Source: Candidatus Uhrbacteria bacterium (GTDB taxonomy: Bacteria > Patescibacteriota > Patescibacteriia > JACRJV01). From it: DNA of 41,247 nucleotides. The position numbers and the translations under genes were made by a program. A model generated the notes under the pieces. It was not told the DNA's origin and ran no database searches. It worked only from the letters and a program-made list of their open reading frames with translations. The stretch's first letter is position 1, and the number at the start of each line of letters is the position of its first letter. Shown piece by piece: positions 1-41,247 of the stretch. The stretch is from positions 1-41,247 of the forward strand of contig JACRJV010000006.1 of NCBI GenBank assembly GCA_016215325.1, in the 5' to 3' direction.

Positions 1-159
1 ACTTCACTGTGATTGAACTAGTCGTTGTACTAGCAGAGGCAGGGGCCGCTAAGGGGTATATTAGCGAAAACGGCTAGCTTGTACAGGCCTCCGCGGGCGA
101 CCCGACTTCGTCGGGAGATTTGATTGAAAATAGGTTCGAGCGGAGTCGTAAAGATGCTG

Positions 160-200
160 ATGAAAAAACTCTTCACCCTTGCGGTGAAGAGTTTTTTCAT
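160..200. terminator. Bidirectional Rho-independent terminator
   Basis: Perfect 18-bp inverted repeat ATGAAAAAACTCTTCACC-cttgc-GGTGAAGAGTTTTTTCAT with T/A runs on both strands. Confidence 0.85.
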
Positions 201-429
201 TTTGACGAGGGAGTCGGACGGGCAGGAACGATCCCGCCTTTCGCGAAAGGCGGGAGAGAGTCGGCGAAGATGCCAGTGGCATGTTCGCCGCTGCCCAGGG
301 CAAGGAGGTCCGACGGACATCGGACCGACGCGGAACTCCCCCTACCCGCTCCAAAAAACTCCAAGTAATCCTTGGTGTTTTTTGATACCAGCCTAAGGAC
401 GGTATCAGCTCTGTTGATAAGTGGAGTGG

Positions 430-513
430 TTTACATTTTCTCCGAACTATGCTATTCTATAAATACAAACGCCCCATCTGGCCGCAAGGCTCGCTGGGGT
501 TCTGTATTTATAG
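430..513 (+). promoter_or_regulatory. Promoter plus 5' hairpin upstream of the NYN-domain gene
   Basis: TTTACA (430-435), 17-nt spacer, TATTCT (453-458); then CTATAAATACA (457-467)/TGTATTTATAG (503-513) enclosing CCCCA/TGGGG. Confidence 0.45.
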
Positions 514-524
514 CCTGGCAACTT

Positions 525-1114
525 ATGCGCACCGTATTATACGTCGACGGAAATAATTTCCTAGGGAAATTGAGAGATGTGTTTAAAGAAGAACGCGCCC
601 AAGAACCTCTGTGGGATCAATATGACTTTGAATCCCTGTTTAAGCAGATCCTGAGCAACTTGAACACTGAAGAAAAACGAATCTATTTTGCGCGCCTGAA
701 AGAGCATCCAGAAACGAGAGAGAAATAAAAATACTGATTGAAGAACGGAGGCGACTGAAAACTCGCTTCGAACAAGCTGGTTTTACGGTTGTGCTCTCCG
801 GCACCGTGAGAGGGCATTACACACACGATAAGGATGGAAGAAATGTTTTGGTATTTAAAGAAAAAGGAGTGGATGTGGGCCTAGCTGTAGATATGGTATC
901 CGCAGCATGTAATAAAAATCTAAAGACAGCAATCATGGCCAGTTCTGATTCTGATCTTCAACCGGCGATACGCGAATTAAACAAGAGAGGCGTTGAATGT
1001 ATTTACCTCGGATTTGAACTACAACCTAACAAAGGTCTGACCTACACCACAAAAAGAACAATCCTCATACGGAACTCAGAGGTTCTACAATTCGCACAAC
1101 AACGATTAGTGTAG
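525..1114 (+). pseudogene. NYN-domain (LabA/DUF88-like) protein, frameshifted
   Basis: N-terminal part MRTVLYVDGNNFLGKLRDVF...YFARLKEHPETREK stops at ~728; the continuation EIKILIEERRRLKTRFEQAGFTVVLSGTVRGHYTHDKDGRNVLVFKEKGVDVGLAVDM...SSDSDLQPAI lies in another frame. Adding one base near 727 restores a single ORF. Confidence 0.7.
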
Positions 1115-1164
1115 CTGATAAGGACAAGCATCCCGCACTTGCTGGCCCACAATTTTACGGGTTA

Positions 1165-1250
1165 GAACTTTTTTGAAAAGGAAAAACCCTCGGTGACTCG
1201 CGCGTGCATTGCCGCGAGGCCGAGGGCTGTGGGGGGTGCGTTCGCCCCGT
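1165..1250 (-). terminator. Terminator of the 413-aa gene
   Basis: On the minus strand CCCTCGG...CCGAGGG stem followed by TTTTTCCTTTT. Confidence 0.55.
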
Positions 1251-1393
1251 ACGATAAGTTCCCTACTCACTCACGAAGGCGCAAGTCGAGCTGCCACTCA
1301 TTGCAGTGATACAGATGTCCTTGTGAAGAATCTCGATCGGAATCCATGTTCTGCTCATGTGAGCACTTCCTTAGTAATGTCTGGCCAGCTCGG

Positions 1394-2635
1394 CTACTCG
1401 TACTCGTCCTTCGTGTCCAAGTAGAAGGCAAAGTCGAGGCGGATAGCCTGCTTGAGGGCACGAGCCTTCTCGCGCAGTGCGTCCGCCTGCTCGATCTCAC
1501 CGACGTACTCAGCCAAGGCCGAGGCGATACCATAGTTTTTAGTTCCCTCTGCCTCCGCGACAGCGACGCGAGCCAGGCACTGGAGGGCTTCTTCTGCTTT
1601 CTCATCTTCGTCCTTGTTGCTGTCACCGCGGTACTCCGACCAGATGTCGAAGTTGCGGCCGAAGCGTCGCATCATGTAGGCGGCCGTTCCGACCCAGCCC
1701 TTGGCCAGGCAAGTCACAAAGTATGACTCGATGGTTTCAACCAGCTCCAGTTCCTTCCACGTCTCGTGGCTTGCCTGTCCGAACAGGAATCCCAGGATTT
1801 CGTCCATGTACCAGGCGCTGGCAAAGCCAGGCATGCGGTTCCCGAAACGGTTCTTGTTGCGGCGGCCGTGCACCAGGATGTTCTCGAAGTTCTTCTTCAG
1901 CATCATCATAGCGATGGTCGGAAACTCGAGTGGCTGACCCTGGAGCACGAGACCCTTCCAGTACTCTACGATGCAGATGTTGAGGAAGTTGTTCTTGATC
2001 CGAAACTCCAGCATCTTCTTCCAGCTCTCCTGGATCGCTTCAACGGTGCAGCCCGCCTCGAGCAGGTAGTTGATGACATCTTGGAGGGTGGAACTCTCCT
2101 TGGGCTCAGGCAGGATGGCGTTGATGAGGCTGTACAGGCGCTTGGCGTTGCCGCCCAAGTAGATGATGGCCGCATGCAGCATGCGTTTGAGCAGTTCCGT
2201 ATCTTCCGGCAGGTGCGTGCGCACCGCCATCAGGCCAGCATCCCACATGTCGCCGTAGCAGAACTGATGCACATCCGGGGCTGCCCAGTCACTGAGCATG
2301 CTCTCAGCCACTCGTCGCACCAGCTCCTTGCAGGCCTCTTCGTTGAGTTGCAGCCTTTGGCATTCCTCCTCGAGCGAGACGTCGACCGTCTTGTTTCCAC
2401 CGACGAAGTGGCGAATGTGCAGCCCCTCCGGCTTTCGCGAACTGCACATGAATACTACGTTCTTGACTCCCACGGGGTAGAGTGTGTTGAGGTCCATAGG
2501 ACCCGTTCCTCCTCGAGCTTTCTGAGTCGCGAACGTCTGGAAGGCGTTCACGTTGTACCTATAACCGTGTTGACAGCGCTTGCCGATGACATCGGGAAAT
2601 CCTTTTTTGCCGATAGAGAGCCTCCTTGTTAGCAT
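1394..2635 (-). CDS. Hypothetical protein, GC-rich orphan (413 aa; start uncertain)
   Basis: Long ORF with strong third-position GC; internal start candidate MDLNTLYPVGVKN preceded by GAGGAGG. Confidence 0.7.
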   Translation of the reverse strand: MLTRRLSIGKKGFPDVIGKRCQHGYRYNVNAFQTFATQKARGGTGPMDLNTLYPVGVKNVVFMCSSRKPEGLHIRHFVGGNKTVDVSLEEECQRLQLNEEACKELVRRVAESMLSDWAAPDVHQFCYGDMWDAGLMAVRTHLPEDTELLKRMLHAAIIYLGGNAKRLYSLINAILPEPKESSTLQDVINYLLEAGCTVEAIQESWKKMLEFRIKNNFLNICIVEYWKGLVLQGQPLEFPTIAMMMLKKNFENILVHGRRNKNRFGNRMPGFASAWYMDEILGFLFGQASHETWKELELVETIESYFVTCLAKGWVGTAAYMMRRFGRNFDIWSEYRGDSNKDEDEKAEEALQCLARVAVAEAEGTKNYGIASALAEYVGEIEQADALREKARALKQAIRLDFAFYLDTKDEYE

Positions 2636-2640
2636 TTATC

Positions 2641-2994
2641 TTACTCGCGGTGGCGCAAGACGAGCGGATGTCCATAATAGCAGTCGGCCGTTTCGAAGTC
2701 GTCTACCTGCTCCCACTGGCATTTTCGGTAGACGAACATGGCGATGACGAATTCGTTGAACTTGCTGCGAAAATTAGTGACAATGCAATATGGACGCAAT
2801 TCGCTCGGAAGATCTTGTGTATGGTCTGTGATCAGATGCACGATCTCCTCGCTATTTACAACTCGTCCATTGTTCATGCGACTGATCAATTCGCGGGCAT
2901 CAACCCACAGATCGCCGATACGCCGTTCTAGTATGCCAACAGCTTCGAACTTGCGACCCGCCAGCTCGAATTGAATGCAGATCTCACAGTGCAT
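2641..2994 (-). CDS. Hypothetical protein (117 aa)
   Basis: ORF with SD AAGGAGG 7 nt before ATG; 5 nt upstream of the next ORF in the same orientation. Confidence 0.7.
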   Translation of the reverse strand: MHCEICIQFELAGRKFEAVGILERRIGDLWVDARELISRMNNGRVVNSEEIVHLITDHTQDLPSELRPYCIVTNFRSKFNEFVIAMFVYRKCQWEQVDDFETADCYYGHPLVLRHRE

Positions 2995-3151
2995 GAGATC
3001 ACCTCCTTGTTAACGTGCATCCCATTCATCAAACCCCGAAGGATATCATGATTATTTTTACACGTCAATATTTACAACATGTTTTCTTTTTGTTTTTTGA
3101 TACAATCTTGATACTTCCAAATATTTACTTTATATACAGGCATTAAAATGC

Positions 3152-3201
3152 TTGACAATTTGTTTCTTTTTATGATATAATGTTGTTGTAAGTTACAACA
3201 A
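3152..3201 (+). promoter_or_regulatory. Consensus promoter with palindromic operator for the TrmB-family gene
   Basis: TTGACA (3152-3157), 18-nt spacer, TATAAT (3176-3181); perfect 9-bp inverted repeat TTGTTGTAA-g-TTACAACAA at 3183-3201. Confidence 0.75.
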
Positions 3202-3220
3202 TAAAATAAATCCATGTTCT

Positions 3221-3973
3221 ATGAATATGATCAAAACACTCGAAGGCATAGGGTTTCGAGAGGCTGAGGCGAAAATCTACATCTCTACTCTTGAGCTCGG
3301 CGCTGCCACCGCATCGAATATCGCTAAAAAGGCCCGTATTAAGAGGCCGAGCGCATATGTGCTGTTAGAAGCACTCATCAAAAAAGGCCATATCTCCACC
3401 TTTAAAAAAAGAGGGGTGACGTATTTCGGGGCACAAAACCCAAAACTGGTCATTGAATCCGCGTATGAGAAGGCGACAGAGGCGAAGTCTATTCTGCAGG
3501 ATTTGATGGCATTAGCCCCATCAGAGTTGAAGACAAGGCCGCGAGTGCAGTACTTTGAAGGCCACGATGGTCTTGTGGCTATTATGGAAGATACGTTGCA
3601 GGTGCCGAATAAGAAGATTTACGCCTATGCCGATGTCGAACTGGGGTGGAAAACGCTGGAAGACTATTATCCGACGTACATCAAGAAAAAGAATGAGCGG
3701 AAGATCGCTCCCCATGTCATCCTAGTGGATAATCCAATGGGGCGGCGTTTTAAAGAAAAGAGCCAGGAAGAACAGCGCTCTGTCCGGCTGGTGCCAAAAG
3801 AAAAATTTCCCATGAGCAATGAGATTAACATTTATGATGACAAGGTGTTTATTATTTCGCACAAAGACATGACCGGCGTGATTATCCAAAGTGAAGAAAT
3901 CGCCAATACGCAACGATCGATTTTCAAACTGGCATGGGAGGCCGCAGAAAAGTATGATTCCGCGTGTGTTTAA
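3221..3973 (+). CDS. TrmB-family transcriptional regulator
   Basis: N-terminal winged HTH (GFREAEAKIYISTLELGAATASNIAKKARIKRPSAYVLLEALIKKG) plus C-terminal TrmB-type effector region. Confidence 0.8.
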   Translation: MNMIKTLEGIGFREAEAKIYISTLELGAATASNIAKKARIKRPSAYVLLEALIKKGHISTFKKRGVTYFGAQNPKLVIESAYEKATEAKSILQDLMALAPSELKTRPRVQYFEGHDGLVAIMEDTLQVPNKKIYAYADVELGWKTLEDYYPTYIKKKNERKIAPHVILVDNPMGRRFKEKSQEEQRSVRLVPKEKFPMSNEINIYDDKVFIISHKDMTGVIIQSEEIANTQRSIFKLAWEAAEKYDSACV

Positions 3974-4253
3974 ACAAAAATCCCTGCGGAGACTCATAAC
4001 GTTTTTCTTGCACTAATCCAAAAGGTTCTAGCGACGTATACTACGCGCTCCAAGAAACCCCAGCATTAAGTTGGAGTTTTTTGGTACACCGTGAATCTAT
4101 TGACTCACTAATGGACAAGTCTTAAAGTGTCTGTAGCAGCGTGCCGATAGTATGAAAATATCTCGGGGATAAATCGATCGCTCTGATGGGTTTTGGTCGC
4201 ATCGCTCTATAGTAAAGTAGAAAAATATTTAAATGAAATGAAAAGTAAAAACT

Positions 4254-5306
4254 ATGTCGAACGTCTTTCTTGAAATCATTTTAATCATTGTTCTTATTAT
4301 CTTGAATGGGTGTTTTTCTTTATCAGAGATTGCCCTGTTAAGTGTTAAAAAAAGTCGGCTCAAATACCTTTCTCAACAAGGAGATAAAAGAGCACAGAAT
4401 GCTCTATTATTAACCCGTAAATCCCCCGAAATGCTTTCAACGATCCAGATTGGCATTACGGCGATTGGAATCTTCGCCGGCGCTTTTGGGGGGGCGACCA
4501 TAGCAGAATACATAGAAGGCTCATTGGTCCAATTTTCTTCTATTGCCGCGTATGGCGAGCCGATCAGTGTTGTGCTCGTTGTTATTGTTATCACGTATGT
4601 ATCTGTCATTATCGGGGAGCTTGTGCCCAAACAACTGGCTTTATCAAATCCGGAAGCGTTATCATTGAAAGTTGCGGGCTTCATCAAAACAATCATGAAC
4701 ATGGCAGCTCCTTTAGTGAAATTGCTTAGCGCTTCGAGCGCTCTATTACTGACGTTGCTTCGCGTCAAACCCGCCTCCGAACAGATTGTCACCGAAGAAG
4801 AAATCAAGCTTTTAATCGCCGAAGGTACAGAAAACGGCGTTTTTGAACGAGCGGAGCAAAAAATGGTGGAACGTATTTTTTATTTGGGAAATAGGCCAAT
4901 CAAAGATTTTATGACACCCCGCCAGGAAGTCGTTTGGCTCGATATCAACGATCCGATCGCGGTTATCAGGAAAAAAATAGCTGGCAGTGATCGATCTGTT
5001 TTCCCAGTTTCCAATGGCAACATTAATAACAACATCGGCGCTATTGAAATCAAGGATGTTCTCACGCATGTATTTGATCGCGGACTTGAACACATAGAAC
5101 TACGGTCGCTAGTACAGCCTGTCTTGCGCATTGAGTCTGATGTCCCGTCTCTTGTGGCCATTGAGCGACTGAAAAGATCCTCGATTAGCATCGTGCTGAT
5201 AACCGAAAAAATCACAAATAAAATTGTTGGTATCGTCAGCTTTCACGACATCCTTGAGGCCATTGTAGGGGAATTTTACAATGAATTATACCATGACCGT
5301 GGTTAA
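4254..5306 (+). CDS. CNNM/DUF21 transmembrane protein with CBS domains (CorB/HlyC-like)
   Basis: ILNGCFSLSEIALLSVKKSRLKYL...; MVERIFYLGNRPIKDFMTPRQEVVWLD CBS motif. Confidence 0.85.
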   Translation: MSNVFLEIILIIVLIILNGCFSLSEIALLSVKKSRLKYLSQQGDKRAQNALLLTRKSPEMLSTIQIGITAIGIFAGAFGGATIAEYIEGSLVQFSSIAAYGEPISVVLVVIVITYVSVIIGELVPKQLALSNPEALSLKVAGFIKTIMNMAAPLVKLLSASSALLLTLLRVKPASEQIVTEEEIKLLIAEGTENGVFERAEQKMVERIFYLGNRPIKDFMTPRQEVVWLDINDPIAVIRKKIAGSDRSVFPVSNGNINNNIGAIEIKDVLTHVFDRGLEHIELRSLVQPVLRIESDVPSLVAIERLKRSSISIVLITEKITNKIVGIVSFHDILEAIVGEFYNELYHDRG

Positions 5307-5694
5307 ACTCATGGACGCATCATTTGATGCTGTATCCATTCTGCCTATGCTATTTATCATTAAAGTATTCATTTCTGCTCTTATCATCGCCCTCGTTTCA
5401 GAACTGGGAAAACGGTTTAGCGCCGTTGCCGCTATTCTCGCCTCTCTTCCCCTTACGTCCATTCTTGCGATCCTCTGGCTCTATTATGATACAAAAAATG
5501 TTGAAACAATCCGCGCGCTCTCTCTCAATATCTTTTGGGCGGTACTCCCTTCGCTATTGTTTTTTATCGCACTCCCATCTTTTCTCAAGTGGGGCATGAA
5601 GTTTGAGTGGGCAATGTTTGGTGCTTCCATCGTGATGGTGCTTGGGTACACCGCTTATCTGTTTGTGTTAAAAAAATTCGGCATTGCGATATAA
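5281..5694 (+). CDS. Small integral membrane protein, DUF3147-like
   Basis: Four hydrophobic segments; GKRFSAVAAILASLPLTSILAILWLYYDT. Confidence 0.55.
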   Translation: MNYTMTVVKLMDASFDAVSILPMLFIIKVFISALIIALVSELGKRFSAVAAILASLPLTSILAILWLYYDTKNVETIRALSLNIFWAVLPSLLFFIALPSFLKWGMKFEWAMFGASIVMVLGYTAYLFVLKKFGIAI

Positions 5695-5708
5695 CAAGGA
5701 CCATGACC

Positions 5709-5750
5709 TTGACATCTTCGCGACAGTACAGTATTATACTAGTATACTAG
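5709..5750 (+). promoter_or_regulatory. trp promoter and TrpR operator
   Basis: TTGACA (5709-5714), 17-nt spacer, TATTAT (5732-5737), then CTAGTATACTAG (5739-5750), a perfect palindrome with the CTAG-N4-CTAG layout of trp operators. Confidence 0.8.
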
Positions 5751-5755
5751 AACAT

Positions 5756-6013
5756 ATGCACAACCCGCACATTACCGAATTGGTTGAGGCCATTGGCCGC
5801 CTCAAAAAGAACGATATTATACTCGCCTTCTTAAAAAATATTCTCACCCCGGCGGAGCTGGATGAAATCGCCACTCGGTTACAGATTTTTAAACTGCTCA
5901 AAAAAGGAGTTCCTCAGCGGGAAGTGGCCGAAAAACTCGGCGTGGGCATTGCCACCGTCAGCCGCGGGGCGCGGGAGTTAAAATATGGTGGACCAGGATT
6001 AAAAAATCTATGA
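5756..6013 (+). CDS. trpR: TrpR-family repressor
   Basis: LTPAELDEIATRLQIFKLLKKGVPQREVAEKLGVGIATVSRGARELKYG; TrpR HTH; operator upstream and trp genes downstream. Confidence 0.85.
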   Translation: MHNPHITELVEAIGRLKKNDIILAFLKNILTPAELDEIATRLQIFKLLKKGVPQREVAEKLGVGIATVSRGARELKYGGPGLKNL

Positions 6014-6075
6014 AGCAATCGATGAGTGCAATACAATGGTGGTGGACGATTTCTCAATCGCAACAGGGGTGTTGA
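6010..6075 (+). CDS. trpL: Trp leader peptide MKQSMSAIQWWWTISQSQQGC
   Basis: ATG overlaps the trpR stop (ATGA); TGG TGG TGG at 6037-6045; stop TGA 6073-6075; followed by antiterminator/terminator. Confidence 0.8.
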   Translation: MKQSMSAIQWWWTISQSQQGC

Positions 6076-6125
6076 TGGGATGTACTCGCGTGATTGCTCC
6101 CACTCCTCGGTTGCCGAGGTTTTTT
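6061..6125 (+). terminator. trp attenuator (antiterminator/terminator pair)
   Basis: Terminator CCTCGG-ttg-CCGAGG-TTTTTT (6105-6125); alternative pairing CAACAGGGGTG (6061-6071) with CACTCCTCGGTTG (6101-6113). Confidence 0.8.
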
Positions 6126-6145
6126 GTTTGTCCTCTGCCGTACTT

Positions 6146-7660
6146 ATGATCAACTATCAAACCATTCGCGCGGGCTCGCAGCAAATGCTGGAAGGGTCAA
6201 GTGTGTTCCCATACCAACAGCCGCATCTCATCTTCCAGCGTCTCTATCGTGCGCATGCGCACAAATTCTTGCTGGAGTCCAAAGACATCTCGCCGGTGTA
6301 TGGGCGCATGAGCCTGATCGGCATCGATCCGGTGTTGAAGATCACCGGCAAGGATGAAAAGTTTTGTATCGAATCACTCAATGAGCGCGCCTCCCTCTAC
6401 GCGAAGCATCTTGGGGAACATCAGCCCCCCTTGTGTGAAAGATTGGAACGTTCTGAGCATCGTATGGAGGGGGGTATCCGCCGGCAGAGCGGGGCGGTTG
6501 AGGAAACCGAGCGGTCAAAACAGCAAAATATTGTCCAGCTCATCCGCACGATTATCCAAACATTTTCGGTGGAAGAAAAAACATTTTTGGGGCTCTATGG
6601 CGCCTTCAGTTATGATGTGATCCGCCAATTTGAGGACATTGGCAGCACTCTGCCGGAAAACGATATCAATGACTTTACGTTTTTCCTCTACGATACTTTT
6701 CTGCTGTTTGATCATCTCAAACAGAGAAATGAAATTATTGTGTATCGGAGAACGACGCAAGAGTGCGAGCGCAACATCAGCAGCATCCAATCATATATTA
6801 TCGGCGAACAACCCGCGGATGCGCAATCGTACCAGATCCGGGAACCCCTGTTTGCACTTGATCAGCAAGCGTACGAGGGTTTGGTAGGCGCTGCTAAGCA
6901 ATATGCCGAGCAAGGGGAACTGTTTGAGGTGGTGTTTTCCAACACCTTGACCGCTCGCTTCGATGGGAATCCTTTTGCCCTGTACCTCGCCTACCGCAAT
7001 GCCAATCCTTCCCCGTATCTCTTTTACATGGATTTCGGCACAGAGCAGTTGGTGGGAGCGTCGCCGGAGATGATGGTGCGATGCGAGCGGGGGGTTGTGA
7101 GCCTTCGGCCCATTTCTGGGACGGCCAAACGAGGAGAGGATCCGGTCGAAGACCACGAGAATATGCTTTTACTTCTATCTGATCCCAAAGAGCGGGCAGA
7201 ATTGGATATGTTGATCGACCTCGGGCGGAATGATTTAAGCCGCGTGTGCGAACCGGGTGTTGCGATCACCGATTACCGCTTTGTCGAAAAATATTCCCGC
7301 GTGATGCACACGGTGGCGCATCTCACCGGGAAATTGCGGGCAGACTATACCGCGCTGGACGCCTTGATCGCTTGTTTGAATGCGGGAACTTTGACCGGTG
7401 CCCCGAAGGTTGCGGCCATGCGGATGATTGAACGACACGAAAAAGAACGCCGCGGCTATTATGGCGGCACGATTGGGTATCTCACGTTCTCCGGCGACAT
7501 GGACACCGGCATCATCATCCGGACAGCCCATATCAAAGGGAATGTCTTGCGATTCCAGGTGGGGGCAACGCTCCTGTATGATTCGGTGCCAGAAAAAGAA
7601 TACCAGGAAACACTGAATAAAGCAGATGCGTTTTTAAAAACGTTTTCGAGTAGTCGTTAG
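6146..7660 (+). CDS. trpE: Anthranilate synthase component I
   Basis: Chorismate-binding domain motifs: LVGASPEMMVRCERGVVSLRPISGTAKRGE, AELDMLIDLGRNDLSRV, GAPKVAAMRMIE. Confidence 0.93.
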   Translation: MINYQTIRAGSQQMLEGSSVFPYQQPHLIFQRLYRAHAHKFLLESKDISPVYGRMSLIGIDPVLKITGKDEKFCIESLNERASLYAKHLGEHQPPLCERLERSEHRMEGGIRRQSGAVEETERSKQQNIVQLIRTIIQTFSVEEKTFLGLYGAFSYDVIRQFEDIGSTLPENDINDFTFFLYDTFLLFDHLKQRNEIIVYRRTTQECERNISSIQSYIIGEQPADAQSYQIREPLFALDQQAYEGLVGAAKQYAEQGELFEVVFSNTLTARFDGNPFALYLAYRNANPSPYLFYMDFGTEQLVGASPEMMVRCERGVVSLRPISGTAKRGEDPVEDHENMLLLLSDPKERAELDMLIDLGRNDLSRVCEPGVAITDYRFVEKYSRVMHTVAHLTGKLRADYTALDALIACLNAGTLTGAPKVAAMRMIERHEKERRGYYGGTIGYLTFSGDMDTGIIIRTAHIKGNVLRFQVGATLLYDSVPEKEYQETLNKADAFLKTFSSSR

Positions 7661-7697
7661 CGAACCCCGTGTTTCGCAATCTAAATAGTTCTGTGAT

Positions 7698-8264
7698 ATG
7701 CGCTACAAGAATATCCTCATCATCGACAATTTTGATTCGTTCACCTTTAACCTGGCGGATTATTTTAAGCAGTTGGGCTGCATCGTCCACGTGTATCGTA
7801 ATGCCATCGATCCGCAAGTGATCGAAACAATCGCCCCCGACCTGATCGCCCTCTCCCCCGGGCCGTCGGTGCCGAAAAATGCCGGCAATCTCATGAAAAT
7901 TATCGAGCAGTATTATTCCCGCTATCCGATGTTTGGGGTCTGCTTGGGGCATGAAGCCTTGATCGAATATTTTGGAGGGTCGCTTAAATTTGTCGACCCC
8001 GTGCATGGGAGATCATCAAAAATACATCATGATGGCAAAGGGATATTCCAAGGGGTCGATCAGGATTTTGATGCCGGGCGGTATCATTCGTTGGCGGCAG
8101 ACGCTGTACCAGATTGTTTTGAAGTGTCGGCAACAACCGGAGATCTTGTGATGGCCATCCGCCATAAGAGCTTGCCCATTGATGGGGTGCAGTTCCATCC
8201 CGAGTCGGTGCTTACCATGAAGAAAGGGAATGGGTTTCGGATGATTGAAAATCTTATCACATGA
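7698..8264 (+). CDS. trpG: Anthranilate synthase component II (glutamine amidotransferase)
   Basis: IDNFDSFTFNLADYF, MFGVCLGHEALIEYFGG, QFHPES. Confidence 0.93.
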   Translation: MRYKNILIIDNFDSFTFNLADYFKQLGCIVHVYRNAIDPQVIETIAPDLIALSPGPSVPKNAGNLMKIIEQYYSRYPMFGVCLGHEALIEYFGGSLKFVDPVHGRSSKIHHDGKGIFQGVDQDFDAGRYHSLAADAVPDCFEVSATTGDLVMAIRHKSLPIDGVQFHPESVLTMKKGNGFRMIENLIT

Positions 8265-10507
8265 CTCTGCTTTCATTTCTTCAAAAAAGTATTGCCGGAC
8301 AAATCACTGCCCAAGCGCAGATGGAATATTTGCGGACCATGCCGGATCTCACGGCCGAAGAGTTAGCCTCTGTGGGACGATTTTTGCAAACGCAAATGGC
8401 GAGTACACTGCGTCTTCCTGATGCCATTGATGTTTGTGGGACCGGAGGGTCGGGGTTGCCCAGAATCAATACCTCCACCATTGCGGCGTTTATCCTCGCC
8501 CGTATGGGTGTTGGGGTCGCCAAACATGGGAACCGTGCGGCCAGCGGTCGGTTTGGGAGCTTTGATCTCCTCGAGTCTCTCGGGATCGAATTTTCTAATG
8601 ACGTTGTTGAAATCGAAAAAAAATATAAAAAAGAACATTTAGCATTTTTGTTTGCTCCCTTGTTTCATCCGGTAATGAAACATTTTGCCGAAGCTCGCAA
8701 ACAAGTCGGCAAACCCACTTTTTTTAATTTATTGGGGCCGCTCTTGAATCCCGCAAATCCCAAGCGACAAATTATTGGCACGACGTTTAAGGACAAAATG
8801 ATGCTGATCGCTCGAACGTGCCGATTGCTTGGGAAAGAGAAAGTTTATGTTGTGTGCGGGCACGACGGCTTGGATGAGATAACGCTTACGGGCCTCACTT
8901 TTGTCACCGAACTTTCCTATGGGCGTATTCGTTCCTATACAATTCACCCCAAAGATTTTGGAGTATCGGTAGCGACGTTTGAACAAATACAAGGCGGAGA
9001 TGCGTCTGTGAACACACAGATCGCCCGCGAGATTTTTGACGGCACATGCACAACGCGTCATCGAGACTTAGTGCTCATCAATGTCGCTCTCGCACTCCGG
9101 TTGGTTGATCGGGTAAAAACACTCGAAGAAGGATATCGGATGGCGTTGGATGCCACACAGATGCCGAGCATTCTTCGCACCATCGTTGATCACAAACGGC
9201 GTGAAGTAGAACAACGCAAACAAAAACAACCTCTCAAACACTTCATCAACACCATCCGCCCGTCAACACGAAGTTTTGCCGCTGCTATTGGCAACAAAAG
9301 GCTCTCGGTAATCGCCGAAGTCAAAAGAGCATCGCCGAGCGCAGGAATGATCGGCAAGGGTCGATTTTCTCCTATCGCAATTGCAAAACAGTATGAACGG
9401 TCCGGCGCTGATGCAATCTCGGTGGTGTGCGATCAGGAATTTTTCAAGGGGAGTCTGCGGCATCTCCAGGCCGTCGCTCGACAGACCACCCGAACCCCGC
9501 TGTTGTGCAAAGATTTTATTATCGATGAGTATCAAATTTATCAAGCGCGCAAACATGGTGCGGATGCGATCCTGCTGATTGCCGCACTCTTGAGTGTGCA
9601 GCAGATCAATCGATTTATTGCCATTGCTAAGAGGTTGAACATGGCGGCACTGTGCGAAGTACATACGTTGGAGGAGATCAACAAAGTATTAAAAACTCCC
9701 GCAACGATTATTGGGATTAATAATCGCGATCTCCATACCTTTACCATTGATCTAAATACTACGGCCAAACTCGCTCAACATATTCCCGCGGATGCTAGTA
9801 TTGTTTCGGAAAGCGGGTTTGCCTCCAGGGCCGATGTTGACCGCGCGCGCGGCACTGTCGATGCAGTGCTCGTCGGTACGGCGCTCATAAGTGGCAAGAA
9901 TATTCGAGATCTTACGGGCACCAAACTCAAAATTTGCGGTGTGCGGTCAGTACAAGAGGCAAGATATTGTGAACAACTGGGTGTGGATTTTATCGGACTC
10001 AACGTTGTGCCAACCAGTAAACGATGTGTTGACGAAAAAACAGCGCAAGCGATTTGCGCTTCGGTGGACGAGATCGCTACTGTTGGTGTGTTTCAAGATC
10101 AATCGATTGCATTCGTGAACCGACTCGCCCGAAAACTCAACTTAGATTATATCCAATTATCAGGGGATGAATCACTTTCATTTGTAAAAAAGTGTTGCCG
10201 TCCGGTGATCAAGGCAATCTCGGTGAACACAAAAAAAGATTTAACAAAGGCCGCGAAGTATCTGCCCCACGTCGCCCATATTCTCTTGGATAGTCCGACC
10301 CCCGGCAGCGGCAATCAGATCCCTGTCGATTTAAAGAATGTACCGTATCCATTCTTGCTTGCCGGAGGGATTACGCCCTCTACTGTAGGGCGAGTTGTTC
10401 GACAGTCTAACCCCACGGGCGTTGACCTTGCCAGCGGAGTTGAGACGAACGGAAGAATTGATTTGGAGAAGGTTCAGAAGATTGTGCGTAAACTTAAAAT
10501 CATATGA
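8261..10507 (+). CDS. trpDCF: Fused TrpD-TrpC-TrpF (phosphoribosyltransferase / IGP synthase / PRA isomerase)
   Basis: DVCGTGGSGLPRINTST (TrpD); VIAEVKRASPSAGMI...IIGINNRDLHTF (TrpC); LKICGVRSVQEA...LLAGGITPSTV (TrpF), in one 748-aa ORF. Confidence 0.92.
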   Translation: MTLLSFLQKSIAGQITAQAQMEYLRTMPDLTAEELASVGRFLQTQMASTLRLPDAIDVCGTGGSGLPRINTSTIAAFILARMGVGVAKHGNRAASGRFGSFDLLESLGIEFSNDVVEIEKKYKKEHLAFLFAPLFHPVMKHFAEARKQVGKPTFFNLLGPLLNPANPKRQIIGTTFKDKMMLIARTCRLLGKEKVYVVCGHDGLDEITLTGLTFVTELSYGRIRSYTIHPKDFGVSVATFEQIQGGDASVNTQIAREIFDGTCTTRHRDLVLINVALALRLVDRVKTLEEGYRMALDATQMPSILRTIVDHKRREVEQRKQKQPLKHFINTIRPSTRSFAAAIGNKRLSVIAEVKRASPSAGMIGKGRFSPIAIAKQYERSGADAISVVCDQEFFKGSLRHLQAVARQTTRTPLLCKDFIIDEYQIYQARKHGADAILLIAALLSVQQINRFIAIAKRLNMAALCEVHTLEEINKVLKTPATIIGINNRDLHTFTIDLNTTAKLAQHIPADASIVSESGFASRADVDRARGTVDAVLVGTALISGKNIRDLTGTKLKICGVRSVQEARYCEQLGVDFIGLNVVPTSKRCVDEKTAQAICASVDEIATVGVFQDQSIAFVNRLARKLNLDYIQLSGDESLSFVKKCCRPVIKAISVNTKKDLTKAAKYLPHVAHILLDSPTPGSGNQIPVDLKNVPYPFLLAGGITPSTVGRVVRQSNPTGVDLASGVETNGRIDLEKVQKIVRKLKII

Positions 10508-11739
10508 AGTCGCTCAAAACGTATATCCTCAACAAGTCTGGCCATTTCGGGCAATTTGGCGGCCGGTATATTCCCGAGCTCTTGATCCCTATTATGGAAG
10601 AACTCGAGGCGGCCTTCTATGAGGCAATCAAAGACAAGGGATTCAAGGCAGAGCTTGCTGACTTATATTACAACTATTCTGGGCGGCCGACGCCACTCTA
10701 TTTCTGCAGCAATCTGACAAAAAAACTCGGGGGCGCAAAGATTTTTCTTAAGAACGAGGGGCTCAATCATACTGGAGCGCATAAAATCAATCATTGTTTG
10801 GGGCAGGCGTTGCTCGCCAAAAAGCTTGGGAAGAAGCGATTGATCGCCGAAACCGGAGCAGGGCAACATGGGTTGGCTACCGCGACTGTGGCGGCCAAGT
10901 TTGGACTTGAGTGCACCATTTACATGGGCGCCAAAGACTACCAGCGACAACTGCCCAATGTGTTTTTTATGGAGCGCCTGGGAGCGACGGTGATTCCCGT
11001 GCAGCACGGCGGACAAATACTGCGAGATGCCATCAATGCCGCGCTCAAAGACCTCATTGCCAACCCAACAGATACACATTACTTGTTGGGGACCGTTTGC
11101 GGGCCGCATCCGTACCCGGTGATGAATACGTATTTCCAAAGCATTGTTGGGCGTGAAGTTCGGACGCAACTGATATCGCAAACAGGCAAACTCCCGGATT
11201 ACCTCGTGGCCTGCGTTGGAGGCGGAAGCAATGCGATGGGGCTCTTTTATGAATTTTTGGATGATAAAAGGGTGCGCATGATTGGTGTGGAAGCGGGCGG
11301 AAAACGGATTCTAGAAAACGACAAAAAGTGTGAGCATGCCGCCCGATTCCAAACCGGCTCTGTTGGCATTGTGGAAGGATTTAAATCGTATTTTTTGCAG
11401 AACCACGACGGACAAATCAAAGAGACATCGAGTATATCCGCAGGGCTTGATTATTCGGGGGTGGGGCCGCAGATTGCCTACCTCCATGATACCGGACGGA
11501 TCCGAATGACCTATGCACGAGACAAGGATGCGCTTACTGCCTATGCAATGTTAGCACAAGAAGAGGGGATTATTGCGGCGCTAGAGTCCTGCCATGCTCT
11601 GTCCCAGGTCATCAAACTTGCACCAACGCTCAGTAAAGATAAAATTATTGTTTTTAATTGTTCTGGTCGTGGAGACAAAGACTTATTTATCGTGAGCAAA
11701 CAATTTGGGTTTGATATTGGGCAGAATACGGGGCGATGA
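10504..11739 (+). CDS. trpB: Tryptophan synthase beta chain
   Basis: GRPTPLYFCSNLTKKLGGAKIFLKNEGLNHTGAHKINH; ETGAGQHGLATA. Confidence 0.95.
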   Translation: MKSLKTYILNKSGHFGQFGGRYIPELLIPIMEELEAAFYEAIKDKGFKAELADLYYNYSGRPTPLYFCSNLTKKLGGAKIFLKNEGLNHTGAHKINHCLGQALLAKKLGKKRLIAETGAGQHGLATATVAAKFGLECTIYMGAKDYQRQLPNVFFMERLGATVIPVQHGGQILRDAINAALKDLIANPTDTHYLLGTVCGPHPYPVMNTYFQSIVGREVRTQLISQTGKLPDYLVACVGGGSNAMGLFYEFLDDKRVRMIGVEAGGKRILENDKKCEHAARFQTGSVGIVEGFKSYFLQNHDGQIKETSSISAGLDYSGVGPQIAYLHDTGRIRMTYARDKDALTAYAMLAQEEGIIAALESCHALSQVIKLAPTLSKDKIIVFNCSGRGDKDLFIVSKQFGFDIGQNTGR

Positions 11740-11744
11740 AACTA

Positions 11745-11894
11745 GTGCACCCCGGCGGGATATTCTTCTGGCGACACTCGCCGCCCCTGCGAGGCGGCTC
11801 ACTGCAAGCCTCGCTCGCTCTCCCGACCTTTGGTCGGGAACCGTGCCCGCTCACTTCGGTTAAGCCGCCAGAAGAATATCCCGCCGGGGTGCAC
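11745..11894. mobile_element. MITE-like palindromic element with 29-bp perfect terminal inverted repeats
   Basis: GTGCACCCCGGCGGGATATTCTTCTGGCG (11745-11773) and its exact reverse complement (11866-11894). Confidence 0.65.
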
Positions 11895-11940
11895 TCGGTC
11901 GCATACCGGAGTTCGTCTTTATTTGTTGAGTTAATTTTTA

Positions 11941-12680
11941 TGAGAAATAAGGTGATGACTCACGTGGTGGCGGGGTATCCGACTATTGATGAGTGCGAAA
12001 GGATCGTTTTAGCGATGGCTCAGAGTGCTGTTGCTTTTATTGAGATCCAGATGCCATTCTCTGACCCCATTGCGGATGGGCCGACCATCATGTACGCCAA
12101 TGAGCAGGCCCTCTCCCATGGAATGACAACGAAAAAATGTTTTCAATTGATTGGGCGGTTAAAAAAGAAGATCACCACACCGATATTGGTCATGACATAC
12201 TATAATATTGCATTTCGGTATGGTTTGGAGAGGTTTTGTAAAAGGGCGAAATCGTGCGGGGTGTATGGTCTTATTATCCCCGATATCCCGATTGATGAGG
12301 AGCAATACGATCATTATCTGAGCTGTTGCAAAAAATATCGCTTGCATCCGATCCAAGTGATATCGCCCATCACGCCGGAGCGAAGGTTAAAACAAATCGC
12401 CCGAGTAGCCAGTGGATTTGTGTATTGCGTATCCACATTCGGGACAACAGGCGCGCGCAGTACGCTCAACCCCGATGTCCGGGCGTATCTCAAGAAGGTA
12501 AAAAAACACATTAAGATACCGTTAGCGTTAGGCTTTGGCATCTCAAACAGAGGACAAGTATTGGCGGCACTCAAGACTGCCGATATCGCGGTGGTGGGCA
12601 GCAAACTTATCAATATCGTGGGGTCAACGAAAGGTGATAAGGTGAGCGCGGTGAAAAACTTTTTAAGGAACATCATTTAG
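11941..12680 (+). CDS. trpA: Tryptophan synthase alpha chain (ORF is open from 11736 through the palindromic element)
   Basis: MTHVVAGYPTIDE...FIEIQMPFSDPIADGPTIM...GLIIPDIPIDE...GFVYCVSTFGTTGARS. Confidence 0.9.
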
Positions 12681-12716
12681 GGGCGAGACCGATACGTTGC
12701 CTTCGGACACTTCCGT

Positions 12717-13061
12717 TTATAGTTCATATTCTTCCAGAATTTTTTGAATAGTTTTTTTCAATTTCGGAATATCACGGATAACAACATTCTATATGCGATC
12801 CAACATGACCCCTGCATATTCATGGATGAGGATGTCTCGCATCCCGGCGATCTGTTTCCAAGGAATTTCAGTAAATTGATGCTTGAGTTCATCCGGAAGA
12901 CTTTTTACCGCTTCGCCGATAATCTCCAGGCGACGCATCACGGCGTCTTGCGCTTGGCGTGCGTCATCGAACTCATCAAAGTCCATTTTTTGAGTGTATT
13001 CGAGAATCGCCTGAATGCTTTCAAGAATGTCTTCAAGATATACGCGAGCATCTTTGCTCAT
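12717..13061 (-). pseudogene. HepT-like (DUF86) toxin with in-frame TAG
   Basis: RRLEIIGEAVKSLPDELK...MRDILIHEYAGVMLDRI-TAG(12789-12791)-NVVIRDIPKLKKTIQKILEEYEL; a Trp (TGG) is expected at the stop. Confidence 0.75.
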
Positions 13062-13338
13062 AGGATCGCTCGTTGTTGTTTGAGGATTCGATCCCGCAAT
13101 CGCGGTTTTAATGCACGATATTCGACGACGTCAACGGTTCGGCCAACCGCCTGTTCGAGCTCTTGTTTCATTCCGATCACATCAATAAGACTATATTCCT
13201 TCTTTAATTCAACCAGAATATCCACATCGCTGTCCGGTCGATGGGATCCCGAAGCAAAGGAGCCAAAAAGTCCCGCACGTTTGATTCCGCGGGCTTTGAG
13301 GATTGGGGTAATTTTTTAGTAATTTCTTCCGAGCCCAT
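13058..13338 (-). pseudogene. MNT-type nucleotidyltransferase antitoxin, frameshifted in a homopolymer
   Basis: GIKRAGLFGSFASGSHRPDSDVDILVELKKEYSLIDVIGMKQELEQAVGRTVDVVEYRALKP; N-terminal MGSEEITKK is one base out of frame at the T6 run 13312-13317; stop overlaps the HepT start. Confidence 0.65.
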
Positions 13339-13485
13339 ACCGCTGAAGAAAGTAATCACCATTGTATTGTAGGGCAAAGTGCTTAACTGGTCAAAGCGAA
13401 GCGACTTTCAGTATTGTGCAAAGAACCTTTGGGTCCAGATAAAAAGTCACCTCCGCGCGACCCCATGACTTGTTATCGGGAACGC

Positions 13486-13514
13486 TTGACAGAGTATAAC
13501 ATATACGTTATAAT
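13486..13514 (+). promoter_or_regulatory. Promoter for the XRE gene with ATAAC-N6-GTTAT repeat
   Basis: TTGACA (13486-13491), 17-nt spacer, TATAAT (13509-13514); inverted repeat 13496-13511. Confidence 0.65.
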
Positions 13515-13522
13515 CGTAGTAT

Positions 13523-13795
13523 ATGAAATCTTTCACAACTCTCAAAAAGAAATGGCTCAAAGACCCAGCGGTGCGAAAAGAGTTCGGAAAACTCGCGCCA
13601 GAATTTGCGTTAATTGAAATGATCATTGAAAAACGTATTGCGAAAGGATTTACACAGGCACAGCTTGCCAAAAAAATCGGCACGCAACAGTCTGCGATCG
13701 CTCGCCTCGAGTCGGGAAACTATAATCCAAGCATTGGTTTACTGCAGAAGGTTGCGGGCGCATTGAACGCCAAACTGAACGTTTCTCTGAGTTAA
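13523..13795 (+). CDS. XRE-family HTH protein (HigA-like)
   Basis: FTQAQLAKKIGTQQSAIARLESGNYNPSIGLLQKVAGALNAKLNVSL. Confidence 0.85.
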   Translation: MKSFTTLKKKWLKDPAVRKEFGKLAPEFALIEMIIEKRIAKGFTQAQLAKKIGTQQSAIARLESGNYNPSIGLLQKVAGALNAKLNVSLS

Positions 13796-13816
13796 GAGTT
13801 GTAGCCTCTCTTCTTC

Positions 13817-13848
13817 AAAAAACTTCACCATAGTAGTGAAGTTTTTTT
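13817..13848. terminator. Bidirectional terminator
   Basis: AAAAAACTTCAC-catagta-GTGAAGTTTTTTT. Confidence 0.85.
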
Positions 13849-13872
13849 GGCTGGGACGGGACCAGCACCAAT

Positions 13873-14625
13873 CTACTTGCTGGGCGCCTGCTTCCACATC
13901 GACCAAAACCACTTGCGGTAACTGTCCGCAAGCTCCTGACTATGGATGACAAAAAATACGATATTCTCGTCAATTTTTTTAACGTGGAGGCCTGTATACG
14001 TCACGACATACTCTCCGTAGATTCCAATCCCCGAATTGGTCGAATATTCTTTTGGTAGAAAGCGATATTGGAGATCAGCGGGGAAGTGTTCTACAAAATT
14101 TGGTAATCGTTCTCGTACCTCACTATCGAATAATTGAATGAACTTAAGTTTTTTTCGTTTTGCTTCGCGGAAGAATGCATCTCGACTGGCATCCAGCCGT
14201 GGGTCAAACCACCCGCCTTTAGCGCCGATAAAATAACAGTCGCCGCCCACGCGCAGCATATCGCGAAAAATGTTTTTCTGCCCTTCGATGCCGCGGTAGA
14301 TATACGCCTCCTCCCGCGCCAGGCGAGCTCTAAACTTTTGCTTGAGTGCGGGAAGGATTTTTTGGAGTTTTTCTTGCTTTTCGGCGATCATTTCCATGAG
14401 CTTGTCAGGATCCACCGCGTTATAGAGGGTTTTGGTTTGTGAGAAAATCTCAAAGCAGAGGCCCTTATCGATCAAACGCGCTGTCGCATCGTAGGCATTA
14501 CGTCGGTTAATTTTTGTCGCAATGGCAATAGCACTCACCGATGACTCTCCTCGTTCAATGAGGAACTCGTAGATTTTTCCTTCGTTCGGGCTCAAACCTA
14601 GATCGTCGAATGTGTCTTGGACCAT
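13873..14625 (-). CDS. TrmB-family regulator (paralogue of 18893-19645)
   Basis: LGLSPNEGKIYEFLIERGESSVSAIAIATKINRRNAYD...; shared FIGAKGGWFD and YRFLPKEYST motifs. Confidence 0.8.
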   Translation of the reverse strand: MVQDTFDDLGLSPNEGKIYEFLIERGESSVSAIAIATKINRRNAYDATARLIDKGLCFEIFSQTKTLYNAVDPDKLMEMIAEKQEKLQKILPALKQKFRARLAREEAYIYRGIEGQKNIFRDMLRVGGDCYFIGAKGGWFDPRLDASRDAFFREAKRKKLKFIQLFDSEVRERLPNFVEHFPADLQYRFLPKEYSTNSGIGIYGEYVVTYTGLHVKKIDENIVFFVIHSQELADSYRKWFWSMWKQAPSK

Positions 14626-14650
14626 ATTGTGGTGGTGGTTAATACACTAG

Positions 14651-14668
14651 GGTGGTGTTGGCCACTCA
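14651..14668. promoter_or_regulatory. Predicted operator in the TrmB/ABC-importer intergenic region
   Basis: GGTGGTGTTGGCCACTCA (GTGG-N6-CCAC core), 16/18 identical to the box upstream of the SSS symporter. Confidence 0.65.
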
Positions 14669-14733
14669 ATAGTATCAGTATACTATCATTCTATGATCCA
14701 TTTATGCAATAACCCCGTGCGCGCACGCCTCTT

Positions 14734-15759
14734 ATGAAAAAAGTTTTTATCATCCCCCCCATCCTTATCGCGATAATCGTGAGTATCGCGGGAGTCCGTA
14801 TTGCCCAGCGTCAAAGCGGACAGCCCAACAGCGGCAAGACGCGGGCTCAAGTGGAGCTGCCCACCATCATCTACGCAATGCCCATCACCGTGGCGGCGAT
14901 CCCTTCGTATGTCGCATTGAAAAAAGGATTCTGGGAAGAAGAAGGCCTCCGTGTTCAGCCGCAGATGTTTTCGGCCGGACGCTTGGCGCTGGACGCGCTG
15001 TTGGGAGGCAACGCCGAGGTGATGTCCGTATCCGAGACGCCATTGGTCCATGCCATTCTCCAGGGCAACGATATTGCGATCGTCGCTACCGTCACCGAGC
15101 ACCAAGAAACAAAAATCATTGCCCGAGTCGATAAAGGGATCATCAAGCCTGGTGATTTGATTGGGAAACGCATCGCGACGTTAGCAGGTACGAACTCCGA
15201 TTATTTTTTGACGGTGTTTCTTAAAAAATACAACATCGGCCTTGATCAAGTCCGTATCGTGAATATGCCGCCGCCGGATATGGTGACGGCTCTGGTTAAG
15301 GGCGATATCGACGCGTACGCCGCTTGGGAGCCACATATTTATTATGCAAAAAAGCAATTGGGCGACAAGGCAACGGTGTTTGAACCCGGCGAACTCTACA
15401 ACGGTCGCCATACGGTTGCGATGAATAAAAAATTTGTACAAAAAAATCCGGTCATTGTTCAACAACTTATTAAGGGATTATTGCGCGCCGAACAGTTTGT
15501 CAAAGAGAATCCCACAGAGTCCATAAAGATTGTGTCTGACGTCACCGGCGTGCCAACAGAAGCGGTGGAGCTGTTATGGAAAGAGTATGTTGTGGACGTT
15601 CAACTGGATGAGCGCTTCTTAGAGATCATCAACAAAGAAGGCCAATGGGCAGCATCATTAAGAAAGCCAGCGGCGACACTGCCAAATTTTCGGGGATATA
15701 TCTTCACTCAGGCCTTAAAAAACGAGCGCCCTTCTTCCGTGAAGGGTTTGGGTGAATGA
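14734..15759 (+). CDS. ABC transporter substrate-binding protein, NMT1/SsuA-like
   Basis: Signal anchor; PTIIYAMPITVAAIPSYVALKKGFWEEEGLRVQPQMF; GKRIATLAGTNSDYFL. Confidence 0.85.
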   Translation: MKKVFIIPPILIAIIVSIAGVRIAQRQSGQPNSGKTRAQVELPTIIYAMPITVAAIPSYVALKKGFWEEEGLRVQPQMFSAGRLALDALLGGNAEVMSVSETPLVHAILQGNDIAIVATVTEHQETKIIARVDKGIIKPGDLIGKRIATLAGTNSDYFLTVFLKKYNIGLDQVRIVNMPPPDMVTALVKGDIDAYAAWEPHIYYAKKQLGDKATVFEPGELYNGRHTVAMNKKFVQKNPVIVQQLIKGLLRAEQFVKENPTESIKIVSDVTGVPTEAVELLWKEYVVDVQLDERFLEIINKEGQWAASLRKPAATLPNFRGYIFTQALKNERPSSVKGLGE

Positions 15760-16517
15760 AGAACGCTTCATTAATCCGCGGCGGAATAACCGGCGTCGTT
15801 CTGTTGGCTTTGTGGCAGGCCGTTTCTAGCGCCGGGCTTTATAATCCGCACCTCTTCCCTGCGCCGACAAGTATCGGCCGCGCGTTTCGAGCGATGGTAA
15901 TTTCGAGAGAGTGGCTTAATGACCTCCAATCGAGTCTTGTTCGGTTTGGCATTGGTTTTATCACGGGCAATGCGATAGGTATCCTGTTGGGGTTGCTCAC
16001 TGGGCGGTCGCAACTATTCAAGGCAACTCTCGGGCTGTTGTTGAATTATCTCCGAAGCACGCCATCGGTGGCGCTTATCCCATTAGCCATCGTGTGGTTT
16101 GGCATTGGGGAGATGGAGAAAATTTTTATTGTCACGTGGGGCGTAACCTTCCCGGTGTGGCTGAACACGTCCTCGGGGTTTATGGAGGTGGAGCAAGAGT
16201 ATGTGCGTGCCGCGCAGATCTTGGGCGCCCGGGGGTGGCGAATGTACGCGCACGTCTATGTCCCTCACGTGCTTCCCTATATTATTGCCGGCGCGCGAAT
16301 GGGCATTGCAACGGGATTTTTTGCCTTAGCCGCGGCCGAAATGTCCGGAACTTCCAGCGGTATCGGTTTCCGTATTTTTTATTCTCATCAACTGTTTCGA
16401 GCCGATAGCATGATGGTGGCGATTATGACCATCGGTTTGCTGGGGATCATCATTGACCGCATTTTTGTTACAGTGATCGGGAGAATATTCCCATGGTGGC
16501 GGGCGACAGCGGTATGA
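15756..16517 (+). CDS. ABC transporter permease (SsuC/TauC family)
   Basis: FPAPTSIGRAFRAM; EAA-loop-like VRAAQILGARGWRMYAHVYVPHVLPYIIAGARMGIA. Confidence 0.88.
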   Translation: MKNASLIRGGITGVVLLALWQAVSSAGLYNPHLFPAPTSIGRAFRAMVISREWLNDLQSSLVRFGIGFITGNAIGILLGLLTGRSQLFKATLGLLLNYLRSTPSVALIPLAIVWFGIGEMEKIFIVTWGVTFPVWLNTSSGFMEVEQEYVRAAQILGARGWRMYAHVYVPHVLPYIIAGARMGIATGFFALAAAEMSGTSSGIGFRIFYSHQLFRADSMMVAIMTIGLLGIIIDRIFVTVIGRIFPWWRATAV

Positions 16518-17287
16518 GTAGTATTGTTTTTTCCAATGTTTCACAGACGTATCATAGTCCCTCTGATGAGAGTCACGACACCGTGGCCCTCAAAAACGTG
16601 AGTTTCACTATCGGTGATCAAGAGTTTGTTGGTATTGTGGGACCCTCCGGGTGCGGGAAAACGACAATCCTCAATCTTATTGCCGGCTTTCTTCAGCCGA
16701 GCACGGGCGAGATACGGCTGGAGGGTGCGCGATGCGGCTATGTCTTTCAGAAAAATAATTTGTTCCCTTGGAAAACGGTTCGACAGAATATTGAATTTGG
16801 CTTACAGATGAATGGTGTTGCCAAACTGCAACAACAGACAATCGTCGATGAGTATCTCCGTCAGATGCGATTAGAAGGATTTGCCGATCAATACCCCCAT
16901 GAATTAAGTATCGGGATGCAACAACGAGCCGGGCTCGCGCGCGCGTATGCCGCCCAACCGGACACGTTGCTCATGGATGAGCCGTTTGTTTCGATCGATG
17001 CCCAAATGAGATTGCATATGCATGAATTGCTCTTGGATATTTGGACCAAGCAGAAAAAAACCGTTGTGTTTGTCACCCATGACATTGATGAGGCGATCCT
17101 GCTGCCCGACCGAGTGTTTGTATTCTCTGGGCGACCAGGGATGATAAAAGAAGAGATCCCTGTCACTCTGCCGCGCCCTCGTTCGCACCACTCGTTGAAC
17201 GACCCCCATTATGGGGTATTGCGTAAGCAAATGATTGATGCTCTTTTCGAGAAAACAGAAGACAAAACGCTGTCGAGACAAGAATGA
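16514..17287 (+). CDS. ABC transporter ATPase (SsuB/TauB family)
   Basis: Walker A GPSGCGKTT, signature LSIGMQQRAGLARAYA, Walker B LLMDEPFVSID, H-loop VTHDIDEA. Confidence 0.93.
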   Translation: MSSIVFSNVSQTYHSPSDESHDTVALKNVSFTIGDQEFVGIVGPSGCGKTTILNLIAGFLQPSTGEIRLEGARCGYVFQKNNLFPWKTVRQNIEFGLQMNGVAKLQQQTIVDEYLRQMRLEGFADQYPHELSIGMQQRAGLARAYAAQPDTLLMDEPFVSIDAQMRLHMHELLLDIWTKQKKTVVFVTHDIDEAILLPDRVFVFSGRPGMIKEEIPVTLPRPRSHHSLNDPHYGVLRKQMIDALFEKTEDKTLSRQE

Positions 17288-18812
17288 TAAACAGCGATGC
17301 GCCGACAATCCAGATTGGGTTATCAATGATGTTGCCGTAGACAAATAACGGGACGCCGACAACGAAACTTACCAGCACTCCCCAGAAGACTCCTTTGGCA
17401 TCCAAACGCTTCCAGTATAGGCTCAGAATGGTGGGCACAACCACGCAGGCGGCAACGGTGTTAAAAATCCACCACAAGTGTTTAAGACCAAATCCCGGAA
17501 TATTGTTTGCGGCCATGGCGACGACCAAACCCGCAATGGTGATCGCGATCATTGCTTTGCGGGAATTCTTTACCCCTTGGTCATCGAGCTGTGCCCCGTG
17601 TGTTTTTTCTTCTGACGTGAGGGTTTCGCCCATATCAATTTTTTTCAATACCTCTTTCTCTCTGTCTGTATACCGGACGACATCGGTGACATACAGAGAA
17701 CTCGCCGCCACCACCCCAGAATCGAGCGTAGAGAATAACGCGCTCAAAAGCATGATCACGAACAGCGCGATGGCACCCGTGGGCAACAAGGCGCTGACAG
17801 CGGCGACTCCGATCATGGATGGATCGACGCCATTGGGCAATGTGATCCCTAACGATGGATTGGCCGCGAGAAATCCCAAACTCGACAAAGCAACCGGTAC
17901 AATGCCAAACATGATGGCGCCAAAAGCAAATGATCGGACAAGATTCTCTTTTTTGATCGCGAACGCCCGCTGCCAGTATTGCTGGTCTGAAATTGCTCCG
18001 GAGATGAGACCGATCGCTGTGACAATCCCAAACGAGAGGGCAACGCCGGGATCAAAAATATTCGTCAACTGCCCCGTGACTCCACCAAAGCCCTGCGTGA
18101 CTTGGCTCCACCCGCCAGCGGCGACGATGGCCCAGGGCACGATAATGAGCCCCGCGATGATCAAACAAAACTGGATCAAATCCGTGACAAATGAGGATTC
18201 GAGTCCCGAGATGAGCGCGTACGCCAGCATAATGACCGCCATCAATACCATCGCGTTGACGAGCCCAATCCCGGTGAGTACGCTCACGAGATTGCTGCCG
18301 GCAAACAGTTGTACCGTCACTGCCATGAGTTGGTAGAAAAAGTACGGGAAGAGGTACATTTTGTGGACCCGTTCACTGCCCAAACGATACTTGATCCATT
18401 GAAGTAGGGTATAGCCGTAGGGAAGTTTTTCACGAATGCGGGGGGCAAAGAAAATGTACAAAAGTAACGCCACAATGTTTGGCGCGGTGAACCAAAAGAT
18501 GCCAGGGAGCCCCTGTTGATACGCTGATTGGACCGAAATAAATAATGCTGGCGCCCAAATCCAGGACGCGGCGATGCTCGCGGAACCCAGCCACCAACTC
18601 ACATTGCGTTCGGCCACCAAAAACCCTTGGATCGAGCGGTAGCGTTTCCAACGGGCAAAGAAGTAGGTGAGCGTCACCATGAATATTCCGTAGAGAGCCA
18701 GTACGAGATGCCCTTGCACCGCTGTCAAGCTTTTGAGTGTATCCATACAGAAAGAGTTAAGGAGTACAGGGAAACAGTCGAATTTGACTGTTAACGGGGT
18801 ATGGTATAACAT
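17163..18812 (-). CDS. Sodium:solute symporter (SSS family)
   Basis: Multi-TM protein; FLVAERNVSWWLGSASIAASWIWAPALF; likely start MDTLKSLTAVQG at ~18746. Confidence 0.88.
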   Translation of the reverse strand: MLYHTPLTVKFDCFPVLLNSFCMDTLKSLTAVQGHLVLALYGIFMVTLTYFFARWKRYRSIQGFLVAERNVSWWLGSASIAASWIWAPALFISVQSAYQQGLPGIFWFTAPNIVALLLYIFFAPRIREKLPYGYTLLQWIKYRLGSERVHKMYLFPYFFYQLMAVTVQLFAGSNLVSVLTGIGLVNAMVLMAVIMLAYALISGLESSFVTDLIQFCLIIAGLIIVPWAIVAAGGWSQVTQGFGGVTGQLTNIFDPGVALSFGIVTAIGLISGAISDQQYWQRAFAIKKENLVRSFAFGAIMFGIVPVALSSLGFLAANPSLGITLPNGVDPSMIGVAAVSALLPTGAIALFVIMLLSALFSTLDSGVVAASSLYVTDVVRYTDREKEVLKKIDMGETLTSEEKTHGAQLDDQGVKNSRKAMIAITIAGLVVAMAANNIPGFGLKHLWWIFNTVAACVVVPTILSLYWKRLDAKGVFWGVLVSFVVGVPLFVYGNIIDNPIWIVGASLFIILVSTAFCLLFSRKEHQSFAYAIPHNGGRSTSGANEGAAE

Positions 18813-18819
18813 ATAGAGT

Positions 18820-18837
18820 GAGTGGCAAATACCACCA
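18820..18837. promoter_or_regulatory. Predicted operator in the SSS/TrmB intergenic region
   Basis: Minus-strand GGTGGTATTTGCCACTCA-type box (plus strand GAGTGGCAAATACCACC). Confidence 0.65.
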
Positions 18838-18892
18838 CTTTGTTATCTCCCTGACTCTTCCCTTTATCGCGGAAGCCTCTTAATTCTCGTCT

Positions 18893-19645
18893 ATGTATCG
18901 AGAAGTATTAGAAGAAATCGGCCTCTCTCCGAATGAGGCAAAGATCTATGAGGGGTTGTTGGACATTGGCATTGCTTCGGTCCCGGCGATTTCTCTCAAA
19001 ATCGGCGTGCATAAACGCAATATCTACGACATTATTCCCAAGCTCTTAAAGAAGGGTCTGATTTATCAAATCGCGGATACCAAAGAAAACCTCTATGCCG
19101 CATTGGAGCCTGAGAAGCTCTCGGATTTGATCTGGGAAAAGCAGGCGAAACTTAAAAATATTTTGCCAGCCCTGCAAGAGCAATTTAAAAAGACCGCAAC
19201 AGGAGAAGCGGTCTATATCTATAAAGGAGTGGAGGGGTTTAAAAATTATTTGCGCGATATCCTGACGGTTGGTGAAGACGTTTATTTTGTCGGAGCAAAG
19301 GGGGGATGGTTTGACGCGGACCTCCACATATTTATTCAGAAATTTTTACGCCAGGCGCGGGAGAAAAAAATTAAGTACTTTCATATCTTTGATGCGGAGG
19401 TCAAAAAATTTGCCCCTGACCTTTTGAAGGAATTGGGCAAGCCGTATCGGTTCTTACCCAAACAATACTCAACCACAGGGGCTATCGATATTTTTGGAGA
19501 CCACGTGGTGACGTTCTCGGGGCTCACACTCAAAGATATCACGGAGGATGTTACGCTCGTTGTTATCGTCAATAAAAAATTGGCGGATTGTTATCGGACA
19601 TGGTTCAAATTTATTTGGGATCATTGTCGTTCTTCTTCGGTTTGA
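18893..19645 (+). CDS. TrmB-family regulator (paralogue of 13873-14625)
   Basis: IGLSPNEAKIYEGLLDIGIASVPAISLKIGVHKRNIYD...FVGAKGGWFD...YRFLPKQYST. Confidence 0.8.
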   Translation: MYREVLEEIGLSPNEAKIYEGLLDIGIASVPAISLKIGVHKRNIYDIIPKLLKKGLIYQIADTKENLYAALEPEKLSDLIWEKQAKLKNILPALQEQFKKTATGEAVYIYKGVEGFKNYLRDILTVGEDVYFVGAKGGWFDADLHIFIQKFLRQAREKKIKYFHIFDAEVKKFAPDLLKELGKPYRFLPKQYSTTGAIDIFGDHVVTFSGLTLKDITEDVTLVVIVNKKLADCYRTWFKFIWDHCRSSSV

Positions 19646-22600
19646 AAGGAATTCGGTAGTTGCAAGATGCCGTTGCTGGCGACCACCGGTTTGAGTTCGG
19701 GCTCTGGTGTGGGCCATTGAGGCCCAGGGGCCACGGGTTCGCGGATAATGAGCAACAGGAGGCTGCCGGCAAGGATGCCCGTAAACACCATTGTAGGCAA
19801 TTGAGAATTTTTTTGAAGCGGGATGGTTGTTGTCTCTGTTGGCGCAGGGGCAGAGAGGAATGCAACATCGTCGATCGTGCGAGCGCGTAACCGGTTGGAG
19901 GTGGTGGTGTGCTCAATGACGCCCGTGATCCGTACTTGTTCCTGGGGCTGCGGGATGCGCGGGAGGCCTACGGGCGGAATTACGGCGATCTCGGATTCTT
20001 CGTCTTCCACGAGCCAGGACTTGGTGCGCACATCGCGGATGGAAGCCGTGATGGTGACTAGATCGTTTGTCTCTCGATCCACCACATCCGCAATCGCCAT
20101 GGTCGTTGGGCTGGGAGCGATGCCGTGTGCTTGGATCGCAACATCCGATGGGTCGTTTACTCGGATGGCCGTACCGGTTTGGGTAACCGAAATCTTCCCA
20201 TGAATTTGAACCCGATCGCCCACAGAGAGTGTTGGCCATTTGTGCCGACCAGAGAGTTTCACCAATGTTCCGCTGCCAGAAAGGGCGAAGGCAGACCCCC
20301 CGAAGGTTGCAGGGGTTGCGCTGACAACGCCAGAGGCGATGACAGCCGTGTTGCGCTCCAATTCATTAATTTCCGAGAGCGTCACGGTTTGCACCGCACC
20401 TGTTTTGGCGGTTGCCCGCGTGGCTGCCGCCCCCGTTTGTTGGGATGTGTCGCTGTGTGCTTCGGGGGATGCGAGTGCAATTGTGTCGTGTACGCTACCG
20501 CTCGTAATCCCGTCGCTCACGGTGAGGGTGGCGGTCAAGCGTTTTTGCGCGGGCATGATTTTTTCAACGGCCATGCCATCGAGCGTTGTGCCATCGGAAA
20601 ATGCCCAGTGATAGGTAATGGGTTGACGGTCTGGGTCATAGCTATCGGACGCATCAAACAAGAGGATTTCGCCTTGGGCGGCCGTGGGAGCGATCCAGAA
20701 TTGGGCAACCGGGGCGTGGTTGGGGTCGGCAATCGCGTTTGCAATGCCGACGGTAGGGGTGGTGGTCCACTGCCAGCGCCCTTCGGAAGAGAGCGCATAG
20801 CTCTGGCCTTCGGTCGAAGCAGGCGGGTATGCTACGCGGTCAAGCTCTTTCTCCGTGATGCGTCCTTTTGCGTCTTTTTCTTCGACGAGCAGTCTGATAG
20901 TGGCGCCGGAATTGGGAAGTGGTGGAATCGTTTCGGACAGCGCCATTAGAGTACTGCCGGCTAACCGAAACGGCGTGATATTCGTGCGAGCGCCGCCGCG
21001 GACTTCGATGATCAGGCGCGGGAGTTCGATCGCCGCAGGAGAACGATTAACGAGTTCGATCCATTCATGACCACGGTCAGCGCCGATGGGGTTGGGCAGC
21101 ACTTCGTTGATGAGTAGAAGTGGCGCCGATCCTGCCTTGTTGGTTGTTGGAGCATTCGCGGCGTTCGGCGATTTGGCTGACGATCGCGTTGGGGGAGAAT
21201 TATTGGGCGCCACAACGGTATTGCGCCCCCTGGGCGTAGGGGTTGTCGTGACGGCAAAATCTTTTTTGAGCGATCCCGAACGGTAGCCATCCACCACGCG
21301 AGCCACACTCCAGGGGTCGCGGGCTACCGGCGCATTGGTTGACTCGGAATCACCCCAATCGCCAAAGCGCACCTCATCCACGATCTGCCGGTTTTCGTTT
21401 TTGAGCACAATGTGGTCACCACTATTGTTGAGTGACCCCTTGGGGCTGGTCACGAGATAATATCGATCCGCATCCGAGGCTCCGATAACCCCAGTTATTG
21501 TCGTCATGCTGCCCGACCCGTCCTCGATGGTCCAACCGTTGAGCGATACGGCCACCGTTTCTTTGTTGATGAGTTCAATCCATTCCGTGTCGCCGTCTGC
21601 AGGATCCGAGACAAATTCATTAATCATGACGTTGGGCATCACGGTGGCGCTGGAATTCGGAGATTGCCCTCGCGATGATACGGTGGAAGCCGGAGGCGGG
21701 GGTGCGACCACTTGATTGGTTGATCCCTTCGTGGCACTCGTGCTCACATACCAATCAATGTTGTCCGCTTCTGTATCTTTGCCGTCGGGGTATCGATTGA
21801 GTGTTGCGCCTTGCCCCGGCGTTGAAGCATTGTCCAGCGCATTGCCATCATCAAAGGATCCGTAGGTCATGCGGTCGATCATTGCACTGGTTGCATCTCT
21901 CAGAATCACCGTGTCCCCATCGTTATTGAGGTGAGCGCTGGTGAGTTCCACGACAAACCAGCGATTGGTGGGAGTCGCGTCAAGGGTGGATATCACCCCT
22001 TTTCCATCTTCAATCGTCCAACCCGTGATAGAGAATGGGTCGCCACTAAAATAGAGTTCGATCCATTCATTCCCTCCGCTCTCCGGCCGGGGCAGGATTT
22101 CGTTGAGGCGGACAACGGAAGCGAGAGGAGCGGATTGCGCGGCAGTGTTGGTTGCCTCTGAACTGTGAGCAGTGTCCGCTGATGATGCAGTGGAAGTTGC
22201 GGAGGATGTTGTTGTTGAGGTGTCATTTGACGACTCTGAAGATGCGGACGTGGAGGATTGGTTGGAGGGTGCATTTGATGATTCGGATGACGATTGTGTG
22301 GTTGTTGTTTCCGTTGAAGTTGCGGCATTGGAAGAACTCGCGGAAGTCGTTGTGGAAGTTTCTGATGACGTTGTTGCGGAAGAAGTCGCTGATGCGTTCG
22401 CCTCCGTTGAAGTTGTTGATGTTGTTGTAGACCGTGTATTCGATGTTGAAGAATCGGTAGCCGTGGTCGTTGAGGATGTTGATGATGTTGATGATGTATC
22501 CGAGCTTGATGTTGGGATTGCCGGTTGAATGGGGCTTTGGCTACCTCGTGCGGTGGGCGATGGGTTGGGTACAAAATCCGTAGCATTGTTGTCGGTATCC

Positions 22601-23118
22601 GTGCCATTGCCTTGCGCATCGGCCGGCAGCCGCTGGAGTGATTGCCCCGATGCAGGGGCAGCAGCGGCGCTGCCTTCGGGTGCGTCGCCCGTGCCATACC
22701 CGATGCGGTCCACGATCGACGCGTCGGTGGGGTTGGGCAATAGGGTGGTTGTATTCACGAGGAAGATATTGCCACCGGCTCCGGCCATGGAGAAGCTCGA
22801 GTGTACCATGTCCGCCGTGCCGGCAACACCAGAGTCGTTATGAGCGGCAAGATAATACCCGTGCGCCGCAATGGTAGCGCCGCTGGGAAAATTCTTTTTT
22901 TGAAACGTCGATCCCGTTGCGCTTTTGTATTGCAGTGAAAATGTCGAGAGATCAACAGGCGAGACCGTCGGATTGTAGAGTTCGATCCACTCATCATTGG
23001 CCGTTGTGCCTGCAACTTGGAGTTGGCTTATGACGACATGACTGGTTTCGGCAGCCACGGGCGAGCTCGTTGCTGCGAGAGTGATGAGCACGGTCCATAC
23101 GAGGGCGAGTCGTCGCAT
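19621..23118 (-). CDS. Secreted/surface protein with multiple lamin-tail domains, a PKD-like domain and an OB-fold-like segment
   Basis: Signal peptide; repeated VISQLQV...DEWIELYNPT / INEFVSDPADGDTEWIELINKE; Ser/Thr-rich linker; APVAQFWIAP...LLFDASDSYDPDRQPITYHWAFSDG; C-terminal TM segment. Confidence 0.85.
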   Translation of the reverse strand: MRRLALVWTVLITLAATSSPVAAETSHVVISQLQVAGTTANDEWIELYNPTVSPVDLSTFSLQYKSATGSTFQKKNFPSGATIAAHGYYLAAHNDSGVAGTADMVHSSFSMAGAGGNIFLVNTTTLLPNPTDASIVDRIGYGTGDAPEGSAAAAPASGQSLQRLPADAQGNGTDTDNNATDFVPNPSPTARGSQSPIQPAIPTSSSDTSSTSSTSSTTTATDSSTSNTRSTTTSTTSTEANASATSSATTSSETSTTTSASSSNAATSTETTTTQSSSESSNAPSNQSSTSASSESSNDTSTTTSSATSTASSADTAHSSEATNTAAQSAPLASVVRLNEILPRPESGGNEWIELYFSGDPFSITGWTIEDGKGVISTLDATPTNRWFVVELTSAHLNNDGDTVILRDATSAMIDRMTYGSFDDGNALDNASTPGQGATLNRYPDGKDTEADNIDWYVSTSATKGSTNQVVAPPPPASTVSSRGQSPNSSATVMPNVMINEFVSDPADGDTEWIELINKETVAVSLNGWTIEDGSGSMTTITGVIGASDADRYYLVTSPKGSLNNSGDHIVLKNENRQIVDEVRFGDWGDSESTNAPVARDPWSVARVVDGYRSGSLKKDFAVTTTPTPRGRNTVVAPNNSPPTRSSAKSPNAANAPTTNKAGSAPLLLINEVLPNPIGADRGHEWIELVNRSPAAIELPRLIIEVRGGARTNITPFRLAGSTLMALSETIPPLPNSGATIRLLVEEKDAKGRITEKELDRVAYPPASTEGQSYALSSEGRWQWTTTPTVGIANAIADPNHAPVAQFWIAPTAAQGEILLFDASDSYDPDRQPITYHWAFSDGTTLDGMAVEKIMPAQKRLTATLTVSDGITSGSVHDTIALASPEAHSDTSQQTGAAATRATAKTGAVQTVTLSEINELERNTAVIASGVVSATPATFGGSAFALSGSGTLVKLSGRHKWPTLSVGDRVQIHGKISVTQTGTAIRVNDPSDVAIQAHGIAPSPTTMAIADVVDRETNDLVTITASIRDVRTKSWLVEDEESEIAVIPPVGLPRIPQPQEQVRITGVIEHTTTSNRLRARTIDDVAFLSAPAPTETTTIPLQKNSQLPTMVFTGILAGSLLLLIIREPVAPGPQWPTPEPELKPVVASNGILQLPNSFQTEEERQ

Positions 23119-23136
23119 AAAACGATGATGTTCGTT

Positions 23137-24609
23137 CTATAGTGCAGTGTCCATCTCGGGGGAGGGTTGGATCCCTAGTTGTGATAAAGCCAACGCTGCA
23201 ACATTGGTGAGTGCCCCGTTGGGAGCAATGGCCTGCTTACCTCCGCCGATAAACCACAGCGGTACGGGGTTGGCGGTATGCGCGGTGTGCGATGTGTTAT
23301 TCTGGGGATCAAACATCTGCTCGGCATTGCCGTGATCGGCCGTAATGATAACGGCGAATCCCTCCTGTTGGGCGGCCGGGACGAGCCGCGTAAGGCATTG
23401 GTCGATGGTTGTGCAGGCCTTGATGGCGGCTGCGATGTTGCCCGTGTGCCCGACCATGTCGGCGTTGGCGAAATTGATCACGATCACCGGGTAGCGGGGG
23501 AGATTGGCGATGGCCGCATCGGTAATTTCTTTGACTGACATTTCCGGAGCCTGGTCAAAGGTTTTGACATGTTTGGATGGCACCAGAATACGATCTTCGT
23601 TTTGGTAGGGTTGTTCGCGAGTGCCATTAAAAAAATACGTGACATGGGCGTACTTTTGCGTTTCGGCAATTTTGAGTTGTTTGAGCCCATGGTCGGAAAC
23701 AATTTGCGTGAAGTGCCCTTCGATCATTTGGCGGGGGAACGCGACGGAGGCATCGATCCCTTCCACGCCATAGGGGGTCATGGTGGTGATATGGAGACGT
23801 TCAACTCGCTGGGATAGCCCAGAGACGATCTGGCGCATACGGTCGGCGCGGAAGTTGAAAAAGATTACGCTGTCGTTGGGTTTGATTGTGGCGCTGGGAT
23901 TGAGGATGATCGGTTCGACAAATTCATCGAAGACGTTTTTTTGTTCGCTTGCGGTGATCGCATCGGCGATAGAGTCCGTGATTGTGCCTTGACCATTGAC
24001 CATAGCATCGAGCGCGATGGTGGTACGATCGAGGTGGTTGTTGCGATCCATGGCATAGAAACGGCCCATAACCGTGGCAATGACTCCGAGCCCAGTTTTT
24101 TGCAAATGGACCTTGAGTTGGTTTAAGTATTTCATTGCGGATTGCGGGGGGGCATCGCGGCCATCGAGAATGGTATGGATTGCCACCTTTTTGACCCCAT
24201 ATTGTTTTGCCATGGTGATGAGCGCGAATACATGATCGATGTGCGAGTGCACGCCGCCGTCACTCAATAACCCTACCAGATGCAGCGTACCGCCCGTGCG
24301 CTTCGCATGCTGGCAGCTCGCCACCAGCGCCGGAGTATCAAAAAAATTGCCAGCGGCAATTTCGTGATGGATGCGGGTGAGTTCTTGGCGGATCACACGC
24401 CCCGCGCCAATATGCATGTGGCCGACTTCGCTACTGCCCATCTGGCCCGGGAGCAACCCGACTGCTTCGCCGGAGGCGACCAGCGTGCTGTGTGGATAAG
24501 CGTTCCAGCATTGTGTAAGGAAGGGGATTTGAGCCTGCTTGATGGCATCGTGCTCGTCGTTCTTGCCAACACCCCAGCCGTCGAGGATGATTAAAAGTAG
24601 TTTTTTCAC
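23137..24609 (-). CDS. gpmI: 2,3-bisphosphoglycerate-independent phosphoglycerate mutase
   Basis: LLLIILDGWGVG; LPGQMGSSEVGHMHIGAGRV; ITADHGNAEQM. Confidence 0.95.
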   Translation of the reverse strand: MKKLLLIILDGWGVGKNDEHDAIKQAQIPFLTQCWNAYPHSTLVASGEAVGLLPGQMGSSEVGHMHIGAGRVIRQELTRIHHEIAAGNFFDTPALVASCQHAKRTGGTLHLVGLLSDGGVHSHIDHVFALITMAKQYGVKKVAIHTILDGRDAPPQSAMKYLNQLKVHLQKTGLGVIATVMGRFYAMDRNNHLDRTTIALDAMVNGQGTITDSIADAITASEQKNVFDEFVEPIILNPSATIKPNDSVIFFNFRADRMRQIVSGLSQRVERLHITTMTPYGVEGIDASVAFPRQMIEGHFTQIVSDHGLKQLKIAETQKYAHVTYFFNGTREQPYQNEDRILVPSKHVKTFDQAPEMSVKEITDAAIANLPRYPVIVINFANADMVGHTGNIAAAIKACTTIDQCLTRLVPAAQQEGFAVIITADHGNAEQMFDPQNNTSHTAHTANPVPLWFIGGGKQAIAPNGALTNVAALALSQLGIQPSPEMDTAL

Positions 24610-24730
24610 AATACTTGTCGATCCTAAGAAGCTAATCAGCTAAGAACCTTATGGTGATATTATCATGCGGGAGTTGAGCCGTAAATCAAGTTCGTGTACA
24701 CTGTGATTGACTTGAGGTGGGGGGATCCGC

Positions 24731-24812
24731 GCCGGAGTGGTGGAATTGGCAGACACACCAGCTTTAGGAGCTGACGCCGCAAGGCGTGTGGGTTCGACTC
24801 CCACCTCCGGCA
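24731..24812 (+). tRNA. tRNA-Leu (anticodon UAG)
   Basis: GCCGGAG...CTCCGGC acceptor, long variable arm, TTTAGGA anticodon loop, GGTTCGACTCC T-arm; no encoded CCA. Confidence 0.95.
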
Positions 24813-24893
24813 AATTCGCCTTGGAAGGGTTCGTCCGGTCATTCGACCGGACGTCCGGAGTTTATCTCCGGGCGAGTCCTCTCGGAGGCAAGT

Positions 24894-24968
24894 GGCCAGG
24901 TAGCCAAGTGGTAAGGCGGGAGTCTGCAAAACTCCCACGCGCCGGTTCGATTCCGACCCTGGCCTCCA
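24894..24968 (+). tRNA. tRNA-Cys (anticodon GCA)
   Basis: GGCCAGG...CCTGGCC acceptor, CTGCAAA anticodon loop, GGTTCGATTCC T-arm, encoded CCA. Confidence 0.95.
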
Positions 24969-24982
24969 GTTTTTTGTTTACT

Positions 24983-25954
24983 ATGGTGCGACTGCGCAGT
25001 TACGGTCAAATGCCTGAGGATGCTGCATGGCAACAACACCATGCCGCTCGCAAGCGCTGGGAGTTGGAGCAGGAGCGCGTTTCGGATTCTGTTTTAGAAA
25101 AATACCTCGAAGATATTCATTTTGAGGATATTGATTCGTATCTTCAAAAAGAATGTCGGCGATCCGGCAGCGTCGTTGATGCCGACCATCCCATCACAAA
25201 GGAATCCTTTTTTATTCTGCCGAGCGTTCAAGAGACGGAGAGCGATCTCCTTTCGGATGCTCCAAGAGATGATATTGCAACGCACCGCGCCGCGAGCCGG
25301 CTGATCGAGCTTAATCCCGACCGTCTCCGCACTACGGCACGAGAGCTCGGGATCCTCCTCAACACTTGGTTGTTATTCGTCGTGTGCCATGAGGCCGTGC
25401 ACGATTACTCCTTTACACGGGTTCGGGGCGAACGGGAGTTCCATGAAATTGCCACGGTAACGAATATTTTAAAAGAACTTTTTTTGTTTTGGAAGGCACC
25501 GCCGGAACGCAGCATGCAGGTTATCAGCGGATACAAAAAAACAGAGTCGCGATATGGAGGAAAATCGGACGACAACATCCAAGGGGGACGCATGACGACG
25601 GTGAAGATATTAGAAATACTGGATGAAGGAGTAACAGACCACGTGGCGTTCGAGATGATGGAGAATTATCTGCGCCTGCACCCCGGCGCTCTCCCGAGGG
25701 AAGAATTTGAACACCTCCGAACCGTTTTTCGCAACCCCAAGCAGAAAATGGGCCATGCCCGGGCCATGGCGCTGGTTGATGAGCTTATCGACGGCCTCCA
25801 CCAAGAAAGCCGCTTGGATCGTACGGTGGTTTGGGGCGCGATCAAACGCGGGAAGTTCGGCGCGGACAATGTTCATGACCCGGAAACAATGGCGCTCTTG
25901 AAGGCTGCAATGCCCGAACCTCTCATGCGAAAATTATTGCGTCATAACGGATGA
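24983..25954 (+). CDS. Uncharacterised HExxH-containing protein (putative zincin)
   Basis: LLFVVCHEAVHDYSF followed by EILDEGVTDHVAFEM. Confidence 0.65.
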   Translation: MVRLRSYGQMPEDAAWQQHHAARKRWELEQERVSDSVLEKYLEDIHFEDIDSYLQKECRRSGSVVDADHPITKESFFILPSVQETESDLLSDAPRDDIATHRAASRLIELNPDRLRTTARELGILLNTWLLFVVCHEAVHDYSFTRVRGEREFHEIATVTNILKELFLFWKAPPERSMQVISGYKKTESRYGGKSDDNIQGGRMTTVKILEILDEGVTDHVAFEMMENYLRLHPGALPREEFEHLRTVFRNPKQKMGHARAMALVDELIDGLHQESRLDRTVVWGAIKRGKFGADNVHDPETMALLKAAMPEPLMRKLLRHNG

Positions 25955-26024
25955 TTCTGGTCAAGCCAGATGACGGCGGCGGTGATATTTTTGCCGTCAC
26001 TCGGTTTAGTCACTCGGTTTAGTC

Positions 26025-26052
26025 TTGACAGCAGAAAAATAAGTGCTATACT
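26025..26052 (+). promoter_or_regulatory. Strong promoter
   Basis: TTGACA (26025-26030), 16-nt spacer, TATACT (26047-26052). Confidence 0.6.
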
Positions 26053-26109
26053 TCCAGCACTTTTGTTGAAAAGTCAATAAATTGGAAGTTTTTGAGAGCA
26101 ACAAGAGCT

Positions 26110-26141
26110 CCTATTCCAACAGATTGGTAGGAACTTTTTTT
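26110..26141 (+). terminator. Terminator/attenuator-like hairpin
   Basis: CCTA-tt-CCAA-caga-TTGG-TAGG-aac-TTTTTTT. Confidence 0.5.
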
Positions 26142-26336
26142 ATCCCGAACCTATCGGGGTACCCTTGTGCCCCTGGACTGCCGAACGGTTTCGACTGCGC
26201 GTCAGCCCACGCACCCGAAAAAGTTTCCCACCAGTCTGTGGGGATAGGAGAGAGGTCATGAGCCCGGAGATATCCTTACGATGTCTTTGAAGAACGCGCG
26301 GCGAAAGCCACACGTTTTTTGTTTAGGTGATACCGG

Positions 26337-26409
26337 GTCATCCTGAACGAAGTGAAGGATTTTGCATATAATTGTGAGCGATGAGATTCTTCGCTTTGCT
26401 CAGAATGAC
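26337..26409. repeat. Imperfect palindromic REP/MITE-like repeat
   Basis: GTCATCCTGAACGAAGTGAAGGAT ... GATTCTTCGCTTTGCTCAGAATGAC. Confidence 0.65.
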
Positions 26410-26433
26410 GGTTACGCACGTTGACAATTGAAT

Positions 26434-26721
26434 GTACTGCTTACCATCGTGGCACTTTGATAGTGGCTCAGCCTTATCGGTGCCACACTTGTAAGCAGTA
26501 CACCAGCTAGAACTCATCTCAGAGGTAATAGTATCAGCACGGTTATTTTTGAGATGAGTTCTAGTGATATCATCCCCCGAAAGGAGGTGCTACCAGGAGT
26601 TTGGTGGGATGATAGTGGACCCTGGCTTCACAGGGGTCTAGCGTAATTTCTCTCAGTGTGAGGGGGAGTACGTCAATAATGTGAAGGCGTAAAACGGCTC
26701 GGGGTGCGCTAAACTCCGAGC
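26434..26721 (+). ncRNA. Candidate structured RNA / long structured leader of the 339-aa gene
   Basis: Hairpins: GTACTGCTTAC/GTAAGCAGTAC with inner GTGGCAC/GTGCCAC; CTAGAACTCATCTCA/TGAGATGAGTTCTAG; TATCATCCC/GGGATGATA; GACCCTG/CAGGGGTC; GCTCGGGG/CTCCGAGC. Confidence 0.5.
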
Positions 26722-26769
26722 AACCAACAACCGTACGGTTTATTTCGATCGAAAGGAATAATTCATATC

Positions 26770-27789
26770 ATGGGTGCAAAGATCACCTCCACCAAGGCTC
26801 GAACGGTCACCACCGCGAGCCCGGAGAAATTCTCGGCGCTGCGCACGCAGTTGCTGTTCGGCGCGTCGACGATCACCGCCGAGATCAGCATGGGGCAGAC
26901 GCGCGTCATGAGCCTCGCGCTCGCCGCCAAGAACGGCGGCCCCGGCGAGGGCGTCGAACTCGAGGGCAAGATCGCCAAGATCACGCTCGAGAACTGCGAT
27001 GTCTACGGGCAGGCCCTGGCCGCTCTGGTCAAGGATCCGGAGTTGAGCCGTTTCGCGGCCATCACCTCCTTCGAGAGCGTCGGCGACACCGACGTGGTTC
27101 TGGCGGATGCGGGGCAGTTCCAGGTGCTTCTGAACGAGTTCGGGACCCCGCTCAGATTCGAGGAGGCAGCACTCGATCGGTTCAACGCCGCGATCGCGTC
27201 CAAGAACCGGACCAGCGACGTCTACATCGTCGTGGATCGGTCCGCCCTGGGGGCCTTCCTGCGCACGGGTAGCGAGAGGCTGCAGCCGGCGCTGCTGCGC
27301 AACAACACGCAGGCGCAGGTCGTGCGCTGCTCGCCCGAGGGTAGCCACGTGGCCACGATCCTCGTGGATCGCGTGCTCGTGACCGAGAGGGCCAACGCCA
27401 CGCGCGGCGAGGGCCACAACTGGTACGAGAAGACGTTCCCGTTCGGAGCGTTGGATTTCGTCACCCCTTTGGCCGAGGACGGGTTCATGACGGCGACCTA
27501 CGAGCGCGAGGGCGCGCTCTACGGGCGCCGGTTCACCCCCTTCACGATGAGCGACGAGCTCCTCGTCGTCGGCAGTGAGTTCCGCACGACCGGCCGGATT
27601 CTGCGCGATGACCCGAACACGGCCCTCCTGGTACAGCTCGCCCCCAAGGCCAGCAACCAGGTGGCCCGTGCGGTTCTGTGGGCGGCCGAATACGCCCGTA
27701 GCCAGGACGAGGGTCAGCGCGAGTTCACGACCCGCGCGGACGCCGAGGACGCGGCCGAGGCGACGGCGCCGGAAGACGACGACCAGTGA
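26770..27789 (+). CDS. Hypothetical protein, GC-rich orphan with acidic C-terminus
   Basis: 339-aa ORF with strong GC bias; GAAAGGA upstream; hairpin terminator GGCGGCCGG...CCGGCCGC downstream. Confidence 0.75.
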   Translation: MGAKITSTKARTVTTASPEKFSALRTQLLFGASTITAEISMGQTRVMSLALAAKNGGPGEGVELEGKIAKITLENCDVYGQALAALVKDPELSRFAAITSFESVGDTDVVLADAGQFQVLLNEFGTPLRFEEAALDRFNAAIASKNRTSDVYIVVDRSALGAFLRTGSERLQPALLRNNTQAQVVRCSPEGSHVATILVDRVLVTERANATRGEGHNWYEKTFPFGALDFVTPLAEDGFMTATYEREGALYGRRFTPFTMSDELLVVGSEFRTTGRILRDDPNTALLVQLAPKASNQVARAVLWAAEYARSQDEGQREFTTRADAEDAAEATAPEDDDQ

Positions 27790-27982
27790 CCCCGACGGGT
27801 TCGCTCAAGCGCTCACGCGCTGAACGCGACCCGCAGCGGTCTTTTCAGTAACATCGGCGGCCGGCTCCCTCACAGGATCCGGCCGCTGCTTCTTTTACCC
27901 GCTTCTCTCTCTTTACAATCCTCTTTATTTTCGCTATGATCCTTTATACTTCTCGTCATTAGAAATTAGGAATTTCTTGATT

Positions 27983-28228
27983 ATGCCGACACAACGATCT
28001 GCTTATAAGGAATTACGCAAAACTAAGAAGCGCACTGTGGCCAATGCCCACGTACAGGCGTTGTTAAAGCGCGATCTTAAAGCCGCTCGCCGGGCAGTGG
28101 CGGCCAAGGCCGCCGAGGCTGGAGCATTAGTGAATACGGCTCGAAAGACGCTCGCAAAGGCTGCGCAACGCGGCGTGATCCACGCCAACAAAGCCGCGCG
28201 GTTGACGAGCCGGTTGGAGAGCAAGTAA
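27983..28228 (+). CDS. rpsT: 30S ribosomal protein S20
   Basis: MPTQRSAYKELRKTKKRTVANAHVQALLKRDLKAARRAVA...GVIHANKAARLTSRL. Confidence 0.88.
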   Translation: MPTQRSAYKELRKTKKRTVANAHVQALLKRDLKAARRAVAAKAAEAGALVNTARKTLAKAAQRGVIHANKAARLTSRLESK

Positions 28229-28237
28229 TTCTGCAAG

Positions 28238-28273
28238 AATAAAAAAATCGGCCAGAATGACCGATTTTTTTAT
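28238..28273. terminator. Bidirectional terminator between rpsT and holA
   Basis: AAAAAATCGG-ccagaatga-CCGATTTTTTT. Confidence 0.85.
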
Positions 28274-29256
28274 AGCGCAAATCCGATTCGAGTGAGAAGT
28301 GTTTCTGCTGGGATGATGGATGACGATTTCATGGTCGCCTCACACCAGAATACCATTTTTGCGACTGCATCCAATTGTTTGGTTGACCATCGACGGGCTT
28401 GGCCCGTTATTTTTTTTACGACGAATGGATGCGTGGTGGAAGGGATCGTGTTGGAGGCAGATTGCATCAACAGGGCGACCGTTCTTTGCAGCGCAGTGAG
28501 GATCACCAATGGATGAACGCCGGCGGTTAATTTTTGTGTGAGCTCCTTGAGGAATAACTTCCGATCCATTGTCCCCAGCGCATCTTGCAGCGTAAACAAC
28601 GCGTCATCACTGGCAACCGTGCTCCATCGGTGGACGTCATCTTTGGTCAGCATTGTAGACTCACGCGGGCAATGGGCCAACGTCTCAATTAAATTTGCCG
28701 CTGCCCACGTGTCGATGGGCAGTTGCGAGAGCAGTTCCAGCGCAGAACGATCAAATGTGAGCCCATGTTTTGCCGCCAGCGTAGTCGCAAAACGGACGAG
28801 GTCGTTTTGATTATTGACCCAACATTCAATCTTCATTGCTTGCGCAGGCAGGGGGAATGCGCCGGCAGGAGCCTTTTTCGACGCGGTCGTTTTTCGAGCC
28901 GTTGATTTTTTTGTCGGCGCTCCAGCTTCTTGTGGTTCGACCAACACGACAATTGGGGAATCTGGCGTTGTGCTCGTGGCAGTATCCTCCAGATCTTGCC
29001 ACTCTTGAGCAAGTGTTGGTTGTTTTTGGATAGCGTTCCAGCATTGCTTGAGAACGATAAGGCGTCGTTTGGCAAGGAAGGGGACGGTACTTAACTCTCG
29101 TTTGAGCACGCCCGCGTCGAAATCGTCCGCCGTAAGGCTCGCACTATTTAAATTGGATCCGTCCACTTCCCTAACAAATTTTTGCCGGATTTCTTTAAGT
29201 TTTTGTGCGATGGTGTAAGTGTCGTTGCCGGTCAGTATAATTAGCATAATCTTCAA
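28270..29256 (-). CDS. holA: DNA polymerase III delta subunit
   Basis: ILTGNDTYTIAQKLKEIRQKFV; RELSTVPFLAKRRLIVLKQ; AANLIETLAHC. Confidence 0.8.
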   Translation of the reverse strand: MKIMLIILTGNDTYTIAQKLKEIRQKFVREVDGSNLNSASLTADDFDAGVLKRELSTVPFLAKRRLIVLKQCWNAIQKQPTLAQEWQDLEDTATSTTPDSPIVVLVEPQEAGAPTKKSTARKTTASKKAPAGAFPLPAQAMKIECWVNNQNDLVRFATTLAAKHGLTFDRSALELLSQLPIDTWAAANLIETLAHCPRESTMLTKDDVHRWSTVASDDALFTLQDALGTMDRKLFLKELTQKLTAGVHPLVILTALQRTVALLMQSASNTIPSTTHPFVVKKITGQARRWSTKQLDAVAKMVFWCEATMKSSSIIPAETLLTRIGFAL

Positions 29257-29328
29257 TTTTCAGTTCTCAATTTTCATTGAATTTCCAATCGATTAATTGG
29301 TCATTTATTGAAAATTGATAATTGCAAA

Positions 29329-32070
29329 TTACGCCACTTGCAGTGGCGTCATGCTCCCCCACCGTGCGCCGACTTTGGCATGGGCCACAATCGGAACATT
29401 GAGCGTCATGACGCTTTCCATGGTGTGCGCCGCTTTTTTCGCTACAGTATCGACTTCATCGGCGGCGACTTCGAACACCAGTTCGTCGTGGACTTGCAAC
29501 AGCATGCGAGCGGTTGGCGACCAATTTGTTAATTGTTTATCGATCGCGATCATGGCGAGCTTCATGATATCCGCAGCGGTCCCTTGGATCGGCATATTCG
29601 CGGCTACGCGCTCTGCTTGGGCGCGCACTTGTGCCATGCCGGAATGGATGTCGGGGAGATGCCGCTTTCGGCCAAAGAGTGTCTGCACGTATCCGTGTTC
29701 GCGGGCAAACTGCTTTGAGCCTTCCATAAAGGCGTGGACCGCGGCATAGACGGTGAAATAGCGGTCGATAAAATCTTTGGCTTGGGCACGTGTCATTCCC
29801 GTGGTTTGGGCGAGTCCGGTTGAGCCCAGGCCATAGAGGACTCCAAAATTCACCGTCTTGGCTGTACGCCGCATCTCGGTGCTCACCTCTTGAATAGGCA
29901 CGCCAAAGACTTCGGCTGCGGTGCGCGCGTGGATGTCTTCGCCGCTGTTAAACGATGCTATCATTTTTTCGTCTTTCGATAAGGACGCGACAACGCGCAA
30001 TTCGATTTGATTGTAATCTAATGAGAGTAGACGGAGTCCGCGGCCGCACACGAACGCATTGCGCACTTCGTTGCCCAATTCAGTGCGGATCGGAATGTTC
30101 TGGAGATTGGGATCCGAGGATGAGAGCCGGCCGGTTGCCGCGACCGTTTGGTTAAATGTGGTATAGATCCGGCCGGTTTTTGGATGGATAAGATGGGGCA
30201 ACGCCTCGACGTATGTATTGAGCAACTTTGTGAGTTCGCGATATTCCCCGAGCTTAGGAATAATCGGATGCGCGTCCTGCAATTTTTCCAGCTCTTCGGC
30301 CGCTGTTGAGAGGCCGGTTTTTGTTTTGCTGATCCCTTTGGTTGGCAGCTGGAGGCGTTCGAACAGAATGTGGCGGAGCTGTTGGGTGGAATTGATGTTA
30401 AATGGTTCGCCCGCAAAGTTTGTAATTTCCGTTTCCAACGTCTTGATGGTGCGCGTGAGTTTTGTTTTGAGCTTCGTAAGCTCCTCGGGATCAACCGCGA
30501 TGCCAGCGCGTTCCATCCGTGCCAGCACCGGGATGAGGGGGAGCTCGATTGTTTCAAATACCGTAGTGAGTTTGTCTTCGCGAATTTTTACATCCAGCAG
30601 CCGCGACAGTTCTGCAATCGCGATATTACGCCCCACTGTTTCGGCAATATCATCCGTGGGCTTTTGCAGGAGTTGCTGTTGTGTGCTGGTCACGCCGGGG
30701 ATTTCCTTCTTGAGTTCGCTAAAGACCAAATTGGAAAGGCTATGCGCACGCGACCCGGGGCTTAAGAGATACGATGCAATCATCGTGTCCATTCCGGCCC
30801 GCATGTCAGGTAGCCCCCAGTCCATAAGTTTTTTGAACTCCTGTTTAAGATCGTGCCCGATCCATTGGATGGCGCCGTTAAGCGTGAGCAGGGTTTTAAG
30901 TATCGCCGCATCGCCCTGTATGAACTCTGGGTAGTAGGCATGTCGTGACTGCGCGGTCATGACAAACCCTGCCGTGTTGTTCACAAATGAAATAACGCAC
31001 GAACCGTGCCCAACGACGGTGTTTAAAAATGCAGTCGATTCATCCGCTGACGAAATCTTAACCCACGATTGTTTGTCGGAGGGTGTTACTTCTGTCACTG
31101 ATTTTTTGGGGTTGGCGGGCGTGGGTGCTTGTTCTTGGGCGCCTGGAATTTTTTTAACGAGCGATTCAAACTCATACCGTTGGAAAAGCTCCATCACCCG
31201 AGGCCGGTCCATAGCACCCCACTGGCACTGTTCGAGTGAATAATCGATTGCAACATTGCGGTCGATCCTCACGAGTGTCCGGTTGAGTTCGAGGTCGGTG
31301 TCGGGTGATTGGAGTTTTGCAGCGACGGCAGGCGAAATAGTGGAGGAAGGTTTTGAAAGTTCCTTGAGGATCCCCTCGATCGACTCGTACCGTTGGAGCA
31401 ATTCTGTTGCTGTCTTCTCTCCGATCCCTTTAACGCCAGGGATGTTGTCAGAAGGGTCCCCGCGCAATGCCTTGTAGTCAATGAGTTGCTCTGGAGCAAG
31501 GCCATAACGAGCCGTGACGCCATTGATATCATAAAGAGTTGTTTCGGAAACGCCTTTTTTGAAGCAGAGTACGTTGACCGAATGGTTGACGAGCTGCATC
31601 GTATCCATGTCGCCGGTGAGGATGATCACGTGGGTCGGGGTTTCACGCGTAGATTCCGTTGTTGCAATAGTGCCGATAATATCGTCCGCTTCGTAGCCTT
31701 CATGTTCCAATACACAGATGCCAAGTGCTGTCAGTATCTCTTTGAGTTTGGGGAATTGCTCGTATAATTCATCCGCTTGTTTCACCCGTTGCGCTTTGTA
31801 TTGCTCAAAGATTTTATGGCGAAATGTCGGGCCCTTCCGGTCAAACGCTGCGATAATGGAATCGGGATGCACTTGCGGGATCACTTTAAAGAGCATGAGC
31901 AAGAATCCGTACATGGCATTGACCACTTCGCCCTGTTTGGTCGTGAGCGGCGGCAGGGCGTGCCAAGCGCGGTGGAGGAGCGCGTTGGCGTCGATTAGTA
32001 ATAATTTTTTGGATTGTAGGGCCATATTGAATATTAACGGGAACCTAGGTGTTATAGACGTTTCTTCCAT
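29329..32070 (-). CDS. polA: DNA polymerase I
   Basis: 5'-nuclease LLLIDANALLHRAWHALPP; pol motifs SLDYNQIELRV, RRTAKTVNFGVLYGLG, LLQVHDELVFEV. Confidence 0.96.
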   Translation of the reverse strand: MEETSITPRFPLIFNMALQSKKLLLIDANALLHRAWHALPPLTTKQGEVVNAMYGFLLMLFKVIPQVHPDSIIAAFDRKGPTFRHKIFEQYKAQRVKQADELYEQFPKLKEILTALGICVLEHEGYEADDIIGTIATTESTRETPTHVIILTGDMDTMQLVNHSVNVLCFKKGVSETTLYDINGVTARYGLAPEQLIDYKALRGDPSDNIPGVKGIGEKTATELLQRYESIEGILKELSKPSSTISPAVAAKLQSPDTDLELNRTLVRIDRNVAIDYSLEQCQWGAMDRPRVMELFQRYEFESLVKKIPGAQEQAPTPANPKKSVTEVTPSDKQSWVKISSADESTAFLNTVVGHGSCVISFVNNTAGFVMTAQSRHAYYPEFIQGDAAILKTLLTLNGAIQWIGHDLKQEFKKLMDWGLPDMRAGMDTMIASYLLSPGSRAHSLSNLVFSELKKEIPGVTSTQQQLLQKPTDDIAETVGRNIAIAELSRLLDVKIREDKLTTVFETIELPLIPVLARMERAGIAVDPEELTKLKTKLTRTIKTLETEITNFAGEPFNINSTQQLRHILFERLQLPTKGISKTKTGLSTAAEELEKLQDAHPIIPKLGEYRELTKLLNTYVEALPHLIHPKTGRIYTTFNQTVAATGRLSSSDPNLQNIPIRTELGNEVRNAFVCGRGLRLLSLDYNQIELRVVASLSKDEKMIASFNSGEDIHARTAAEVFGVPIQEVSTEMRRTAKTVNFGVLYGLGSTGLAQTTGMTRAQAKDFIDRYFTVYAAVHAFMEGSKQFAREHGYVQTLFGRKRHLPDIHSGMAQVRAQAERVAANMPIQGTAADIMKLAMIAIDKQLTNWSPTARMLLQVHDELVFEVAADEVDTVAKKAAHTMESVMTLNVPIVAHAKVGARWGSMTPLQVA

Positions 32071-32120
32071 TTTCTATTCTCTATGTTCCATTACTAATCT
32101 CTCATTTCCAATAACCAGTT

Positions 32121-32810
32121 TCACTTCAGGCGTTGTTCCCAGTTCTCCGTTGTTATCATATCCAGTTCCATCGCATCCTTCAATCGATAGGGGCCGATCG
32201 CGGTGCGTTGGAGCTCTTGGCAATAGGCGCCGCATCCGAGCGCATTGCCAATGTCTTCGGAGAGCGTGCGGATGTAGGTACCGCTGCTGCAGGCAATATC
32301 AATCGTGAGCAGTGGAGGAGTATACGACACGAGTGCGAGATTTGAGATAGAGATAGAGACGGGCCGCCGTTCGATCGTTTTGCCGCGTCGGGCGAGCTCG
32401 TAGAGTTTTTTGCCACCCACCTTTTTGGCAGAATGCATGGGCGGGACTTGAGAAATATCCCCAGTAAATCGTTTCAACACCTCTTGTATGATGTTCTCTG
32501 TTGGTGAGTACTGTGAGGGTCCCAAATTAGAAATTATTGTGCCGGTCTTATCGCCCGTATCTGACGTTGCTCCCAAATACAAAGTTGCTCGGTACTGCTT
32601 GTCCATCTTCAGGAAACGGTCAATCTCCCGCGTTGCTTCACGGCCGATTCCAACAATCAGCAGCCCGGTCGCAAACGGATCCAATGTTCCGCTGTGGCCG
32701 ATCCTCTGGACTCCGGTCACACGTCGGAGTTGGTCGATCACATCGTGCGATGTAATGCCCGCGGGCTTTTCGATGAGGAGAAATCCTGAGGGGATTGATT
32801 GACTTAGCAC
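32121..32810 (-). CDS. truB: tRNA pseudouridine(55) synthase
   Basis: GFLLIEKPAGITSHDVIDQLRR...GHSGTLDPFATGLLIVGIGREATRE. Confidence 0.95.
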   Translation of the reverse strand: MLSQSIPSGFLLIEKPAGITSHDVIDQLRRVTGVQRIGHSGTLDPFATGLLIVGIGREATREIDRFLKMDKQYRATLYLGATSDTGDKTGTIISNLGPSQYSPTENIIQEVLKRFTGDISQVPPMHSAKKVGGKKLYELARRGKTIERRPVSISISNLALVSYTPPLLTIDIACSSGTYIRTLSEDIGNALGCGAYCQELQRTAIGPYRLKDAMELDMITTENWEQRLK

Positions 32811-32888
32811 AGTTTTTATTGTATAATTTTTTTACTCAATATCCTTCATTTATTTAGTATTCGCGGTATTCGCATCCCTGACTAGCTG

Positions 32889-34913
32889 ATGAGGATGGAT
32901 GGTATTCGCATTATCCTTATGAATATTACCGAACTTGCCCGACGATTACGCGTTTCTCCCACAGTCCTTTTTGATTTGCTGCCTAAAATGGGGTTTGATA
33001 TTGGTAAACGCGCAATCAAGGTTGATCCGCGTACCGCCCAGCGTATCATACGCGAATGGAAAATTAAAATCGCGGAGCTCCAGCGTCAACAAGAGATTGA
33101 GAAACGCATGGCAGAAAAGGAAGAACGGCGGCAAAAGCAGACGGAAGCCATCCATCTCCCGCCGGTCATTGCGGTACGCGATTTTGCCGTTAAACTCAAT
33201 TTGCCGGTGACGGCTATTATCAAAGAACTCATGACACAAGGGGTATTGGCAACGGTGAACGAAATGATTGATTTCGAGACCGCCTCCATCATTGCACAGG
33301 ATCTTGGATTCCAAACCGTTGCCGAGGATCATGCACCTTCCGTTGAGAAAGAGTTGGAACAGGCCCGGGCGGCAAAACCCAGCCTTCCGGAAATCAACGC
33401 CAATGACCCTGTACGGCCGCCGGTGGTGGTGGTGATGGGCCATATTGACCATGGGAAGACGAAGCTCCTTGATGCGATCCGTAAGACGCAAGTTGTGGAG
33501 CAAGAACATGGTGGAATTACGCAGCATATTGGCGCGTATCAAATTACGGTCAATAATCGCAAGATCACCTTTATTGATACGCCGGGACACGAGGCGTTTA
33601 TGAGCATGCGCGCTCGCGGCGCGCGTGTTGCCGATATTGCTATCCTCGTTGTTGCGGCAGACGATGGGGTCAAGCCGCAAACATTGGAAACAATCCAGAT
33701 TATTCGCGGGGCGGAACTGCCCATGATTGTCGCGATCAATAAAATCGATAAACCAGAAGCTAATATTGATAAAACAAAGTCACAATTAGCTGACCATAAT
33801 GTTATCGGAGAACAGTGGGGCGGCGCAGTGCCCATGGTCCCGATCTCTGCCAAGGAAGGGAAGGGCATCAAAGAGTTGCTGGAGGTGATTCTGCTCGTCG
33901 CGGATGTAAACCCTGACCGACTACGCGCAGCGGCAGAAGGCACGGCCCACGCGGCCGTGATCGAATCGCGAGTTGATAAACGCGAAGGAGTGGTGGCGAC
34001 AGTCCTGGTACAACAGGGGACGCTCAAGCGCAACGATCCCTTATCCGTCGGAGGAGTTGGGTATGGGCACGTGCGGATCCTGCGGGACGAACATGGACGA
34101 CCGATCGAAGAAGCAACCCCGAGTACTCCCGCGAGAGTCCTTGGGTTTAAAGTTGCTCCCGCGGTGGGGGACATTGTTGATGCGGTTGAATCGGAAGAGA
34201 TGGTTCGCAAAACTGCGGCTTCGGGAAATCGCTCGCAACAACTCTTAAATGCGTTGTCGCGGGTCAACGTGAGACCAGAAGACGACTCCAAGAAACATCG
34301 CATTCCCCTGATCATCAAAGCAGATGTACTCGGTTCGCTGGAGGCGGTTCTATCAGAGCTCCAAAAAATCGAACACCCCGAGGTGGGCGTAACTGTTATT
34401 CATAAAGGGCTTGGGGCAATCTCTGACGCCGATGTTGCGAGGGCGGTGGACACGAACGCAATACTGCTCGGCTTCAATGTGATGACGTTGCCGACGGCAG
34501 CGAATTTTGCACATGAAAAAAATGTCGATATGCGTTCGTTTACCGTTATCTACCATTTGCTCGATAGCATCAAACAAGATTTAGAAAAGATTCTTACGCC
34601 CGAAATTCGGAAAATTCCATTGGGACGCATCCAAGTGGTGCGTATCTTTAGTGCCGCAGGCCGAATGACAACGGCCGGGACACGCGTACTGGAAGGGCGG
34701 ATGCTCCCCAAAGATGTGGTGGATGTGGAGCGCGCCAGCGTGGCGATTGGTCGAGCAACAGTCGTTGAGATCCGCAGTGGCAAAGAGACCGTGAACAAAG
34801 TCGAATCCGGGCAAGAGTGCGGTATGCGTTTAAATAGCCGCGATCCGATAAAAGAAAACGATGTGCTTGTCCCTTTCCGAGAAGAGAAAATTACACGCAC
34901 CTTGGAAGGATAA
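32889..34913 (+). CDS. infB: Translation initiation factor IF-2 (likely start MNITELARRL)
   Basis: VVVMGHIDHGKTKLLDAIR, DTPGHEAF, NKIDK; IF-2 domains III/IV. Confidence 0.96.
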   Translation: MRMDGIRIILMNITELARRLRVSPTVLFDLLPKMGFDIGKRAIKVDPRTAQRIIREWKIKIAELQRQQEIEKRMAEKEERRQKQTEAIHLPPVIAVRDFAVKLNLPVTAIIKELMTQGVLATVNEMIDFETASIIAQDLGFQTVAEDHAPSVEKELEQARAAKPSLPEINANDPVRPPVVVVMGHIDHGKTKLLDAIRKTQVVEQEHGGITQHIGAYQITVNNRKITFIDTPGHEAFMSMRARGARVADIAILVVAADDGVKPQTLETIQIIRGAELPMIVAINKIDKPEANIDKTKSQLADHNVIGEQWGGAVPMVPISAKEGKGIKELLEVILLVADVNPDRLRAAAEGTAHAAVIESRVDKREGVVATVLVQQGTLKRNDPLSVGGVGYGHVRILRDEHGRPIEEATPSTPARVLGFKVAPAVGDIVDAVESEEMVRKTAASGNRSQQLLNALSRVNVRPEDDSKKHRIPLIIKADVLGSLEAVLSELQKIEHPEVGVTVIHKGLGAISDADVARAVDTNAILLGFNVMTLPTAANFAHEKNVDMRSFTVIYHLLDSIKQDLEKILTPEIRKIPLGRIQVVRIFSAAGRMTTAGTRVLEGRMLPKDVVDVERASVAIGRATVVEIRSGKETVNKVESGQECGMRLNSRDPIKENDVLVPFREEKITRTLEG

Positions 34914-34916
34914 GAT

Positions 34917-35282
34917 ATGTACCGCAAACAGCGCGTTGAGTCACTGCTTCGGGAAGAGCTCAACTACTTGCTCAAAAAGGAAGCAGAATTCCCGTTGGGT
35001 GCAATGGTCACCGTAATGCGCGTAGAGCTCACGAATGATGGAGAGCAAGCCGTCGTGTGGGTGAGTATATTCCCAAAGAAATTTGAGGTATCGATTCAAA
35101 AACAGCTCGGGCGGATGACTCCGATGTTCGGCGGGATGCTGGTGAAACGACTGCGGATGCAGTATGTGCCCAAGATTCATTTTCGCCTTGACAACAGTAA
35201 TGAAACCGCGGACGAAATAACACGGCTGCTTGATGCGCTGCCCCCTGAGGAGCGAGAAGGGGCTGTGCACAATGACAGTTGA
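34917..35282 (+). CDS. rbfA: Ribosome-binding factor A
   Basis: RVESLLREELNYLLKKEAEFPLGAMVTVMRVELTNDGEQAVVWVSIFP; follows infB. Confidence 0.88.
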   Translation: MYRKQRVESLLREELNYLLKKEAEFPLGAMVTVMRVELTNDGEQAVVWVSIFPKKFEVSIQKQLGRMTPMFGGMLVKRLRMQYVPKIHFRLDNSNETADEITRLLDALPPEEREGAVHNDS

Positions 35283-35307
35283 TTTTTTTATGAAAAAATG
35301 ATATAAT
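35279..35307 (+). promoter_or_regulatory. Promoter for the YCF48-repeat gene
   Basis: TTGATT (35279-35284), 17-nt spacer, TATAAT (35302-35307). Confidence 0.55.
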
Positions 35308-35349
35308 AGTATCATCAAAAATAAAAAGTAAGACAAAAATAGCAACGAT

Positions 35350-38300
35350 ATGCAGATGGGATTATTCGAGGACCAAGGTGTCCCATCGATTGTTGGCAAT
35401 CAAGTATCCAAGCGTTCGCCGTATCAGCGCACGCTTTTTTTGTTGCTTGGATTGTTGGTCATCCTTTCCAACGCTTCATTGCAGCCACTGCCCCTGTTTG
35501 CGGCAACCAACTCGGTAAGTGAGAACTTTACCGCCACCACCAACATTGACATCGCCAACACTACTGCCACGGTGGACATCGCTCACGGCCAGACGCGCCT
35601 TACGACCACTGATGCATGGACAAATACGCTGGGATTTTTTGGCAATAATCAAGATGTCTTTTTTTTAAACTCTGATCCTTTGGTCGGCTGGGCTGTGACC
35701 GTACAAGGGGAAATTTTGAAAACGACCGATGCGGGGATTTTCTGGCATGTTCAACATTCTGCGCCCAACACGCCGTATAACACAGAGCTCTACAACATCT
35801 TTTTTATTGATGCCAATACTGGCTGGGCAGTGGGAGGGGTTCCCGAAGGCCCGAGCGGGTATATGGTCAAAACCACCGATGGAGGAGCGACGTGGAACGT
35901 GGTGACTCCCAGCGGCGCAACAGTACTTCAAGACACCTATTTTACAAGCACTCAAAACGGCTGGGCAGTGGGATGGGCTGGAGCCATCTATCGCACGCAA
36001 GATGGGGGGGCTACATGGGCAACACAAACATCAGGAACTGGTGAAACGCTCAATGCAGTGTATGTGGATCCAGCTGGAACGAAAGGGATGATCGTTGGAG
36101 GCACCGGCACGATTTTACGTACCACAGACAGCGGGGCAACATGGAGCGCACGCGCTCCAGCCAATGCGACAGAGGCCGGTTTATTGCTCACTGGTAATTT
36201 TAGTGGTCTGTATTTCCTCAATGGTAACAGGGGTTGGCTTTTTTCTGATGGCGGCGGTATTTCGTATACCATTGATCATGGGGACACAGCATTCTCAATT
36301 CAGTCCGCTGGAACACTCGATGGTCCGGATGATGAGGCAGCATTCGCCGCGTACCTCGCGGGCGCGACCTGCGGGCCTATTTCCGGAAGTTGCGTCGGAG
36401 CCTTGCGTACAGTAATCCCAAATCTCCGCGCCGGATCGTTTTTCTCCAGCGACATCGGCATGGTGGTGGGCAACAAGGGTGCCATTCTTAAAACCACCAA
36501 CGGCGGCGCTGTATGGAACGTACAATTGTCTGCGACCAACAGAAATTTGTTTTCTGTGGCCATGACATCAGCCACAACCGCGTATGTCGCGGGCGAGGGC
36601 AACATCCTCCTTAAAACTACGGACGGCGGATCAGGTTCACCGTATTCCTGGCAGAATCGCGATGGCGGACGGATGTACACGTTTCGCGCCATTGATTTTG
36701 CCGATGCGTCCAATGGCATGATTGTAGGCGATGGCGGGAGCACGATGTTAAAGACCACGGATGGCGGAGCAACCTGGGGTGGGGTCTCCACGCCCGACAA
36801 CGCCGGCGAAATAGCCAATGCGGTGGATCTCGTATCAGGCACCACAACCGGATGGATGGTGGATAGTAACGGCGGCATCTATCGCACTACAGACTTGGGA
36901 GACAATTGGACTCGGCAGACCGCTAATGTGTCGGGCGCTTCGATTGTGGGCACGCCTTTGAATGGAGTATGGGCGAGTGATGCCAATACTGCAACAGTTG
37001 TCGGGGATAATGGACTGGTGGTGAACACCACCGATGCTGGCGCCACCTGGACGCGACGAGCAACCGACGTGATCAACGATAATAACGGCGAGAGCGTTCA
37101 TTTTCCGGTTAACGCGGCCACCGGATGGGTTGTTGGAGGTGAAGGCTTAATCCTTAAAACGAGCGATAGCGGAGCCACTTGGGAAGCGCCACTAGTGGAA
37201 AATATTCGAGAGGCAGACGGCGTCACAGTGTTAAATATTACGAATAAATATTTTAGGCTTGTCAAAATGCTTAATAACACTACTGGATGGATCACGGGGG
37301 ACAATGGCATTATCCTCAAAACAACCGATGGGGGCACAACCTGGGTTCAACAGACAATTGGATTTGGAGGAGATTTAAGCAACATGGTGATCGTGGACGC
37401 AGATACGGTGTGGATCACGGGTCGCAACGACGAGCTCTTCTAAACCACCAATGGCGGGACAGACTGGACAAGCCGCGGTTTCCCCGGCGGTGATGGATTC
37501 TTGGGCGCAGCGCAAGCATCAGCTACGAGCATCTGGTTTGTGGGCCAAGGGGCGACGTTAGCGCAGTGGACCAATCCCGGAGACACGATTGCGCTCAAGC
37601 ATTTTGATAGTCAAAAAAGTTTTAATAATGTTGATGGCACGGGCGACACCGTGTATGCGGTAGGAACAAATCGCCAGGTGGCCAAGAGCACAGACGCTGG
37701 GGTAACGTGGGTTTCGGTAGATAGTGGAGCGGACGAGGGCGAAGACCTGATCGGCGTTGCCGTAGCAGATGTTTCGACCGTGTGGGCTGTGGGGCAGTCT
37801 GGACTCATTCGCTATAGCACCAATGGTGGAACGTCGTGGAGCACCCAAGTATCGGGTACTGCCATGGATCTGAAGGAAATTGACGCCGCATCAACATCCG
37901 TGGCATGGGCCGTGGGAAACGGTGGGACGATTCTTAAAACCGTGAACGGCGGAACGAACTGGAGTACTCAGGTTAGTGGGACCGAACTAGATCTTCGCGC
38001 CGTGCACGTCATTGATGAGAATACAGCTGTGACTGTCGGTACCGGTGCAACAATACTCAAAACCACCAATGGCGGCACGACATGGAACGCCTTGGACGGA
38101 CAGACATCAGAGGACTTAGAAGCCGTATATTTTGTTGATGCGAATACCGGATGGGTTGGTGGTGATAGGGGAACTATCCGCAAGACAACCGATGGCGGGA
38201 GTACGTGGACCATCCAAGCGGCTGGTATTGACTCGGATTGGGACTTATGGGACATCCAGTGCACGGATAGTCAGACGTGTTTTGTCGGAACCGGCAATGG

Positions 38301-41247
38301 CGTTATTCTCCACACGATTGACGGAGGGAGCAACTGGACGAACGTTGAGGACTCTATGGGAATTCTTCCTCTCTACGCCAAGGATTTCGAGACCGTTGTC
38401 GCCATGAGTCAGGGCACTCTTGGCGCTACGCGCTACACCCCCACCTATTCCACCACCAGCACCATTGTCTCCAACAACCTCCACACAGACACGACCCGAT
38501 CTGTCCAGAATACCACCCTCACAGCCACACAAACCCTCAATGGGGGGACCATCACGTACTATGTCGCCAACTCCGACCCCGCCGGAGTCTCCTGCGGCTC
38601 TTCAACCCCCTGGCTTGCGACTACTAGTGGCTCAGCCACCTCCTTTGGCAGTACCAGTCAAACCAAACTCTACTGGTGCGCTCAACTCACTAGCCCCAGC
38701 ACCAGCACGAGCCCTCGCTTGACGGGTATTACCCTAAGCTATGAAACCGCTATTGTAGGCCATGGCGGCGGAGGTGGTGGTGATGGCGGCGGTGGAGGAG
38801 GCGGAGGAGGATGCACCAGTAACTGTACCCCTGGCCCCCAAGCTCCGACAGCACTGCCACCGACCGTCTCTTCGTCGACCTCCGTCCAATGGAACTTTAG
38901 TCCCTCCACCCTTGCCACGGAGTACATTCTTTCTCAAGACAACGGCAATGGAACTTCCCAACCCCTGCTCGCTGTCCAAGACCCCAACATCGGCAGTATC
39001 ACCGAAAAAGGAAGGACCCCCAACACCCGATACGTTGATCGTGTGATCCAAGCCAAAAACAGTGCCGGCTCTTCCCCTACCACAGCGCTTCCTGCTGCCA
39101 CAACCCTGTCCGAAACTCCTGTTGCCCTAGAGCTCGACCCCACCTCGACCGCCTCTTCTTCTGCCATCCTTCTTTCTCGAGGGAATAACCCGGACATCAC
39201 CGAGTTTGCCATTGGGGAACGCGATCAAGGATTTGTCCAGGCCAGCGGAGCCTTTAATCAGAATGCCGCTGACGCTCAATGGATTGCCTGGAGTAAGTGG
39301 GGCCAACCAGCCACCAAGCCCGATGGCTCTGCCAGTAGCACCGTGCGTGCCATTCCAATGTCGCAGTTTCTCCCCAACCGAGAGTATCGCCTTACGGCCT
39401 TGAGCCGCAATCTTGACCATATCCAAGCCACTGCCTCCCCGGAAGCGATTCTGGTTAGCCCCATCGAAGCGGTCGCCCGTCTGACGGCCACAGAGCCCCA
39501 AGTCGGCACCCTCATTGTCACCGCTTTTTCCAGTGCTCCTTCCGGAGAATTCAGCAATCGCGCCATCTCCAACTCTGGCCTTTTGTTTGAGCTTGAATCC
39601 GACGCGATCCCAAGCAAGAACTCTGGTTGGATCCATGATGCTTCTTGGACAGCTCACGACATCCCCAAAGGGACCTATCTCCTCCGCGTCCGATCCCGCA
39701 ATCAACAGGGGCGGGAAACCACACCAGTGACCACCAATGTGATCTTGAGTGGGGTAGTGACGTCGCCAGAGAAGGAAAAAGATACCGTGCTGCCTAAGGT
39801 GGAGAAACCCACCCTTCTGCCCCTCGCCCCTCCCACGATCCTCTGGCCTGGAAAAGACCAAGAGAGGATCCACTCCCATGATATCCCCATCGTCGGGACC
39901 GCTCCGGCACAAACAACCGTCGAACTCACCGTCGATGGTCGGCAGGAGAAGATAACAACCCGATCCGATGGATCCTGGAGCACTCTGGAGAGCCTGAATG
40001 ATGGAACGTATCTCTTGAGTGTCGCTACCGTCAATGCCGCGGGTGTCCGCAGTACCGTGGTGACCTCCCGCACCATCATTGTCGACACCCAGACTCCTCC
40101 ACCGGATGTTGCCCCACTGCCTCCGACCATCACCAGCCCCACTGACCCGTATCAAAGTTCATCGCCCACCGTGAATATCCGAGGCAGAGGACCGGCCAAT
40201 ACCATCATCCTCGTCCGTTGGCAGCAACCCAAAGGAACAACCATTGCCAAAGACGCCGTCCCGGTTGTCGATGGAGCGTGGAGTGCGACCCGGACGCTCA
40301 CTCCTGGAACCTATACCCTTACGGCTGTTGCGACGGTTCCGTCAGGCTCGAGCAGCAGTGAGAGTGCGCCGGTCACCGTACGCCTTGCACCCACAGAAGA
40401 ACCGGTGTCAGTGAAAGAACAAGAACAAGCACCCCCTCGAACCAAGACGGCGGCGATAACAAAAACAACACGTGTCCCAGTTGAAGATTCTGACCAAAAC
40501 ACTAACACCCCCGAAATCTTCAATCCCGGATCCCACTCCCGACTCTCTGGAGAAGAATCCGTTCCGGAACTCCCCAAAGAACCCACTCTTCTGTCCACCC
40601 CTGCTCAAGCCCTCAAGAATGCCCGGCTCGTCCAATTAAGTTTTGGAGGCACTACGATGGACTCCAACAGCACGCAATTGCCAACCATTCTCATCCCCGT
40701 TGATACAACCGTGATGGAACTCTCCGGCCAAGCGCAAGAGCTCAATGCCCAAGTAGTAGTCACTCTCTACAGCGACCCGGTTTCTACCACAACGACATCG
40801 GATTCTACTGGGCGTTGGTCCACCACCCTTGATCTTTCGACCAAAGAACAGGATGTCCGCCACACCTTGACCGTCAAAACCACTGATTCTCAAGGCCAAG
40901 CTTCAGAAACCATACTAGCCTATCTCACCATTGCCTCTGCTGCTGCCGTGACAACGACAGAACCTCCCTCTCCGGCGACCACCACCATCCAAGCGGTCAC
41001 GCAGACCCTGCAAGAAACGGTCGTGGCGCCCACCAAGAAAGCCGTGGTCGCAACCGTCAAGACCGCCAAAAAGGCCGCTATCGCCACCCACCAAACCATT
41101 GTCCAAGTCGAACCCCAAACCCAAGCCACCCTCGCAGCGGTCCTGCCCACCGTGGCTCTTGTGAACCCCCCGGTGGTCGCGACCATCCCCCAGCTCCCCG
41201 TTATTCTCTCTCACGCCTTTACATGGATCCTGGGGTTTTTGGGGCTC
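35350..41247 (+). pseudogene. Giant YCF48/BNR-repeat surface protein with Gly-rich linker and Ig/FN3-like modules; in-frame TAA at 37441-37443; runs off the window
   Basis: Many ILKTTDGGATW repeats before and after the stop in the same frame; frame stays open from 37444 to 41247; TAA stands where the repeat has a Lys codon (F-*-TTNGGTDW). Confidence 0.75.

Follow-up and report, generated by a model that had tools for sequence, protein, structure and literature searches.

The stretch of DNA analyzed here, referred to as the window, is the 41,247-nt contig JACRJV010000006.1 of the uncultivated, ultra-small Candidatus Uhrbacteria bacterium (GCA_016215325.1, positions 1 to 41,247 of the forward strand). 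By Pfam annotation it carries a trp operon in the order trpR, trpE, trpG, a trpD-trpC-trpF fusion, trpB and trpA, with every gene on the plus strand. The first gene, trpR (5756..6013), encodes an 85-residue Trp repressor (PF01371, E 4e-23; structural alignment to Escherichia coli TrpR, E 1e-9). It is followed by trpE, encoding anthranilate synthase component I (6146..7660; PF00425, E 4e-75, and PF04715), trpG, encoding the anthranilate synthase glutamine amidotransferase (7698..8264; PF00117), a single fused trpD-trpC-trpF ORF (8261..10507; PF00591, PF00218 and PF00697 in that order), trpB, encoding the tryptophan synthase beta chain (10504..11739; PF00291), and an ORF for the alpha chain, trpA (11736..12680; PF00290 at residues 70-308). 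Because the PF00290 domain begins approximately 70 codons into the latter ORF, the true trpA start probably lies further downstream. The spurious-looking N-terminal extension of this ORF arises from a perfect 30-bp inverted repeat (11744-11895), situated between trpB and the trpA domain with its arms 92 nt apart; the repeat occurs once in the window and was not found in the related loci that we fetched. The window also contains three genes for TrmB-like regulators of approximately 250 residues (3221-3973, 13873-14625 and 18893-19645), the third of which was recognized by eye only.

Stop and start codons overlap as ATGA at four junctions of the operon, namely trpR/leader, trpG/trpD, trpF/trpB and trpB/trpA. 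The recurrence of this arrangement implies that TGA is read as a stop, and that a leader ORF coupled to trpR, described below, conforms to the local habit. Part of the Gracilibacteria uses genetic code 25, in which TGA encodes glycine. We rejected this code for the window on the basis of the ATGA junctions throughout the operon and of a release factor 2 gene, prfB, which is present in the genome and scores above its cut-off.

Upstream of trpR lies a sigma-70-type promoter, TTGACA-17-TATTAT (5709..5737, plus strand), which matches the consensus at 11 of 12 positions; similar promoters precede trpR in related loci. A palindrome absent from an earlier, preliminary description of the window, ATACTAGTATACTAGAAC (5736..5753; CTAG-N4-CTAG), lies where the −10 box ends, over the start region, and shares 14 of 18 positions with the trp operator core of E. 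coli (shuffle p 0.004). Allowing up to one mismatch, the 1.14 Mb assembly has no other site of this type, and operator-like sites were found in 17 of 19 related loci. Autoregulation by TrpR at this site is likely, albeit without binding data. The identity of the repressor itself was assessed against NCBIfam, where it scores 59.8 bits with TIGR01321, below the equivalog cut-off of 67.25; this is still its best family, ahead of the YerC family TIGR02531 at 43.5 bits, above the latter's cut-off of 42.2. In a structure-sequence alignment, the Arg, Thr and Arg with which E. coli TrpR contacts Trp (R54, T81 and R84) are conserved. The genome encodes a second, YerC-like member of the TrpR family (G000:C8:34148-34408) that has no Trp leader, and such paralogues are common in the phylum.

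The trpR-trpE leader of the window

Between trpR and trpE lies a 21-codon ORF, MKQSMSAIQWWWTISQSQQGC (6010..6075, plus strand), whose ATG (6010-6012) overlaps the TGA of trpR (6011-6013) and whose own TGA stop is at 6073-6075. Trp-rich leaders occupy the equivalent place in related loci. The ORF includes three consecutive TGG codons (6037..6045), the proposed sensing codons; dinucleotide shuffling of the trpR-trpE intergenic stretch yields a run of this kind within a short ORF in 0.1% of cases (p 0.001). An intrinsic terminator, identified by direct reading and by terminator search, follows at 6105..6125 (dG −8.1). It comprises a 6-bp stem and a 3-nt loop (CCTCGG-TTG-CCGAGG, 6105-6119) followed by T6 (6120-6125). 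The trpE start codon is 70 nt from the leader stop and 20 nt from the terminator, a gap that leaves trpE no room for a promoter of its own. The preliminary description, which was made without database searches, had reported the 21-codon ORF with its TGG triplet and its start on the trpR stop, all of which hold to the base, and a perfect terminator, which likewise holds; its spacing of 21 bp between terminator and trpE was slightly off, as the measured gap to the ATG at 6146 is 20 nt.

The leader stop region can pair with the 5′ arm of this terminator. The 5′ strand of the putative antiterminator (region 2; 6054..6081) spans the leader stop codon and forms a duplex with region 3 (6097..6113), which includes the terminator 5′ arm (6105-6110), at dG −15.8 and p 0.042 for the window alone; the assignment of region 3 is further supported by arm-pairing probabilities. 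Direct reading places the core of region 2, CAACAGGGGTG, at 6061-6071 and its counterpart, CACTCCTCGGTTG, at 6101-6113, the same coordinates at which this pairing had been proposed in advance. The antiterminator is suggestive on the window alone and becomes convincing with the relatives. The minimum-energy fold also contains a small hairpin, CGATT-TCTC-AATCG (6047..6060), which separates the Trp codons from the core of the antiterminator and is a possible pause hairpin, though not established as one.

To model the effect of a stalled ribosome, the RNA 3′ of its downstream edge was folded for each ribosome position, with the edge assumed to lie 12 nt beyond the first base of the A-site codon. 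The terminator forms with a probability of 0.84-0.91 when the edge is at 6040-6043. This falls to 0.19, 0.29 and 0.35 at edges 6049, 6052 and 6055, which correspond to stalls at the three TGG codons and give the lowest values, then rises to 0.66 at 6058 and to 0.97-0.99 from 6061 onward. Moreover, before the 3′ arm has been made, the terminator 5′ arm is sequestered with a probability of 0.92 at the first stall and of 0.12-0.27 once the ribosome has come close to the stop or reached it. In these models, the predicted behavior, in which a stall at 6037-6045 frees the antiterminator and a ribosome at the stop (6073) permits the terminator, is upheld, and folding with masked segments, which had been suggested as a check, behaved as predicted.

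Several qualifications apply. In a shuffle test on the window alone, the equilibrium switch reaches p 0.10. The leader as a whole is not unusually stable (z −0.08), as expected of a region that holds alternative folds. Without a ribosome the outcome is undecided, with terminator probabilities of 0.21, 0.93 or 0.78 depending on where the transcript starts, an ambiguity to which an alternative pairing of 6014-6027 with 6101-6114 contributes. All folding used ViennaRNA at 37 °C and leaves out folding speed and the real temperature of the cell. The mutual exclusivity of antiterminator and terminator is therefore met by folding and comparison together: the statistics of the window alone are modest (p 0.04-0.10), and it is the comparison with relatives that carries conviction.

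Occurrence in related trp operons and across Patescibacteria

A trpE search across the genomes of 84,980 species yielded 32 loci, of which approximately 20 are of a Peregrinibacteria type with similarly ordered trp genes. Thirteen trp operons, the window included, carry the element, 11 as a separate leader and two with Trp codons in the tail of trpR. The separate leaders contain WWW (the window, L074, L076 and L093), WW (L077, L082, L083, L085 and L092), WSWHW (L078) or WWNW (L081), and the Trp run is significant in 10 of the 11 (p ≤0.013). Seven of these 11 leaders have a start codon that overlaps the stop of trpR; in L083 and L092, leader and terminator are present with no trpR immediately before them. 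An intrinsic terminator lies 20-39 nt past the leader stop in all 11. Although the sequences have diverged widely, the antiterminator strand begins 16-27 nt past the first Trp codon and lies at the leader stop in 13 of 13 operons (beginning at +17 in the window); in E. coli trpL, which served as a control, it begins at +19.

Folding of the same 13 operons gave a terminator probability of ≤0.15 at the stall and >0.9 at the stop in ten cases, with one more moving from 0.00 to 0.48. Combined over all 13, Fisher p values are 3e-16 for the antiterminator duplexes and 2e-15 for the equilibrium switch. These values are too small, as the loci are related and not statistically independent, yet the conserved antiterminator effect across the relatives is not in doubt. 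No equilibrium switch was detected in L081, L092, L306, L307 or L315. Such a failure does not rule out attenuation, because the E. coli trpL control fails too (terminator probability 0.94 versus 0.95) while having the same spacing.

Eight close trpE loci (L080, L084, L086, L087, L088, L089, L090 and L091) lack the element, and they also lack a terminator between trpR and trpE. On the trpE tree the distribution of the element requires three state changes, with the element-less loci mostly forming one clade. Its absence from these loci probably reflects loss, as if leader and terminator had disappeared together. The preliminary description had held that related operons without Trp codons or terminator would count against attenuation. 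This is partly borne out, in the eight loci read here as losses; its companion proposal, to compare related trpR-trpE intergenic regions, revealed Trp codons, terminator and antiterminator geometry kept despite divergence. Two loci from bins labelled Deltaproteobacteria, L088 and L104, were considered as carriers and rejected, since neither has trpR or a credible leader upstream of trpE.

The TrpR proteins of the relatives are free of Trp, except for those of L079 and L075 and an incomplete copy in L092. The L079 repressor has a C-terminal extension, AWWQPSTIWQMWS, with four Trp codons (L079 4880-4976), and that of L075 has an extension, KLWRLNPSGRLRE, with one (L075 4877-4965). In both, a terminator lies 25-30 nt past the trpR stop and the antiterminator strand is correctly spaced (p 0.001 and 0.002, respectively). 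Sensing in L075 may be weak, as a single Trp codon is kept. By eye only, the tail in L075 looks like the stand-alone leader found in its sister L074, as though a short deletion had joined the two reading frames. A third candidate fusion, L300, was rejected as a decayed trpR-trpB junction. These tails illustrate a way in which a leader ORF may become part of a regulator; if the merged form is real, a single round of translation would at once produce the repressor and gauge the level of tRNA-Trp.

The window's operon has close counterparts outside its own class. The organism belongs to Patescibacteria and not to Peregrinibacteria, as rplB and 16S group with genomes of the same class, and infB, on the same contig as the operon, is 43-48% identical to its own class versus 40-43% to Peregrinibacteria. 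Its trpE is nested within the Peregrinibacteria group (support 99/99), trpE and trpB are 69-82% identical to Peregrinibacteria, and identity to the Peregrinibacterium L074 is 69% for trpE and 75% for trpR. The simplest reading, and a likely one, is that operon and attenuator were acquired horizontally from Peregrinibacteria; a chimeric contig remains possible, although G+C is fairly even along the window. The L080 genome contains a CNNM gene 65% identical to the one at 4254 in the window, and the stretch 4254-12680, comprising the latter gene and the trp operon, looks foreign to the genome in which it lies.

We also surveyed the region downstream of other trpR genes in the window's class and phylum. 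Twenty further Patescibacteria loci have a trpR-leader-terminator arrangement, and 13 of these 20 switch (duplex Fisher p 1e-13). The cassette precedes trpB (L035, L036, L041, L044 and L283), trpB-like genes (L038, L049 and L295), trpS (L048), Asp/Glu racemase-like genes (L249 and L280, by eye) and other genes too. Leaders such as QFWWWTVSWR, IAWWWTVFWR, HWWTTSLWR, STWLWTV and SWCWTVPPR resemble QWWWTI of the window, a resemblance from which we claim no homology. Automated leader calls in L236, L239, L250, L272, L282 and L296 were dropped as chance, being distant from the trpR stop or without a terminator. In a tree of 114 TrpR-family proteins, a leader accompanies 30 of 48 members on the side of TrpR proper and 1 of the 66 YerC-like ones (p 6e-14), such that the cassette is tied to true TrpR rather than to YerC-like paralogues. 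This division was picked for best association, its branch support is just 73, a few genomes are in twice, and the Peregrinibacteria labels were assigned by hand. The preliminary description had placed an attenuator in a lineage resembling the candidate phyla radiation (CPR), and the lineage holds (Patescibacteria/CPR); the wide spread of the cassette, and the grouping of the operon but not of the organism with Peregrinibacteria, were beyond what it could know.

Two further observations concern gene content. In L278, L283, L313, L314, L319 and others, trpR, leader and terminator stand before trpB or trpS without the full set of trp pathway genes alongside, which suggests Trp-controlled indole salvage or tRNA charging. 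Similar leaders ending in WLWTV (WLLTV in L309) follow trpR in L305, L309 and L310, and are in turn followed by a conserved gene of approximately 195 codons and an AstE-like gene of approximately 240 (by eye), a putative and unexplained Trp-controlled unit. A bolder reading, which we favor by a narrow margin, is that TrpR and its coupled Trp leader constitute an old modular cassette of Patescibacteria, placed before trpE operons, trpB, trpB-like genes and trpS, moved horizontally, including into the organism of the window, and twice merged into the tail of the repressor (L079 and L075).

Proposed mechanism and alternative explanations

We conclude that the window very likely contains a ribosome-mediated transcription attenuator inside a trp operon that begins with trpR (probability approximately 0.9), on the strength of sequence and computation and without experiment. 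This supports the overall reading of trp attenuation in the preliminary description, whose computable checks all proved favorable. Sequence and computation show that the parts are present and conserved, that the two folds exclude one another and that the stall geometry fits; translation of the leader, re-initiation at ATGA, binding of TrpR to the operator and Trp-dependent termination are inferred. In the proposed cycle, the trpR mRNA would come from a single promoter, which Trp-bound TrpR probably represses through 5736-5753, and ribosomes ending trpR would start again on the leader ORF that overlaps it. A shortage of charged tRNA-Trp would stall the ribosome at 6037-6045, leaving 6054-6081 to pair with 6097-6113 and take up the terminator 5′ arm, such that polymerase would continue into trpEGDCFBA. 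When Trp is ample, a ribosome at the stop (6073) would cover the antiterminator strand, and the terminator (6105-6125) would end the transcript after trpR. As trpR lies upstream of the terminator, TrpR would be made with or without attenuation, and one and the same RNA serves as leader transcript and as mRNA for the repressor.

The first alternative is that trpR forms a monocistronic unit ended constitutively by the hairpin, or that the hairpin terminates only in part and fixes the ratio of trpR to trpE, with the WWW ORF being accidental. The hairpin does lie close behind trpR, and eight related operons lack the whole element. Against this, Trp-rich leaders recur at the equivalent site in diverged relatives, with the significant runs given above, and the antiterminator strand is at the leader stop in every case. 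Moreover, trpE would be left without a promoter, and the leader-less loci are without the terminator too. We consider this explanation very unlikely. A second alternative is that the terminator is governed by a T-box, a TRAP-like protein or an RNA-binding TrpR instead of a stalled ribosome. T-boxes and TRAP do serve other trp operons (for TRAP, see PMC7755916). However, no Rfam family, T-box included, reached threshold in the leader of the window or in those of 12 related loci; tandem Trp codons at the right distance are not needed by T-box or TRAP-type systems; and L083 and L092 retain leader and terminator in the absence of an adjacent trpR. This too is very improbable. A mainly translational role for the leader, in trpR-trpE coupling or re-initiation, draws on the ATGA overlaps at four operon junctions, which make coupling common here, but is all but excluded by the T6 terminator between leader and trpE, the 70 nt separating leader stop from trpE start, and a conserved pairing that hits the terminator arm.

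If ribosome-mediated attenuation is correct, some of the most reduced bacteria known retain two-tier control by Trp, through repressor and attenuator, and retain it even on trpB or trpS where the locus has no complete Trp pathway. In organisms beyond the reach of culture, the cassette would also serve as a convenient marker of genes that respond to Trp.

Comparison with known attenuators

Trp attenuation is classical in Proteobacteria. Attenuation by amino-acid-sensing leader peptides has so far been documented in few lineages; in 2010, such systems were stated to be known solely in Proteobacteria and Actinobacteria, in addition to the His leaders of Bacilli reported by the same authors (PMC2965389). 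The leaders of Actinobacteria and Bacilli resemble that of the window in having runs of amino-acid codons followed by a terminator, and differ in belonging to other lineages and in having no linkage to TrpR. We found no report of leader-peptide Trp attenuation in CPR/Patescibacteria in the open-access literature searched, which is weak evidence of absence given that subscription papers were outside its scope.

Chlamydiae offer two points of comparison. Their trpR-IGR-trpBA and trpR-trpB loci also begin with trpR and have a predicted Trp-containing leader before the biosynthetic genes, with a WW peptide in C. felis and a 59-residue peptide in C. trachomatis (PMC3937554). These leaders are, however, long and as yet doubtful and without proof, and that of C. 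trachomatis has no tandem Trp codons, is unvalidated and has been rated a poor attenuator (PMC7755916). Simkania shares the trpR-trpE gene order of the window, with no trpL listed (PMC3937554). The second case is YtgCR of C. trachomatis, in which Trp codons within a repressor-encoding gene sense Trp, as proposed for the repressor tails in L079 and L075. YtgR is trans-acting, and starvation terminates transcription inside its own gene (PMC7755916), whereas the Trp codons in trpR of L079 and L075 would act in cis on a downstream antiterminator.

The closest likeness is to E. coli trpL, which shares a short leader with tandem Trp codons, a similar strand spacing (19 versus 17 nt), a terminator before trpE and a TrpR-type operator on the promoter. 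The window differs in placing trpR first in the same operon with the leader coupled to its stop, in a region 2 strand that spans the leader stop instead of following it, and apparently in lacking a clear conserved 1:2 hairpin, for which the small hairpin at 6047-6060 is the only candidate. It also has no match to the Rfam Trp_leader family, even to E 10, and none of the 12 related loci matches this family at the gathering threshold. The use of the repressor mRNA as the leader transcript is a wiring unlike that of E. coli. While nothing has been shown in a cell, these data suggest that the element very likely works like the E. coli attenuator yet lies outside the Rfam Trp leader family, and that its novelty is that of an operon-internal, repressor-coupled attenuator widespread in Patescibacteria.
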